A stretch of DNA of 64,000 nucleotides. Origin: Nitrospira sp. (GTDB lineage Bacteria; Nitrospirota; Nitrospiria; Nitrospirales; Nitrospiraceae). Position 1 is the stretch's first letter; the number at the start of each line of letters is the position of its first letter. Position numbers and translations under genes: made by a program. The notes beneath the pieces were generated by a model. The model searched no databases, was not told the DNA's origin, and was given only the letters and a program-made list of their open reading frames with translations. The DNA lies in assembly GCA_029194675.1 (NCBI GenBank), contig JARFXP010000003.1:1-64000 (forward strand). Reading direction: 5' to 3'. Of the stretch, positions 1 through 64,000 are shown piece after piece.

Positions 1-931
1 CGTTCGGATCTTCAATCATCGCTTCCCAGCCGCTGGGCATCGGCTTGCCGTCGAATGGACTCAAGTACCGGGAGCCGCGCGGCTCCACGACGAGCATGCC
101 GATCAAGCCCTGATTGAACTGCTCGCGCGAGGCGTGGGAGCGGAAGAACCGTGCCCCTTCCTGCGTGTCGGGCTTGATGTACCATTCGAAGCTCTGCTGC
201 TTGCCCGACGCCACAGTCGTGTCCCCGTTCGACGGGGTCGCCGGCTTGCCGGTGGACGACACGACCATCGACGAGCCATTGATGACGAGATTCGTCGCTT
301 CGTCCGCGATGTCATTGTGCAGGGTGAGTTTAAGACAATCTCCCTGGTTCGCTCGGATTACGAGCGGTTGGATGACATCACCTTGCAAGCCGTTCGATAT
401 CGCACCGGGGTCATTCTCTTTCTCACGCGCCTCCCTGTTGGCTGTTTCCTCTCCCCGCGCCTTCTCCATGTTTTCGGTCAGCACGTACATGTAGCCGGGG
501 AAATAGTCGAGGAATCGGCTCAAGGTGATTTCGACGTTGATGGCTGAGACGTGGTACTCTTTTACCGGCACATTGGCTGGGCAGCGCTGCCCGTTGTTCA
601 CCGCCACCTTGGACGGGTCTTCTGCTACCAGCAACACACCCTGTTGGAGCATGTGGCTATTGGCGCCACTAGTGTAACCGCCCTTCTCTCGGATGAATTC
701 CTGCTGTCGCTTGACCTCGTCCATCATGCGGTCGTGCAGGATCGACCCGCCTTCACGATAGATGACCTTTTCCGACGACGCCTGTCCCGCATCTGCGTGA
801 TGATTGTGCCGCTCTGCCGCGAATCCCATCGGCGCAAAGGCAAGGCTACTCGCCAACGCCAGGCCTTGGAATCGCAGCATCACGCCGGCTCTTCTCTGTC
901 TCCGACTGTGGTCAAACTGAGTGGACCTCAT
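1..931 (-). CDS. Multicopper oxidase, N-terminal part (runs off the left edge)
   Basis: The minus-strand frame starts with ATG at 931 and stays open to base 1, giving about 310 residues of a longer protein. A purine-rich ribosome binding site (GGAGAGGA at 941-948) sits 9 bases before the ATG and decides the start. The first 40 residues hold a basic stretch (SRRQRR), a hydrophobic run and an Ala-rich cleavage region (GFAAE), so the protein is probably exported. Further on come blocks typical of large bacterial multicopper oxidases of the manganese-oxidase/bilirubin-oxidase-like kind: an EYHVSAINVEITL block, YFPGYMYVLTEN, and FFRSHASREQFNQGLIGMLVVEP, which corresponds to the cupredoxin segment around a copper-binding His. 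The remaining copper ligands lie outside the window. Substrate is unknown; manganese, copper and organic substrates are all possible. Close to lone amoC, it may serve copper handling or periplasmic electron transfer, which is inference. Confidence 0.75.
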   Translation of the reverse strand, partial: MRSTQFDHSRRQRRAGVMLRFQGLALASSLAFAPMGFAAERHNHHADAGQASSEKVIYREGGSILHDRMMDEVKRQQEFIREKGGYTSGANSHMLQQGVLLVAEDPSKVAVNNGQRCPANVPVKEYHVSAINVEITLSRFLDYFPGYMYVLTENMEKARGEETANREAREKENDPGAISNGLQGDVIQPLVIRANQGDCLKLTLHNDIADEATNLVINGSSMVVSSTGKPATPSNGDTTVASGKQQSFEWYIKPDTQEGARFFRSHASREQFNQGLIGMLVVEPRGSRYLSPFDGKPMPSGWEAMIEDPN

Positions 932-1579
932 GTCTCGGCCTCCTCTCCCTGGTGTACTCGCCTCATCCGGCGATTAGTTGATATCTGTTCGTCAATCATG
1001 TGGACGAATCTTCTCTTCCTTGTGGCGATGGAATACGAACCGGCCTCCGAACTGACCTCCGGCCTCGCATCTCAGGAGGGTTAAGAGCTGGTGAAGGGTT
1101 CCTTCTTGCGAAGGAATGGGTCATTCGGAGGCCGGTCCAAAATCACCCAGACCCTCACCAGCACCACTTTCGTAGGGCAATCGTCGTGCCTTTCCACGGC
1201 CGTATGCCTGTCGAACAAGAATTCTTTTTTTGCGACGCGAAGTTACAGGTTGTTCGGCTGTGGAGAAGGAATCAGTTCAATTTGAGGAATTCTTCTACGG
1301 AATGAGACAACAAAGGGGATCTCAATGTGTCTATGGAAAGAAATCAAAGCGTTATACTGTCTAAGATCTTGGACGGTGTCTATCGGCAAACTGGGGCATG
1401 ACGGGGCAAGGTTGAAGCACCGAGGAGCACGGTCCTCCTTTGAACAGTCAACTGACAGTCATCTGCTGCCCCAAGTCGTCAGCTTGATGAATAGTCGATT
1501 TCGTCCGTCTTCGTCGATCCAATAGATGCTTGTACCGCAAACCTTTCGACTTGGCTTCCATCAACTGCAACTTGTTAGT
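932..1579. other. Intergenic stretch without a recognisable gene
   Basis: Short open frames exist on both strands, but none has a convincing ribosome binding site or a recognisable protein. The promoter of the multicopper oxidase gene should lie at its left end. I see no clear tRNA, terminator hairpin or repeat here. Confidence 0.5.
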
Positions 1580-2086
1580 TCAGGCGCTCGATTTTGAAAT
1601 GCTTAGGTTCGGACACCAGTCCACTTCCGCGTGCCGTGCCAGTTCGATGAGCTGAATCGGAACCGGACTGGCTGGTCGATCGCGCGATATTCCCACGCAT
1701 CGTGAACAAATAAACTGACAGTGGGACAGACAGGATCGATCAGGACACCCTCCGTCGGCACCCACTTTTGCCGACTGCTGTAGACAGTAGGCAACCGCAT
1801 CCGGCGCGCTGAGACTCTCGTGATAGCATCGGAGGGCGATGTAGAAATTTATCCGACTCACGACGGCTCTATCGTCGAGCGTGATACGGACATCGTGCAG
1901 GTCCCACGCCTCCTCAATCAGCCGCGCAACGATCTCGGCCGATGTTGGAAAGTCATCGAAGAGGGCAACGTACAGCGTACCCCCTTCATCGGCCTCTACG
2001 TCGCAGGCCGGGGCCATCCGGACCAGCCGGAGCAAAGCCGGAGCTTCGACTACCTGCGCCTCAGGAATCGCGATGGAAAGACGCAC
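1580..2086 (-). CDS. Cys-rich hypothetical protein downstream of the 2OG oxygenase
   Basis: A 168-residue frame starting with GTG, 22 bases after the stop of the 2-oxoglutarate oxygenase gene on the same strand, so the two are probably co-transcribed. The first 90 residues have a mixed alpha/beta look. A Cys cluster follows near residues 120-150 (GGCPDRSCLSHCQFICSRCV), with spacing that would suit a zinc or Fe-S site or disulfides. I do not recognise the family. There is no signal peptide or membrane segment. A competing plus-strand frame at 1820-2161 covers part of it; the minus frame is preferred for its operon position and Cys pattern. The C-terminal third may be less reliable than the rest. 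Confidence 0.45.
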   Translation of the reverse strand: MRLSIAIPEAQVVEAPALLRLVRMAPACDVEADEGGTLYVALFDDFPTSAEIVARLIEEAWDLHDVRITLDDRAVVSRINFYIALRCYHESLSAPDAVAYCLQQSAKVGADGGCPDRSCLSHCQFICSRCVGISRDRPASPVPIQLIELARHAEVDWCPNLSISKSSA

Positions 2087-2108
2087 CAGTGGCCCCCGCG
2101 AGGAATTG

Positions 2109-2924
2109 TCATGTTGGATGATCCAACATCGTATCTGACTGCGATGTCGCGTCGTGGCTGATCGGGGTTCGTTCCGCCCTCGGCCGGTTTATCAAGGCCG
2201 CCGGACCGAAGTAGCCGAAGACGTCCTTTAGGTTTGAGAATGCACGGTGAAACGGCCCTATTTCCTGATCAGTCACATATTGCAACGTGAGCACGATCCG
2301 TTCTTCTCGGGGCCCGAGCGGGGTAACGGCATGCCATAACTTGTCGCCGTTAAAGATCACCAGCGACCCCGGATCAAGGGGAACAGCCTGCTCGCTTACT
2401 TCCTCCTTCGTGCCGGGCTTGCGCATGTGGGCCACCAGTCGGCATTGTTCGGATCGCTCTATCAAGCCCATCAGGACCGTATATCGCGTACCCTTGTAGT
2501 ACGAGGCATCGTAATGGAATCCGATGTGGTCTCCCGGCCGCGTGTAGTAGTAGAGCGCACAGGAATGGGGATCGTTTTCCGGGCAGAGGAACAACTCCTC
2601 CTTGACGATGTCGCTTAGGAATCGGCGCAATGCGGGCGAGCGATAGAGAGAGATAATGGCGGATGCCTCATGCAGCTCATTCCAGATCGCATAATAACTG
2701 ACGCTGCCTCCTTGCTTGTGACCAGGCACGTAATTGCGATAGATATTCTTCCGGAGCAGCTCGACCTCGGTGAGACAGGGATTGATGATCTTTTTAGGGA
2801 TGAACCGATCGAGAATGAGGCATTCATTCTGGCCCCAATAGGTCCGCCCTGACTGCGCAAGATCCACCTCAGTCAACACACGATTCATGGTTTCTTCCAC
2901 ATCGTTCATCGTCCGGCACTGCAT
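2109..2924 (-). CDS. 2-oxoglutarate/Fe(II)-dependent oxygenase family protein
   Basis: A 271-residue protein with the jelly-roll dioxygenase signature. The HxD iron-binding pair is H137 and D139 in IGFHYDASYYKG, the distal iron His is H198 in DKLWHAVTPLG, and the 2-oxoglutarate-binding Arg is probably R209 in EERIVLTLQY. A strong ribosome binding site (GAGGAGG) precedes the ATG at 2924. Such enzymes hydroxylate, halogenate or demethylate small molecules or proteins; the substrate cannot be told from sequence. The gene lies downstream of amoC on the same strand but beyond the hairpin at 3021-3050, so it is probably a separate transcript shared with the Cys-rich gene after it. No signal peptide is visible. 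Confidence 0.8.
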   Translation of the reverse strand: MQCRTMNDVEETMNRVLTEVDLAQSGRTYWGQNECLILDRFIPKKIINPCLTEVELLRKNIYRNYVPGHKQGGSVSYYAIWNELHEASAIISLYRSPALRRFLSDIVKEELFLCPENDPHSCALYYYTRPGDHIGFHYDASYYKGTRYTVLMGLIERSEQCRLVAHMRKPGTKEEVSEQAVPLDPGSLVIFNGDKLWHAVTPLGPREERIVLTLQYVTDQEIGPFHRAFSNLKDVFGYFGPAALINRPRAERTPISHDATSQSDTMLDHPT

Positions 2925-3020
2925 GGAACCTCCTCTCTCGTTAGATCAATCTGATCCATCGATCCACACATCCGTCGGCATCCCTGTCGGATCGCAGCCA
3001 ATTCAGCCTGAATAGAAAAT

Positions 3021-3050
3021 GAGGGGGTCACTCTCAGCTGTGACCCCCTC
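3021..3050 (-). terminator. Rho-independent terminator of amoC
   Basis: A perfect 10-bp stem (GAGGGGGTCA / TGACCCCCTC) with a 10-base loop. Read on the minus strand it is followed by a T-rich run (ATTTTCTATT). It lies about 107 bases after the amoC stop, so it should end the lone amoC transcript before the oxygenase gene. Confidence 0.8.
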
Positions 3051-3156
3051 AGCGTATTTGGCCCGACCCCTTTCATTGGGAGGTGCCGGACCTCATCAGA
3101 CCAATGGCGGCAATGGCCTGATACTACGGTTCATGGTCTGCTCTTCATCGCTTACC

Positions 3157-3969
3157 TCAGTACCCGGTCTTGGCCCCGGTGCCCACCTGTTTTGAAAACG
3201 GATCGAGAATATCTTTGGGTGCGCCATTCCAGATCACGTCCGCCAGATTCGACATCCGACTCACGATCTGCGCCGCCACGCCGCCCGCAGCCCCGAACAA
3301 CCCGCACCACCCTAACGTCACAAAGCCCCAGTGCAACGGCGCCGAGAACAGCTCATCCACAAACCAGAACGCATGGCCCCACTCGTTGAGTCCCACGTTC
3401 GGCAGAATGAACATCGGTCCCACCACCGCCGCCACCAACGGGAAGGACGTCGCCTGTGCGTACAGCGGTAACCGCGTTTGCGCATACAAGTAGCTCGACA
3501 CGCCGCACGTAATGTACAAGGGGAAGCTCCCGTAGAACGCCACGATGTGGCTCGCCGTGAAGCTTGTGTCACGGATGATCACTTGGTGCCACGCCGCATC
3601 CTGCTCCAGCGTGTAGCTGCCGGCGTAGTACACGCCCCAGATGTAACAGACCAGCCAACTGAGGAAATAGAAATACCGTCTCAACTCCAGCTTGGGGTCG
3701 AGGTTCGCCAGGTTCCGGTCCCGCGTCGTCCAGAGCCAGCCGATGGAGATGGCGAAGAAGATGGCGTTACCGACGATGTTGAACCGCCACAACCCCATCC
3801 ACACCGAGTCGAACTCCGGCGTCATGGAGTCTAAGCCGTGTGAATAGCCGAAGGCGCGCTGGTAGAGCACCCAGAAGATCCCGATCCCCAGCATCGCGAG
3901 CCAGCCGGACTTGAGGGGCCTCGTGTTATACCAAAAGGCGTCGATTTTCCCGGAACGTTCAGAAGCCAT
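3157..3969 (-). CDS. amoC: Ammonia monooxygenase subunit C, lone copy
   Basis: A 270-residue membrane protein of the AmoC/PmoC family, the subunit carrying a copper site in the copper membrane monooxygenase that oxidises ammonia to hydroxylamine. Visible family blocks are [20 protein letters not shown], the copper-site helix [20 protein letters not shown] (D134, H141), [13 protein letters not shown], and [29 protein letters not shown]. About six transmembrane helices are evident and the length is usual for the family. The start is set by GGAGG about 9 bases before the ATG. No amoA or amoB adjoins it, so this is an extra single amoC, a known pattern in nitrifiers, where such copies may help in stress or recovery. 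It has its own terminator and a possible sigma-54 promoter. PmoC is the alternative reading; the Nitrospira-like context favours AmoC. Confidence 0.92.
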
Positions 3970-4090
3970 GCTCTCTACCTCCTTCTGTCATACAGTGATG
4001 GTGAAACTTCCTTACGACAAGACCCCTGCCCATTTTCAGAGGGTCAAACTGTTCCACGGTCAAACAGCTCAACGACTGCTGCGCGGACTG

Positions 4091-4107
4091 AGCAAGGTTC
4101 GTGCGCA
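4091..4107 (-). promoter_or_regulatory. Possible sigma-54 (-24/-12) promoter of amoC
   Basis: Read on the minus strand the segment is TGCGCACGAACCTTGCT. It keeps the GCACG core of the -24 element, N4, and a full TTGCT -12 element. The main deviation is CG instead of GG at the start of -24. It lies about 120 bases upstream of the amoC ATG, and the next gene upstream encodes a sigma-54 activator. Chance matches of this quality do occur. Confidence 0.4.
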
Positions 4108-4317
4108 GGGACCAGGAAGGAAGAGTTTGTTTCGATAGAAGCGGTGATCGTGAACTTCCCAGGCCGCTTCACTGCTTTACAGAGGGATTATAAAATCTAA
4201 GCGAATGGACAGTCTCGGGATGCGGCTGAACCGTTGCCCATCATTTCAATGGGTTAGACAATCCAGCGACTTGGACTGTTGCGACCGAGAAAGAGGTGGA
4301 ATGGGGCAAACAAAACG

Positions 4318-5706
4318 CTATTCGATGCTATAGGCACGAAGCTTGTTGTAGAGGCTCGCTCGGCTGATCTTGAGCAGCTTGGCGGCTTTCAATCGGTTTC
4401 CTGCAGTTTTCTGCAACGCGTCCACGATCCGAGTGCGCTCTGTCTGAGCCATAGCCCCACGTGACGCGGACCGTAAACTTTCATCTTCAGCAACGACGCC
4501 ATCTGAAACCAGATCATCGCACACAAGCCATGGCCCGATGGTCGTCACCACGGCCCGTTCGATGTAATGCTGCAATTGTCGGACATTGCCGGGCCAAGGG
4601 GCGTCACTCAGAGCCCGCATCGTTTTCTCAGCAACCTGCCGCACTGCTTGGTGGTGTCGAACGCACGAAGCGGCGACGAAGTGCCGGACTAACAGCGGGA
4701 TGTCTTCTCGCCGTTCCCGAAGCGCCGGCAAATAGAGCGGCAACACGGCTAGTCGATAGTACAGATCCTGTCGAAACGTCTTGGCCCCCACCAGTTCGGC
4801 CAGATCCTTGTTCGAAGCAGAGATGACCCGCGCATGGATCTTCAGCGACCTGGTTCCACCCACGGGCTTGATCTCGCCCTCTTGCAGGACGCGGAGCAGC
4901 TTCGCTTGAAAGGTCGGCGTGGTATCGGCGATCTCGTCGAGGAAAATGGTACCTTCCTCCGCCTCTTCGAATAGTCCACGCTTATTGGCGACCGCCCCGG
5001 TGAAGGCTCCTTTGACATGCCCGAATAGCTCGCTTTCGAGCAGTGTTTCCGGCAAGGATCCGCAATCGACGACGACGAAGGGTCGATCCCTCCGGTTGCT
5101 GAGCGCATGAATCGTTTTCGCCAGGAGTTCTTTTCCCGTTCCGCTCTCACCGTGAATGAGGACGGTCGCCGAACTGTCCGCCACCAGGCCGGTCATGTCG
5201 AAAAGCTGCTGCATGGCCGGACTCCGGCCGATCAGATCGCCCAGCGATTCTCGCACTGCAGATGGTGGATGTTCCGCTTCCACCGGCTTCACATCCGGCG
5301 TCATTGGACCCTGCTCTCTCTTAAACAGAACCAGCATCGAGCTGACCTCGCCCCGACTCGAAGTCAGGGGAAAAGCCTGCCTCATCCCGCAGGCCGTGCC
5401 GTCTCCTCCACTCGAACAAGACACGCACTCCACCCCGGGTGCCTCAAACACCTTGATGGCCGGACAGGTCCCGCAAGGGTCCGTCCGGTGAGCAAACGCT
5501 TCGTAGCACTTGGCGTGAGACCGGTTAGTTTTTGCAGTCTGGTCCACTGACCATGCGGCTTCGTTCGCGTACACGACGTTGAACGATCGGTCCATGACCG
5601 CCACGCGGTCGGACAGCCCCTGTGCCAACTGTGTGATCGCTTCGATTCGCGCGACAATGATCGGATCGACAGACAATGGTGCGGCGGGGATTTGTTCGTC
5701 AGACAC
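4318..5706 (-). CDS. PAS-domain sigma-54-dependent transcriptional activator
   Basis: Three parts: an N-terminal PAS-like sensor (about residues 15-130), a sigma-54 AAA+ domain with Walker A GESGTGKE, the GAFTGA loop that contacts sigma-54, and a Walker B region ([10 protein letters not shown]), and a C-terminal Fis-type helix-turn-helix ([20 protein letters not shown]). There is no phosphoacceptor receiver domain, so it senses directly through PAS. The sensor holds six Cys in a short stretch (KCYEAF, PCGTCP, ECVSC, ACGM), which suggests metal or redox sensing. I choose the GTG at 5706 because GGAGGAGCGAGG lies just before it; ATG at 5727 or 5766 would lengthen the protein by 7 or 20 residues without a better site. 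It is the next gene upstream of amoC on the same strand, so it may control amoC; this is inference. Confidence 0.9.
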
Positions 5707-6040
5707 GATTACCTCGCTCCTCCACATGAAGCGGCTATGGCATATGGTTGATGGCCTAGCGCGCACTATTCACGACGGTTCGTCGTGAAATCGCGCAATC
5801 GCCAAGCGAGACACGCGCGAGGAACCGCGAGGAAGGGAGGCATACTTGAGACAGTATGTCGACCGACCGAGCGGCGAGCCCGCCTGCCTGGACGCTCTCG
5901 GATCGCGTCCAGGCTTGTCGTAGCGGCGACTCCGCGATTGCAGCAGAAGCGTTCGTGAATAATGCGCGCTAGAGCACGAAAATGAAGGTGCCGTGCGAAA
6001 TCATCGGAGTTTCTTCTTTTCCACCATAAGCCATCTGCCG

Positions 6041-6439
6041 TCAACCCTCAGCTCCCGGCTTGTGGTCGAGCAATTGTTGCACACAGTTCTTGAGGTCAGC
6101 AATCCGGACCGGCTTGTCGAAGTAGGCGCTCGCACCAGCTTTCACCACCTGCGCTTTCAGTGCCGCGTCGCCGAACGCGGTGATGACGACAATGGGACAC
6201 TTGGGCGCCACAGTCCGGAGCCGGCTGATGTAATCATCCCCTCCCGCCGGCATCCGCAAGTCGGTAAGGATCAGATCTGGTTCGGATTGCAGGACCGCCA
6301 GAAATGCTTCGTCTCCATTCCTCGCTTCACGCAGCTGATACCCCATTCCGCAAAATTCATCGCACAGCAAGTTGCGCATCTCTCGGTCGTCTTCGACGAT
6401 CAGGACCCTGGCTGTTGTTCTGTTTTCCACCAGCGCCAT
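6041..6439 (-). CDS. Single-domain response regulator (receiver only)
   Basis: A 132-residue CheY-like receiver. Acidic pocket residues are E16, D17 and D18 in VLIVEDDRE, the phosphorylation site is D60 in LILTDLRMP, the switch Thr lies in VVITAF, and the conserved Lys is in YFDKPV. There is no output domain, so it must act through a partner such as a kinase or phosphorelay. GGGAGGGG precedes the ATG. It lies between a sigma-54 activator and a PAS histidine kinase on the same strand, and may receive phosphate from the kinase at 6788-8314. Confidence 0.9.
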   Translation of the reverse strand: MALVENRTTARVLIVEDDREMRNLLCDEFCGMGYQLREARNGDEAFLAVLQSEPDLILTDLRMPAGGDDYISRLRTVAPKCPIVVITAFGDAALKAQVVKAGASAYFDKPVRIADLKNCVQQLLDHKPGAEG

Positions 6440-6673
6440 CCTCTTTCCCCTCCCTTACGTGACTCCATCAGCATGTTATGAGAGTGGAAGCAAAGAAGAT
6501 GCCGATTAGCGGGCGACCAAGATGCCCCTGAATTCAAGGGGATCCTGATGACGGCGAATATTGAGACAAACCTACAGTGGCGAGAAACACCACGATCGGA
6601 AAGGAGCCGGCCGGTGCAAGATGCTACAGTCCTCTGCCTCGCACGGAGCACACAACGCCCGACGCCGGGGCGT

Positions 6674-6799
6674 GCAGGCTGATCAAAAAGGCCGTCCAGC
6701 AAGGCCGCAGCAAGCGAGGAGGCGAAGCGTACTCTGGGCCGTACGTTGAGCCTCTAAGCGATGCGAGAACGCCGCTGGCGGACTTTTTCAACAGCCTGC
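6674..6799. repeat. Dispersed inverted-repeat (REP/MITE-like) element, copy 1
   Basis: Near-perfect terminal inverted repeats of about 23 bases (left 6674-6696, right 6777-6799) are built on GCAGGCTG-T-AAAAAG. The inside holds a small palindromic core (CGTAC...GTACG). The right arm supplies the last codons and stop of the histidine kinase gene (EAGC then TGA). The inside resembles the element at 31083-31206, so this is a repeat family and not a lone hairpin. It may also act as a transcription end. Confidence 0.65.
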
Positions 6800-8314
6800 C
6801 TCCTGACTCATTGGCAGCAGGACGGTAAAGCTCGTTCCGTTCCCTTCCTCACTCTCTACAGCAATGGAACCTTGATGTTCTTCAATGATCCCCTTCACCA
6901 CGGTCAACCCCAAGCCGGTTCCCTTCCCGAACTCCTTCGTGGTAAAGAAGGGATCATAGATCCTCCTGATGACCTCCGACGGAATTCCGTGACCGGTATC
7001 AGCGATGGTGAGTTTCACCATCGCTTGCTCCTGCTCCAAACCGACTCGAAGCGTGCCTCCTTCCGGCATAGCGTGAAGGGCGTTCATGATGAGGTTGAGC
7101 AAGACTTGGCTTATCTGATCCGCGTCGGCCAGCACCATGGGGCAAGGGCCGGCCATCTCCATTTCGACCCGAATCTGATTTGTTGCGAGACGCTCCTGAA
7201 ACATCTCCATGCTGTCCGCGATCACCTGTCTGAGGTCAAGTGGAACGCGCCGCGGAGCTTTGCGTCGAGCAAACGAGAGCAGCTGATTCATCACCCGCGT
7301 AATCCGTTCAACCTGCGTAATGATCGTCTGAAGGCCCCTTTTGATCGGCTCCTCCGTCACACGATCCATCAGATATTCAGCCCGACCAAGAATCACGTTC
7401 ATCGGCGTCCCGATTTCGTGCGCCATGCCGGACGCCAGCGTCCCAAGTTCAGCGACCCGCTCAGTCCTCCGCAATTGTTCTTGAAGCCGTTTCCTCTCGC
7501 TGACATCTCGGAGCATGATCAGAATTGCCGGTCCCTCTTCGTCAACGAATCGGGCTCCACTGACTTCTACCTCCACGGTCCTTCCGTCGAGCGTTTCGAT
7601 TTTCTCCTCAAGCACGGGCACTTGCGTCCCTCCTTCAAACAGTTCGTCGATCCTCTGTCGAACGATGTCATGGTCATCGGCATGGAACAGGTCCATGGGC
7701 GACTTTTCGAGGATCTCCTCGGCCTTTACCGCCCCGAACAGCTTGATAGCCTGGTCATTGGCAAAGATGATCCGGTTGCCCCGGTTCACGAGGATTGCGT
7801 AGGGCGAGATGGCGATCAGCCGCCGGTACCGTTCTTCGCTTTGCCGCAGCAAGTGTTCGGCTCGCCTGCGCTCGGTGATGTCTCGGAGAATGACGGTATA
7901 GTATGTTTGTCCCTCTACGACGATATGCGAAATGGCGGCCTCGATGGGAAACTCTTCACCATCGGCTCGAAGCCCCGACACGGAGCCTAAGCGACCCATC
8001 TTCCGACTCGTGACACCGGAGCGCCCGAAGTCATGAACATGGTGATGGTGCGCTTCACGGAAGCTGGCGGGCAAGAACAGATCAAGCGGCCGGCCGATGG
8101 CATCCTCGATAGAACAACCGAACATCCGTTCGGCGGCCCGGTTGAACAACACCACTCGCTGATCCTCGTTGACGGTGATGATCGCGTCCATCGCAGATTC
8201 AACGATGCCTTCCAGCCTCAGTTGGCTGACGAGGAGCTGTTGCTCCGCCTTTTGACGGTCGACTCTAGCGCCACCTGTATCTGAGGTCGATTGCGCCTCG
8301 TGTCTCTCCATCAC
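6788..8314 (-). CDS. PAS-PAS sensor histidine kinase
   Basis: A 508-residue kinase without transmembrane segments, so cytoplasmic. A short coiled region leads into two PAS domains (about 30-150 and 165-285, each closing with a RDITERR or RDVSERK motif). Then come a HisKA dimerisation domain with the phosphoacceptor H298 in GMAHEIGTPMN, and an HATPase_c domain with N box (QVLLNLIMNALHAM), G1 (IADTGHGIP) and G2 (GKGTGLGL). It resembles NtrB/AtoS-type kinases. It lies 156 bases after the NtrC-type regulator gene on the same strand and is very likely its partner. The signal is unknown. The stop codon lies in the right arm of a repeat element. Confidence 0.92.
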   Translation of the reverse strand: MMERHEAQSTSDTGGARVDRQKAEQQLLVSQLRLEGIVESAMDAIITVNEDQRVVLFNRAAERMFGCSIEDAIGRPLDLFLPASFREAHHHHVHDFGRSGVTSRKMGRLGSVSGLRADGEEFPIEAAISHIVVEGQTYYTVILRDITERRRAEHLLRQSEERYRRLIAISPYAILVNRGNRIIFANDQAIKLFGAVKAEEILEKSPMDLFHADDHDIVRQRIDELFEGGTQVPVLEEKIETLDGRTVEVEVSGARFVDEEGPAILIMLRDVSERKRLQEQLRRTERVAELGTLASGMAHEIGTPMNVILGRAEYLMDRVTEEPIKRGLQTIITQVERITRVMNQLLSFARRKAPRRVPLDLRQVIADSMEMFQERLATNQIRVEMEMAGPCPMVLADADQISQVLLNLIMNALHAMPEGGTLRVGLEQEQAMVKLTIADTGHGIPSEVIRRIYDPFFTTKEFGKGTGLGLTVVKGIIEEHQGSIAVESEEGNGTSFTVLLPMSQEAGC

Positions 8315-8470
8315 GGGCTCCTCAACAGAAGGCTACGGTCATCCTTTGATCGTGTGTGCTTCGACAGGGCCTGTCTTGCGCCATGCGTACTCGTCCACCG
8401 CACGGTGCGTTCGGCGTCACCGGCTGCCGTTGGTGTGCGATCTCGCTTTTCCATGAGCGAAAGACACGCG

Positions 8471-9850
8471 TCATTCCTCCGGATGAAGCTTGCCCTCGAT
8501 TTCGGCGAGTTTACGATACAGGGTCTTGCGGTCGATGCCAAGGGCATGGGCGGCCTGATATTTATTGCCTCCGGTCTTTTCGAGGATCTTCTTGATGTAC
8601 TCTTTCTCGAGCTCATGCAAGGGCAGAGTGTGCTCGGCTGCTTCGTCCAGTACACGACGGTCGCCACGGGCTCCTTGCACCGCCGAGGGCAGATCATCCG
8701 GAGAAATCTTCTCCCCCCGACTGAGCGTCACAGCCCGTTCGACGACATTCTCCAGTTCTCGCACGTTACCGGGCCAGGCATAGTCCATCAAGATCGCCAT
8801 GGCGGCTTCACTGACACCCTTGACCTCTTTCCCGCGAGCTTCCCCGCACTTTCTGAGAAAGGCCTCCACCAAGAGCGGAATATCCTCGCGCCGTTCCCGG
8901 AGCGGCGGTAACTTCAGCTCGATCACGTTGAGTCGATAATAGAGGTCCTCGCGGAATCGCTTGCTCTTCACTTCCTCGCTGAGATTCAGGTTGGTGGCCG
9001 CGATGATGCGCACATCCACCGAGATCCGCTTGGTCGCTCCCACCCGCCGGATCTCCTTTTCCTGGATCGCGCGAAGGATTTTGGCCTGAAGCATGAGCGG
9101 GAGCTCACTGATCTCATCCAGAAACAGCGTGCCTTTCTGCGCTTCTTCGAACAATCCCCGCTTGTCTATCTTTGCGTCGGTAAAGGCGCCTCTCATATGC
9201 CCGAACAGTTCGCTCTCCAGGAGCTGCTCCGGAATCGCCGCACAGTTGACCGGAATAAAGGGAGCATCCTTTCTGTCACTGTTGTAGTGAATGGCTTTGG
9301 CGACCAATTCTTTCCCCGTGCCGCTTTCTCCCGTGATGAGCACGTTGGTCGGACTATCGGCCACGCGCCGAATGAGATCGAACACCGCCTGGATCGCCTT
9401 GCTCTTCCCCAATATATGGTGGAAGCTGTACTCCTTGCGAACTTCTTTCCTGAGCCGGCTGACTTCCCGCCGTAACGCCGCTTCCCTCATCACCCGTTCG
9501 ACGACCCGGATCAATTCGTCTTTCCTGATCGGCTTGGTGAGGTAGTCGCTCGCCCCGTGTTTCATGGCTTCGACCGCCGTTTCCACTGACCCAAACGCGG
9601 TCATGAGGATCACGTTGATATCGGGATGGTCTCGTTTGATATGGGTCAGCAACTCGAGTCCTTGCATGCCTTTCATGCGAAGATCCGTAAGGACGACTGC
9701 ATGGTCTGTTTCGGTCAATCGTTTCAGAGCTTCGTCACCGCTTCCGGCCATCGTGACCTGATGACCTCGGTCTTTCAGCATGTCATGGGCCAATTCCCGC
9801 ATGTCGGCGTCGTCATCGACGACGAGGATCGCGCGCCATTCTTCAGTCAT
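8471..9850 (-). CDS. NtrC-family sigma-54 response regulator
   Basis: A 459-residue three-domain regulator. The receiver has phosphorylation site D56 ([10 protein letters not shown]) and Lys in YLTKPI. The AAA+ domain has Walker [10 protein letters not shown], the GAFTDA loop (a common variant of GAFTGA), and [12 protein letters not shown]. The C-terminal Fis-type helix-turn-helix is [25 protein letters not shown]. It should activate sigma-54 promoters when phosphorylated, probably by the kinase downstream. It is the second sigma-54 activator within 6 kb of amoC. No specific target can be assigned. Confidence 0.94.
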
Positions 9851-9978
9851 GCAGCACCTATGAACCTTGAAAGAGGATAAGCTTGTCTTGAAGTGAGCCT
9901 TATCTTATTGCCCCAGATTGCCACGGTCCGCATCATCAGTTGATGAATTATGCCCCATCTGAGGTCCGTTCGGCATCC

Positions 9979-10221
9979 TTACACCGAGCCGAGGCAAGGG
10001 TAGGGCCAGAAAAAGTGGAGGTCTCGAATACCGGAAGTACGGAACCGGCAGCCGGATGGATCAGTATATTCAATGTCCGGCTCAGCCCGATCCTCCAGTG
10101 TGATACTGAAGGCCAACCGTTGGTCGTCCACATCCTTCACCTGCACGCGGACGATAGGGTCCTCAGGATACACAACGCTCAATGCCTTCAATCGTTCAAC
10201 GGCCGATCGTGTGAGCTTCAT
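9979..10221 (-). CDS. HesB/IscA-like small protein, perhaps internally deleted
   Basis: An 80-residue protein starting MKLTRSAVERLKAL, which matches the opening of A-type Fe-S carrier-like proteins (LT..A..R). A segment like VRVQVKDVDDQRLAFSITLED and a late GCRF element follow. The usual length is about 100 residues and the middle section seems missing; there is no C-terminal CxC pair. It may be a shortened non-functional copy or a divergent family. It stands alone upstream of the NtrC-type gene. Confidence 0.4.
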   Translation of the reverse strand: MKLTRSAVERLKALSVVYPEDPIVRVQVKDVDDQRLAFSITLEDRAEPDIEYTDPSGCRFRTSGIRDLHFFWPYPCLGSV

Positions 10222-10523
10222 GATCTATACTTTCACTTTGGACATGACCTACTCGTCACTAGAATGATCTGCGGTTCGCATTCAGCTTCTCACCGTTTTG
10301 TGTGGCACCGACTGATGAATCCAAGATAGCACAACATGTCTCATGGCCGCTTCAGCGCTCATGCATGATATACCGGCACGTATCGATCACCTGCACGTTG
10401 CTTCCGTCGGATTATCGATGTGCCAGCCTCTCCTACCGTCCAGGATTGACGCGGACAATGACGGTCCGCTGGTCGGCAATTGCGCCTCTTTCCACTCATT
10501 CCACTCACCTGTAGACTGAACAC

Positions 10524-10754
10524 ATGCTGTCTCCCAAAATCTCGACAGATAGGTGGTGGCTACGCGGCGTCATCGCACGATCAGTCGGCATCGTCGCCGT
10601 TGCCCTTGGGTTTGTCATGGGCATGTACGGACTCGATCGCCCTACCTCAGCCTGGCTTCCGACGGCGCTTGGGTTACTCGTGACCGGGGTGGTGGCCCAA
10701 GGCTATGGGCTGTACTGCTCGATCAAACGGGTGCGGCAATTGAACTCTCGATGA
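10524..10754 (+). CDS. Small two-helix membrane protein
   Basis: A 76-residue protein with a basic N-terminus and two hydrophobic helices (about residues 18-34 and 43-62) separated by a short DRPTSAW turn, ending in a basic tail. It looks like a small inner-membrane protein of unknown role. No family is recognised. The surrounding 10.2-11.8 kb contains several other small, partly broken genes. Confidence 0.5.
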   Translation: MLSPKISTDRWWLRGVIARSVGIVAVALGFVMGMYGLDRPTSAWLPTALGLLVTGVVAQGYGLYCSIKRVRQLNSR

Positions 10755-10855
10755 TGTTTCCCTCAACTCGCGTGATCCATGGTTCGCTGAGGTTGTGAGG
10801 AGCTCAACCTAATCTAGGCAAAATGGCTCAGGGACTTACGAAGGAAGGCGCGGGG

Positions 10856-11105
10856 ATGCACGTCGGAGCGTTGATGTGGTGTGTGCTCCTGCTAGGACTC
10901 ACCTCCGGCTGTGCGATTGGACAGGGTCCGCGCCATTGTGGGTGATGCGATGATCGGCATTGTCGCGGGAGGCTTGAATCTGGCGTTGCTAGGAACCGCC
11001 GGAGCCGCCATGCTGGAACTCCTCAAAACAGATGTCAATCTCATGAGTCAAGATCTCGAGCGGCTCATGCAAGAAATTCTTGTACAAGGTCACGGCGGAG
11101 GATAA
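10856..11105 (+). pseudogene. Small lipoprotein gene with a frameshift
   Basis: The frame from ATG 10856 encodes a lipoprotein signal (hydrophobic run then LTSGC) and stops at 10943-10945. The continuation is in another frame to 11105 (AIVGDAMIGIVAGGLNLALL, then an amphipathic Lys/Asp/Glu tail). A single shift near 10925 joins them into a roughly 80-residue protein. This is a broken gene or a sequence error. The function is unknown. Confidence 0.45.
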
Positions 11106-11213
11106 AGCCATTGTTCGTTCGCCCGGATGTGCCACTGACTGCTATGAAATGGCTCGTGGTACTTCTGAACCAGTACCTACCAGGCCTGGTGGGTGATCCT
11201 GACCTGTTGAAAC

Positions 11214-11257
11214 TGGTGAACCAGCTGGGACTCGAACCCATGCCCTCGCCTTAAAAG
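11214..11257 (-). repeat. Diverged 3' half of tRNA-Lys (old att site)
   Basis: On the plus strand the segment matches the 3' half of the intact tRNA-Lys at 31003-31078, from the CCA end to the anticodon loop (TTAAAAG), with about three substitutions and one missing base. It marks the outer left edge of the composite island. Its greater divergence, compared with the copy at 26952, suggests an older event. Confidence 0.7.
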
Positions 11258-11474
11258 GTCAAACATGTTGATTTCAGGAAGACTCGTTATTGCGATGGTT
11301 TCCCCAATTAGGCCTTAGATGCCGAACTGTATCATCATGAAACACTGACAACAGTGCCAACCCCTACTCAATAGCTTTCCCTGTTGTTTATTACTCCTCT
11401 TTATGTCATATAGTGCAACCCTTAGATCAATCTTACTTATGTATTCCAGCGGAGAGCAAACGAAGGAGGACGTT

Positions 11475-11775
11475 ATGATCAAAGTCCAGAGTCAGCTCGT
11501 CCAGCAGACGTTGGGGGCGCTAGCGCTCGTCCTATTTCTCGGTGCACTAGCGATGATCTGGCCCACCATCATTGCCTTATTACTCGGCGCACTACTGTTG
11601 CTCCAATCTTGCGGTGCCGAACAGGAGATTGCGGTGCTGTCGTGGACCGAGGTCGGTAATTTGCCGATCGTTTTTGCCTCTCTTCGGCGACCCGGTCTTC
11701 CGGCGATTCTTTCGTGACGAGTTCGAGCGGCGCGTTCGTCAGTCGAGCGCATTCCGCCATGATGGGATTGGCTAG
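11475..11775 (+). pseudogene. Small membrane protein gene, probably frameshifted
   Basis: ATG at 11475 follows a good ribosome binding site (AAGGAGGA at 11463-11470). The frame gives two adjacent hydrophobic helices and then TEVGNLPIVFASL before stopping at 11717. A more protein-like continuation (FGDPVFRRFFRDEFERR, to 11775) is in another frame. A single shift near 11685 would make one protein of about 100 residues. The family is not recognised. Confidence 0.4.
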
Positions 11776-12048
11776 AGGGTAATCATGAGCGCCGACGCGA
11801 AGGCTCGATTCTACGAGACGGTCGGAATGGGCGAGACAAACGTGACCATCAGCCGCCGGATGTGCTCGTCACGTGAACCTCGCTCCTCGCGGTTGTCGCG
11901 CAGCGTGAACCGATTCATCACGAACCGTGAGCAAGCATGCGGGTTAAGGCCGCATGGCTTGTCCTGTTAGCCTTCAGCCATTCCCTTATGCTCCGTAGAA
12001 TTCGATCCATCGTTCAGACTTGTAGCGCAAATTTGCACAGCCATCTCT

Positions 12049-12666
12049 TCAGGAAGGTTTAGGGAGGCAGCCTTCAATAAATTGGATCAAATCAGAAAAG
12101 ATTCCTTGGTCGGCCTGCTTCATGGCAGCAATGTATTGGGCCCGAACCTCGTGACCTTGAGGCATAAGGTGGATCTGGGGCCATTGTGGCAGGGAGTGTT
12201 GTCGGGAGTGAAGGAAAACGTCCGTGATCAGCCTTGCGTGTCTGCCATTCCCATTTCTGAATGGGTGAATCTTCGTCAGTCTATTCTGGAGCCGTGCGGC
12301 CGCTTCAAGGACTGACATCGTCGAGGTGGGATAGTCCCAGTAGAGAAAGTCGTCACACAGCAACCGAATCTGTTCCGGTATGAGATGCCAGTCAATGCCG
12401 ATGTTCAACGTATCCGTGCGGTACTTCCCCGCCCACTCCCATATTGAGCCGAACATGTCCCGGTGAACCTTACAGACAAAATAGTCTGTGAGCCATTGTT
12501 TGCCGCGTTTCTTTCTGCGAGCCTCAAAAATATATTTGTTATACGCAAGACTAATGGCGTCTGCCTCAACGGCATTCCTCTCTGATCGAGTAGCGAGATG
12601 TGTAGGGATAAGACCAGTGGTGTCGTCGCCGGGGGTTGACCCGGCTGGTTCTGTTTCATCCTTCAT
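12049..12666 (-). CDS. Fic-domain protein (mobile mystery protein B type)
   Basis: A Fic/DOC protein of 205 residues when started at ATG 12666. It carries the Fic motif HPFRNGNGRHAR (HxFx[D/E]GNGR form with N for D/E), whose His is the catalytic base for transfer of AMP or a related group to a protein target. An upstream IWEWAGKYR element is typical of the fold. It follows, by 11 bases, an XRE-type gene, the pairing known as mobile mystery proteins A and B of integrated elements. It probably acts as the toxin or effector of the pair. A start further upstream (12747) would overlap the partner gene and is less likely. Confidence 0.88.
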   Translation of the reverse strand: MKDETEPAGSTPGDDTTGLIPTHLATRSERNAVEADAISLAYNKYIFEARRKKRGKQWLTDYFVCKVHRDMFGSIWEWAGKYRTDTLNIGIDWHLIPEQIRLLCDDFLYWDYPTSTMSVLEAAARLQNRLTKIHPFRNGNGRHARLITDVFLHSRQHSLPQWPQIHLMPQGHEVRAQYIAAMKQADQGIFSDLIQFIEGCLPKPS

Positions 12667-12676
12667 CGGTACAGAA

Positions 12677-13126
12677 CTATATGTGTTTTCGCCGGCTACG
12701 GAGAATATCGTCCGTGCGTTTCTCAAGCAGCCGTCTGAATATTTCATTGTCGGGTGCTTGATCTTCGAGTGCCATGGTTCCCATGGTGTGTTTGAGGTGC
12801 TTTAGAGCCACCGTGCGTGCCCGACCTCGGAGTAGTTCTTCAAGAGGTTTCTCCAGTCGTGGCTCAATATTCAGATCGCACCAGAGACCTTGGTAGATTC
12901 GTCGGAGTGTGCCTACTTGGGGATCGACTCTTCCAGACTCAATTGCGGCGAGGTTAGGCTGGGTAATATGCGCGCGCTTGGCCAGTTCAGTCTGGGTCAT
13001 TCTAAGTCGATTACGCAGAATGCGTATCCAGTCTCCGGGCGTGCGGTTACTCGGCTCGGTTGCGTCTTGAACCTGAAGGTGCGAGAGGGCAATGTCATCG
13101 ATAATCGTGCCGGGTTTTAGCTTCAT
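12677..13126 (-). CDS. XRE-family regulator (mobile mystery protein A type)
   Basis: A 149-residue protein with a helix-turn-helix at about residues 34-90 (LRMTQTELAKRAHITQPNLA ... IESGRV). A following segment contains the MGTMALEDQAP element seen in mobile mystery protein A. It is the first gene of the pair with the Fic protein and probably represses the pair through the palindromes just upstream. Its C-terminus (SRRKHI) ends 11 bases before the Fic start. Confidence 0.85.
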   Translation of the reverse strand: MKLKPGTIIDDIALSHLQVQDATEPSNRTPGDWIRILRNRLRMTQTELAKRAHITQPNLAAIESGRVDPQVGTLRRIYQGLWCDLNIEPRLEKPLEELLRGRARTVALKHLKHTMGTMALEDQAPDNEIFRRLLEKRTDDILRSRRKHI

Positions 13127-13169
13127 GGTGCCTTTTTATACCCCATACGATATCAAATCAACTAATAAT

Positions 13170-13307
13170 ATACTGTTAACAGTATTTAATTTAACAAACC
13201 TATATCGTAAACAGAATAATACATTTCGTAACGTATTGAAATCAATACATAGTTATAGTATCCAATGTACCCTGTAGGGTGCGTTAACTCCATAAGTACA
13301 ATACTTA
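13170..13307. promoter_or_regulatory. AT-rich control region with four palindromes
   Basis: Within 140 bases of sequence far richer in A and T than its surroundings are a perfect 16-bp palindrome ATACTGTTAACAGTAT (13170-13185), GTATTGAAATCAATAC (13233-13248, 7-bp arms), ACCCTGTAGGGT (13269-13280) and TAAGTACAATACTTA (13293-13307). The first lies about 44 bases upstream of the XRE gene start. They are likely operators of that regulator. Part of the region may also serve as a recombination or nick site. Confidence 0.5.
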
Positions 13308-13385
13308 CGCTGGTTTGTCATATCGGCAGCATACATGGGATGAGGGAAACCCCCGGAAGGCTGGAGGCTTCCCAAGGAAGACCGT

Positions 13386-13630
13386 TCAGCGCTTCAGTGT
13401 GTGAGCGGTGATCCACTCCTTCGCCTCGAAGGCGACATTCATGAGCGCCTCAAGGTCATTGAGGCCAAAGAAATCCCGTTGCGCCATTCACCGGACTCAT
13501 CCTTGAACGGCCGCGAAAAGGTCACTGAGTAGAACAGGCTCTTCTCGCTGACATTCTGCCAGATGGTGGCCTTGATGTTGCCGCAGCGCAGCGTGGTTGC
13601 CGGTCATTTGGATGAATGGTTGGTCGCCAT
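13386..13630 (-). pseudogene. Decayed small mobile-element gene
   Basis: An ATG at 13630 follows a strong AAGGAGG site but meets TGA after eight codons. Protein-like sequence continues in another frame (LRCGNIKATIWQNVSEK, FYSVTFSRPFKDESGEWRNG) and, after a second shift, in a third (FGLNDLEALMNVAFEAKEWI). Two frameshifts have therefore broken a gene of about 80 codons. A GNIKATIW stretch also appears in the decayed gene at 28055-28405, in the other insertion. The function is unknown. Confidence 0.55.
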
Positions 13631-13936
13631 GATGTTTCCTCCTTAGTGTGAAATGAAGGTGACTCTCTCACGGGAGAAGGAGAGGCACCGCCCAGGTCAT
13701 GGAGGGAACGCGAGGTAAAGCCTGGAACCGGGGGACCGGAGAGGGACAAGCAGCGAGAGTGATAGGTTCACTGGCGCGAGCGATGCGTTTCGCAGGTGCT
13801 AGCCGGTCGACAATCGCCAGAGGCGACCAAAACATCCTATGACAATGTGATGCAGAATGGGCGGTTGCCTTCAGAACAAGTCCCGGTACATTTATACTGG
13901 TACATTGTGGTCTCATTCGAGACTCACGGTTAACAT

Positions 13937-16900
13937 CTACTCCTCTTCAAATCCCTGACTCATAAACTTCAACGTTCTACCGTTCTCAGTGACCGTACGC
14001 ACGACGTTGTCCGGCGCCCCGTTCGGAATCTCGGCTTCGATCTCCAGGGTCACCTTCACGTCAGAGCCCATCAGACCGACAAGATGCGAGATCACTTCAT
14101 CGGCGATCCGACCAGCGTCCCGGCCAACGCGGGTTGGGTCGAGGTTCACGCTGCCGTGAAAACGTTTTGGTGCTCGCGGGCCTTTGGTCGTCGGAGTCCC
14201 GCCCGTTGCAGGTCCAGCCGCTCCACCGGTCGCGCCGGTTTCTACTTCAATTCCTCCTTGTCCTGGCGTAGCAGGAGTGGTCTTGGAATCGGCCTCCTGC
14301 TGCTGGAATGCCACTTCGGGTCGAACGAGCAATCCAGGATCGGCACTCGCGATAAAAACCGATTGGCCACAACGGAGACCACGATAGCAGCCGGCGGCTT
14401 CATCAAAACTGTCCGCATAGGCAAAGGACTCCTGATGCCATAGGAGCAGTCCTAGGCCACTTCGAATCGATTCGAGTAAAACCTCTGGACTCTTCAATCG
14501 CGGCAGATAGAGATAGCGAGCGAAATCTTCGACCAGTTGTCTGACAGGCACATGATTCTTGCCTCGCCAGAGAGGAATGCGATCCATCTCCAATCGCAGC
14601 ACTGTCGGACCATACACGCCCAATAGTCCATCCTTCCCCAGCTTTCTACTGGCGCGCACAGCAAGTGCGTCACTCCCGGACAACCGGATGGCCTGCCATT
14701 CCACAGACGCTTGCGGGTTTGACTGACCTGGCACCAGAAGCCATTGATAGGTTTCCGGTATACGTGCCGACACGACACCGTCGGCTGCGGCTAATTGATT
14801 TTCTGCTTGCTTGACTTGGTGAGGATCAAGATTGAGAGACTCCTTCTCGGCGAGAATGGTGTCCCATGCGAGATAGCGCCGCACGGCTTCATCCAAGTCT
14901 TGGAGCCGAACCTGGTCAGCCGCGAGGAAGATGAGCGTATTGCGGAAGAGCCTCGGGGTATTGCCCCTCGAATCTAAGATGGTTTTGGCAGCAACCTCGG
15001 CAGGATTTCCCGGCTGTTTGCTGTACGGATGCTCAATCACAAGCACGACGAGCCGTGCATCCAGATCATCGGGCACATCCTGGCCGGACTCAGGCATGGG
15101 ATGCACACGGACAAAGTCACCAGTCTTGCGAAGGTCTTCACGAAGCCGTCGATCAAGCTCATGCGTCACCTTGTCGGGATTGCGCTTGAGCTGCTCGGCC
15201 CGATCCTCAGCCAGCTTCGTGACCGTCGGCTGTGTCGAGTACCAGTAACGGGCTCCGTCCTGGTACAGATAGGTTGCCGCGCTGCTCAACCGTCGCAACG
15301 CATCGCCAAAGATGTTGGGCGACTCACCTGGCACCACACAGCCCAGTTTCACACGACGATCTTCAATGCCACGATTCGCAGCTGTGGCGGTCGGAGCGGA
15401 TCCGAGATAAATCGTGCGCGCCACACGTCGCCCGGCAGCATACTTCCCAAGATTGGGCACGTCGTTATCCAGGCGAAGCGGCAAGGCACTGGGACCATCC
15501 ACATCTTTCTCGATCACCGGCACCCAGTTGTCGGACAGATAGCGCGTCAATTCGAACTGAACGCGCGGATCGTCGATCGGGATATTGGAAGGAAGAATCA
15601 GCGGATTCCGGTCCCCTTTTTCCCAGAGACTATGGATCACCGAAGCCATAAGACGCAGCACGCCGCGTGTCCGCTGAAACTTCACTAGGGTGGACCAGTC
15701 CGTGTAGAGCCGATCAAAGATTTCTGGATGGATGGGGTAGGCGGCCTTGAGGCGCTTCTCGTAGTCGGAGTCGCGGCACTCGGGCGGAAACTCAGCGGCC
15801 TGGGTCGAATACAGATCGAAGAAGGCCTTCGCGACCGTATCGCGGGCGACATACTGACTCTTTTCGACCAGCGGTTCGAACAATCGCCGCCGGACGATTT
15901 CGAACCCTTCTTCCGCACTCGCCGGCCGCCATGAAGACTCCACCCGTCCCACCACGTTGCGTAATCGGTCCAAGGCTTCGCGTCCGCGCTGGCCGCCCAC
16001 TTCCACGTCATCCGCCTGGGTGTGGGGCGAGCCGGCCGTATCGGATGCCGGGAGACTGATCACAAGCAGACAGTGCTTCGCGAGTTTCGCGGACTCGGTG
16101 AGCACCTGTGCAAAGGTGAACTGCGTCTCGAAGCCGCCCGCCGGGAGATCGCTTTGGTCGTGGAGTTGCCGTGCATAGGCCACCCACTCATCGATCAGAA
16201 TGAGGCAAGGGCCATACTCTTTGAATAGTTCCCGCAGCACATCGCCGGGGCTGGTTGCCCGTTCATCGTCGGCCTGAAGTCGCTTGAACGCCTTCTTCGC
16301 TTCCTTCACCCCTCCCGCCGCATGCCCCAGTTGCCAGGCGAGTTCGCCCCACAATGTTCGAACAACTGTTCCGTCAGATTTTACGACTGGATTCCCCGGT
16401 GAGATCCGGTTGCCCACCAGTACTATGCGCTTGACGGTCGGGAGCTTCGCAACCCCAGCATCCTTCAGCACCGTGTCGATGCCAAGGAGTTCGTTCGGCG
16501 CAGTTCCAGAGACCAGATGATAGAGCGCCAGCATCGAGTGCGTCTTCCCACCGCCGAAATTGGTCTGGAGCTGCACCACCGGATCGCCGCCTGTGCCAGT
16601 TAACCGTTGCACCGCGCCGACTAGCAATTTCTTCAAACTGTCGGTCAGGTAAGTCCGGCGGAAGAACTCCACCGGCTTCCGATACTCATCCGACCCTTCG
16701 CCAATGTGGACTTGCCACAGATCCGCAGCAAACTCGGCTTGTTGATATCGCCCACTCGCGACATCTTTGTGAGGAGTGACGACCTCACGCCAAGGCGTCA
16801 GTCCACCCGTGGCCTGGCTTTCGATGGCAGTCCCAACACTCTTACGCTTCTCGGTCCGCACCTGTTCATCGAAGCGCACACGCAAGAGTTCCATTTTCAT

Positions 16901-17302
16901 CTTCTCGACGTCGTCGGCTTGTGATGCAGAGACTGCCGTCAGTAACCGAGCAGCAGAATCAAGCGCGCGGTACGTGTCGTCGCCTGAAAAGGGATTCTGA
17001 TGGGCCCACTTGTTCCGGACATCGCGCAATTCGCTCACGAGCGACCGTTCTGCCTGGCCCAGCGTCTTGCGAAAGACGAGCTGCCATTGGTTCCACATCA
17101 CGGCCAGAAGCGCGGCCACGTCCTAACGGGGTTTGTCTTCCGTTCCGAACAGATTGGATTGTGTCTCTCGGACCGACGCCTTGACTTGCTCAAACCAGAG
17201 TTGCGCGTGCTGCGCCTTCATCTCGCGCTCGACAAAGAGCTGTAGCCCTTCTTTGAGTAAGTCCAAGGCTTTCCCGATACGTTCGTGGTTGGTAATGGCC
17301 AT
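13937..17302 (-). CDS. DUF499 ATPase with HEPN-like N-terminus, interrupted by an amber codon
   Basis: The long frame of about 1060 residues opens only after a TAG at 17123-17125. The true family start is ATG 17302, four bases after the methyltransferase gene stop (MAITNHERIGKALDLLKEGL), in frame with the rest; the TAG is codon 60. After it come ERSLVSELRDVRNKWAHQ (an Rx4H pattern as in HEPN nucleases of the Swt1-like group), Walker A FGGGKTHS (about residue 250), and ILIDEWVAY as Walker B. DUF499 proteins are large ATPases found beside DUF1156 methyltransferases in anti-phage gene clusters. With the TAG, translation would need read-through or restart at GTG 17119, removing the first 61 residues. 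It could be inactivated, or the base may be an error. Confidence 0.85.
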
Positions 17303-17305
17303 CGT

Positions 17306-20197
17306 TTAGTCCTCAGTCTCTTCAAACAATCCTGACTGTGCCTTCTGCGGTTTGCTGCCCTCTCGCGCCAGCCGGATGATCTCCGGCCAGCTTTGGACGA
17401 GGGCGTTGTAAGACAGCGCCTCGGCTGAGCGTTTCTTACGTTCGCACAGTGTGTAGAGGCGATAGGATAGTTCACGGGCTGTCTCGGCTTTGCTCCCAAG
17501 CTTTGCAACGAGTTCGGCCGCTGCGCCCTCGCCGCCGGCTTCCAGTATACGAATCAGATGATGAACCATTTCCCAATTGGTCAACCGTTTATCTGTGGTT
17601 GGGTCCCAATCACCGGGCAACTCTGATGGCTTGAGCAATCTGACCTTCCCACCCTTCGAATTAATGATCCCGGCCTCAACTAACCCCGAGACGCTTGTAT
17701 TCTTTGCCTTCGAGAGAGTTTCAGCCACGCCGTATTCGCCAGGAGTAAAGCCAAACTGTTCAAACCATGCCAGCGACCATCGACTGTCCGCGTCGAAGTC
17801 GCCTTCCTGCTCTGCCAGCGCTTCGTCAAGGATCTGATTGATGAGCGCCAGCGCCTCACGCACAGACAGTGGCTTACCCTCGGCGTCGAGCACCTTCCCA
17901 TAGCGGGTGTAGACTGCCATGCCCGGCCCAATTGCCGCCTGAGCCAGATCCACCGGCGCGATGTTGCCGGCTTGCAGATGCGCGAGCGACTGAGGCAATT
18001 CAGCCTTCAGGGCACTGACGAATTCGCGGCGGGTGGCGGTGGGAGCGTTCGCCGCGCGCGGTCGACAGACGAGAACAATGCTGGAGGCGAGGGCGTTGGT
18101 TCCCGAGCCAATCATGCGGTTGCTCAACTCGGTCCGCATGGGCCATGTCCCACTGATACCGAGGCCAGCCTCAATGACGGCAGCAAGGAAGGTGTCCCAT
18201 CCGGTGTTGGTCATGCCCTCATCACCGTCGCTCTCCGACTGTTTGAAGGCGTAATAGATCGTAACGGGAAAACCTGGATGTGTCTGCTCCGCAAGCCGAT
18301 GCATGGCCTGCGTCATGCCATTGAGGAAGAACGCCTCAGCCTTCTCCTTGCTGCCATGACGGTAGGGTGTCGCGACTAACTCTTCAGTCTTCGGTGCCGC
18401 CAACGTAGAAAAGAGGTCGGGAAATATCTCTTTCAGTGAGCGACGCAGCCAAACATAGAAGAAGTCTGACAAGTCAGCATAGCCGATGTTGTCGTAATAG
18501 GGCGGATCAGTCGAGAGGACCTTGTTTATAGATATAGCCTGACTTACAGCGTCAGCTTGTTGTACATAACCATGTCCGCTTGTAACCTTACCTGACGCTT
18601 CCAGATTATCTGCGGAATACTTCACCGCATTTTTCCAACAAATAGCCGAATTACCCAACACGTCTGATTCTGGAAAATCCCAAGTCATTGGAAGTGCTTG
18701 GCGCTTATAGCTTTGCATGACTTGCTCACCAGAAGGTTTCCAAGTGGCAATCGAGCTGTTGTAGTCAGCCAAACGGTCAATAGCAAAGGCAAGGTACACG
18801 GCCACAGCATCTGCATAAGCCGCCGGACCGATCCCACAGAATTGCAGAGGCTTGCCGTCGTCGACTAAGCCATTGGCCAACACATCTTGTTTAATTCGTT
18901 TCCGCGCTTCCCCCAGAATGTCGGAAAGTGTCGTCAGCGCCACCAGTTGCCGAGGCGTGAAGAGGTCGCCGTAAGTGGTCAGGCCGTATTGAACGGTCCA
19001 GAAGTTTCTTGGATCGTCTGGCAATGACGATTCTGGCCGCCAATCAGGCTTCGCCCTGGCCGCTGCCGCCTGATGCTCCGGTGTCGGTTCGAGATAGACT
19101 CGGCCACGATCCCCTTCGGCGACGATCGCCATGAGTCGCGCGCCGATGCGCCCGGCCCTGCCCTCGGCTTTTATGTAATCGGGCGCAATCGGCGAATCCG
19201 AGATCAGACAGCAGAAGTTCGCGCCGCGAGACAGCTTCGTTCCATTCTTCGCAGCCTCTGCATCTTTCGGCTTGCCCATCCTCACCGTGAATCGATAGTT
19301 ACCACGCTCGATTATCGGCTCGACATAGGCCTCCTTGCCCGTCTTGGTCGAAAGCATAAAGGTCGAGGCGAGTGGTACATCGACATTCGTGAAGGCAGGA
19401 TTGGGGCTCTTAACCGTCCGTGCCCAGAGCCAGGCGATCACGGTGAGCTTCCGACCGACGTAAGGCTTCAGGTCCGGCCTGTCCTTGGCCATTTCTTTGA
19501 TGACTTCAATTTTCGGGTACAGATGGCCAATGCGTTTCTCTGCCTCATCACGCATCCACTTGCCATAGTAGCGCACGTCCTCGGCTAACCCTTCAGCACC
19601 GTGCCATTCCTTCTTGAAGAGCGTCTTGTCCTTCCGCGATTCGGGATTCACTGGCGGCTTGCTGGCGAACTTCGGCGGGATCTCGATCATTGCTTTATTA
19701 ATCAGCACCGCGACCGGATTCAGGTCGCTGGCGTAGGACTCCAAGCCAAGGCGCTGTGCTTCGAGTGGTAGTGATCCACCCCCAGCAAATGGGTCGTGAA
19801 ATGGCGGCAGCTTATTACGATTGAATAAGTTTTTAGCATTTGGATGCTCCGCATTCTCCGCACAAGCCCGGCGCCAGCTTTGCCAAATCTCATCGCGGAC
19901 TGCTTGTAGCACCTTCTCGTTCGTCGTGTTCTCCCATTGCACAAGATCTTCGATGATCTTGAACAAACGTTGCCGTTCTTTCTCCTGTTTCTTCTCCGTC
20001 GGAAACAGGTCCGGCAGCGATGACGGATCATCCACCATCTGGGCAAAGACTACTGCTCTGGCAGCAGCGAGTGGGCGCTGCGCCCACCACTTGTGAAGGG
20101 CGGATGGATTGCCTCGATAAATGAAGCTCTCTCGGACGGAAGCTTTGTTAATCGCCTCCAGTGGAAGAGCCACTTCGATGAGTTTCTTACGAATCAT
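17306..20197 (-). CDS. DUF1156-type DNA methyltransferase
   Basis: A 963-residue protein when started at ATG 20197. The family signature WWAQRPLAAARAV is near residues 37-49, the SAM-binding DPFAGGG motif near 135-141, and the catalytic DPPYYDNIGYADLSDFF motif near 563. The DPPY form points to amino-group methylation of DNA. A start at 20272 is possible but would overlap the DUF262 gene by 62 bases, and family members begin close to IRKKLIEVALPLEAIN. It is followed directly by the DUF499 gene. In this cluster it presumably marks self DNA while the helicase, DUF262 and DUF499 proteins act on unmarked DNA; that role is inferred from context. Confidence 0.9.
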   Translation of the reverse strand: MIRKKLIEVALPLEAINKASVRESFIYRGNPSALHKWWAQRPLAAARAVVFAQMVDDPSSLPDLFPTEKKQEKERQRLFKIIEDLVQWENTTNEKVLQAVRDEIWQSWRRACAENAEHPNAKNLFNRNKLPPFHDPFAGGGSLPLEAQRLGLESYASDLNPVAVLINKAMIEIPPKFASKPPVNPESRKDKTLFKKEWHGAEGLAEDVRYYGKWMRDEAEKRIGHLYPKIEVIKEMAKDRPDLKPYVGRKLTVIAWLWARTVKSPNPAFTNVDVPLASTFMLSTKTGKEAYVEPIIERGNYRFTVRMGKPKDAEAAKNGTKLSRGANFCCLISDSPIAPDYIKAEGRAGRIGARLMAIVAEGDRGRVYLEPTPEHQAAAARAKPDWRPESSLPDDPRNFWTVQYGLTTYGDLFTPRQLVALTTLSDILGEARKRIKQDVLANGLVDDGKPLQFCGIGPAAYADAVAVYLAFAIDRLADYNSSIATWKPSGEQVMQSYKRQALPMTWDFPESDVLGNSAICWKNAVKYSADNLEASGKVTSGHGYVQQADAVSQAISINKVLSTDPPYYDNIGYADLSDFFYVWLRRSLKEIFPDLFSTLAAPKTEELVATPYRHGSKEKAEAFFLNGMTQAMHRLAEQTHPGFPVTIYYAFKQSESDGDEGMTNTGWDTFLAAVIEAGLGISGTWPMRTELSNRMIGSGTNALASSIVLVCRPRAANAPTATRREFVSALKAELPQSLAHLQAGNIAPVDLAQAAIGPGMAVYTRYGKVLDAEGKPLSVREALALINQILDEALAEQEGDFDADSRWSLAWFEQFGFTPGEYGVAETLSKAKNTSVSGLVEAGIINSKGGKVRLLKPSELPGDWDPTTDKRLTNWEMVHHLIRILEAGGEGAAAELVAKLGSKAETARELSYRLYTLCERKKRSAEALSYNALVQSWPEIIRLAREGSKPQKAQSGLFEETED

Positions 20198-20210
20198 CTG
20201 ATGATCGCTA

Positions 20211-21920
20211 TCAGGCAAAGTCCGAACGCCAGAGATGGACTGCCCGCTTGGCGAGTCTTCGTTGCCGCTCATTCAACAGTTCGAGCGTCCACTGTTCAGT
20301 AGCCATCTCAGTTACCTGGCGCGACAATGTGTAGGCGCTTTGCCCGTAGGCCGTGAGCTTGCTCGCATAAGAGAGGTTGCCGACTTGGCGATTCAGAGCA
20401 GGCTCCAAGAGAGTGAGATTGCCTAGCCTGTATACAGCCGAATCCCAATGTGCCCGAGGAAAGTGCTCGTTCCAGTCATCGAGCGGGTTCTCTGGCAGAA
20501 TATGCTCGATTGTGGCGGGATCCGTATCAGGGTCGCAGGCACGGCCGGATGCGTCCTGTTCAAAGAGAGCAAGCATATATTTCGCCAACTTCTTTCGTTG
20601 TCCCGCGGTTTCCAGCGTCAACAATGCGAAGTCTTGCTCGAACTTTCCATCCTCCACGTAGATGGGCTTCAGTCGTTCAAATATGTGCCCGGGGGTGACC
20701 GCGATCCCATCGAGGACCGCCTTCGCTGCCCCATGATAGATCGGTTCGAGCGCATTCGTGTTGAGGCTGCTCACCACGGAATACCGGAAGGAGATGACGC
20801 TGATGAGCCTGAGGAGACGGACAAAGTCCGCTTTCGAGAGTTTCTCCCATGCGGCAAAGATAAGCGGCGTCATCTGTCGCACGCGAAACAGGTTCAGTTC
20901 ACGGATAAATGGCCTGGCATCGGTCAGTTCGGCCCAATATCCATGGTTAGGGTCGGACAAGGCTGCAAACAGTTCTGCGCGAGCTTCTAGAGCATCAAGT
21001 AGCGCAAAGACATCCTGCGGAGCCCGCGCCCGCTCTCTCACCAACTTGAAAAGGCGCTCACTTCGAATCTTCGGTTGTTCACATAGGAGATGATACCGAA
21101 GGAATTCAGGAAAACGTTCCTGTCGGACCGTGGCAACCAGCGACCGCCAGCGCCGCTGCAAGATCTGCAGATCGGCCGCTACTTGAACACGAGAAAACAA
21201 ATAGTTCTTCAGCAAATCGGTGGTCGTCAGCTCGAGCCCCCGGGCGTTTAGCGTTTCGAACACCGTGTAGGCGTTTATTTGATCCTCTACCGTGATCAAG
21301 ATAAACATGAGCTGTCGAGCGACCGTTTCGGATAATAACTCGGCTAGGATCGTGCCATCGGTTCCGAATTCCGGCACACCATTCAGTTGCTTGTGATAGT
21401 ACTCGAAGCATTCCCACAGCAAGCGGTTCGACTTCGGTAGTCCCCGAGGATTCAAGGGGGGACGTAGCTGCACAAGATAGTCCTGATAGAACGCGTTGTC
21501 CGTCTCATTCAAAAACAGCTTACTACTCTCAACAAGTGAAGCCGGGTCTTTCTCGCCAATGAACCGACTTCGCAGTCCAGCTGCCCGTTCGCGGTTGGCG
21601 TCCGGGTCCTTACCGCCCTCTGCCATTTTTCTGAGCTTGGCTATGACCGCAAGGGACAGGAGGCTCAATGTTGCCAGCCTCTGTTGGCCATCAATAATAA
21701 GGAACTCTCGATCGCTCTTTCCTTCCACGACGAGAGCGCCCATATAGTGCCGGTCATCCGGCCGGCCGCGCAGATCGATGATGTCGTTCCAGAGGTCCTC
21801 CCACTGCTCCTCTTCCCAAGAGTAGTCGCGCTGGTAAGGAGGCACCCGATAAATCCTCCCGTTCCCGATCAGTTCGAGCAGATTGGTCGTGCGGGTGTTT
21901 AAGAGATTTGTTCTGGCCAT
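20211..21920 (-). CDS. DUF262/DUF1524 protein (GmrSD-like restriction component)
   Basis: A 569-residue protein. The N-terminal DUF262 domain has PYQRDYSWE (about 28-36) and DGQQRL (77-82), the ParB-like nucleotide-binding signature. The C-terminal part has TIEHILPENP and LGNLTLLEPALNRQVGN, which is the His-Asn arrangement of DUF1524 HNH nucleases. Such fused proteins resemble GmrSD-type enzymes that cut modified DNA. The gene is the first of three closely packed genes on this strand (DUF262, methyltransferase, DUF499). A tandem repeat lies in its upstream region at 22139-22180. Confidence 0.88.
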   Translation of the reverse strand: MARTNLLNTRTTNLLELIGNGRIYRVPPYQRDYSWEEEQWEDLWNDIIDLRGRPDDRHYMGALVVEGKSDREFLIIDGQQRLATLSLLSLAVIAKLRKMAEGGKDPDANRERAAGLRSRFIGEKDPASLVESSKLFLNETDNAFYQDYLVQLRPPLNPRGLPKSNRLLWECFEYYHKQLNGVPEFGTDGTILAELLSETVARQLMFILITVEDQINAYTVFETLNARGLELTTTDLLKNYLFSRVQVAADLQILQRRWRSLVATVRQERFPEFLRYHLLCEQPKIRSERLFKLVRERARAPQDVFALLDALEARAELFAALSDPNHGYWAELTDARPFIRELNLFRVRQMTPLIFAAWEKLSKADFVRLLRLISVISFRYSVVSSLNTNALEPIYHGAAKAVLDGIAVTPGHIFERLKPIYVEDGKFEQDFALLTLETAGQRKKLAKYMLALFEQDASGRACDPDTDPATIEHILPENPLDDWNEHFPRAHWDSAVYRLGNLTLLEPALNRQVGNLSYASKLTAYGQSAYTLSRQVTEMATEQWTLELLNERQRRLAKRAVHLWRSDFA

Positions 21921-22138
21921 GAAACAACCGCCTTTCCCAAGTGATCGGCTTACCCGATTAGTGCTTTGCTGATGAAGCTTGGTTACCTTGACAGCGACTC
22001 CATGTCCCTAAGACATGTCGTTCTCCAAAGGTCTTGGCTCATGCATTGAGCCTGTTCCTCGTAGCAATTCGCATTTGCCTGCGGTCATCCTGGAACATGC
22101 TAGCCACGAAGCAGCGCTTTATCAATGCGTTGCAAGAA

Positions 22139-22180
22139 GAATTGCGTTGGAATTGCGTTTTTATTGCGCCGAATTGCGTT
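22139..22180. repeat. Four tandem ~11-bp repeats (AATTGCGTT)
   Basis: The unit GAATTGCGTT occurs at 22139, 22150 and 22171, with a weaker TATTGCG copy between the last two, giving spacings of 11, 11 and 10 bases. That is close to one helical turn, so bound proteins would line up on one face. It lies between the helicase gene and the DUF262 gene, upstream of the latter. It may be an operator, an iteron-like site, or a simple tandem duplication. Confidence 0.55.
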
Positions 22181-22253
22181 TTGCACCGACCACGAATCCA
22201 TTAATAAAGACATAAAGGTCTTTCCACCAGAGCCTACAATTCGTCTGGCGTGA

Positions 22254-25200
22254 TCATCCAGGGATCTCCGCTCTCGCTATCAGCTCCGGGAAACCATAAT
22301 TCACGCTGGTGACGCCAAAGTCCGGTTCACGCTGAAACGGTTGGCGAACGTAATGAACTCGGTGCGAGTTGTCATCGAGAAATTCGACAATGGCCAGAAT
22401 GAAGTCGTCGGGCTTGTTTAGCGAATACAGAATTTCGTTCTTGGTGACTGCGATGGTGCCCGCCCCTGTCACTCGCCCCTTCACCTCGAGAAACCGCAGC
22501 TTGCCAGTTCCAGGAACTCGGCTCTCGATGTCGTAACCCAGTTTGTCCTGTTCTCGATCCACCGGATTAAAGCCGAGGCTGCGTTCGATCTCCATAACCA
22601 CTGCACGTGCACGTGCCGCCGAGGCTTGAGTGTCGGGCGACTCCGCACTCGTCGGCTTGGATCGCCCTGCCATCGCCACGAGAAGACCCATGGGGACAAC
22701 CATCAGCCCCCCGATAATCACAGGTGGCAAGGGCGACAGCTGCCGCTCCTGCTTCAGCTCCTCAAGGCGTTTCTCCAATCGAGCTTGTAGACCATCAGCA
22801 CGTTTGCGAGCTTCAGCTGAATTGAGCCTGGCATTTGCTTTACCCGCCTGCTCCTGGAGCTTGAGCTGTTCGGCTCGATGGTCCCAGTAGGTGATTTCTT
22901 TCGTCAGGCGTTCTTTGACAGCAGCTTCGGTTTTCGCGATGAGATCGAGCTTCCGCGAGCGGACCTCTTGAAGGTGTTCCGGCACCACGTTGGCTACTGC
23001 GTAGCCCTGGGCCTTGTGCTCCAGCTCGCGTGTGAGCCATGCGCATTCCGGTCTAGCCAGAATCGCCTCTATGGACGGCTCGTCGGACTTGAGGGGACGA
23101 TAGTCCAGATACGGAGCGTAATGCAGGTGCCTCGCGGTACCGTTTTCGTCGAGTTCGATGTAGAGCATGCGCTTCGAGACTACACGACGATCGCCGGACC
23201 GTGTCAGACTCGCGTCTTGGATGGCATGTTCCACATAAAACAGCACCCGCGGCTTTGTGCCTAGGTCTCGCTCGTCCACCAGTATCGTGCCGCGCTTCAG
23301 AAGATCCCTGTTCCGTTCAAGGGTCAGATCGATCGTCGCTTCCAGCAGCGGATGCCCAGGGCAGACGAAGGCTGCCGGTGCTTGGCCTTGCGGAGCCACC
23401 AGCGCTTTTTCAAATGCGATGCGCTCATAACGCGGTAGGATGGGCTCCCCAATCCCAATCAGACGATCCCGATTGCGAACGGGAGCGGGGACGTGCGTGA
23501 TTTCATACCGCCGAGACTCCCGCTGTTTTGGTGTTCCACCCAAGCGCTGAAAGGCTTCAAGAAAGAACGACTCGATGTAATGCGGCTGGAGGCGTCTTGC
23601 TTCGGCTCGTTCCATATCTTCCCTGATGCGATAGACGCGGCTGGCATCCATCGCATCGTGCGCGAGTGCCCGCTCTTCCAGAAGGTCCTGCAGTTTGTTT
23701 CGATCGAACGCATCTGCTACCACTCGCGTGAGGCGCTCCTGCACATCCGGTCTTTCGCCGTATCGTATCGCTTCGATGAGCAGATCACGAAGCTGCTTGC
23801 CGTCAAACTGGAGCTTGCCGAGTACATCGAAAACCTTCCCGCCAAGCGCGTTCCTTGCTTCCTCTAGCTTCTCCAGGAACCTCCGATATACGTCACCCTC
23901 TCGTGTCTCCTCTGCCACAAGATTCCAGAGATGACAGACTTCGGTCTGGCCAATGCGGTGAATGCGACCGAAGCGCTGCTCAATCCGATTGGGATTCCAT
24001 GGAAGGTCGTAGTTCACCATCAGGTGGGCACGTTGCAAGTTGATGCCTTCGCCCGCAGCGTCGGTCGCAAGCAATACTTGCACTTCAGGGTCGTGCTTGA
24101 AAGACTCCTGCGCCTTCATTCGCTCTTCCCTGCCCATCCCGCCATGGATGATGACCAAGGCTTCCTTCCGCCCAAGAAGTGTCCCGATGCGATTCTCTAA
24201 ATAATTCAGCGTGTCCCGGTGTTCAGTGAAGATGACAAGCTTTTGACGAGCCGAGGATGTAGGCTTGGGAATGCCACCCTTTCCATAGGGCGGGGAACTT
24301 TCGGCGACATGATTCGCAAGAGCTGCTGGGGTGAAAATGACACCGAACAAGCTGGCGAGCTCACGCCATTTGGTATCCGTGCCGCTTTTACGAACTGTGA
24401 GTGCGAGAGCTTCAAGCCCCTTGAGCGTTTCAATCTCCGCTTTGAGTTCTGCAATGGTTCGTGCCGCTGTCGCCTGGTCAAGGATTTCTTCCTCGGCTTG
24501 CTCGACCTCGTTGTCCGGTGCGTCTTCGAGATCCTCCACATCATCGGCATCAAGCGTGGGGCCAGTGGTTGGGACGGCAGGGGCGGGTTGCCCACCACGC
24601 TGAAGCAGTTCAAGTTCGCGCTGCCGGCTTTCTAGCCGCTCGCAACGGCGACGCAGTGACTGATAGATCGCCTCCGGTGAGGATGCCAGTCTCCGTTGGA
24701 GAATCGTGAGGGCAAATCCAACGGTTCCAGCCCGTTTGTCGTTTTGCAGAGCCTCGGCCCGGTTGAACTCATCGCGGACATAGTCGGTGACGGATTGGTA
24801 TAACTGGGCTTCTGGGTCGGACAATTTATAGGGAACGGTATAGGCCATGCGCTCCGGGAACAGCGGAGTGGCATCAAATTTGAGGAGGCTCTCCTTTACC
24901 ATGCGACGCATGAGATCGGACACGTCCACTTGATGGACGCCATCGCGAAATCGCCCCTCAAAGCGGTCCCCATCGAGCAGCGCCATGAAGAGCTGGAAGT
25001 CCTCCTCCTTTCCATTGTGAGGTGTGGCTGTCATTAACAGGAAATGCCGTGTCAGGGTAGAAAGGAGTTGCGCGAGGCGGTAGCGTTTCGTGTACTTGAT
25101 CTCCCCGCCAAAATACGTCGCAGATAGCTTGTGAGCTTCGTCACAGACGATGAGGTCCCATCGACAATCAGGGGCTTGAAGCTTTTGCTGCACATCTTCA

Positions 25201-25835
25201 TTGCGCGAGAGCTTATCGAGGCGGGCGATGACGAGATTCGTCTCAAGGAACCAGTTTCCTGTCCGCGCGGCTTCGAGTTTATCGTTTGTCAAAATCTCGA
25301 ACGGGAGCTGAAACCGACGGTAAAGTTCATCCTGCCATTGCTCAGCAAGGCTCCCTGGACACACGACGAGACATCGCTGAAGATCGCCCCGCGCGATCAT
25401 CTCTTTCATCAACAGTCCGGCCATAATGGTTTTCCCGGCTCCGGGATCGTCGGCAAGCAGGAATCGGAGGGGTTGCCGCGGAAGCATCGCGTCGTAGACC
25501 GCCGTAATCTGATGCGGTAGTGGCTCCACTACTGATGTATGAACGGCAAGAACAGGATCAAATAGATGAGCAAGTCGTATTCGATGAGCCTCGGAAACTA
25601 AGCGGAAGAGAGCCCCATCACCATCGAAGCTCCAGGGCCGGCCTGCTTCGACGACCTCCAGGCGTGGTTCATCATGGCGGTAGAGCAACTGATTGGCGAC
25701 CCGTCCGCCTGGATCTTTGTAGGTGAGCTCAATTGCCTCGGAGCCGAACCATTGCACATTGACAACCGTAACGAGGGCATCAGGAAGGATGCCACGAATG
25801 GCTGCGTTTGGTTGGAGGTCTTCGAGCTTGCTCAT
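22254..25835 (-). CDS. SNF2-type helicase with C-terminal DUF3883 domain
   Basis: A 1193-residue protein. The N-terminal helicase half has Walker A DDPGAGKT (129-136) and the DEAH box (CDEAHKLS). The second half has HRIGQTEVCHLWNLVA (motif VI as in SNF2 proteins). An acidic spacer, a coiled-coil-rich part and one hydrophobic helix (IIGGLMVVPMGLLVAMAG) follow. The C-terminal DUF3883 domain has GYDIES ... LRFLEVKGR, an E-x-K pattern as in the PD-(D/E)XK nuclease fold. It is probably a DNA translocase with a nuclease-like end. It is the furthest upstream gene of the putative defence cluster, separated from DUF262 by 333 bases, so it may have its own promoter. Confidence 0.9.
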   Translation of the reverse strand: MSKLEDLQPNAAIRGILPDALVTVVNVQWFGSEAIELTYKDPGGRVANQLLYRHDEPRLEVVEAGRPWSFDGDGALFRLVSEAHRIRLAHLFDPVLAVHTSVVEPLPHQITAVYDAMLPRQPLRFLLADDPGAGKTIMAGLLMKEMIARGDLQRCLVVCPGSLAEQWQDELYRRFQLPFEILTNDKLEAARTGNWFLETNLVIARLDKLSRNEDVQQKLQAPDCRWDLIVCDEAHKLSATYFGGEIKYTKRYRLAQLLSTLTRHFLLMTATPHNGKEEDFQLFMALLDGDRFEGRFRDGVHQVDVSDLMRRMVKESLLKFDATPLFPERMAYTVPYKLSDPEAQLYQSVTDYVRDEFNRAEALQNDKRAGTVGFALTILQRRLASSPEAIYQSLRRRCERLESRQRELELLQRGGQPAPAVPTTGPTLDADDVEDLEDAPDNEVEQAEEEILDQATAARTIAELKAEIETLKGLEALALTVRKSGTDTKWRELASLFGVIFTPAALANHVAESSPPYGKGGIPKPTSSARQKLVIFTEHRDTLNYLENRIGTLLGRKEALVIIHGGMGREERMKAQESFKHDPEVQVLLATDAAGEGINLQRAHLMVNYDLPWNPNRIEQRFGRIHRIGQTEVCHLWNLVAEETREGDVYRRFLEKLEEARNALGGKVFDVLGKLQFDGKQLRDLLIEAIRYGERPDVQERLTRVVADAFDRNKLQDLLEERALAHDAMDASRVYRIREDMERAEARRLQPHYIESFFLEAFQRLGGTPKQRESRRYEITHVPAPVRNRDRLIGIGEPILPRYERIAFEKALVAPQGQAPAAFVCPGHPLLEATIDLTLERNRDLLKRGTILVDERDLGTKPRVLFYVEHAIQDASLTRSGDRRVVSKRMLYIELDENGTARHLHYAPYLDYRPLKSDEPSIEAILARPECAWLTRELEHKAQGYAVANVVPEHLQEVRSRKLDLIAKTEAAVKERLTKEITYWDHRAEQLKLQEQAGKANARLNSAEARKRADGLQARLEKRLEELKQERQLSPLPPVIIGGLMVVPMGLLVAMAGRSKPTSAESPDTQASAARARAVVMEIERSLGFNPVDREQDKLGYDIESRVPGTGKLRFLEVKGRVTGAGTIAVTKNEILYSLNKPDDFILAIVEFLDDNSHRVHYVRQPFQREPDFGVTSVNYGFPELIARAEIPG

Positions 25836-26073
25836 TGGGTGAAATATAACCTCGCGCCTGTCTTTTTACGGCATGGATTTGTATTTCGGGCGCGCAAGCA
25901 TAGCCACTTTCACGTATTGCAACAAGCGGCGACAAACAACAAGTACGATGCTGCGGCTGCATAGATGCACGTTTCAACCCAACGACACAGTCGCCTTACT
26001 GTGAATAGTAAAGCCAGGGCCCTATACCTATAACCGTTCCAAAAATTTCACTACGGATGGAATAATAACCGAT

Positions 26074-26505
26074 CTACTGTCCTTCAATTCTCCATCCTGA
26101 ACCGTATGGATTGTTCGGTGAGTCGTGTTTGAACCGGCTGCCCGCACCGAATGGGTTATTGATCGAATCCTGCGAAAACGGCGACCCATACCGGCCGAAG
26201 CGGTTTGCAGTCGAGTCCGGATCGAACGGGTTGGCGCTCAGCTTGCCGCGATAGTTGTCCTGCTGGTCGTACAGTCTCGGCGCCTCAGTGGCGAAAGGAT
26301 TCGTTGCTGATTTATTGCTGAAGGGACTGCCGTAGGGACTGAAGGGATTGTTGATGCCGTTCGGCGCGAAGGGACTACCTTTGCCGAACGGATTGGCGGT
26401 GGACTCGTACAGAAACGGATTCGCACTGAGATTGCCGAGATCTTCCGCACCAGCCTGGGTCGCCACCAATACCAATGCATTCAAGACAATCAGTGCCTGC
26501 TTCAC
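26074..26505 (-). CDS. Secreted NPF-repeat protein
   Basis: A 143-residue protein. A signal peptide (first 20 residues, ending AGAED) is followed by low-complexity repeats: SANPF, TANPFG, GSPF, INNPF, YGSPFS. The repeats are rich in Asn, Pro, Phe, Gly and Ser and would not form a classic globular domain. A ribosome binding site (GGAGGGGAGG) precedes the ATG. The role is unknown. It lies inside the left insertion, next to its right edge. Confidence 0.7.
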   Translation of the reverse strand: MKQALIVLNALVLVATQAGAEDLGNLSANPFLYESTANPFGKGSPFAPNGINNPFSPYGSPFSNKSATNPFATEAPRLYDQQDNYRGKLSANPFDPDSTANRFGRYGSPFSQDSINNPFGAGSRFKHDSPNNPYGSGWRIEGQ

Positions 26506-26951
26506 GATATCCTCCCCTCCTTACATATACCTTCCATTTCCCTCGCTCGTCCTGAAGCGACTTTACGCACTGATTGAAGCCCTCGATCGACGCCCGCGCT
26601 GCTTATTCCTGGCCTCCCCAATTGGGTTAGATGGCCACGATCATAATAGTAGGGCGTGACAGGGCGGGTCACAAGACAAAGGCGTGAACAATTGACCAAA
26701 AACTTCGGATGTACGGTGACTTAGAAGGAAAGGCGGGATGGACCCATCACCTGAGGCGTGACATCCAAGGTCACCTGCCTACGCGGGAAGCCATGGTTGC
26801 CCGTCCCCGCAGTACTCTGCTACGGAGGATGGATGAAGCCTTGGCGAAGCGGAACTGTGAGGCTTCGTCTGCGCTGGATGCTGGGAAAAGCACTGGTAGG
26901 ATTTATCCGTGCACCGTTATTATGAGGCGCACGGCACGAGCAAGCTTGGAT

Positions 26952-26996
26952 TGGTGAGCCGACTGGGACTCGAACCCAGGGCCCTCGCCTTAAAAG
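26952..26996 (-). repeat. 3' half of tRNA-Lys (att site between the two insertions)
   Basis: Forty-five bases match the intact tRNA-Lys from its CCA end to the anticodon loop (TTAAAAG) with one substitution; the match stops abruptly beyond. Together with the intact tRNA at 31003-31078 it flanks a 4-kb element ending in an integrase gene, which is what site-specific insertion into a tRNA 3' end leaves. Confidence 0.85.
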
Positions 26997-27046
26997 CACC
27001 GATATTTCTGAACTAAATCAACAAGATCACTCCACGGAATCGTCCG

Positions 27047-27503
27047 ATGAGTGACAAGGATTTCCAACGAGTTACAGTAAGCGTGTCCGATATAGGACAC
27101 CCCTCTTCGCGTCGTTCTCTTCCGTCACGCCGGAATCACGTCACCCAGAAAGTCCGCGTTGCTGGACGTACCCTCTATATCTCCGTTCACGACGATCCGG
27201 CTCCAGCTGAACTATTCCTTCGAGTGAAAGGGGCCGACTGCACCCCGGAGCTCATCGGTCTGTATGACGTGATCGCCCGTTTGATGAGTCTCGCCTTGCA
27301 GTATGGTGCCCTCCCTCGACAAGCTCGGTGAGCTCCTTGCCGGCGCCCAATTTGCCCCATGCGGGCCCGTGTCTGGACACGATCGCTTGAAACATTGTTC
27401 CAGTCTCCCCGATCTCATCGGGCTGCATCTGTTGGTGGAGTCCTGCGGGCGTGACAACCTCGCGCATGGACCGAGGGCGACAGCAAAGGAGGCCATTGCG
27501 TAA
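27047..27503 (+). pseudogene. TSCPD-domain gene, frameshifted
   Basis: The first frame (27047-27331) has KVRVAGRTLYISVHDDPAP, ELFLRVKGADC and IGLYDVIARLMSLALQYGA. The second frame (to 27503) has ELLAGAQFAPCGPVSGHDRL and HLLVESCGRDNLAH. Together they form the TSCPD domain found at the C-terminus of B12-dependent ribonucleotide reductases and as separate proteins in phages. A one-base shift near 27300 breaks the gene. It stands immediately after the att copy of the right insertion. Confidence 0.7.
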
Positions 27504-27577
27504 GGCAAGGGGGGGGGGTGGGCGCTCTAAGGTGTGAATTTTGAAGCAGTATCATTGATTAATGGGACGGGTGAACG

Positions 27578-27991
27578 ATGGCAGTCAAGGATCGAGTCAA
27601 GCGCCACCGCGCGATCAGGCGACAGCAGAATCTTCATCGGCTCGATGTCTGGACCAGTCAGCCGACGATCACCGAGATTCGGAGGGTAGCCGGCGCGCTG
27701 GATCTGGCGGTGTGGTCGGTTGTGGAGAATGCGCTAAAGGGATACATCGCTGAATACCGTGCGATTCTAGCCGAAGGAAAGGGGTTGCGGGAGCAACGAG
27801 ACCGCCTTCTGCCGTACGTGCGCTCGCCTGGATACCAAGACCAGGTTCAGGATCACCAACACCAGGTGGCAGCCTATAAGACGCGTCTGGACCGGTTTCT
27901 CGCTCCCGTCGGCCCGACCGATCCAGGAGGAAGGACAGCCGTTACCGGAAACGAAACGCAGGGCAACGCCTCGGGAGAAGGCATGCCGTGA
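27578..27991 (+). CDS. Small basic protein of mobile-element type
   Basis: A 137-residue protein with a very basic N-terminus (KDRVKRHRAIRRQQNLHRL), then a helical segment (ITEIRRVAGALDLAVWSVVENALKG can fold as a helix-turn-helix or ribbon-type end), a coiled region and a Gly-rich tail. It may bind DNA. No family is recognised. It lies among phage-like fragments in the right insertion. Confidence 0.5.
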   Translation: MAVKDRVKRHRAIRRQQNLHRLDVWTSQPTITEIRRVAGALDLAVWSVVENALKGYIAEYRAILAEGKGLREQRDRLLPYVRSPGYQDQVQDHQHQVAAYKTRLDRFLAPVGPTDPGGRTAVTGNETQGNASGEGMP

Positions 27992-28054
27992 GGCCTGCGA
28001 GCAGGGAGAAAACAGAGACACGGCGGGTGTGTCGGACGGCCTTACGACCCGGGG

Positions 28055-28405
28055 GTGAGTGGAAATCCCAGTGGCCGGCCAAAGCGCACGGTGGAAGAGT
28101 TTCAACTGATCCAGGCTTGCCAGGAGAAAACCCCTGCCGCCAAGGCGGGGATGGACCGGCCACCACCTGCGAAACGCATCGCTCGCCCACGCGCACTGTC
28201 ACTCTCGCTGCAGAATCCTCTCCGGCACTCCGGTTCCGGTCTTGCCCCATGGCAACATCAAGGCCACGATCTGGCGACGTCCACAAGTGGCAGGCAAAAC
28301 ACCCACGGTTTCAGATGCACTTCACCCACGCGTTGTGTCTGGGAAGCCAAGAGGGAGGAGATCCTCCGCAAGATTCACCGGGCTAAACAGGTGCTGACTT
28401 TATAA
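28055..28405 (+). pseudogene. Remnants of phage-type genes
   Basis: The start has SGNPSGRPKRTVEEFQ, typical of the DUF5681 opening of phage proteins, but the rest is not protein-like. In another frame near 28250 a GNIKATIW stretch matches the decayed gene at 13386-13630. The segment therefore holds fused remains of at least two genes. I do not expect a working product. Confidence 0.45.
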
Positions 28406-28479
28406 CTATTTGAGAGACTCTACACCAGGGACTTCTGCTACCTCCCGAAGCAATCCCAATGCGAAGACATGTCAGCTTC

Positions 28480-29883
28480 TTACCGGTATGGAGCCCAGGG
28501 ACGCGGTAGGCGATTGATGCCATCCAGTGCGGCGACTTTGTAACATTCCGCCAGAGTCGGGTAATTGAAGACCGTGTCGATGAAATAGTGAATTCGACTA
28601 CGATGAGCCATGATGGCCTGACCAATGTGGATGAGCTCCGTAGCCCCTTCTCCGATGATATGGACGCCGAGCAATTCGTAGGTCTGCCGGTGAAACAAGA
28701 GCTTGAGCATGCCGGTTTCGTCCCCCATCAGCAGCCCACGGGCGATCTCTTTATAGCGAGCGATGCCCACGGCATAGGGCACCCCGGCCTGAGTAAGTTC
28801 TGCCTCGTTCCGTCCCACCATGGAGATTTGCGGAATGGAGTAAATGCCGTAGGGCAACAACGAATTGTCGGTATGATTCGGATGGCCGAAGGCATCGCAG
28901 GAGGCATGGCGGCCTTGCTGCATGGAGGTCGAGGCAAGGGCCGGAAAGCCGATGACGTCGCCGGCCCCATAGATATGCGGAACCGCGGTCTGGAAGTGTT
29001 CGTTCACGCTCAGGCGACCCCGATTGTCCGGTTTCAATCCCACCGCTTCCAGGTTGAGCCCCTTTGTCGCGCCGACCCGGCCGATCGCATACATGAGCGT
29101 GGATGCTTGGATCGGCTTGGCCTGTCGCAAACCGACATGGATAGAATTGTCAGACTCCTTCTTGATCGCGAGGACTTCTTCATCGTGATACAGGGTGACG
29201 CCATAGTCTTTCATCTGTCGCTGGAGATTGTCGATGACCTCGGCATCGGCAAACTCTAACAGACGAGGTCGCTTGTCGATGAGGGTGGTGGGAATTCCCA
29301 GCGCAGCAAGCATGGAGGCGTACTCTGTGCCGATGACCCCACCTCCGACGATCACGATGGAAGAGGGAAGCTGCCTTAGGGTCAGGAGCCCGTCCGTATC
29401 GATGATGGAGGAGTCGTCGAACGGGATCGCGCGCGGGCGGCTTGGTTCTGTGCCAACGGCGATGACGATGAAATCTGCCGTGTGTTCGCTTGGACCGCTC
29501 CGGTGTTGGATGAGGAGACGGTGTGGATCGAGAAAACTGGCTGATCCGAAAATCAGATCAACGCGGTTCCGAGCCATCTGATCGTGCACGATCCTGACCT
29601 CGTTCGTGATGACGTAGTTGGCGTGGCGGGCGAGTTCCTCGATTGTAACTGTTTGCTTGAGTCGGTACGGGGTGCCATAGATGCTGCGCTGTGGAATTCC
29701 GGAAAAATAGAGCACGGCTTCGCGCAGGGCCTTACTCGGAATCGTGCCGGTGTTGATGCAGACGCCTCCGACGACTTCCTTCTTCTCGATCAAGCCCACC
29801 TTCTTACCAAGTTTGGCCGCCTGCACGGCGGCCTTTTGGCCGGCCGGTCCCGTGCCGATGACGAGTAGGTCGTAGTGTGCCAT
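28480..29883 (-). CDS. sthA: Soluble pyridine nucleotide transhydrogenase
   Basis: A 467-residue flavoprotein of the disulfide-reductase fold. FAD motif GTGPAGQKAA is near residue 11, NAD motif GGGVIGTEYA lies in the middle, and the C-terminal dimer domain has GVHIIGEGATELIHIGQ. In place of the redox CxxxxC pair it has VCINTGTIPSKALREAV, with Thr in the position of the second Cys, as in Si-specific transhydrogenases. It exchanges reducing equivalents between NADH and NADP or the reverse in the cytoplasm. It is the only metabolic gene between the two tRNA-Lys copies 26952 and 31003, so it may have travelled with the mobile element. Confidence 0.9.
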   Translation of the reverse strand: MAHYDLLVIGTGPAGQKAAVQAAKLGKKVGLIEKKEVVGGVCINTGTIPSKALREAVLYFSGIPQRSIYGTPYRLKQTVTIEELARHANYVITNEVRIVHDQMARNRVDLIFGSASFLDPHRLLIQHRSGPSEHTADFIVIAVGTEPSRPRAIPFDDSSIIDTDGLLTLRQLPSSIVIVGGGVIGTEYASMLAALGIPTTLIDKRPRLLEFADAEVIDNLQRQMKDYGVTLYHDEEVLAIKKESDNSIHVGLRQAKPIQASTLMYAIGRVGATKGLNLEAVGLKPDNRGRLSVNEHFQTAVPHIYGAGDVIGFPALASTSMQQGRHASCDAFGHPNHTDNSLLPYGIYSIPQISMVGRNEAELTQAGVPYAVGIARYKEIARGLLMGDETGMLKLLFHRQTYELLGVHIIGEGATELIHIGQAIMAHRSRIHYFIDTVFNYPTLAECYKVAALDGINRLPRPWAPYR

Positions 29884-30085
29884 GAGTGCCCCGAAGAACT
29901 GAGGCTAAGGTTGAGGTTCAGGGGAAAATGAAAGCTCCCGGTTCAGACACAACATTAACATCAACCTTAACCTGATTCACCTTGGCTTTCCGTCACGAAT
30001 CGACGGGCGGACCTGAAGGCTTCTTCCATGTCCGGAAGTTGGGTGAGCTCAGGGTCGACAAGACAGACGGACTCTCCACGGCCTG

Positions 30086-31084
30086 GTGCCACTGTTTTGG
30101 GACAGTTTCACGCTCAAGAAACGGGTTGATCGGGCTCGCCCGAAGGGCATCCTTGAGAATCACCTCTTGCCGGCCTTGGGCGATCGGTCGCTTGTTTCTC
30201 TCACGCCTAAGGACGGCCTCGGCTACGTGCTTGCGCGCCAAGCGGCAGGGGTTGTGGCCGGCACCATTCGACGTGAGTGGCTGCTGCTGATGCGATTGCT
30301 GAACCTGGGTGTCCGCTATGATTGGCTGGACAAGAATCGCCTCAAGGCGGTGGAACTGCTTGACCCTCAACGGCGTACCCGTGTTGCAGAGGTTCAGGAA
30401 CTCGAACGAATTCGACTGCTCAAGGATCGTGTGACGCCTGAAGTTCTCAAAGAATTGTGGCGCGTCATCGTGGCTGAACTCAACACCGGATTGCGAGAAG
30501 CCAAGCTCCTCAGCATTGCTCGCGCCTGGGTCCGAGAAGAAGTCGTCGGCTGGTGGTTGGTCCTGCCGCCGAGTGCGACCAAACTGAAGGGCACCCCGGC
30601 ACGTATTCCTCTGAACGCCTCAGCCTTGTGGGCACTCCGAGACCCCTTGCCCTCACTCGCTGACGGCCGAGTGTTCCGTCGATGGAATGACGTGCGGGCG
30701 TTCAAGAAGTATTGGGCTCGTGCCTGTAGTCTGGCCAAAATCCAAGATCTCCACTTCCACGACCTTCGCCATACGTTCGCCACCCGATTGCAGGGTCTTG
30801 GCGTCGATTATGAAGTGAGACAGGCGCTTCTCGGCCATCGGATGCCCGGCATGACCGCATGCTACTCGCATGGCGGTCCTGCCTGGGATCAGAAGCTCCG
30901 TGAGGCGGTCACGAAGCTCGATTCCGTCTTCAAAATGTCCTATGGCTTGTCCTATGAAAGGAAAGCTGTTATGGCTGGTTCACTGCAACTGCTTGATTTT
31001 GATGGTGAGCCGGCTGGGACTCGAACCCAGGGCCCTCGCCTTAAAAGGGCGATGCTCTACCGACTGAGCTACCGGCTCACATGA
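30086..31084 (+). CDS. Tyrosine recombinase (integrase), N-terminally short
   Basis: The catalytic domain has the first Arg in LNTGLREAKLL, the HFHDLRHTFATRL box (H-x-x-R), LLGHRMPGMTACYSH with the third His, and the Tyr. The DNA-binding N-terminal part appears shortened; a TGA at 30044 closes the frame upstream and the start is GTG. The last residues (EPAGTRTQGPRLKRAMLYRL) are a reading of the antisense strand of tRNA-Lys and are not a domain. It should catalyse insertion at the tRNA-Lys 3' end. The possible loss of the arm-binding domain leaves its activity uncertain. Confidence 0.85.
   Translation: MPLFWDSFTLKKRVDRARPKGILENHLLPALGDRSLVSLTPKDGLGYVLARQAAGVVAGTIRREWLLLMRLLNLGVRYDWLDKNRLKAVELLDPQRRTRVAEVQELERIRLLKDRVTPEVLKELWRVIVAELNTGLREAKLLSIARAWVREEVVGWWLVLPPSATKLKGTPARIPLNASALWALRDPLPSLADGRVFRRWNDVRAFKKYWARACSLAKIQDLHFHDLRHTFATRLQGLGVDYEVRQALLGHRMPGMTACYSHGGPAWDQKLREAVTKLDSVFKMSYGLSYERKAVMAGSLQLLDFDGEPAGTRTQGPRLKRAMLYRLSYRLT
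31003..31078 (-). tRNA. tRNA-Lys (anticodon TTT)
   Basis: A full cloverleaf on the minus strand: acceptor GAGCCGG/CCGGCTC, D arm GCTC...GAGC, anticodon stem TCGCC/GGCGA with loop CTTTTAA (anticodon TTT), T arm CTGGG TTCGAGT CCCAG, discriminator A and an encoded CCA (31003-31005). It is the integration target of the island to its left. Confidence 0.97.
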
Positions 31085-31206
31085 GGATGTTGAAAAAGGC
31101 TTCCGGCGTCGTCCTCGGTCGTCCGTCTCCCTGCGACGTACCGAACAGCGTACGTCTCAGTCGCCGGACAACCTGCGGCCTTGTCGGAAAGCCTTTTTGA
31201 ACATCC
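31083..31206. repeat. Dispersed inverted-repeat (REP/MITE-like) element, copy 2
   Basis: Terminal inverted repeats AGGATGTTGAAAAAGGCTT (31083-31101) and AAGCCTTTTTGAACATCCT (31188-31206). The inside has a CGTAC...GTACG core and a CTGCGGCCTTG stretch, both shared with the element at 6674-6799. It lies just 5' of tRNA-Lys. Confidence 0.7.
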
Positions 31207-31345
31207 TGTTGCTTTTGTAGTTACCCTGTATCGTGACGTGATTCCTGAACAGCCCAGACTCTTCTCGACGTTGAAAATGATCATCCCTCTTCACGGGCGT
31301 TGCAATCCTACCATCATCGAATGACGGATGACTATTGACTATTTT

Positions 31346-32662
31346 TCAAGAGCGTTTGGGGCGCCGGCGAGAGCAGTCCAAGGGATTACGCAGCATGATT
31401 GTCTCCGTGCGCTTGGACCCGGTCGAGATCATATCGATTCGGCACTGCGACAACTCTTCGACACGAGTCAAGTAGCGTTTCGCTTCGACCGGGAGCCGTT
31501 TATAGCTGGTCGTCCCTGTCGTTGCAGTGGTCCACCCTTTCATCCGTTGATAGACCGGCTCGCAGCTGGTCAACAGGTCCAAATCAGCCGGCATGCTCTT
31601 ATAGATGGTACCCCCATGTCTGTACCCGATGCAGAGCTTCAACTCCTTGCAGCCGTCGAGCACATCGAGCTTGGTCAGAGCCAGGGACGTGAGCCCATTC
31701 ACCAGCGTCGCATGACGAACCACGACCGCGTCAAACCAACCGCATCGCCTCGCACGTCCTGTAGTCGAACCGAATTCCCGCCCTCGTTCCTGGAGCCCCC
31801 GTCCGACCTCATCGGTCAGTTCGGTCGGAAACGGCCCACTGCCGACTCTTGTCGAGTAGGCCTTGGCGATGCCCATGACCGCGTCAATCATGGTGGGACC
31901 GACACCGGTGCCTGTACAGGCTCCGCCTGCCGCGGCACTGGACGAGGTCACATAGGGATAAGTGCCGAAGTCCACATCCAGGTTTGTGCCTTGAGCCCCT
32001 TCAAATAAGACCGTCTTGTTTTTTTCTATCGCGCGATTCAACAACAGGGTGGTATCGACGATGTGGCTCCTGAGTCGATCAGCATAACCCATGTATTGAT
32101 CGAAGACTTTGTCGACCCGAAACGTCTCGACTTTGTACAATCGTTCTAAGAACCAGTTCATCTCGACAAGATTCTCTTCGAGTTTTCTCTTGAACAACGA
32201 TGCGTTCAGCAGATCCCCCATGAGAATTCCGATCCGCGCCATCTTGTCAGCGTATGAGGGTCCGATCCCCCGTCCGGTCGTACCAATCTTCCGTGATCCC
32301 TTCGACTGTTCCGACGCGCGGTCGATCGCCTTATGATAGGGGAGGATCAGGTGCGCCCGCTGACTGACGGCGAAGTTCTTGCCAATCGCGATGCCCTTCG
32401 TCTGGAGCAGATCCATCTCTTCGATCAAAGAACCAGGATCGACGACGACACCATTGCCGATGACACAGGTCGTCCCTCGATACAAAATTCCCGACGGGAT
32501 GAGATGGAAAATATAGGTCCCCCGCTCGTTAATCACGGTATGCCCGGCGTTGGAACCTCCTTGATAGCGTACGACGATATCGGCGCCTCGGGCTAAGATG
32601 TCAACGATCTTGCCCTTGCCTTCATCGCCCCACTGAGCACCGATAATGACGAGATTGCCCAT
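31346..32662 (-). CDS. purA: Adenylosuccinate synthetase
   Basis: A 438-residue enzyme that joins IMP and aspartate using GTP in the first step from IMP to AMP. Signatures: IGAQWGDEGKGKIVD at the N-terminus (P-loop-like, catalytic Asp), NAGHTV, GTTGRGIGPSYADK, and VSSSAAAGG-like TSSSAAAGGACTGTGVGP. I start at ATG 32662 (MGNLVIIGAQWG), since family members begin there; a longer frame from 32731 would read through the terminator hairpin. It is a single-gene transcript between tRNA-Val and the repeat element. Confidence 0.96.
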   Translation of the reverse strand: MGNLVIIGAQWGDEGKGKIVDILARGADIVVRYQGGSNAGHTVINERGTYIFHLIPSGILYRGTTCVIGNGVVVDPGSLIEEMDLLQTKGIAIGKNFAVSQRAHLILPYHKAIDRASEQSKGSRKIGTTGRGIGPSYADKMARIGILMGDLLNASLFKRKLEENLVEMNWFLERLYKVETFRVDKVFDQYMGYADRLRSHIVDTTLLLNRAIEKNKTVLFEGAQGTNLDVDFGTYPYVTSSSAAAGGACTGTGVGPTMIDAVMGIAKAYSTRVGSGPFPTELTDEVGRGLQERGREFGSTTGRARRCGWFDAVVVRHATLVNGLTSLALTKLDVLDGCKELKLCIGYRHGGTIYKSMPADLDLLTSCEPVYQRMKGWTTATTGTTSYKRLPVEAKRYLTRVEELSQCRIDMISTGSKRTETIMLRNPLDCSRRRPKRS

Positions 32663-32692
32663 AGTTAAAGATAGCCACAGCCGGCGTCGGCA

Positions 32693-32729
32693 CGAAAAAA
32701 TGGCTCTGACCGATTGGGAGATCAGAGCC
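32693..32729 (-). terminator. Rho-independent terminator upstream of purA
   Basis: Stem GGCTCTGA / TCAGAGCC (32702-32709 and 32722-32729). Read on the minus strand it is followed by ATTTTTTCG. It probably ends the tRNA-Val transcript; its position close to the purA start could also allow attenuation. Confidence 0.7.
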
Positions 32730-33016
32730 AAGGAGGCCCATGGTAGGTGCGACCTATTCTTTTGTCAAGCTGCTCGCTGAGTATCCGCATTGTTGCCGTA
32801 AAAATCCGACGGTCCGGAGTAAGCTCTGGACCCGTAGCACTCTCATCGCCCGCATCTCGGGTTGACCCTGATGCGGCCGCCCTTCGCCCCGACCCCGTTC
32901 GCCCAGAAAAGAGGGTCGAAGAGTTACGGAGAATAGGGCGGTATCCGAGGTGTTTATCAAAAATTATTGGTCAGGAATTCCTGGAACGCAGAAAGCGGAT
33001 TGGGATATGGAGAGCA

Positions 33017-33091
33017 TGGTGGGCGATACAGGTATCGAACCTGTGGCCTCTTCCGTGTGAAGGAAGCGCTCTACCACTGAGCTAATCGCCC
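33017..33091 (-). tRNA. tRNA-Val (anticodon CAC)
   Basis: Cloverleaf on the minus strand: acceptor GGGCGAT/ATCGCCC, D arm GCTC...GAGC, anticodon stem CTTCC/GGAAG with loop TTCACAC (anticodon CAC), T arm ACAGG TTCGATA CCTGT, discriminator A and encoded CCA (33017-33019). Confidence 0.95.
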
Positions 33092-33251
33092 GACTGGGAA
33101 CAAGTCTAAAGAGCGGGGAAACTCTAGCACTGCGCCCCAGGGGCAGTCAACGCAGAGGCTATGCGCTCGCAAGTGATCGACCAGCTCATTGAAATTCTTG
33201 TTCCGCAAGGGTAGAAGTCCTCCTGGCAGCACCCCGTAGGGCCAATCAACC

Positions 33252-36200
33252 ATGCAACCCATCGTCCGCGTATTCGTCAGCTCCACCTGGCTCGATCTCC
33301 AGCCGGAACGTCTCGCCGTGGAGAAGGCGCTGCAACGCATGCGCCAGACTAAGCTGAACGGGATGGAGTACTTCGGCAGCCGCGATGAGACCACCAGACA
33401 GGTTTCGTTGGATGAGGTGGACCGGAGCGATGTCTACGTCGGCATCATCGGAGGGCGGTATGGATCAGGCATCACGGAGGACGAGTATCGAAGGGCGTCG
33501 GAGAAGAAGCTACCTCGGTTCATCTATTTCAAGGATGAACAACATATTCGCGCAGACGGCCGAGATCCCGAAGATAAGAAACAAACTCGGCTGGCGACCT
33601 GGAAAGAAGATTTACGGAAGGCCCATGCACTCGGCACAGGCCCGTTCACTAGCCCTGACGATCTCGCGGCCCGAGTCACGGCGGACCTGAGCAATTGGCT
33701 CTTGGATCAGTGGGGACCACAGCTATACCTCCATGGAGTCGGCGCACTGCCATACGACTATGCGGGGCGAATTGAAAACTTCCTGATCGAATACCTTGGC
33801 TCAGCCACTACGCCTGTCCCCTTCGGCGGACGAGAAAAAGACCTCAAGGCCTTGGATGCCTGGTTGGACGATGCAACCGCGCCTCCATACCTTTTGATGG
33901 CGGCGCCCGCCGGCCGCGGCAAGTCGGCCCTCCTGGTCCGGTGGACGCGGCAGTTGCTGGCGCGTGCACATATCAGCCTGGTCTTCGTCCCTATCAGCAT
34001 CCGGTTCAGGACGAATCTGTCCGGCGTCACCTTCGCAGCTCTGGCCGCCCGGTTAGCCACGCTGCACGGGGAAACCATTCCGAACACCCCGTCCACTTCG
34101 GTAGAGGTCTGGCGCGGGCTGGTCACAGACTATCTGCGGCGTCCGCTGCCCAATGGGGAAACCCTGGTTGTCGTGCTGGATGGATTGGATGAAGCGGCGG
34201 ACTGGGAGCCGGGACCGGATCTCTTTCCGCTCAATCCACCTGATCATGTACGAGTGGTGGTCTCGGCTCGGTACCGGGCGGGCGATGAAGACGCTCGGGG
34301 TTGGCTCCGTCAGCTGGAGTGGAAACAAGCACACCTCGCGAGATCGTATGACCTGGACCTCCTCACGAGAGAAGGTATGGTTCGGGCGCTGGAAAGTATG
34401 GGATGCCCACTCGACCAACTTAGCGCGAAGGTCGATATCGTCTCCGAGTTGTATCGGCTCACCGAGGGTGATCCGCTCATGGTACGGTTGTACGTTGAGG
34501 ACCTGTGGTCGCACAAAGAACGAGTCGCAACACTCAAGCCGGAAGACCTGGGGGCATTGAAGCCTGGGTTGGAAGGATATTTTAATCGCTGGTGGGACGA
34601 CCAACGCACACTCTGGGACAAAGAATCGCCGCTCAAAGAACGGAACGTCCAAGCACTGATGAACGTGTTGGCATGCAGCTTGGGACCGCTGAATAAGGGA
34701 GACGTGCTGCATCTGACCAAACTATCTTCGTGGGATCTTGAGGAAGCATTGAGGCCCCTGAACCGTTTCATTACTGGAGACGGCAAAACCAACGGGTATG
34801 CCTTCAGTCATCCCCGCCTGGGATACTACTTCAAAGACAAACTGTCCGCACGAGAGCAGCAGGACTGGGCGGAAAAGTTTCTCGCCTGGGGCCGAGACAC
34901 AGTTCGGGGCTCGGAGACGGGTACGCTCGCGCCGGGCAAGGCACCCCCCTACATCGTGCAGTACTACGGCGCTCATCTTGAGCAGGCCCATGCCTCAGCA
35001 GAAATGCTGCTCACGCTTGTCTGTCATGGATGGAGCAAAGTCTGGGAGGCCTTGGAGGGAAGCTTCACCGGATTCCTGAACGATGTGGAGCGGGCCTGGA
35101 AGGCCGCAGAGCGTGAAAACGAACAGGCCATTAAAAAGGGCAACACAGCTCCCCACATTGGGGCCGAAATCCGCTGCGCGCTGGTTCGAGCCAGCATCAA
35201 TAGCTTGGCTGCGAAGATCCCGGTCACGTTGATCGTGCAACTGGTGAAACACCAGAAGTGGACAGTCCGGCAAGGTATGTCCTATGTGCGGCAGATTCCT
35301 GAAACGAGAAAGCGTGCTGAGGCGTTTGTACAGCTGATTACTGAACTCGAAATGCCAGACGACCTACGAGACCAGATGTTAATGGAGGCATTGGCCGCCG
35401 CACGAAAGCTACCCTCCGCACGAGGGCTTCCCGAAAACGAGGATCGCGCAGAGAAACTTGCAGAACTGATCCCTCATCTGCCTGAGAAGAATCGTGCGCT
35501 GGTCCTCCATGAGGCGCTAGCGGAAACACGTCAGCTTGAGGACATTGGGGTACGTGCTTTGGTGGTGGCGAAACTGGCCCCCCATCTACCTGAGAAGGAC
35601 CGCACGAAGATACTCCGGAAGGCTCTTTCTGGAGCACGACTACTGGCAGACAATGGGCGCCGTGCTGAGGTGCTGGCGAAACTGGCCCAACATCTGCCTG
35701 AGAAGGATCGCACGCTGGTCCTCCGGGAGGCCCTCGCAGCAGCGCGTCAGATGAAGGACGATGAGCCACATTTTTTTGTGCTGCCGGAGCTGGCGCCACA
35801 TCTGCCCCAGGATGTGCTCGCAGCAGCACGTCAGGTGAAGGACGACGTACAACGTGCTTGGGTGCTGGCGCTGTTGGTTCCACATCTGCCTGAGAAGGAT
35901 CGCGCGCCGGTCCTACAGGAGGCCCTCGCAGCGGCGCGGCTGCTGGAGGACGATTATCACCGTCCTTCGGTGCTGACGGAGCTGGTTCCACATCTGCCCG
36001 AGAAGGATCGCACGCTTGTCCTACAGGAGACCCTCGCAGCAGCGCGGCTGGTGGGGACCTATATGTTGCGTGTTTACTCCCTTACGAAACTGGTTCCCCA
36101 CCTGCCTGAGAAGGATCGAACGCTTGTCCTCCTGGAAGCCCTCACGACAATACGTCAGTTGAGGGATAATGGACGACCACGCGCTGAAGTATTGACGGCG

Positions 36201-37271
36201 CTGGCCCCTCATATATCTGGAAAGGATCGCAATAAAATACTTCAGGAAGCTCTCTCAGCGGCGCGGCTGGAGTGGGACGACTGGCAACGTGCTGAGCTGC
36301 TAACGAAGCTAGTTCCACATCTACCTGAGAAAGACCGCCCGCCAGTTATCCAGGAGACCCTCACTGCAGCGCGTCACGTGAAGCATGCTAGAACGCGTGC
36401 TTGGGCGCTGACGGCGCTGGCCCCTCATCTGCCTGAGAAGGACTGCTCGAAGATATTCCGGGAGGCCCTCGCAGCCGCACGGCTGTTGGAAGACGATTGG
36501 GAACGCACTGGCGCGCTGACGGAACTAGCCCCGCATCTACCTGAGAAAGACCGCCTGAAGTCACTTCAGGAGGCCCTCGCAGCCGCGCGGCTGCTGAAAA
36601 AGGATTGGCAGCGTGCTGACGTGCTGACGGCGCTGACCCCATACTTGCCTGAGAAGAATCGCAAGAAGATACTCCAGGAGGCCCTCACAGCCGCACGGTT
36701 GCTGGAGGAGGATTGGCAGCGTGCTGACGCGCTGACGGCGCTGGCCCCTCATCTCCGCCTGAAGATTCTGCGGGAAGCCCTCGCAGCGACGCGGCAGCTG
36801 CAGGACGATGAGCACCGTGCTGAGGCGCTGATGATATTGGCCTCAGATCTGCCTGAAAGGGATCGCAAGAAGATACTCCAGGAGGCCCTCGTAGCGGCGC
36901 GGCTGGTGGAGGACGATTGGCGACGTGCTTACGCGTTAACGGAGTTGGCCTCACACCTGCCTGAGAAGGATCGCAAGAAGATACTCCGGGAAGCCTTCCG
37001 GGAGCCCCTCCCAGCGGCGTGGCTGCTGGAGCTCCATGGAGAACGTACTTGGATGCTAACGGCACTGGCTCCACATTTGGCAGCCCTGGACCAACCAATA
37101 ATCTTTTCTGTCTGGCGTACAACATTCCGAGATCACTTCCCAAAATGCACGAGAGCCGATCTTATGAGCGATTTGGCAGCCTTGGTCCCCATTATCAATG
37201 CCCTCGGCGGTTGTAGAGCCCTAGAGACGACGGCACAAGACATCCGGGATGTCGCCATCTGGTGGCCATGA
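33252..37271 (+). CDS. DUF4062-NACHT/STAND NTPase with helical repeats (NLR-like)
   Basis: A 1339-residue protein. The N-terminal DUF4062 domain (about 1-110) has VRVFVSSTWLDLQPERLAVE and DVYVGIIGGRYG, and often acts as an effector or signalling module. A STAND/NACHT ATPase follows, with Walker A APAGRGKS (218-225) and Walker B VVVLDGLDEAAD (about 305-316). A middle helical part leads to about 15 tandem 36-residue repeats from about residue 730 to 1275, consensus PHLPEKDRxxILxEALAAARLLxDDxxRAxxLTxLA. The closing part has a Cys/Trp-containing tail. The layout (effector, NTPase, superhelical sensor) is that of bacterial NLR-like phage sensors. It is a single gene between tRNA-Val and trmFO, on the other strand from tRNA-Val. 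Defence is inferred; the trigger is unknown. Confidence 0.85.
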   Translation: MQPIVRVFVSSTWLDLQPERLAVEKALQRMRQTKLNGMEYFGSRDETTRQVSLDEVDRSDVYVGIIGGRYGSGITEDEYRRASEKKLPRFIYFKDEQHIRADGRDPEDKKQTRLATWKEDLRKAHALGTGPFTSPDDLAARVTADLSNWLLDQWGPQLYLHGVGALPYDYAGRIENFLIEYLGSATTPVPFGGREKDLKALDAWLDDATAPPYLLMAAPAGRGKSALLVRWTRQLLARAHISLVFVPISIRFRTNLSGVTFAALAARLATLHGETIPNTPSTSVEVWRGLVTDYLRRPLPNGETLVVVLDGLDEAADWEPGPDLFPLNPPDHVRVVVSARYRAGDEDARGWLRQLEWKQAHLARSYDLDLLTREGMVRALESMGCPLDQLSAKVDIVSELYRLTEGDPLMVRLYVEDLWSHKERVATLKPEDLGALKPGLEGYFNRWWDDQRTLWDKESPLKERNVQALMNVLACSLGPLNKGDVLHLTKLSSWDLEEALRPLNRFITGDGKTNGYAFSHPRLGYYFKDKLSAREQQDWAEKFLAWGRDTVRGSETGTLAPGKAPPYIVQYYGAHLEQAHASAEMLLTLVCHGWSKVWEALEGSFTGFLNDVERAWKAAERENEQAIKKGNTAPHIGAEIRCALVRASINSLAAKIPVTLIVQLVKHQKWTVRQGMSYVRQIPETRKRAEAFVQLITELEMPDDLRDQMLMEALAAARKLPSARGLPENEDRAEKLAELIPHLPEKNRALVLHEALAETRQLEDIGVRALVVAKLAPHLPEKDRTKILRKALSGARLLADNGRRAEVLAKLAQHLPEKDRTLVLREALAAARQMKDDEPHFFVLPELAPHLPQDVLAAARQVKDDVQRAWVLALLVPHLPEKDRAPVLQEALAAARLLEDDYHRPSVLTELVPHLPEKDRTLVLQETLAAARLVGTYMLRVYSLTKLVPHLPEKDRTLVLLEALTTIRQLRDNGRPRAEVLTALAPHISGKDRNKILQEALSAARLEWDDWQRAELLTKLVPHLPEKDRPPVIQETLTAARHVKHARTRAWALTALAPHLPEKDCSKIFREALAAARLLEDDWERTGALTELAPHLPEKDRLKSLQEALAAARLLKKDWQRADVLTALTPYLPEKNRKKILQEALTAARLLEEDWQRADALTALAPHLRLKILREALAATRQLQDDEHRAEALMILASDLPERDRKKILQEALVAARLVEDDWRRAYALTELASHLPEKDRKKILREAFREPLPAAWLLELHGERTWMLTALAPHLAALDQPIIFSVWRTTFRDHFPKCTRADLMSDLAALVPIINALGGCRALETTAQDIRDVAIWWP
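35440..37080 (+). repeat. Tandem 108-bp repeats coding for 36-residue helical units
   Basis: About 15 in-frame units. Most are 36 codons; some are shortened (near 35800 and 36750, lacking the EKDR part) and one is lengthened near 37000. Neighbouring units at 36430-36720 are nearly alike, which suggests recent duplication. Each unit can form two helices, giving an alpha solenoid likely to bind the ligand. Confidence 0.85.
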
Positions 37272-37407
37272 TGTAGAGTTTCCTGTCTTACTGCTCCTCA
37301 CCATTATTCTCACTGTTGGTTCACTGTTTCTTCCCCAGTCAATTGCCTTGACTTCATCAAAAGACGGTTTCTAGAATGACTCCCTTTCACGGGAAAGATT
37401 TTCGATT

Positions 37408-38724
37408 ATGAGAGATGATGTTGTCATCGTGGGCGGTGGTCTGGCTGGGTCGGAAGCCGCTTGGCAAGCGGCGAATCGCGGCGCAAAAGTCACGCTGTAC
37501 GAGATGCGCCCAAAAGAGATGACCAAGGCGCACAAGACCGGAAACTTGGCCGAACTCGTTTGCTCAAACTCGCTTGGTTCCGCCGATCCTTTGAATGCAC
37601 CCGGTATTCTGAAGGAAGAAATGCGTCGATTGAACTCGCTCGTCATTGCCGCAGCCGAGCAAGCCAGAGTTCCCGCCGGGTCGGCGCTGGCTGTGGACCG
37701 CGATCAGTTTTCGTTGCATATCACACGAGCCTTGGAAGGACATCCGCGCATCAGAATTCTTCATGAAGAAATCACGGACATTCCCACTGATTGCCTCTGC
37801 ATTATTGCAACAGGTCCGTTGACCTCGGATAAATTCTCACAAGCCATCCGTGCCGTGACGCAATCCCAGCATTTATATTTCTACGACGCCATCTCACCGA
37901 TTGTCGACGCCGACACAATCAACATGGACCTGGTCTTTCGCGCCTCTCGCTATGACAAGGGCGGAGATGATTATTTGAATTGTCCTATGACTGATACACA
38001 GTACAATGCCTTTTACGATGCCTTGATGGCGGCGGAAAAAGTCCAGCCGAAGGAGTTTGAAAAGACGTCATATTTCGAGGCCTGTGTTCCGATTGAAGTA
38101 CTGGCTGAACGTGGCCTCCGGACGATGCAGTTCGGTCCTCTCAAGCCAGTGGGCCTCAAAGATCCAAGAACCGGGATCGAGCCAGCCGCGGTCGTACAAT
38201 TGCGGACAGAGAACATCCATCGCACCTGTTACAACTTGGTCGGCTTTCAGACCAAACTGACTTATCCGGAGCAGAAACGGGTGTTTCGCATGATCCCCGG
38301 GCTTGAACAAGCCGAGTTCCTTCGGTATGGGAGCCTCCATCGCAACACCTTCATCAATTCTCCTCAGCTCCTCCTCAACACGCTGCAATTCAAAGCCCGC
38401 GGCACATTGTTTTTCGCCGGGCAGCTCGTCGGCGTCGAAGGCTATACCGAGTCGGCTGCCATGGGAGGCTTGGCGGGCATCAATGCAGCACGAGCCATGG
38501 ACGGACAACCACCGATCACGCCTCCACCCACGACCGCGCACGGCTGCTTAGTTTCTCATATCACTTCATCGGATCCGCGTCACTTCCAACCGATGAACAC
38601 CAATTTCGGCCTGTTCCCTCCCTTGTCGAATCCTCCCAAAGACAAAGAGAAGAAGCGTCGCGCGTTGAGCCATCGAGCCCTTGAGGATTTCGACTCATGG
38701 AAGATGCAATCAAGGCTTTCCTAA
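37408..38724 (+). CDS. trmFO: tRNA (uracil-54-C5)-methyltransferase, folate/FAD-dependent
   Basis: A 438-residue flavoprotein. N-terminal FAD motif VIVGGGLAGSEAAWQ, then YEMRPKEMTKAHKTGNLAEL and CSNSLGS near the active region, and LFFAGQLVGVEGYTESAAMG in the C-terminal half, all typical of TrmFO. It makes ribothymidine at position 54 of tRNA with methylene-tetrahydrofolate as carbon donor. It is the first gene of a tight operon; its end overlaps xerC by 28 bases. Confidence 0.95.
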   Translation: MRDDVVIVGGGLAGSEAAWQAANRGAKVTLYEMRPKEMTKAHKTGNLAELVCSNSLGSADPLNAPGILKEEMRRLNSLVIAAAEQARVPAGSALAVDRDQFSLHITRALEGHPRIRILHEEITDIPTDCLCIIATGPLTSDKFSQAIRAVTQSQHLYFYDAISPIVDADTINMDLVFRASRYDKGGDDYLNCPMTDTQYNAFYDALMAAEKVQPKEFEKTSYFEACVPIEVLAERGLRTMQFGPLKPVGLKDPRTGIEPAAVVQLRTENIHRTCYNLVGFQTKLTYPEQKRVFRMIPGLEQAEFLRYGSLHRNTFINSPQLLLNTLQFKARGTLFFAGQLVGVEGYTESAAMGGLAGINAARAMDGQPPITPPPTTAHGCLVSHITSSDPRHFQPMNTNFGLFPPLSNPPKDKEKKRRALSHRALEDFDSWKMQSRLS

Positions 38725-39638
38725 TGCACTTCCAGGTCGAACGCAACGCGTCACAGGAGACGATTCGCAATTATCGATCCGATCTTCATCAACTGGCGAG
38801 GTTCCTTCAGCGGACCAAGAAGGACGGTGCGCCCAGTCGCGTCGAGGAGGTCACGAGAGACGATATTCGCGCCTATCTGCACAACTTGGATCAACAAGGC
38901 GAGAAAGCTTCATCCTTGGCAAGAAAACTGGCTTGCCTCCGAAGTTTTTTTGGTTTCCTCGTACGTGAAGAGGTCCTGCGAACGAATCCTACCGAGATCC
39001 TGCGAAGCCCCAAGCGACCAAAGCCACTCCCTCGCGTGTTGACAAAGGATGATGCGGCGGCACTCATGGAGTTTCCGACCGGGCAATCGCCCCTTTCCTT
39101 GCGCGATCGTGCCTTGCTGGAAACGTTGTACTCGACCGGGGCTCGGGTGAGTGAGGTCGTGGGGATCAATCTCAATGACCTGAACGAGGCGGACGGAATC
39201 GTGTGTTTGAGAGGGAAGGGCCGCAAGGAACGGATAGTGCCGATCGGAGATCTGGCGCTTCACGCAATCCGGCAGTATCGCAAGTCCTTGAAACCGCCGG
39301 CCCGAAGCGGTCATCTGTTGTCTCCGATGTTTTTGAATCATCGTGGGGGCCGGATCACCACGAGGAGCGTCGCTCGAATGGTCTCTCGATACTCCAGCCG
39401 CCTCGTTGGTGGAGCGGTCAGTCCTCACGCCTTGCGGCACTCGTATGCGACTCATCTGCTCGACGAAGGAGCGGATCTTCGGTCGATACAGGAAATGCTC
39501 GGCCATGCCTCGCTGAGCACGACTCAAAAATATACGCATCTGGCAATGGATCAACTCCTCGCGGCCTATGATCGAGCCCATCCTCGAGCACGGGCGGCAG
39601 CGAGCCCCTTGCCCGGAAAGGACCGGAAATCGTCATGA
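38697..39638 (+). CDS. xerC: Tyrosine recombinase XerC
   Basis: A 313-residue recombinase. The SAM-like N-terminal DNA-binding domain ([20 protein letters not shown]) is followed by the catalytic domain with Arg in [11 protein letters not shown], Lys in [35 protein letters not shown] (His and nucleophile Tyr). It resolves chromosome dimers together with XerD. Position between trmFO and hslV is a common arrangement of xerC in bacteria, which favours XerC over a phage integrase. It overlaps hslV by four bases (ATGA). Confidence 0.93.
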
Positions 39639-40171
39639 CCATTCGATCGACCACCATCCTTTGCGTCCGGCGCGACGGACGGGTCGCCATGGGCTGTGAC
39701 GGCCAAGTGACCGTTGGAACCACGGTGATGAAACACAACGCCAAGAAGCTGCGACGCTTGCATCACGACCAGGTGCTGGCCGGATTTGCCGGAGCCACCG
39801 CGGATGCCTTCACATTGTTCGAGAAATTCGAGAGCAAGTTGGAGGAGTATCGAGGCAACCTGACCAGGGCGGCGGTGGAGCTCGCGAAAGATTGGCGAAC
39901 CGACCGTGTGCTTCGACGGTTGGAGGCGTTGCTTGCCGTCGCCGGCCGTGAACAGTCGTTCATCATTTCAGGAACCGGCGATGTCGTCGAGCCGGAAGAC
40001 GGCATTTTGGCCATTGGGTCGGGCGGACCCTATGCCCTGGCGGCTGCGCGGGGACTCTTACGCCATTCCCAACTCGAGGCTCCGGTGATCGTCACCGAGT
40101 CCATGAACATCGCAGGGTCTATTGACATCTACACCAACCAGCAGATTATTGTTGAAGAACTCCAAGGATAA
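39635..40171 (+). CDS. hslV: ATP-dependent protease subunit HslV
   Basis: A 178-residue peptidase subunit of the HslUV protease. The core starts [21 protein letters not shown], and later blocks are HNAKKLRRL and [19 protein letters not shown]. The catalytic N-terminal Thr should be T6, exposed by removal of a five-residue propeptide (MTIRS), not simply by loss of Met as in E. coli. It is translationally coupled to xerC and followed three bases later by hslU. Confidence 0.96.
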
Positions 40172-40174
40172 CTC

Positions 40175-41578
40175 ATGATGATGAAGCCGCTCACAAGCGA
40201 TGCCGAACCACTGAATCTCAATAGTCTCACCCCGCGTCAGATCGTCGAGGAGCTGAATCGCTACGTCATCGGGCAAAAGGATGCCAAACGGATGGTCGCC
40301 ATCGCTCTTCGCAACCGGTGGCGCCGCCAGCAGGTGTCTCCCGACCTCCGCGACGAGGTGATGCCGAAGAACATCATCATGATCGGGCCGACCGGCGTGG
40401 GCAAAACGGAGATTGCCAGACGGCTCGCCAAACTGGCCGAAGCGCCCTTCATCAAGGTCGAAGCGTCGAAGTTCACCGAGGTCGGCTACGTCGGGCGTGA
40501 TGTGGAATCGATCATTCGCGACTTGACCGAGCTGGCCATCAATATGGTCAAGACGCAACGACTGGCATCCGTTCAGCAAAAGGCGGAACAACAGGGCGAG
40601 GAACGATTGCTCGATCTGCTCTTGCCGCCGCCCCCCCCTCGACCGGGCTTTATGGACAGCGCGAGCGAGCCGGCCGCTCAAGCCCCTCAGGATTCCCACG
40701 AAACGACCAGGTCGAAACTGCGCCTGCAGTTGCGGGAAGGGAAGCTGGATGAACGAACGGTGGAGTTGGAAGTCAAGGAAAGAGGCCTCCCCGTCGGCGT
40801 CATTTCCAACGTGGGTGGACTTGACGACCTCGAGAGCAATCTCCGAGACATGCTGGGCGGCATGTTCCAAGGCAAGAAAAAGAAACGACTCATGAAAGTG
40901 CCGGAGGCGCTCAAACATTTGACGCAGGAAGAAGCGCAGAAACTGATCGATATGGAAGATACCACGCGGGAAGCCATCACCAAGGTGGAACAGACCGGGA
41001 TTGTATTCCTCGATGAGATCGACAAGATCGCCGGCCGCGAGCGCACCATGGGACCCGATGTGTCGCGAGAAGGTGTCCAGCGCGACCTCCTCCCCGTCGT
41101 GGAAGGCTGTACGGTCACCACCAAGCATGGCCCGGTCGTGACGGATCACATCCTCTTCATCGCCGCCGGTGCCTTTCATGTGGCGAAGCCGTCCGATCTG
41201 ATTCCGGAACTCCAAGGGCGATTTCCGATCCGCGTCGAGCTCAGCGCGTTATCAAAGGACGATTTCGTCCGCATTCTCACGGAACCGAAAGGGGCGTTGG
41301 TCCGGCAGTATCAGGCCTTGCTGGCCACGGAAGGCCTCACCATCGAGTTCACGAAGGACGGTCTTGAAGAAATCGCCGAGGTCGCGGTGCAGGTGAATGA
41401 ACGGACCGAGAACATCGGGGCGCGCCGCCTGTTCACCATCATGGAGCGGTTACTTGAGGACATTTCCTTCGAGGGACCCGGCTGGCCCGACAAACGGATC
41501 AGCATCACCGCGGCCTATGTCCGGGACCGGTTGAAAGACATCGTCAAGGATCAGGATCTGAGTCGGTATATTTTATGA
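40175..41578 (+). CDS. hslU: ATPase subunit HslU of the HslUV protease
   Basis: A 467-residue AAA+ unfoldase: [22 protein letters not shown] at the start, Walker [10 protein letters not shown] (71-79), the pore-loop region [10 protein letters not shown], Walker [13 protein letters not shown], and the C-terminal tail DLSRYIL that docks into HslV. The intermediate (I) domain lies between, with a Pro-rich stretch ([10 protein letters not shown]). It works with HslV, encoded just before it. Confidence 0.97.
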
Positions 41579-41608
41579 GAGTCGGGCCCTGATCGCCGCG
41601 AGTGACCC

Positions 41609-42505
41609 ATGAACAAACTCATCAAGAAGGCCAACGTCCTCATCGAAGCCCTGCCGTACATTCGCGCGTTTCGCGGAAAGACCGTGGTCGTCAAATACGG
41701 CGGCCATGCGATGACGGACTCGTCCCTCAAGGAACGGTTTGCCCAAGATGTCGTACTGCTGAAGTACGTGGGCATCAACCCGGTCATCATTCACGGCGGT
41801 GGACCTCAAATCGATAAGATGCTCGATCGACTCGGCATCGAGGCCAAGTTCCGGCACGGCGTCCGGATCACCGATGAGGCCACGATGGAAATCGTGGAAA
41901 TGGTCCTGGCGGGAAAAATCAACATGGAGATTACGGACCTCATCAACCGTCATGGTGGTAGCGCCGTCGGGTTGAGCGGCAAGGACGGCGGGTTGATTCT
42001 CAGCAAGCCGCTGACGGCCAAGGCCTGGGCGGAAAGTCTGGATCGCGATTTGGATAGGGAAGACGGCGAAGGCGACTTCGGACTGGTGGGCGACATTGAA
42101 AAGGTCGATCCTGGTTTGTTACGCAACCTCCAGGAGGATCACTATATCCCGGTGATCGCTCCGATCGGAACGGATCGCGAAGGGAATACCTACAACATCA
42201 ATGCCGATCTCGTCGGCGGAGCTGTGGCCGGGGCCCTGCGTGCGGAGAAGCTCCTCATGATGACCGATATCAAAGGCATTCGCGACGCCAACGGGCGTCA
42301 CCTATCCACCGTGTCGCGTAAAGATGTGCAGCGCATGATGAAGAAGGGGACTATCACGGAGGGGATGATCCCGAAAGTCCGTGCTTGTTTGGACGCATTG
42401 GCCGAAGGGGTCGGAAAAGCCCACATTATCGACGGGCGTATTCCCCACGCCATTCTGCTTGAAATCTTCACACACAAGGGCATTGGGACCGAGATCGTAA
42501 ACTAA
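41609..42505 (+). CDS. argB: N-acetylglutamate kinase
   Basis: A 298-residue amino acid kinase for the second step of arginine synthesis. Signatures: VVKYGGHAM near the N-terminus, VIIHGGGPQID, GLSGKDGGLI, and YNINADLVGGAVAGAL. Length suits the arginine-sensitive hexameric group with an N-terminal helix (MNKLIKKANVLIEALPYIR). It is the fifth gene of the trmFO operon, 30 bases after hslU. Confidence 0.96.
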   Translation: MNKLIKKANVLIEALPYIRAFRGKTVVVKYGGHAMTDSSLKERFAQDVVLLKYVGINPVIIHGGGPQIDKMLDRLGIEAKFRHGVRITDEATMEIVEMVLAGKINMEITDLINRHGGSAVGLSGKDGGLILSKPLTAKAWAESLDRDLDREDGEGDFGLVGDIEKVDPGLLRNLQEDHYIPVIAPIGTDREGNTYNINADLVGGAVAGALRAEKLLMMTDIKGIRDANGRHLSTVSRKDVQRMMKKGTITEGMIPKVRACLDALAEGVGKAHIIDGRIPHAILLEIFTHKGIGTEIVN

Positions 42506-42529
42506 TTTCTCGCCTCACGGACCAACCTC

Positions 42530-43396
42530 GTGCCCGCTGATCGCAACCGCCTCAAAGACGACCTGCATTACCTGGTGGGAGAGCGGCATCCCCTGTCCTC
42601 TCCAGTCCGCTTACAGCAGACAGAAGTCTATCTGTCCCGCCGGTTCTCGGAGGCCGGGCTCGCCGTCACCGCGCATGAATTCGAGGCATTGGGCAAGACC
42701 TATCGTAATGTGGTTGGCACGATGCTCCCGACATCCGCACAAGGTCAATCTGCACCAGCGCTGATCCTCGCCGCACACTTCGATACAGTTCAAGGGTCTC
42801 CCGGCGCCGATGATAATGCTAGTGCACTCGTGGTGCTCCTTCAGGTCGCTCGCCGGGTCCGAGCCATGAAATTGGCTAGAACGGTCCGTTTCATCGCCTT
42901 CAACTTGGAAGAAGAGAACTTGCTTGGCAGCTCCGCCTATACCGCGCTTTTGAGAAAGAATCGTGAAGCCATCCACGGAGCGATCGTACTGGAATGTGTC
43001 GGCTATGCGAGCCATCAAGAAGGCTCGCAGAAGATTCCTCCCGGTGTCCCAATCGCTGTTCCCACAATTGGAGATTTTCTTGCCGTGATCGGCAACGAGC
43101 GGTCGCAAGCCTTGACCGGCTCCGTCGCCCAGGCCATGAAATCGCATCTCCCGATAGTTCCACTGGTTGTGCCGGGTAACGGCGAAAAACTTCCCGACAC
43201 CAGACGCAGCGACCACACCTCGTTCTGGGAACAGGGATTTCCCGCTGTCATGCTCACCGACACCGCCAACTTCCGCAATCCCCACTACCATCGACCCACC
43301 GACACCCTCGACACGTTGAATCTGGACTTCATCGCCTCAGTAGCCGAAGGGGTCACAGCAGCCGTCATTGCCTTGGCCGGTCAACCGACTGCGTAG
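42530..43396 (+). CDS. M28-family zinc peptidase
   Basis: A 288-residue metallopeptidase starting with GTG. Zinc ligands are visible as His and Asp in LAAHFDTV and GADDNASALVVLL, Glu residues in FNLEEENLLGS, and a late His in NPHYHRPTDTLDTLN. It belongs to the M28 aminopeptidase group; the lack of a signal peptide suggests a cytoplasmic location. The likely substrate is a peptide or amino-acyl compound. It is the last gene of the operon, 24 bases after argB. A relic of a related gene lies 440 bases downstream. Confidence 0.88.
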   Translation: MPADRNRLKDDLHYLVGERHPLSSPVRLQQTEVYLSRRFSEAGLAVTAHEFEALGKTYRNVVGTMLPTSAQGQSAPALILAAHFDTVQGSPGADDNASALVVLLQVARRVRAMKLARTVRFIAFNLEEENLLGSSAYTALLRKNREAIHGAIVLECVGYASHQEGSQKIPPGVPIAVPTIGDFLAVIGNERSQALTGSVAQAMKSHLPIVPLVVPGNGEKLPDTRRSDHTSFWEQGFPAVMLTDTANFRNPHYHRPTDTLDTLNLDFIASVAEGVTAAVIALAGQPTA

Positions 43397-43447
43397 CTTT
43401 GGTTGACCGATTTGGGTAGACTCCCCGGCCATACTACGAGGAATGGA

Positions 43448-43708
43448 ATGAGACGACCATCTGTCATCAAGCCGTTCATTTACTCTCAGGAACTCGCCTA
43501 TCGCTTCAATGAAGATGAAGCCGTGTGGCGACGTTACATGCAAAAGCATGCTCTGCGCCGGTTGCGCGGTTCGTGGAGTCCATTTTCCGAGGAAGTTCTT
43601 GATCGCCTCGACTGGCTCGAAGCGCAACGAGAGTGCCGCGAGAGATGGTATGTTGGAAAGTCAATCGTGGAAACGGTCCAATCAAACCATTCGCAAACGC
43701 CTTCCTGA
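43448..43708 (+). CDS. Small hypothetical protein
   Basis: An 86-residue frame from ATG 43448 (MRRPSVIKPFIYSQELAYRF), with a Trp/Arg-rich middle. A second frame, 43650-43865 (starting MLESQSWKRS and including RKRLPEIDKTLLEQDTALVD), overlaps its end and also looks protein-like, so the two may be parts of one frameshifted gene. No family is recognised. They occupy the space between the intact M28 gene and the M28 relic. Confidence 0.35.
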   Translation: MRRPSVIKPFIYSQELAYRFNEDEAVWRRYMQKHALRRLRGSWSPFSEEVLDRLDWLEAQRECRERWYVGKSIVETVQSNHSQTPS

Positions 43709-43838
43709 GATTGACAAGACCTTGCTCGAGCAGGATACCGCCTTGGTCGACCTGTACGAGAAATTGCTCCCGCTCCTGCAACCACCTCTCGACACACCCA
43801 AGCGCCGGATCGGGTTTCAGTCGAAAGGAAAGCGTGAG

Positions 43839-43968
43839 GGCGACCGACACAGCCCACTTTCATGATCCTCATCATCATTAGCCCACCGATACCATTGACA
43901 CGTTGAACCTGGAACTCATAGCCGCCGTCTCCGATGCAGTCACGACCACAGCCAGCCTCGGGAAATGA
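43839..43968 (+). pseudogene. Relic of an M28 peptidase 3' end
   Basis: One frame reads TDTAHFHDPHHH, then TAG, then PTDTIDTLNLELIAAVSDAV, and stops at 43966-43968. This aligns with TDTANFRNPHYHRPTDTLDTLN and its continuation in the intact peptidase, with the TAG where the intact gene has Arg. The DNA has diverged clearly, so it is an old paralog and not a recent copy. Confidence 0.8.
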
Positions 43969-43988
43969 GCCAAAAACTCCTTTAGATA

Positions 43989-46900
43989 TCATTCGTCAAG
44001 AATGTCTCTACTCGACTCTCTCTCGGCATCCCGCTCGTATGTCTCAGCTAAGCCGCGGATTGTGTCAGCAACTCGCTGAAACCCATTGTCTGACAGTGCT
44101 TTGGCTTTTTGACGATAATCTTCCGCAATTTGCTTCTCTTCTTCTCCATGAGAGAAGCCGTAAACTCCCCGTTTGTTAAATAGGCCTGTTGTTAATGCTC
44201 GGCGCATTTCTGGTGCGTCTCTTGAGTCTAGAGCCGCCGCGATTGATCTGTGAATCCACAGACCTCCTGGGTCTTGTGGCGCATGCGCAAGCGCTTGCCC
44301 TAATTGAGACATGGCGACCCCAAAATGTCCTGACTCTCTGCAACGTTTCTTCACTTCGTCCAACCAGGTTCTAAATCGGTCACCATTGAAAGCCCCATCC
44401 AGTTGAGTACCCGGAAGGATGCGCCAACCGTGCAGCAATGAATATGCATTCCGGGCTATTTGTTTCTGGGCATCGCTGACTTCTGTTTTAGATTCTTCAG
44501 TCTCCTTATCTGAACGGAACACGACTGCAAGTACTTCGCAGAAGAATTCTGGCGATGTCGCCAGCTTTTGCTCGAGAACCTTTGCCTCACCGCCATGTAG
44601 CCGATTTAGTAACGGCAGATAGTGCCATTCAATGTTGAATAGATCATCGGAATCAGCAGGTGCGTTCTTTTGTAGCCATTTGATCACTTCCACCGTATGG
44701 TGCTGGTCGAGTTGTTTCTGTTGCTCTTCTGTACTTAGAGCGCCCAGCAGCGCCGATGAGGCGAGCGGCATTGGGATGGGCACTTTCTTGTGAGCTAGAA
44801 CGTAAAGGCAATTCACAGCGGTACCCGGTTGCCCGTTTGAGGTCAACTTCTCAGCAGCATACACGAGGCCGCCAGCCTCCATACCCCACGGAATAAACCG
44901 AACCCGCTTCCAGTATTTGTCGGCCTTGGTAGTAAGGATTCGCTCTACACGATTCCAAGTCTCCCGTTCAGAGGGAACTAGTAATAGGAATGCCAAGAGC
45001 TGACCCTCGTGCCAGCCCTTCGCCAGTTGCTGATCAACCCATACCCATTTCCGGGTAAAGACCCGTCGCCATACGAAACTCCCGAAAAAAAGACTTATCT
45101 CTCTATCACTCTTGTCGAGAAATTCCGGCAACAGAAAGGCGTCAATGCTTGGATCGTCTACCGCACCCAATGCTTCGCCGACCTTACGTGGTGATTCCAC
45201 GTCCTTTGCAAATCGTACGATCCCTTCCATGCCATTAGTCTTCAGGATTGCCGTAAGGACCTGTCGACGAATCCCATCCAATCTTCGCTGCTGTTCCTCG
45301 TAGCCGCCTGCTTCCTCGAAGAGCTCAAAGTCTCGTTCAGTGAACAGTCGTCGATTCGCTAGCTCAACTGATGCAGGGGCTAACATCGCAGTCACCTCTT
45401 CAATCTTAGCTAGCCTCTCAGCCGCCATAGCCCACTGAGCGTCCGAAAATCTCTGGTGTTTCAATGCGAGGTCCTTTAAGGCCTCCCAAAGGCGTACACG
45501 TTTCTCTTCGGCAAGGGCCGTAACAGGCGGTGACGCGAGGTGGGCCAATATCTGCGAATGTGCCGGTTCCGGTAGGTCTGCTAGACGGTCTACTAACTCG
45601 ACCAGCTTATTTAAATCGAGTGCAGCAACCCGCGTGCAGATTTCGGCATAAACTTGAACTTGTGCCCAATATTGCGGGACTGTAACTGTCTCCTTCCATC
45701 CGTTCGGGATAAATGATCGCCAAACTGGCTTGCGTGTGCCGGATGTACTGCCGTGGGAACTAGGCAGAAGACTGAGCAATAGTTTCCAAGCTACATCTGG
45801 GTGTTCCCGAAGCAGTGACTCCAACGCATGTTTTCGTGTCGTCAAATCAGCAAGAGTCTGCGAAATCCATGGAAGAAAGATATCCGTCAGAGAGTTGAGA
45901 GGTCGATTCGCCCACGTTCCGCCAGGATCTATGGACGCTAAATCTCCGAGCAAGAGAGTTGCCCGTCCCAAGTAATCAGGATGCCACGCCAGGGTCTCCA
46001 ATGCCCACAGGACGCCAGTAATGTAATTCCACCCTCCTATTCCGCCGGTGCCCTCCTGCCGAAACACCTCAATGAAGGGGCTCGTGGATGGATCGGCCAC
46101 TGCCGCTTCGACAGCGTCGAGAAATTCGTCGGGCGCAGCTTCTGCGAGTAGTGGCATCTCGTTATTAAGGCTTGCCCATGTCTCCCAATTCGCCTGGTAT
46201 AACAACTTCCGCACCAGAAGTTTTGCAGTTCCTTCAGCCTGGCCATGAGAAGTGCTAGTCAGAGCATTGCCTCTTGATCCTAGTAAGGCTAGCGATTCGG
46301 TTACCCCTTCTCGAATAGAGCGTGAGTGCAAGAGTGACTTTCCATGAATGGAGGCCGCATAGCGCTCACCCTTCGGCAGCTCGAATTGCGGATCCTTCTC
46401 CCCCAATATCTGAAGTGCCATCTTTTGAAAATTTCTTAGATCTTCATCGTTAATACGCGGACCGAGGGCGGCCCATGCCTCTCCGCGGGAGATCACCTTC
46501 CACGATTCATTTCGTTGGATAAGGGGAGTGTCCGCGCGCAATGTTTCAACTCGGGCCGCCTCGGCCCACTCCCCGTAGGATTTTCCCAGCACAATCTCCA
46601 TTGCTTCCCTGTCTGCGCCACGATCACCTTTCCATTTTCCAGTTAGAGATGCTTGAGCCAATATCCGTGCATTCTCCCAGGTAGCGTAAGGTGGCAACTC
46701 ACCCAGTCCGCGAAAAAAACGCTTCAATGCAGCCAGGCTCTGCGCCCCCACACTCGCCAATTCCGCAGCCCGCTCCATTGAAAAGCCACTGTCGAGGAGG
46801 GTCTTCTCAAGTAGGCTATGAGAGGGGCTCATTATCGGGACAAGCTTTTCGGCCCCGCGCGCCCATGCGCCGGAAACCGAAAAGATAATGCCGTGACCTC

Positions 46901-47795
46901 GGGCACGCGCCGCAACATGTAGCTGCTCATACGAATCTGCAAAATCCAGTCTCGGACTTGCTACAAGTGTGTGAGAAAACCGCAAATTGGAAAAGGTGTG
47001 CCAGGCGTCAGGGTCAGAAATGAATAAGCACTGGTTGCTAAATGCACGACGCGTGGTTTCGTCCAGTGACTCGAGAAATGCAGCGACAAAGTCCTCTGCG
47101 TCGTTTTCGCTCTCTATGGCGAGAATCAACTGCTGGATCTCGCGGCGGAATAGACGGTCTAGCTGCTGGCAGGCATTTTCTCTTCCCGCGAGGAAAACCT
47201 TAGGTGGCAAGGGAGGATCGCCCTGGCTCACCATCTGTGCAAGGTGTGCCCAATGCTCAGCTGGGGTTTGGAATCCGGTAAGGGCTTTTATAAGGCCAAT
47301 GCGTTGAAGCAGCCACTTTCCGATAGCTGGAAATTCACGAAGCCAATCGCAGAGCTGAACTCCATCAATTACTTTAATTTCCTTCCAACCATCCCCTTGC
47401 CGTGCCTGAATCCATGCTGATTGGGAAGGTTGGTCCCAATCCCTACTTCTGGGTGTTACAAAAACAAACGTTGCCTCCGCACGTACTGATTGAGGGGTTC
47501 CGTCAGTCCGTTTTTTGTAATCTTCCGTTGCTTTGCTCTGAGCATTCCCGCTACGACCGATCTCCACAAAACTCGTTTTTGGGGGAACGAACTGGCGAAA
47601 GCCAACCTCCGTTTGAACGAGGCCATCAAAGCCCGGCAATCCAATCGAATCGCCGTATGGAATTCTGCAATGAGTCAAGTCCGGCACGGACAAATTTACG
47701 AGCAGAGCGACTAGTTCCGGTATAACAGGCTCACTGTCCCGTCGATCGGCGAAGTCTTCTAGCTCGCTCGGCGTGACTACCTTCGTGTGTTCCAT
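43989..47795 (-). CDS. Large PD-(D/E)XK-type protein, defence candidate
   Basis: A 1268-residue protein. The N-terminal 100 residues show a restriction-nuclease-like pattern: GFDG with D57, FVEIG with E78, and the K88/K94 region SKATEDYKKRT, a form seen in nuclease domains of several phage-defence proteins. At about 205-310 a segment starts VFLAGRENACQQLDRLF and looks like a STAND/AAA-type domain, but the expected P-loop position reads AIESENDAEDF, so nucleotide binding is doubtful. The remaining 900 residues are mostly alpha-helical with many Trp and Leu. It is alone on its strand, between the M28 relic and the small-gene array. The layout recalls single-gene PD-(D/E)XK defence proteins such as Upx; no family is claimed. 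Confidence 0.75.
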   Translation of the reverse strand: MEHTKVVTPSELEDFADRRDSEPVIPELVALLVNLSVPDLTHCRIPYGDSIGLPGFDGLVQTEVGFRQFVPPKTSFVEIGRSGNAQSKATEDYKKRTDGTPQSVRAEATFVFVTPRSRDWDQPSQSAWIQARQGDGWKEIKVIDGVQLCDWLREFPAIGKWLLQRIGLIKALTGFQTPAEHWAHLAQMVSQGDPPLPPKVFLAGRENACQQLDRLFRREIQQLILAIESENDAEDFVAAFLESLDETTRRAFSNQCLFISDPDAWHTFSNLRFSHTLVASPRLDFADSYEQLHVAARARGHGIIFSVSGAWARGAEKLVPIMSPSHSLLEKTLLDSGFSMERAAELASVGAQSLAALKRFFRGLGELPPYATWENARILAQASLTGKWKGDRGADREAMEIVLGKSYGEWAEAARVETLRADTPLIQRNESWKVISRGEAWAALGPRINDEDLRNFQKMALQILGEKDPQFELPKGERYAASIHGKSLLHSRSIREGVTESLALLGSRGNALTSTSHGQAEGTAKLLVRKLLYQANWETWASLNNEMPLLAEAAPDEFLDAVEAAVADPSTSPFIEVFRQEGTGGIGGWNYITGVLWALETLAWHPDYLGRATLLLGDLASIDPGGTWANRPLNSLTDIFLPWISQTLADLTTRKHALESLLREHPDVAWKLLLSLLPSSHGSTSGTRKPVWRSFIPNGWKETVTVPQYWAQVQVYAEICTRVAALDLNKLVELVDRLADLPEPAHSQILAHLASPPVTALAEEKRVRLWEALKDLALKHQRFSDAQWAMAAERLAKIEEVTAMLAPASVELANRRLFTERDFELFEEAGGYEEQQRRLDGIRRQVLTAILKTNGMEGIVRFAKDVESPRKVGEALGAVDDPSIDAFLLPEFLDKSDREISLFFGSFVWRRVFTRKWVWVDQQLAKGWHEGQLLAFLLLVPSERETWNRVERILTTKADKYWKRVRFIPWGMEAGGLVYAAEKLTSNGQPGTAVNCLYVLAHKKVPIPMPLASSALLGALSTEEQQKQLDQHHTVEVIKWLQKNAPADSDDLFNIEWHYLPLLNRLHGGEAKVLEQKLATSPEFFCEVLAVVFRSDKETEESKTEVSDAQKQIARNAYSLLHGWRILPGTQLDGAFNGDRFRTWLDEVKKRCRESGHFGVAMSQLGQALAHAPQDPGGLWIHRSIAAALDSRDAPEMRRALTTGLFNKRGVYGFSHGEEEKQIAEDYRQKAKALSDNGFQRVADTIRGLAETYERDAERESSRDILDE

Positions 47796-48015
47796 GCCAG
47801 CCTCGCAGTTCGCGGGTAAAGGTTTGCCTGACTATCAAGCAGTTTACATTGGGGCTGCGGGATTCTTATCAAACCTTGTCGGCTTGTCAATGCTAGCCAC
47901 AGTAATGATTGGACGGAGAGCACATAAGATATCCGGTTTTCGCTGCGGACAAGAGTGGTTGACCTTTGACGATCCAGACCGGTGAATGTAAAAGAGGCCA
48001 TCTCCCGCTTCAACT

Positions 48016-48066
48016 GAATGTTTGTTCCAGTCCATGCTTCACCTCGCGTTCCGGGGCGACTTATGA
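48016..48066 (+). pseudogene. HsdS C-terminal tail, copy 1
   Basis: The frame reads ECLFQSMLHLAFRGDL and stops with TGA at 48064-48066. The LFxSxxHRAFxGEL form is the usual end of type I restriction specificity subunits (HsdS). The rest of hsdS is absent. The stop overlaps an ATG (48063) that would start the next small gene. Confidence 0.6.
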
Positions 48067-48175
48067 AGATCGTCCGTGTGTCGTGGTAAAGTACCTTTCA
48101 TCCGATGGGTTCGTGGTCACGGCATACCTGACCGACCAACTCAAAACGGGAGAGACGATATGGCCGAAAAAGTAA
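48062..48175 (+). pseudogene. Remnant of a small toxin-like gene
   Basis: The frame reads YEDRPCVVVKYLSSDGFVVT, then AYLTDQLKTGETIWPKK and a stop at 48173-48175. It resembles the C-terminal half of small RelE/DUF4258-like proteins encoded before DUF2283 genes. Its beginning is missing or shifted: the ATG at 48063, overlapping the HsdS-tail stop, is out of frame. The end overlaps the DUF2283 start by 16 bases. Confidence 0.45.
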
Positions 48176-48372
48176 AAGTCTGGTTTGATCCAGACGCAGA
48201 CTATCTTGAGGTCCAGTTCCGCGAGGCACCGGGGTTCATGCGCCCGACCACCCACGATGCTGTGATGGAACGTGTGGACGATCAGGGGCATGTTCTAGGA
48301 TTCAGCGTGCTTGGTGTCAGCCGCTTTCGGAAAGACCGCCCACTCGAAGCTGAACTTGTGGCTGGAGATTGA
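48160..48372 (+). CDS. DUF2283 protein, copy 1
   Basis: A 70-residue protein with the DUF2283 pattern VKVWFDPDADYLEVQF and a hydrophobic VLGFSVLGVS segment. DUF2283 proteins commonly follow small toxin-like genes and probably act as antitoxins or partners. Its own partner upstream is a remnant. A second DUF2283 gene lies at 48768-48992. Confidence 0.8.
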   Translation: MAEKVKVWFDPDADYLEVQFREAPGFMRPTTHDAVMERVDDQGHVLGFSVLGVSRFRKDRPLEAELVAGD

Positions 48373-48433
48373 TTGGGCGTATCTTCGTGACTTCATCCTT
48401 CCTTCTTCATCACCACGTCACCGCCGCCAGAGT

Positions 48434-48535
48434 CCCGAGATTCGGTCGATGGAATCCCAGCAAACCGCCTCCCGCCGCCAGCAGGATGACTTGTTCCACT
48501 CGATGCTCCACCGCGCATTCCAGAGAGAACTGTGA
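48434..48535 (+). pseudogene. HsdS C-terminal tail, copy 2
   Basis: The frame reads EIRSMESQQTASRRQQDDLF and continues HSMLHRAFQREL to TGA 48533-48535. It is the C-terminal coiled end of an HsdS subunit without the rest. The stop overlaps the GTG of the next gene (GTGA), so the tail might provide translational coupling. Confidence 0.7.
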
Positions 48536-48771
48536 AAACTACTCGCTATTTTGACGAGCAGGTAATGCGAAAGCGCCCGTACATCAAGCGAGAGTGGTGC
48601 GAACAGGCCCTACGCCATCCTCTCCGCCGTGAAGTGCAGTCTAATGGGCGCATCCGACACTGGGTTCTTATTCCTGAACTTGGACGGTACTTGCGCGTGG
48701 TGACCTTGGAGGATAGTATGACGGTGCATAACGCGTTTCTGGATCGCAATTTCAAAGAGGCAGGATCGTGA
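48532..48771 (+). CDS. Small toxin-like protein paired with DUF2283
   Basis: A 79-residue basic protein (KKR-rich YIKREWCEQALRHPLRREVQ, then GRIRHWVLIPELGRYLRVVT and HNAFLDRNFK) of a type found directly before DUF2283 genes; possibly a RelE/DUF4258-like fold. It begins with GTG overlapping the stop of HsdS tail copy 2 and overlaps the next gene by four bases, which indicates coupled translation. The activity is not known. Confidence 0.65.
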   Translation: MKTTRYFDEQVMRKRPYIKREWCEQALRHPLRREVQSNGRIRHWVLIPELGRYLRVVTLEDSMTVHNAFLDRNFKEAGS

Positions 48772-48992
48772 AGTTTCACTACTATCCTGAAACAGACTCC
48801 CTCTATATCGATCTGTCAGATAAGGTCAGCGTCGATTCCCGAGAAGCAGCACCGGGAGTGGTGTTAGATTTCGATGCCGAAGGACATTTGGTCGGGATTG
48901 ATATCGACCATGCCAGCCAGATTATCGACCTCTCTCGTCTTGAGGCAGAAGCCTTGCCGATTACGACGCTTTCTCTCTCTCAGAAGAGTTAG
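48768..48992 (+). CDS. DUF2283 protein, copy 2
   Basis: A 74-residue protein starting with GTG that overlaps the previous stop (GTGA). The DUF2283 signature is FHYYPETDSLYIDLSDK ... GVVLDFDAEGHLVGIDIDHAS. It is the probable antitoxin or partner of the gene before it. Confidence 0.85.
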   Translation: MKFHYYPETDSLYIDLSDKVSVDSREAAPGVVLDFDAEGHLVGIDIDHASQIIDLSRLEAEALPITTLSLSQKS

Positions 48993-49016
48993 CCAAGACG
49001 ACGGAGAAGAAAATCA

Positions 49017-49215
49017 TGACCACTCAGAGCAAGTTTCCTCAGGCTGGGACGAAGCACGCGTTCGTCGAGTACTGACTCACTACGAACAGCAGACGGAGGA
49101 AGAGGCGGTTGCCGAGGACGAAGCTGTGGCCGAAGACAAAACCCAGACGGTTATGGAAATCCCCACCGAGTTAGTACCCGCTGTCCGTCAGTTGATCGCG
49201 AAACGGCAACGATAG
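49017..49215 (+). pseudogene. Small acidic protein gene with a frameshift
   Basis: ATG 49017 gives MTTQSKFPQ but soon leaves the coding frame. The family-like sequence WDEARVRRVLTHYEQQTEEE, then MEIPTELVPAVRQLIAKRQR, runs in another frame to 49215. A one-base change near 49046-49050 would restore a 65-residue protein. Proteins of this kind often accompany small toxin genes. Confidence 0.6.
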
Positions 49216-49239
49216 ATTGGTCAATGCTTGTTGCCGTCC

Positions 49240-49343
49240 GCGTCGCTAGGCCTCTCGCGGTGGAAAGTCGGCAAGCCGCCTCCCGCCACCGACTGCATGA
49301 ACTCTTTCATCTCCTTCTCCACCGGGCGCTTCAAGGAGACTAT
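49240..49343 (+). pseudogene. HsdS C-terminal tail, copy 3 (diverged)
   Basis: One frame reads VESRQAASRHRLHELFHLLL and then HRALQGDY, matching the other tails at most conserved positions. There is no stop at the expected place. The GGAGAC that encodes its GD residues lies just before the ATG of the DUF6155 gene at 49342, so tail DNA now serves as that gene's ribosome binding site. Confidence 0.6.
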
Positions 49344-49908
49344 GCCAAGCGAAAAGACACCCGCCGGCTGGTCGGCGATTCGTCGGCATCTGAGCGCACA
49401 GTCGAAGGCAGCCCTGTTGGCGCTGGTCAAAGATCTCTACGACGCATCCTCCAGCAACCGCAATTTTCTGCACGCCCGGGTCCAGGTCGAGGCCGGCGAC
49501 GGGACGGCCGTCGAGAAGTACCGGCGCACCATCATCGAGCAGTTCTATCCCCAACGAGGATTTGGGAAACTCAAGCTGGCTGAGGCGCGCAAAGCCATCC
49601 GGGATTACCGCAGGGCCACGGGTGACTTGACGGGCACGATCGATCTGATGCTGACCTACGTTGAGAACGGCACAAGGTTTACATGCGATTTCGGGGACAT
49701 CAACGAGGCGTACTACAACAGCCTTGAATCCGTCTTGCGCGAGATGACACAGCTTTTACGGAAGGAACATTCTTCGGTGTATCCGCAGTTCCGGGAGCGG
49801 ATTCAGGGGTTGGAAACTCACGCCGACCGCATCGGTTGGGGGTATGGCGATGCTCTTCGGGACCATGTCCGCTTGCTCGAAACGGAGCTGGCAGGCAAGC
49901 GCAAGTGA
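49342..49908 (+). CDS. DUF6155-like protein
   Basis: A 188-residue protein when started at ATG 49342 with AAGGAG just before it. Features: LSAQSKAALLALVKDLYDAS, RNFLHARVQVE and YFP-like YPQRGFGKLKLAEARKAIRDY, which fit the DUF6155 group of small helical proteins. A longer frame from 49228 would only read the HsdS-tail DNA in a wrong frame. The role is unknown. It sits inside the HsdS-tail array. Confidence 0.65.
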   Translation: MPSEKTPAGWSAIRRHLSAQSKAALLALVKDLYDASSSNRNFLHARVQVEAGDGTAVEKYRRTIIEQFYPQRGFGKLKLAEARKAIRDYRRATGDLTGTIDLMLTYVENGTRFTCDFGDINEAYYNSLESVLREMTQLLRKEHSSVYPQFRERIQGLETHADRIGWGYGDALRDHVRLLETELAGKRK

Positions 49909-49938
49909 TCAACCTTGGCAAACAGGAATCTGCTGTCC

Positions 49939-50043
49939 GCCACCACCGAGATTCGGGCCATGGAATCCCAGCAAAACACCTCTCGCCGGCGGCGAGACGA
50001 CCTCTTTCAGTCCATGCTCCACCGTGCGTTCGACGACGAATGA
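49939..50043 (+). pseudogene. HsdS C-terminal tail, copy 4
   Basis: The frame reads ATTEIRAMESQQNTSRRRRD, then DLFQSMLHRAFDDE and TGA at 50041-50043. It is the closest relative of copy 2 (shared EIR-MESQQ, SRR, DDLF-SMLHRAF). It follows DUF6155 in the same frame after its stop. The gene that should overlap its stop is missing (ATG 50040 meets a stop after five codons). Confidence 0.7.
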
Positions 50044-50164
50044 CAGCCGTTGCCTAAGCCGATCCTGGCCTCATCCGTTCACCAAATCGTGCTGTTCATG
50101 AATCATGACCGATGAGAAGCTTGCATCGATTTCATGCACGGTTTTGTGACATAAGTGAGCGGCC

Positions 50165-50860
50165 ATGGGGAACCGCCTCTCAGGCTCAACTCGGCAAGCT
50201 ATCGGCGACGTATTTGATCGTCTCGATTACAAACGGCTCGAGTCCGTCTATTGTTATGAAGGGGGCGATAAGTTTTGGGTTAGAAAGCGGGCACCCTGTC
50301 GGCGACTGGGCACCAAGGTAGCCGAAGCCCTCATAGAGAAGTTACCGCCAGGAGGGCGCAGTCTGTATGTGGGCGCCGGTGTGACGGAGCTGCCGGCATT
50401 ACTAGCGGAAGCGCTCGACCTTCAGCGCCAAGTTGAGCCCTATAATCTCCGGAGAACGGAGGTGGCGGTACTCAATCGAGCCACCCGAACCCTACCTGTA
50501 CAGTTCAGGGCTCAGGATGCCTCTCTGGCAACTGGTCTCTTCGATCATCTCTGGATGGTCAGTGTGCTGAACGATCCGGAACGGTTTCCGCACCTGTCGC
50601 CGTTATCGTATGGACGAGCCAATCCGGTCACGTTTGATCCGACACGATTCCAGAAGGAACGGCGGCTTGTCCAATCCATCGTGGACCGTTGCATGCCCAA
50701 ATTGAATGTGCCCGGTCTGGTGACGACGTCAACTGAGGAAGTAGTATGGATTGCAGACTGGTGTCACCGACTCAAGATTCCGTATCGCGTGGAGCGGAGG
50801 CAATATCCCACGGCGCTCGTCGGCGATCCGATCTGCTTTATCAAGGTTGGTAAGGAATGA
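50165..50860 (+). CDS. Hypothetical protein with methyltransferase-like fold
   Basis: A 231-residue protein. The segment GRSLYVGAGVTELPALLAEA resembles motif I of SAM-dependent methyltransferases (hydrophobic strand, GxGxx), and a later DHLWMVSVLNDP segment could be the motif IV strand. No characteristic active-site motif is present, so an enzyme role is uncertain. It has no signal peptide. It probably belongs to the core genome rather than the array. Confidence 0.55.
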   Translation: MGNRLSGSTRQAIGDVFDRLDYKRLESVYCYEGGDKFWVRKRAPCRRLGTKVAEALIEKLPPGGRSLYVGAGVTELPALLAEALDLQRQVEPYNLRRTEVAVLNRATRTLPVQFRAQDASLATGLFDHLWMVSVLNDPERFPHLSPLSYGRANPVTFDPTRFQKERRLVQSIVDRCMPKLNVPGLVTTSTEEVVWIADWCHRLKIPYRVERRQYPTALVGDPICFIKVGKE

Positions 50861-50890
50861 GGGAATAAGCGTCGTAGCATCTGGAGTCAG

Positions 50891-51436
50891 TCAGAGTTCA
50901 AAGCCGGTTTTCTTGCTTGAATCGCCCATATACTGCCTCGCGTACTTCACATAATTCTCTGCCGATTCTTTAATCCAGGCCAACTCCTCGTCCGTGACCG
51001 GCCGCTTGACCTTGGCAGGTGAGCCGAGAATCAGACTCTTCGGCGGCACGACCGTGCCTTCGACTACCAGGGCTCCAGCTCCTACCACAGAATCCTCCCC
51101 GATCGCTGCCCCGTCCATAATGATCGCGCCCATTCCGACCAACACACGATCCTGAATCGTACAACCGTGCAACACGACATTGTGGCCGATCGTGACCTCG
51201 TTGCCGATGATCAGTGGGTGGGTGTCACGAGTCACATGCAACATGCAGAGGTCCTGGACGTTCGTGCGATCTCCGATCCGGATGTAGTTCACATCGCCTC
51301 GGATGACGGCGTTGAACCACGCGCTGCACTGTTCACCCATCACAACGTCGCCGATCACGACTGCTGTCTCTTCGATAAAGCACGACTTCGGAACGGTCGG
51401 CTTGATGCCTTGAAAGGTTCGTATCACGAAAGGCAC
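50891..51436 (-). CDS. Gamma-class carbonic anhydrase family protein
   Basis: A 181-residue left-handed beta-helix protein with hexapeptide repeats. It keeps the zinc-site pattern of the YrdA/gamma-CA family: NVQDLCMLHVT with His, and IGHNVVLHGC with two His. These proteins are trimers; some hydrate CO2, others have lost activity. No signal peptide. It is convergent with the gene before it. Confidence 0.9.
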   Translation of the reverse strand: MPFVIRTFQGIKPTVPKSCFIEETAVVIGDVVMGEQCSAWFNAVIRGDVNYIRIGDRTNVQDLCMLHVTRDTHPLIIGNEVTIGHNVVLHGCTIQDRVLVGMGAIIMDGAAIGEDSVVGAGALVVEGTVVPPKSLILGSPAKVKRPVTDEELAWIKESAENYVKYARQYMGDSSKKTGFEL

Positions 51437-51508
51437 TCTAGGCGAAGTGTATCAGCCTCCGCAAGGGTCTATTTGACAGACTTTTTGACCCTCCCGTAGA
51501 CTACCCCC

Positions 51509-52990
51509 ATGTCTCATCCACTGATCATTCCACGGCGTACGAAACCGATAGCCCAAAGGGACAGGCACCGATCCTTGATCGGAGCCAGTCCCAAGAAAAC
51601 GACGATCGGGTTTGTAAATCTTGGCTGTTCAAAAAACCAGGTCGACTCGGAAATCATGCTCGGGTCTCTCGTGAAGGAGGGATTTCAACTGACCGGTGAC
51701 CCGAAACAAGCCGACGTGGTCATCGTCAATACCTGCGGCTTCATCGAAGAGGCGAAAGAAGAATCGATCAACACCGTCCTCGAACATGGGCATCTGAAGA
51801 AAACAGGAACCTGCCGTGTCCTGATTGCAGCCGGTTGCTTAGCCCAGCGGTATCAAGGAGACTTGCTCAAGGAGTTACCGGAATTGGATGCGGTAGTCGG
51901 CACCGGGGAGTTCGGCAGGATTGCCGACATCTGCCGGGACCTCCTAGCCCCCAAGAAGCGGCATCGGCGCCTTTGGATCAGTCAGCCGCCCTATCTCTAT
52001 GACGAGCTGGCGCCACGACTGAGACTCGGCAAGCAGCATAGCGCCTATGTGAAAATCGCCGAAGGATGCAACCGTAATTGCACCTTCTGCGCCATTCCAC
52101 TGATGCGCGGCAAACAGCGCAGCCGACCGGTGGAATCCATTGTCGCAGAAGCACGCCAACTGGCTGAGGAAGGCGTCAAAGAGATCAATCTGATCTCACA
52201 AGACACCATCAACTACGGCGTCGATCTTGGTCTTCGCCAAGGTCTGGTTCAACTGCTCCGCTCATTGGTGAAGGTTGAGAAACTCCGATGGATCAGACCG
52301 TTCTACCTGTACCCTCAGCAAGTCACGGACGATCTGCTGGATCTGTATGCGGGGGAAGAAAAGATTACCAAGTATATCGACATGCCTCTTCAGCACATCA
52401 ATGACCGCATGCTCAAACGCATGCATCGTCTGGGTGACCGCGCCGCGCTCGAAGCCTTGGTCGATCGTATCCGTACCCGTATTCCCGCGGTGGCCTTTCG
52501 AACCGCCTTCATCGTCGGTTTTCCTGGAGAAACCGACGCCGCCTTCACCGAGCTGCTCGACTACGTGGAACAGACGGAGTTCGACCGAGTCGCCGTGTTC
52601 CATTACTCGGACGAGGAAGGGACCGGAGCGGCTGATTTGGGCGACAAAGTCGCGCGGGACGTTATGGACGAACGCCGCAATGTCCTCCTCTCCCTCCAAG
52701 AATCCATTTCCGCCACTAGAGGCCGGGCCAAAATCGGCACCACTATCGACGTGCTGATTGATGGACGATCGGAAGAGACAGAACATGTGTTGGAAGGTCG
52801 TCACGAAGGGCTCGCGCCAGAAATCGACGGTGTCGTCTACATCGACGAAGACTCAGCTTCGAGCACTCACGTACACCATTCCCGCCTCGAAATGCTTTCT
52901 CCCAAGCCAGGCGATTTCTGCACCGTCGAAATCACCGATGCAGCAGCCTATGATCTCGTTGGATGCATCGTCAGGAAATCTGCGTCCTGA
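51509..52990 (+). CDS. rimO: Ribosomal protein S12 methylthiotransferase
   Basis: A 493-residue radical-SAM enzyme. The N-terminal UPF0004 domain with three Cys (VNLGCSKNQVDSE, VNTCGFIEEA, AAGCLAQRY) binds an auxiliary cluster, the radical-SAM CxxxCxxC is in EGCNRNCTFCAIP, and a C-terminal TRAM domain follows. It adds a methylthio group to an Asp of ribosomal protein S12. The first 30 residues are an extension before KTTIGFVNLG. purU follows after about 60 bases. Confidence 0.95.
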   Translation: MSHPLIIPRRTKPIAQRDRHRSLIGASPKKTTIGFVNLGCSKNQVDSEIMLGSLVKEGFQLTGDPKQADVVIVNTCGFIEEAKEESINTVLEHGHLKKTGTCRVLIAAGCLAQRYQGDLLKELPELDAVVGTGEFGRIADICRDLLAPKKRHRRLWISQPPYLYDELAPRLRLGKQHSAYVKIAEGCNRNCTFCAIPLMRGKQRSRPVESIVAEARQLAEEGVKEINLISQDTINYGVDLGLRQGLVQLLRSLVKVEKLRWIRPFYLYPQQVTDDLLDLYAGEEKITKYIDMPLQHINDRMLKRMHRLGDRAALEALVDRIRTRIPAVAFRTAFIVGFPGETDAAFTELLDYVEQTEFDRVAVFHYSDEEGTGAADLGDKVARDVMDERRNVLLSLQESISATRGRAKIGTTIDVLIDGRSEETEHVLEGRHEGLAPEIDGVVYIDEDSASSTHVHHSRLEMLSPKPGDFCTVEITDAAAYDLVGCIVRKSAS

Positions 52991-53049
52991 GCGTTCCGTT
53001 CCTCCGATCTGCTACACTGCAAACGACCACCTCACAGGAGCGAACACCG

Positions 53050-53916
53050 GTGACGGCTCCGAAGAAAGACTCCGTTGTCCTGCTGATCCAGTGCAAAGAC
53101 CGGAAAGGCATCGTCGCGCGAGTGTCCGGGTTCATTCACGATTTCGGCGGCAACATTCTCGACTCCGACCATCACACTGACGAAGAGACGAACGATTTCC
53201 TGATGCGGATGGAGTTCGCGGCGGAAGGATTTCAAATTCCGCCGGACGATATTCCGGCCGCGTTTGCTCCGATCGCGAAAGTGTACGACATGCACTATGA
53301 AGTGCATCCGTCCAGTCGACGGACTCGTGTCGGCATGTTGGTGTCGAAACAGGATCACTGTCTGGCCGATCTGCTCCAGCGGCACCGTCGAGGCGAATTG
53401 CACATCGATATTCCCGTGATCATCTCAAATCACGACACCTGTGCAAGCTGGGCCGATCTCTTCAAGATCCCGTTTGCCGTGTATCCCGTTACCAAGGAGA
53501 CCAAGCCGCAACAGGAAAGACAAGTCTTGGCGCTTCTGAAAGAGCACCGTGTGGAACTCGTGGTCATGGCTCGCTACATGCAGATCCTCACCGCGAATTT
53601 TTTAGCGCAGGTCGGCTGCCCGGTCATCAACATTCACCATTCCTTTCTTCCGGCCTTTGTCGGAGCTAATCCCTACCGGCAGGCTTACGACCGTGGCGTG
53701 AAGATCATTGGAGCGACGGCGCACTACGCCACTCAGGATCTGGATGAGGGTCCCATCATTGAGCAAGACGTGATTCGTGTGGGCCACCGGGATACCGTAG
53801 AAGATCTCGTGCGCAAAGGACGCGATCTGGAGGAAATCGTGTTGGCGCGCGCCGTCCGGCGACATATCGAACGGCGTGTCTTGGTATATGGCAGGAAGAC
53901 GGTGGTGTTCGATTAG
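53050..53916 (+). CDS. purU: Formyltetrahydrofolate deformylase
   Basis: A 288-residue enzyme started at GTG 53050. The N-terminal ACT domain (VVLLIQCKDRKGIVARVSGF) is followed by the formyl-hydrolase domain with INIHHSFLPAFVGANPY, GATAHYATQDLDEGPIIEQD, and the catalytic Asn/His/Asp arrangement of the family. It releases formate from 10-formyl-tetrahydrofolate to supply formate and free folate. It is followed by a terminator. Confidence 0.94.
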   Translation: MTAPKKDSVVLLIQCKDRKGIVARVSGFIHDFGGNILDSDHHTDEETNDFLMRMEFAAEGFQIPPDDIPAAFAPIAKVYDMHYEVHPSSRRTRVGMLVSKQDHCLADLLQRHRRGELHIDIPVIISNHDTCASWADLFKIPFAVYPVTKETKPQQERQVLALLKEHRVELVVMARYMQILTANFLAQVGCPVINIHHSFLPAFVGANPYRQAYDRGVKIIGATAHYATQDLDEGPIIEQDVIRVGHRDTVEDLVRKGRDLEEIVLARAVRRHIERRVLVYGRKTVVFD

Positions 53917-53924
53917 CACTGTTG

Positions 53925-53962
53925 AAAAAGGGAGCAGGTCATCCGACCCGCTCCCTTTTTTT
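53925..53962. terminator. Bidirectional rho-independent terminator
   Basis: AAAAAGGGAGCAGGTC pairs with GACCCGCTCCCTTTTT across an ATCC loop, with one mismatch, between the convergent purU and protease genes. T-runs are found on both strands. Confidence 0.9.
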
Positions 53963-53976
53963 GCTCCTTCACAGGA

Positions 53977-55461
53977 TTACACTTTCACAGATAGGAACAG
54001 CTGATTCCCGCGCCGATTGACCAAGATCAGCACGCTGTCTCCCTTTTTGACGTCGGAAGACACCTTCTCAAAGTCCTTCACAGACTTGATCGGCTGCCGG
54101 TTGATCTCCCGAATGACATCGCCCGGCAGGAGTCCCGCCTTCTCCGCTCCGCTGTCCGGAGCAACCCTTGTCACCACCACGCCTCGCTTCCCCTTGAGGC
54201 CGAGTTCCTTGGAGGTAGCCTGATCTAAGTCTTCGACTGCGAGTCCCGACAAGGCAGCGTCCGTTTCGCCACTTTCAACCTTGGCGACTCTCGTTTCATC
54301 CGGCTGCTCACCAATCTTGACCGTCATCTCACGTTCTTGACTGTCGCGAATCACTTTCACCGGCACTGTAGTGCCGATCGAAGTCCTGGTCACCAGTCGC
54401 TGCAACGCGACCCCATCCTCCACAGGAGTGCCGTGATACTCGACAATGACGTCTCCCTGCTTCAGTCCCGCCTGTTCAGCCGGGCTGTCTTCCCGGACAT
54501 CGCTGACCAAGGCGCCTTTGGAATCCTTGATAGTGAATGACTTCGCCAGGTCCTGGTTCAGGTCCTGAATGCCGACACCGAGATACCCTCGGACAACCTT
54601 GCCTGTCTTGAGCAGACTCTCATAGATTGGTTTGGCCATAGTTGTTGATACGGCAAAACCAACGCCTTGATAGCCGCCTGTCTGGGAGAAAATTGCCGTA
54701 TTAATGCCCACGAGCTCACCTCTGGTATTGACCAAGGCACCGCCCGAGTTGCCCGGATTGATGGCGGCATCTGTTTGAATGAAATCCTCATACTGAGTGA
54801 TGCCCATGTGGCCTCGGCCGACCGCGCTCACAATTCCGAGGGTCACGGTGGAATTCAGTCCAAATGGATTGCCGACGGCCAACACATACTCGCCGACTTG
54901 CAAGCGTGACGCATCACCCCAGGACAACGCGGGAAGGTCGGTCGCGTTGATCTTGACCACCGCAAGGTCCGTCTTTGGGTCGGTGCCGATGATCTTGCCC
55001 TTGAACTCACGTTTGTCGGGGAGTATGACATTCACTTCACGGGCCTTGGCGATCACATGATTATTCGTCAAGATATATCCATCCGGAGAGATAATGACGC
55101 CCGACCCTTGTCCTCTCCGAGGCCCTCGATGTTCAAAAGGGTCGGATGGTCCCCGCCCACGAGGCCCGAAAGGTTTTCCGAAGAATTCTTCCATTCGGTC
55201 TCGTAGCGCGTCAGGCACAGAAAATCCCTCCGAAGCTTTCTCCGTCATCACAGTCGTGATGTTGACGACCGCCGGAGTCACCTGTTTGGCGACATCCGTA
55301 AAGCCGTTCGTCGGAGCGGTAGCAGCCACGGGCACGGCAGCGGCAGAGGGGCCGTCGAATGCCTGAGATGAGGTGAATGAGTAGCCGCCCCACACCAGGG
55401 CGCCGCTCAGGAAGCCGATTCCGATCATCGAACAGATCGTACGATTAAAATGTGCTGACAT
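53977..55461 (-). CDS. HtrA/DegP-type periplasmic serine protease
   Basis: A 494-residue protease. N-terminal signal or anchor helix (SMIGIGFLSGALVWGGY), a trypsin-like domain with His in LTNNHVI, Asp in KTDLAVVKI and Ser in INPGNSGGALVN, then two PDZ domains (about 295-385 and 400-490). It degrades or refolds damaged envelope proteins. ATG 55461 is chosen because GGAGGAGG lies just before it; a frame from 55479 adds six residues. The two-component pair upstream on the same strand may control it. Confidence 0.93.
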   Translation of the reverse strand: MSAHFNRTICSMIGIGFLSGALVWGGYSFTSSQAFDGPSAAAVPVAATAPTNGFTDVAKQVTPAVVNITTVMTEKASEGFSVPDALRDRMEEFFGKPFGPRGRGPSDPFEHRGPRRGQGSGVIISPDGYILTNNHVIAKAREVNVILPDKREFKGKIIGTDPKTDLAVVKINATDLPALSWGDASRLQVGEYVLAVGNPFGLNSTVTLGIVSAVGRGHMGITQYEDFIQTDAAINPGNSGGALVNTRGELVGINTAIFSQTGGYQGVGFAVSTTMAKPIYESLLKTGKVVRGYLGVGIQDLNQDLAKSFTIKDSKGALVSDVREDSPAEQAGLKQGDVIVEYHGTPVEDGVALQRLVTRTSIGTTVPVKVIRDSQEREMTVKIGEQPDETRVAKVESGETDAALSGLAVEDLDQATSKELGLKGKRGVVVTRVAPDSGAEKAGLLPGDVIREINRQPIKSVKDFEKVSSDVKKGDSVLILVNRRGNQLFLSVKV

Positions 55462-55602
55462 ACCTACCTCCTCCTTCAAGACCGATTGGTTGAAAATCCG
55501 TAATCCGTGAGTGCTACTGCAAGGGGGAATTCTCTTCTAGCCCCACAGGCGAGAAGCTAACAACCGGTAATGAGAGGAAGATTAGTCGGGGATTAAACTC
55601 CG

Positions 55603-57006
55603 TTAAGCACCGGAATGGGCGAGCGGTAGCACAACCGTGAAGGTTGATCCCTGGCCGAGATCGCTTTTGACTTCTACCCGCCCCTTGTGCAAATCGGCGA
55701 TCCAAGCACAAATGGCGAGGCCGAGACCCGTTCCCTTCTTCGTGTGGGCGCGAGCGACGTCTGTGCGGAAGAAGCGTTGGAAAATCCGCATGTGGTCCGC
55801 CGGGGCAATGCCGATGCCATGGTCCGTGACCGACAGCCTGGCCTCTCGGCCATCATTCAACAGTGAGATCTCAACCTTTCCTCCCTGGTGCGAATACTTC
55901 ATCGCATTCTCAACAAGATTGAGCAGCAACTCGCGAAGCCGCAAGTCGTCGCCTTGCACAACCACCGGCATCACTGTTCCCAGGACAACCTCGATATTTC
56001 GGTCCTGCCCGAGCTGTGTGGCCTGACGATGAATATCTTCGACGAGAGACTCCATCCCAACGGGTAACGACTCCAGTTTGACTTCTCCCATGTCGGCACG
56101 GGAGAGGAACAACAGTTCATCGACGATTCTGCTCATTCGATCAATCTCTTCCAAATTGCTCTCAAGCACCGACTTATAGTCTTCGAGTGCACGAGGTCGC
56201 CGTAGAACCAAGTCCGTCTCACCCTTCATCACCGTGAGAGGGGTCCGTAACTCATGCGACGCATCACTCGTGAATTGACGGATTTGGCTGAACGAGGCAT
56301 CCAGTCGACCGATCATGTTGTTGAAGGTGGCGGCCAGGCGACCGATTTCGTCGTGAGCCGCCGGCATGCTGAGACGTTGGCTGAGATCACCGGCGGCAAT
56401 GCGCTGCGCGGCAAGCGTAATCTTATCGACAGGACGTAACGCTCGCCCTGCCAAGAACCATCCCCCCGCGAGGGACACGGTCAGGGCGATCGGGATGGCC
56501 ACGACAAGCAGAATCAAGAATCGATGGAGGGTTTCTCCGACCGATTCCATCGACGTGCCGACTTGCACGATATACAAGAGCCTACGCTCATACATAATCG
56601 GCATAGAGATCAGCCGCAACGGAGGCTCATTAGGATACTTGGCCGACTCAAAAATGCTCTGTCCGGCGAATGCGGTATCGAGAGCGGTCCGGCTGAGTGG
56701 AACTTCATGTTGTTTGATGTTGGGAGAACGGATCGATATGGTGCCGGAGGGGCTGAAGATCTGGAAGAACTTATCGATACGCGTCAGTTCGGGAAATTGG
56801 GAAAGGAGTTCGTCTTCACTGATCAGAGGAAGAAACCCACGCTCTTCGAGCGACCGCACAGCCGTCGTCGCCGTTTCTTCCAGGGATTGATCGACGGCGT
56901 CGCGCAAATTTCGCGCGGTCATGGCGTACAGCACCACGGAGAAAGCCATGAGGACCATGGCAAGGGCGGTCCCGTACCAGAGGGTCAGTCGAACACGTAG
57001 CGGCAT
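55603..57006 (-). CDS. Membrane sensor histidine kinase, CusS/OmpR-partner type
   Basis: A 467-residue kinase with two transmembrane helices (about 8-28 and 160-180), a periplasmic sensor of about 130 residues between, a HAMP domain (LRPVDKITLAAQRIAAGDLS), HisKA with H251 in SDASHELRTPLT, and HATPase_c with NLVENAMKYS, VTDHGIGI and GTGLGLAI. It is close to heavy-metal and envelope-stress sensors. It follows the OmpR-type regulator gene on the same strand by 109 bases and precedes the protease gene. Confidence 0.92.
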   Translation of the reverse strand: MPLRVRLTLWYGTALAMVLMAFSVVLYAMTARNLRDAVDQSLEETATTAVRSLEERGFLPLISEDELLSQFPELTRIDKFFQIFSPSGTISIRSPNIKQHEVPLSRTALDTAFAGQSIFESAKYPNEPPLRLISMPIMYERRLLYIVQVGTSMESVGETLHRFLILLVVAIPIALTVSLAGGWFLAGRALRPVDKITLAAQRIAAGDLSQRLSMPAAHDEIGRLAATFNNMIGRLDASFSQIRQFTSDASHELRTPLTVMKGETDLVLRRPRALEDYKSVLESNLEEIDRMSRIVDELLFLSRADMGEVKLESLPVGMESLVEDIHRQATQLGQDRNIEVVLGTVMPVVVQGDDLRLRELLLNLVENAMKYSHQGGKVEISLLNDGREARLSVTDHGIGIAPADHMRIFQRFFRTDVARAHTKKGTGLGLAICAWIADLHKGRVEVKSDLGQGSTFTVVLPLAHSGA

Positions 57007-57115
57007 AGGTCAGCTCCTGGTCGCTGGTGACGAACTGATACCGTCGCAGAGCCTTCCTGTCGGTTTAGCCATCTCGGAGCCGAAGCACGAGAGCGATGGT
57101 TGCCTCGGGATTGTA

Positions 57116-57787
57116 CTAATCGGCCTTCAGCATATACCCGCTACCGCGAATGGTATGGATCAATTTCTTGGTTCGGCCTCGATCGATTTTATTCCGAAGG
57201 TAGTTGACATAGACATCAATGACGTTGGTGAAGGTATCGAAGTCTTGATTCCACACGTGTTCGGAGATCATGGGCCTGGTGAGCACGCGGCCGGTATGGC
57301 GCATCAGATATTCGAGTAACGCATACTCTTTCAGCGTCAAATCGATACGTTGCCCCCCCCGGGTGACGTCACGGGTCGCCGGGTTGAGAACCAAGTCCTC
57401 CACCTGGAGGATTCCCGGGCTCTCGGATGCTCCACGGCGCAAGAGTGCCCGCACGCGCGCCAGGAGTTCATCGATCGCAAACGGTTTGGTCAAGTAATCG
57501 TCGGCGCCGGCATCCAGCCCTTTGACCCGTTGGTCGATCTGGGATTGAGCCGAGAGAATCAACACCGGGGTGTGGATCCGTTCCCGGCGGATATTCTTAA
57601 GCACATCCAGACCGGACATAGACGGCAACATCACGTCGACGACCAGGAGGTCGTAATTGATCACCAGGGCCATCTCTAACCCTTTGGCTCCGTCCTCACA
57701 GAGGTCGACGGCATAGCTTTCTTCTTCAAGCGCTCGCTGAATAAAAGAGCCGACTTTGGTTTCATCCTCTATGACAAGCACCCGCAT
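57116..57787 (-). CDS. OmpR-family response regulator
   Basis: A 223-residue regulator started at ATG 57787 (MRVLVIEDE). The receiver has D51 in LLVVDVMLP and Lys in YLTKPF; the winged-helix output domain has VLTRPMISEHVWNQDFDTFT and NYLRNKIDRG ... TIRGSGYML. It is the cognate partner of the kinase downstream, and probably controls envelope or metal-stress genes. Confidence 0.94.
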   Translation of the reverse strand: MRVLVIEDETKVGSFIQRALEEESYAVDLCEDGAKGLEMALVINYDLLVVDVMLPSMSGLDVLKNIRRERIHTPVLILSAQSQIDQRVKGLDAGADDYLTKPFAIDELLARVRALLRRGASESPGILQVEDLVLNPATRDVTRGGQRIDLTLKEYALLEYLMRHTGRVLTRPMISEHVWNQDFDTFTNVIDVYVNYLRNKIDRGRTKKLIHTIRGSGYMLKAD

Positions 57788-57886
57788 ACACACTCCACAC
57801 ATGTTGAGCAGCGGGGTGATTATACCAGACCGATGAATGTGAATCTTGCAGCGTCCAGATGGGCTCGATCGTTCCCGAAGCCGTGG

Positions 57887-58519
57887 CTAGGTCGAATCCC
57901 CAGGGAACGTCTGTTCCAGAGAGGTAATCATGGGCTTACCGTCGCGGATATTGAAAACCAGCGTTTCTTCGCCTTCCGTCTTGAATTCCCGATTGGCCTG
58001 CCGAAGTGTCTCGGTCGACTTGAAGGACACTTTCGCGCTTCGCTCATCCGAGGCCAACGAGACGGACGTATTCGTACGAGTAAAGTCGTTGGCGCTGGGA
58101 AAGGCGAAGCTCATGGCGAGGGTCTTCCGGTAGTCTGCCCGCGTCAGCAAGGCCATCTGTTGTTGCGGGCCTTGTTTCAGATGAATGGTGATGGTCGCGT
58201 CGTGAGTAATGTGGCGCAGGACGCCGTCGACATCCTTTCGTCGAACAGCCTCGTCGAGTGCGTCGAGAAGAAGGTCGATCCCTTCACGAGTCAGACGGAC
58301 ATCGGGCTGGAAGGGCTTCGATTGCGAGTCTGTGAGAACCACGCTAGGCTGACTTCTCGGTAGATGAAGAGCCAGAAAGCTGAATACCAGGCTCTGGTTC
58401 TTGACAATGGCATATCCCACGTATCCGATGATCGCGGTAGTACCGAGAACAAGCGCTATGACGATAGGCTTTACCATAGAGAAGCGATGCGGCGATCCCT
58501 TCTCTGTCCTTTCATCCAT
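57887..58519 (-). CDS. Membrane-anchored hypothetical protein with NTF2-like domain
   Basis: A 210-residue protein with one N-terminal transmembrane helix (VKPIVIALVLGTTAIIGYVG) and an outer domain of about 130 residues. That domain begins with a long helix (IDLLLDALDEAVRRKDVDGV), is followed by beta strands, and resembles SnoaL/NTF2-like folds. No catalytic motif is visible. It may start at M15 instead (58477). The role is unknown. It lies upstream of the OmpR pair on the same strand. Confidence 0.6.
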   Translation of the reverse strand: MDERTEKGSPHRFSMVKPIVIALVLGTTAIIGYVGYAIVKNQSLVFSFLALHLPRSQPSVVLTDSQSKPFQPDVRLTREGIDLLLDALDEAVRRKDVDGVLRHITHDATITIHLKQGPQQQMALLTRADYRKTLAMSFAFPSANDFTRTNTSVSLASDERSAKVSFKSTETLRQANREFKTEGEETLVFNIRDGKPMITSLEQTFPGDST

Positions 58520-58834
58520 CGGAGCCCCGCTTCATGGCGATCATAGGCCAGCTCTCCGGACTGAAGGTATGAGCTAACAATAGCGTGAATTAACCGAAAA
58601 GCAATCAAAGCCCGCGGCTCTGCAAGACGATTTGCCCAGCGGAATGCTTGCCTAACCCGATGGCTGCCTCGGATAAGGCCTTCTTGCAACGCACCAATCA
58701 CCATGACCACTACGAAATCATCCCCGAAAACGGGTCCGCTCTTGGAAATAGGGCTGATCGCATGGTACCTTGCCCAATTGGCAGAAGCAGTCTCAACACA
58801 TCCCTTCCGAACAAAACAGAAGGTAGCCGACTTC
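58520..58834. other. Intergenic region upstream of gcvP
   Basis: I looked for a glycine riboswitch and saw no conserved core. No clear promoter or hairpin was recognised. The divergent hypothetical gene and gcvP presumably both draw their promoters from here. Confidence 0.4.
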
Positions 58835-61723
58835 ATGACAGCTCCGAATTGGCTCCGACCGACTGATGACTTTATTCACCGGCACCTGGGTCCCACAAGG
58901 GCTGATACACAGGAGATGCTGGCAGTGCTCGGCCTACCCTCGCTCGACACGTTGGCCGATACGGCCATTCCCCCAGACCTTCGTCTTCGTGGACCCTTGG
59001 ATGTTCCGGTCGGTGACGGCGAGCAGGCGGTCCTGGGCCGCCTGAAAGGCATCGCGTCCCAAAACAAGGTCTACCGATCGCTGATCGGCATGGGGTACTA
59101 CGATTGCGTCACCCCGGGCGTGATCCAGCGAAACATCCTAGAAAATCCGGCATGGTATACGCAATACACCCCATACCAAGCCGAAATCTCACAAGGCCGC
59201 TTAGAGGCGCTCGTGAACTTCCAGACCATGGTGGCGGACTTGACCGGTCTGCCTCTGGCGAATGCCTCGCTGTTGGATGAAGCGACCGCTGCAGCGGAAG
59301 CGATGGCCATGTGTTACACGATCGCCCGGAACGCAGGCGGGGAACGGAACGAATTCTTTGTCTCGCGGGACTGTCATCCACAGACCTTGGCGGTGTTGCA
59401 GACCAGAGCCGAACCACTGGGTATCGTCATCAAGACCGGCGTCGCCTCGTCCGTTGATTGCTCGCGTCCTCAGCTGTGCGGCATTCTGTTGCAGTACCCG
59501 GCTACGGACGGTTATGTGGGTGATTTCAGCACATTGGTCACGCAGGCTCATGAAGCCGGTGTTCGAGTGGCGGTTGCGACCGATCTTCTCGCCCTGACTC
59601 TGCTGCGGTCACCCGGGGAATTCGGCGCTGATATTGCCGTCGGCTCGACACAACGGTTCGGCGTCCCAATCGGCTTCGGTGGCCCTCATGCCGCGTTTCT
59701 GGCTACCAGAGAGGAGTACAAACGGCAGGTGCCGGGTCGTCTCGTGGGTATCTCAAAAGATGTGACCGGCAAACCGGCCATCAGGCTTTCGCTTCAGACG
59801 AGGGAGCAACACATCCGACGGGAGAAGGCCACCAGTAACATCTGTACGGCTCAAGTCTTGTTGGCCGTCATGGCCGCCATGTATGCGGTGTACCACGGGC
59901 CGGACGGGTTGCGTCGGATCGCCGAACGTGTGCATGGCCTCACGTTGCTGCTGGCTGAAGGTCTGCGTCGACTTGGGTTCGACGTCTTGCCGAAAGTCTT
60001 CTTCGATACAATTCGGGTACCAGTACCAAAGACTCAAGCTGATCAAATCGCAGCGCGGGCGAATGAACAGCGAATCAATTTCCGGCACTATGAGGACGGC
60101 TCGATCGGCGTTTCGCTCGACGAAGTCAGCTCCGAGGAGGAAGTGCAGCGCCTCCTGCAAATCTTTGTCGGTCATGACCAGTGGCCGTTCCGTCTTTCCG
60201 ATCTCGCCGCGGCCATCGATCTCAGCTACTCATCTCCCTTGGTCAGAAGCAGTAGCTATCTGACGCACGAGGTTTTCCATCGCTATCACTCCGAGCATGA
60301 GATGCTCCGTTATCTCCACCGATTGCAGGCAAAGGACCTGTCACTCGTCCACTCGATGATTCCGCTGGGCTCCTGCACGATGAAACTGAATGCCACCGCT
60401 GAAATGCTGCCGGTGACCTGGCCGGAGTTCGCTCGGCTGCATCCATTCGCGCCGGCTGAGCAAACGCTCGGCTATCGAACCTTGTTCGGACAGCTCGAAT
60501 CGTGGCTGGCCGAGATTGCCGGATTTGCGGCCTTCTCGCTTCAACCGAACGCCGGATCTCAGGGCGAATATTCGGGCCTGATGATGATCCGAGCCTACCA
60601 TCGAGCGAAGGGAGAAACACATCGCGACGTCTGCTTGATCCCAGTATCGGCCCACGGCACGAACCCTGCCAGCGCCGCCATGGTCGGCATGGAGGTTGTC
60701 GTCGTCGCATGCGATCGAAACGGAAATGTAGATGTCGCCGACTTGGAGACCAAGGCCGCTCACTATCGAGACCGATTATCGGCCTTGATGCTCACGTATC
60801 CATCAACCAACGGGGTGTTTGAGGCAAGCGTGCGGCGGATTTGCCAAATCGTCCATACCCATGGCGGTCAAGTCTATATCGATGGGGCCAATATGAATGC
60901 CATGGTCGGTCTTTGCCGCCTGGGCGACATCGGGGCCGATGTTTGCCATCTCAACCTCCATAAGACGTTTTGTATTCCCCATGGAGGTGGAGGGCCTGGC
61001 GTGGGACCGATCGGAGTGGCACGGCACCTCGTGCCGTTTCTACCGGGACATCCTGTGGTCAAACTCGGTGGGCCTCAATCCATCGGCCCGGTGGCAGCAG
61101 CCCCCTTCGGCAGTCCGAATATCCTTCCGATCTCCTGGGCATACATCGCCTTGATGGGGCGTGACGGATTGACCAAAGCCACACAGGTGGCCATCCTCAA
61201 TGCCAACTACATGGCGAAGCGGTTGGAGAAGCATTATTCGATCCTCTACAAGGGGGACTCCGGGCTGGTAGCTCATGAGTTCATCCTGGATCTGCGTGAA
61301 TTCAAGGAAAGCGCCGGTATCGAGGCGATGGATGTCGCCAAGCGATTGATGGACTATGGCTTCCATGCGCCGACCGTTTCGTTCCCGGTGGCCGGCACGC
61401 TCATGATCGAACCGACGGAAAGTGAAGCTAAGAGCGAACTCGATCGATTCTGCGAAGCACTCATCCTGATCCGTGCCGAAATTCAAGAGATCGTGGATGG
61501 GCGTCAGCCACGGACGAACAATCTGCTGAAGAATGCCCCTCATACCGCCGCGATCGTGACGGCGACGGAGTGGAATCGTCCCTATAGCCGCGAGCAGGCA
61601 GCGTTTCCCGCTCCCTGGCTCAGGAGCAACAAGTTCTGGCCGAGCGTGAGCCGCATCGACGAAGCCTACGGTGACCGCCATCTCGTGTGTAGTTGTCCTC
61701 CCATGGAAACCTACCAGTCCTAG
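58835..61723 (+). CDS. gcvP: Glycine dehydrogenase (decarboxylating), single-chain P protein
   Basis: A 962-residue enzyme of the glycine cleavage system, which decarboxylates glycine and passes the aminomethyl group to lipoyl H protein. The start is ATG 58835 ([20 protein letters not shown]), matching the family opening. The two halves are joined in one chain. The PLP-binding Lys is K710 in [17 protein letters not shown]. The other gcv genes are not in the window. A longer frame from 58703 has no family support. Confidence 0.96.
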
Positions 61724-61840
61724 CAGGGTCGCCTCCTATATTGCTGCCCGTTGGTCCGCTCGAATGGTTCCGCTCGTTCCTTGCCTGACTTTCTGGACAA
61801 GCAGTAGAGTACAGCTGTCAGCCCTGACCTGGAGGTTCGT

Positions 61841-63160
61841 ATGACTGATATTGGACGTCGCGGTTTCCTTGTGCGGACGGGATTGGCCTTGGGCACAGCG
61901 GTTCTGGCTGGTGCCTACTCTCGCGCGATTGCCGATCAACAGCCCCCGCAGTACAGGTTCAAAAATTGGGAAGACTTTCGGACGCAGTTTCCTTTGTCTC
62001 CTCAGCTCATCCATCTCGCCGCGTTTTTTCTCGCATCCCATCCCACCCCGGTACGCGAAGCGATCGAAGGGCATCGCGCCGGCCTGGACGCGGATCCCAT
62101 CGGCTATTGGTACCAACACGAAGAGAAGCAAGAAGCGAAGGTGCTTCAGGCAGCTGCCGACTATCTGGATGCGGACCCTCTCGATATCGCCTTGACCGAC
62201 AGTACGACGATGGGGTTGGGTTTGCTCTATGGCGGCTTGGCGCTTCGCCAGGGACAGGAAATTCTAACGACGACGCACGACCATTATTCGACAGAGACTG
62301 CTCTGCGTCTTCGAGCCGAACGGACTGGTGCTACCGTGCGGCAGATCCCTCTCTATCGTTCGATCAAAACGGTATCTCGCGACGAGCTGGTCGATTCCCT
62401 ACAAAAAAGCATCACCCCCGCGACACGTATCGTGGCCGTCACCTGGGTCCATTCCAGCACGGGACTCAAACTGCCGATTCGTGAGATGGCAGATGCAATC
62501 CAATCCCTCAATCGCTCGAGGGACGAGCAAGATCGGGTCATCTTCTGTGTGGATGGGGTTCATGCCTTAGGGGTGGAGGACTTTCGGCTCAGCCGGCTCG
62601 GCTGTGATTTTCTGATCGCCGGAACCCACAAATGTATGTTCGGCCCTCGTGGAACCGGTCTCGTTTGGGGCCATCCTCAGGCCTGGCCCGTTGCCCAGCC
62701 GATCATTCCGACGTTCGACACGCAAGCATTTGACCAGTGGCTGAAGAACGGTTCTACGCATGGCCTTCCACAAGCCACTTATATGACACCCGGCGGGTTC
62801 CATTCATTCGAACATCGCTGGGCGCTGGACGAAGCCTTCAACTTTCATCAAGCCATCGGGAAAGCTAAAGTGACGCAGCGCATCTACGAACTGAATCAGC
62901 AGCTGAAGCAAGGCTTGGCAGCCATGCCCCATGTCACCCTGCACACACCGATATCGCAGGATCTTTCGGCCGGGATCGTCTGCTTCGAGGTGGCTGGAAT
63001 GACTCCTCGTCAGATCGTGGAGAAGCTGCGACAGCGTAAGATAGTCGGCAGCGTGACACCGTACGCGACGCAGTATGCCAGGCTCGCGCCGAGTCTCCTG
63101 AACTCACCACAGGAAATCGAAAAGACCTTGGGAGCGATCCGACATCTTCGTTCGTCGTAG
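61841..63160 (+). CDS. Tat-exported class V aminotransferase-fold protein
   Basis: A 439-residue PLP enzyme. The N-terminus is a twin-arginine signal (GRRGFLVRTGLALGTAVLAG), so the folded protein should be exported with its cofactor. The core resembles isopenicillin-N epimerase and cysteine-desulfurase-like proteins: LTDSTTMGLGLLYGG, VDGVHALGVEDF, and PLP Lys K264 in IAGTHKCMFGPRGTG. The reaction is unknown. GGAGG precedes the ATG. Confidence 0.88.
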   Translation: MTDIGRRGFLVRTGLALGTAVLAGAYSRAIADQQPPQYRFKNWEDFRTQFPLSPQLIHLAAFFLASHPTPVREAIEGHRAGLDADPIGYWYQHEEKQEAKVLQAAADYLDADPLDIALTDSTTMGLGLLYGGLALRQGQEILTTTHDHYSTETALRLRAERTGATVRQIPLYRSIKTVSRDELVDSLQKSITPATRIVAVTWVHSSTGLKLPIREMADAIQSLNRSRDEQDRVIFCVDGVHALGVEDFRLSRLGCDFLIAGTHKCMFGPRGTGLVWGHPQAWPVAQPIIPTFDTQAFDQWLKNGSTHGLPQATYMTPGGFHSFEHRWALDEAFNFHQAIGKAKVTQRIYELNQQLKQGLAAMPHVTLHTPISQDLSAGIVCFEVAGMTPRQIVEKLRQRKIVGSVTPYATQYARLAPSLLNSPQEIEKTLGAIRHLRSS

Positions 63161-63207
63161 ACAGGAACCATCAGGCACAAGACCAGTGATATTGGAAGTG
63201 CCTCTTT

Positions 63208-64000
63208 TCAACGCCGATGATAGGGAACACAGAAGCGGTTGGAACAGTGGGCCACTTTCAGGTCGCCGTTCGTGGCGTCGTAGTAGCTGACCAAGGGTCG
63301 GCCATCCGTGCCGATCGTAATCGTCGTGAACTGGCCGACATCGTCCCAGCTCTGGACAGCCGCGTGGGTGACCGTTTCACAGCCAACATCGGCGCAGCGA
63401 GCGACTCGTAAGTCCCCGTTCGTTGCATCATAATAGCTGATCAACCCCCGTTCATCAGCACCAATAGTGATCGAAGAGAATCGACCGATGTCGTCCTGGC
63501 TGTGAAGTGTGCCGACTCTGGACGAGCGACAGACAAGATCTGCGCAGTGGGCCACTTTCAAGTCACCGTTTGTCGCATCGTAGTAGCTGATTAAACCAAA
63601 CCCGTCGGCCCCAATCACAACGGAGCCATACTGGCCGACATCGCCCCTACTATCCACCGTGCTTTCTGTCGCAGAACCACAGGCAACATCGACACAATGT
63701 GCTATTTTCAGGTCCTGGTTGGTGACGTCATAGTAGGTGATGAGCGCCAGGCCATCGGCACCGATCGTGATCGAGGTGAACTGACCGACGTCGTCCTTGC
63801 CGGCCAAGGTGGTCACCGTGGCTGAGCTACAGACGAGATCATCACAATGCGCCACTTTCAGATCTCCATTCGTGGCGTCGTAGTAGCTGATGAGACCTCG
63901 GCCGTCAGTCCCGATCGTCACCGACGTAAACTGACCGACCTGACCTGCCTGGTCTAACGCATAGGACATCGCGGAGATGCAGATCAGATCCTGGCAGTGC
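63208..64000 (-). CDS. Repeat protein, C-terminal part (runs off the right edge)
   Basis: The minus frame is open from base 64000 to the stop at 63208, giving about 263 residues. It consists of five units of about 50 residues, consensus VGQFTSITIGADGLxLISYY, then DATNGDLKVAHCADLxC and a spacer. Each unit has a Cys pair (HC...C), which could form a disulfide in an exported protein. The units probably form a beta-propeller or related beta structure. The start and any signal peptide lie outside. The function is unknown. Confidence 0.75.
   Translation of the reverse strand, partial: HCQDLICISAMSYALDQAGQVGQFTSVTIGTDGRGLISYYDATNGDLKVAHCDDLVCSSATVTTLAGKDDVGQFTSITIGADGLALITYYDVTNQDLKIAHCVDVACGSATESTVDSRGDVGQYGSVVIGADGFGLISYYDATNGDLKVAHCADLVCRSSRVGTLHSQDDIGRFSSITIGADERGLISYYDATNGDLRVARCADVGCETVTHAAVQSWDDVGQFTTITIGTDGRPLVSYYDATNGDLKVAHCSNRFCVPYHRR

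Follow-up and report, generated by a model that had tools for sequence, protein, structure and literature searches.

A single gene on a Nitrospira contig encodes a 1268-residue protein that is probably an anti-phage defense protein, judging from its sequence and that of its relatives. We read it, with a probability of about 0.6, as an immune receptor of the Avs/PD-lambda-4 type, mobile and encoded by one gene, that combines a nuclease, a sensor, and nucleotide-independent activation. This reading is preferred because the protein shows colinear homology to PD-lambda-4_A, carries an Avs4-like nuclease whose catalytic triad is kept in 24/24 members, belongs to a family without Walker A (0/27, versus 11/11 PD-lambda-4_A-like proteins), shares its C-terminal module with proteins in which the effector has been swapped or is supplied by a paired GapS6a gene, sits among defense neighbors, and differs in GC3 from nearby genes. 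In the proposed mechanism, the C-terminal helical module would recognize a component of the invader, probably a phage protein, and recognition would release or assemble the N-terminal PD-(D/E)XK nuclease (D57/E78/K88), which would cut DNA and stop the infection or the cell. The STAND/AAA-like domain in between would no longer bind or hydrolyze ATP in the usual way and would serve as a scaffold or switch, with activation driven by ligand binding rather than an ATP cycle.

The window, i.e., the whole stretch of DNA analyzed, covers positions 1-64000 within a 5.2 Mb Nitrospira assembly. It contains the gene as follows:

43989..47795, minus strand: predicted nuclease/inactive-STAND/helical-sensor protein, single gene, 1268 aa (open reading frame; orthologs at 84–85%; phrog_18693 over its full length, E = 2e-155)

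The single gene that the original prediction had placed here, with no strand given, is a real open reading frame on the minus strand, running from an ATG start at 47795 to 43989. Its closest loci are found in Nitrospira metagenome-assembled genomes (MAGs), and orthologs with 84–85% identity occur in two other Nitrospira, the only two retrieved when genome contigs were searched with the single 1268-residue sequence as the query. The gene is under purifying selection, as estimated from dN/dS values of 0.15 and 0.14 against these orthologs, and its GC3 (0.51, versus 0.63–0.74 in four nearby genes) is as expected for an acquired gene. More distant homologs are widespread: tblastn with the protein matched 22 plasmid records, 18 of them with 80% or more of the query covered, at 25–47% identity and spanning Alpha-, Beta-, and Gammaproteobacteria, Bacteroidota, and Actinobacteria. 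A nuclease version from Shewanella baltica is 47% identical. In 395 Nitrospirota genomes, full-length copies were present in about a dozen (a few percent) and the C-terminal module in a few more, and four scans of viral contigs yielded few relatives. Some family copies are broken, as is often seen with accessory genes. Short matches to profile A1 across most Nitrospirota genomes were not counted as family members, since most correspond to the fused helix-turn-helix (HTH) only.

The protein gave no match above threshold to Pfam, NCBIfam, or PADLOC models or to PDB sequences; a weak TRI4_N match (E = 0.016, under the cutoff) was disregarded, and PDB profile searches with profiles A2, A3, A4, and A11 returned chance-level matches only. 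Just one family, phrog_18693, matches the protein from end to end (residues 5–1263 of 1268, E = 2.1e-155), and its entry reads ‘unknown function’, with no mechanism attached. The suggestion of a new or poorly described single-gene defense protein is supported in that Pfam, NCBIfam, and PADLOC hold no description of its family.

The N-terminal part of the protein was assigned from a structure model and an alignment of 24 diverse full-length members:

47295..47795, minus strand: PD-(D/E)XK nuclease domain, residues 1–167 (structure model, PDB match, triad 24/24)
47625-47627 (D57), 47562-47564 (E78), and 47532-47534 (K88), minus strand: invariant nuclease residues (alignment of 24)

The PD-(D/E)XK-like end had been recognized from the pattern GFDG...VEIG...KATEDYKKR, which is indeed present, and residues D57, G58, E78, K88, D144, and W151 are invariant in the alignment. 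Of the two residues proposed for mutation, E78 is invariant (24/24), but position 94 varies among the 24 homologs and the conserved lysine is K88, not K94. The D...E...K catalytic residues typical of PD-(D/E)XK nucleases occur in all 24 aligned members, on a predicted core fold. The model (pLDDT mostly 60–85 for residues 57–160) places a helix, a strand with D57, a strand with E78, a helix with K88, and a further strand, an order that fits the PD-(D/E)XK core with the lysine shifted to the helix. The best PDB match to residues 5–167 is the nuclease of Avs4 (8dgf_B, residues 2–175; Z 9.1, rmsd 4.0, 142 aligned). MspJI comes second (Z 7.5), and Cap4 scores below it (Z about 5).

MspJI is a modification-dependent restriction enzyme, and its resemblance to the nuclease speaks for a quite unlikely alternative, namely a restriction-like nuclease directed at plasmids or other DNA (type IV-like or plasmid exclusion). 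Its helical arm would bind DNA or a DNA-bound factor instead of a phage protein. Many homologs do lie on plasmids and inside restriction-modification (R-M) islands, and many carry an N-terminal HTH (HTH_3 in 8/16 relatives). However, Avs4 supplies the closer structural match, the homologous PD-lambda-4_A came out of a phage selection, and the HTH, which the window protein lacks, looks like an autoregulatory one of the Xre/HigA type.

Between the nuclease and the helical half, the following were assigned:

46701..47219, minus strand: probable inactive STAND/AAA-like domain, residues 193–365 (low-confidence model; AAA+/STAND matches; colinear with the P-loop domain of PD-lambda-4_A; lowest dN/dS)
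47067..47132, minus strand: former Walker A site, residues 222–243 (QLILAIESENDAEDFVAAFLES; motif in 0/27 members versus 11/11 PD-lambda-4_A-like proteins)

Residues 193–313 are modeled at low confidence (pLDDT about 30–65) as alternating strands and helices that resemble AAA+/STAND cores (TRIP13, ORC, RFC, and the ZAR1 resistosome) at Z 5–6, a range also seen for unrelated models. Colinearity with PD-lambda-4_A is a stronger argument than the model that the segment is probably a STAND/AAA-like domain, and one that has been consistently inactivated: the P-loop, originally described as not visible, is probably not just hard to see, as GxxxxGK[ST] is found in this segment in none of the 27 full-length members. 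In its place stands the consensus hA-[DE]-[ST]-x-[DE]-E-A-h-A-F, conserved across phyla, and the family alignment does not keep a conserved acidic pair in the Walker-B-like strand. A P-loop motif arose in 148 of 5000 shuffles of the 1268-residue protein (about 1 in 34), so its absence from one protein says little; absence at the P-loop position in 27/27 members together with a conserved replacement is, by contrast, informative. In comparisons with the two Nitrospira orthologs, the NTPase-like part has the lowest dN/dS in the protein (0.08–0.12), and, combined with the Walker A loss and its replacement, this looks like an old, selected loss rather than decay.

Loss of Walker A may still be compatible with ATP binding through other residues. 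The same receptor would then use ATP as a nucleotide-controlled switch, with the nucleotide held by non-canonical residues, an option we regard as unlikely, although the domain has been retained with its substitute motif and no other part of the protein is under stronger purifying selection. Every one of the 27 members has lost the lysine and glycines of Walker A, the Walker-B acidic pair is not conserved either, and sister proteins with the same C-terminal module dispense with the whole NTPase domain. The rest of the protein was assigned as follows:

43989..46673, minus strand: C-terminal helical module (putative sensor), residues 375–1268 (pLDDT 81, ~40 helices; common to Cap4-like and GapS6a-paired versions)

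About 900 helical residues had been expected here, and the last 769 (~770) were modeled as an all-helical solenoid of about 40 helices, with a mean pLDDT of 81. The arrangement is HEAT/ARM-like but does not rise beyond the helical baseline, and the importin/PP2A matches were set aside, as their Z scores of up to 10.8 are no higher than is usual for helical repeats. The module recurs with other N-terminal ends (hhalign E = 3e-166). In one version, the end is a region of about 290 residues with the motif TDDLIV...GQIKHS, called Cap4-like from a reading of the motif only, Pfam and PDB profiles having given no confirmation; this version has no P-loop anywhere and no NTPase domain. It occurs in Shewanella, in one Nitrospira beside type I R-M genes, and on prophage-like contigs and chromosomes of E. 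coli type. In a second version, the module has no effector of its own, and a separate GapS6a (HetE-N) gene lies immediately upstream of it in each of the E. coli genomes that have the module (7/7), as well as in Buttiauxella and a viral contig. The E. coli pair is located within a P2-like prophage in both of the genomes examined (2/2). Downstream of more distant GapS6a genes comes true GapS6b, and identity of the module with GapS6b was rejected (no NF047936 hit; hhalign Prob 0.1).

A tree of the module places the window clade as sister to a clade of Cap4-like and HetE-N versions, both within the nuclease/inactive-STAND group, so that two changes suffice for the three architectures (a quick tree with SH-aLRT values as its only support). 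The natural reading is a sensor whose effector has been exchanged, in a lineage where inactivation of the NTPase preceded its loss. More tentatively, the receptor lineage may have given up its ATPase stepwise while keeping the sensor, from an active P-loop (PD-lambda-4_A) to a conserved pseudo-P-loop (the 1268-residue family), then to deletion of the NTPase domain with a Cap4-like nuclease in its stead, and finally to a sensor that stands by itself and has its HetE-N effector (GapS6a) in a separate gene; NLR/Avs-like activation would hence proceed without nucleotide.

The genomic setting of the gene was compared in 13 Nitrospira genomes:

43397..50164, strand not applicable: insertion hotspot, from the M20-peptidase gene to the conserved ORF at 50165 (13 Nitrospira genomes compared)
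48435..48529, plus strand: recombination scar, a remnant reading like an HsdS C-terminal tail (direct repeats at 48025-48051, 49246-49340, and 49946-50031)

The backbone is conserved in other Nitrospira in the order argB, M20 peptidase, ORF 50165, gamma carbonic anhydrase, and rimO. The length of the M20/50165 interval varies between 0 and about 6 kb across the 13 genomes; G011 and G024 have no insert, and the cargo is a type III R-M system in G018, DruA, HerA, and NurA in G027, a CAP12-TIR-like gene in G021, and a DNA methylase in G010. Nitrospira G015 has an ortholog of the 1268-residue gene at the same site, where its contig ends. As judged from its gene content, the interval is a defense hotspot. 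The small genes and restriction-gene fragments described around the gene are also there, as DUF2283 genes and HsdS-like remnants (~48.0–50.0 kb). The HsdS-like tail recurs in the hotspots of G017, G018, and G027, and, together with a partial copy of the 3′ end of the peptidase gene, such remnants mark recombination in the hotspot. An NLR-like gene is found elsewhere in the window, outside the hotspot (33252-37271).

On plasmids, the annotated neighbors of homologs include AbiE, SIR2, RES-Xre, type I R-M, SieB, Abi, and DUF4238; a DUF4238 protein by itself protects against T7 (PMC9122126). The homologs are linked to defense through hotspot cargo, plasmid neighbors, prophages, and profile kinship with PD-lambda-4_A. 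ParAB or ParB genes adjoin homologs on some plasmids, and this adjacency, like the presence of full-length copies in a small fraction of Nitrospirota genomes, would suit a protein that has no part in defense and instead regulates or maintains mobile elements. We consider such a role very unlikely, as it would not predict effector swapping, an invariant triad, pairing with GapS6a, or location in a defense hotspot.

In bacteria, plants, and animals alike, the current understanding of STAND receptors is that ATP switches them. A conserved dead P-loop, alongside sister proteins that lack the domain and keep the sensor, provides a natural series in which to ask why an ATPase is needed; if the receptor reading is true, such sensors could work without ATP. 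The domain plan and the idea of an inactive STAND domain are already known, and what is new is a widespread, uncharacterized family with a conserved dead P-loop. One sensor module links PD-λ-4, the unnamed phrog_18693, and GAPS6, which have so far been named separately; the link was unexpected, although the GapS6a pairing may have been mentioned earlier in the GAPS6 literature. The E. coli prophage version can be tested in laboratory strains.

Among known systems, the closest kin found by profile–profile comparison is PD-lambda-4_A (PADLOC PDLC03991), of the PD-lambda-4 system (Vassallo et al. 2022). In the screen from which the PD systems came, every candidate system lowered plating of the selecting phage, and PD-lambda-4 is not named in the main text (PMC9519451). 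The comparison set comprised 11 PD-lambda-4_A-like relatives in Nitrospirota, found through the PADLOC model, one of which matches PD-Lambda-4_A at 3e-114. Aligned with hhalign, this set and the family are full-length and colinear over 1097 columns (Prob 99.7, E = 6e-26). The defense-family profile search originally suggested gave no clear full-length match of the single sequence to a characterized family: the PADLOC PD-Lambda-4_A model did not match the 1268-residue protein up to E = 1 and matched 6/16 relatives weakly (best 9.5e-5). The ‘A’ in the PADLOC component name implies a B partner, and the small neighbors scanned in the window gave no PADLOC match. The two proteins are equal in length and share the order of a PD-(D/E)XK-like nuclease, an NTPase domain, and a long helical C-terminal half, but PD-lambda-4_A-like proteins have an intact P-loop (e.g., GEPGIGKT; 11/11) and a DGGIDA...QxK nuclease motif, as opposed to GWDG...ExG...K in the 1268-residue family.

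Avs4 shares the nuclease–STAND–helical repeat plan and, as structure prediction revealed, the nearest nuclease fold. It differs in size (8dgf_B has 1534 residues), a PDB sequence search shows no homology, and the Avs4/AVAST STAND NTPase has Walker A and B, whereas the family lacks Walker A in 27/27 members. The C-terminal repeats of Avs4/AVAST bind portal or terminase. BREX offers a parallel in BrxB, BrxF, and PglW, whose inactive STAND domains lack Walker motifs, PglW also holding a NERD nuclease (PMC12839542). These belong to a multi-gene system, evolve fast, and have no C-terminal bundle, in contrast to the conserved substitute motif seen here. Outside such BREX-type cases, we found no literature precedent for an inactive STAND domain in a protein of the nuclease/STAND/helical plan. 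The Salmonella protein GiPD474 was rejected as a relative, being a ParA-like ATPase with Walker A.

GAPS6 (GapS6a HetE-N plus GapS6b) resembles the family through the GapS6a genes directly upstream of the module in E. coli, Buttiauxella, and the viral contig; there, the module takes the place of GapS6b but is a different protein, and the window neighbors scanned gave no NCBIfam match to GapS6a (NF047935). Lacking a P-loop, the 1268-residue protein is not classed as Avs or PD-lambda-4_A, nor is it classed as GAPS6, but it may work like Avs, PD-lambda-4_A, or GAPS6.

Window 43397-50164, bounded by an M20 peptidase gene and a conserved ORF at 50165, is a defence insertion hotspot of Nitrospira; in relatives, some sites of this interval are empty and the cargo varies. 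Traces of recombination lie within and at the edge of the hotspot, and a further large gene lies outside it:

48025-48051, 48435-48529, 49246-49340 and 49946-50031: repeated remnants ending ...RRRLDDLFQSMLHRAFQGEL
43887-43943: partial copy (57 bases, 75%) of the M20 peptidase gene's 3' end, at the insertion edge
33252-37271: DUF4062 and AAA_16 protein of 1339 aa, outside the hotspot

The remnants, which recur in the hotspot of several species (also loci L079, L082, and L084), resemble the C-terminal ends of type I specificity subunits and may be recombination seeds. The original of the peptidase fragment is at 43300-43356, 587 bases from its copy. Within 48076-48992, two DUF2283 genes flank a small unannotated ORF (48532-48771); this layout is suggestive of a toxin-antitoxin-like cassette. 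The 33252-37271 product, with an intact P-loop (APAGRGKS) and numerous near-identical helical repeats (LVPHLPEKDR...EALAAARLL), is an NLR-like conflict protein.

In many members of the family of the 1268-residue protein P0001 (L011, L017, L038, L042, and others), an Xre/HigA-type HTH is fused at the N-terminus. Its presence suggests that these members are autoregulated, and it explains why annotation pipelines use ‘HigA antitoxin’ or ‘HTH regulator’ as the label for such 1300-aa proteins.

GapS6a (HetE-N), the partner of GapS6b in GAPS6, also pairs with a large protein other than GapS6b (L023:9675-12793, L026, L012:9561-12655, and L032:7555-10688), present in all seven E. coli genomes holding GapS6a of this kind. 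Among GAPS6-like systems there are thus two or more large partners that are unrelated to each other.
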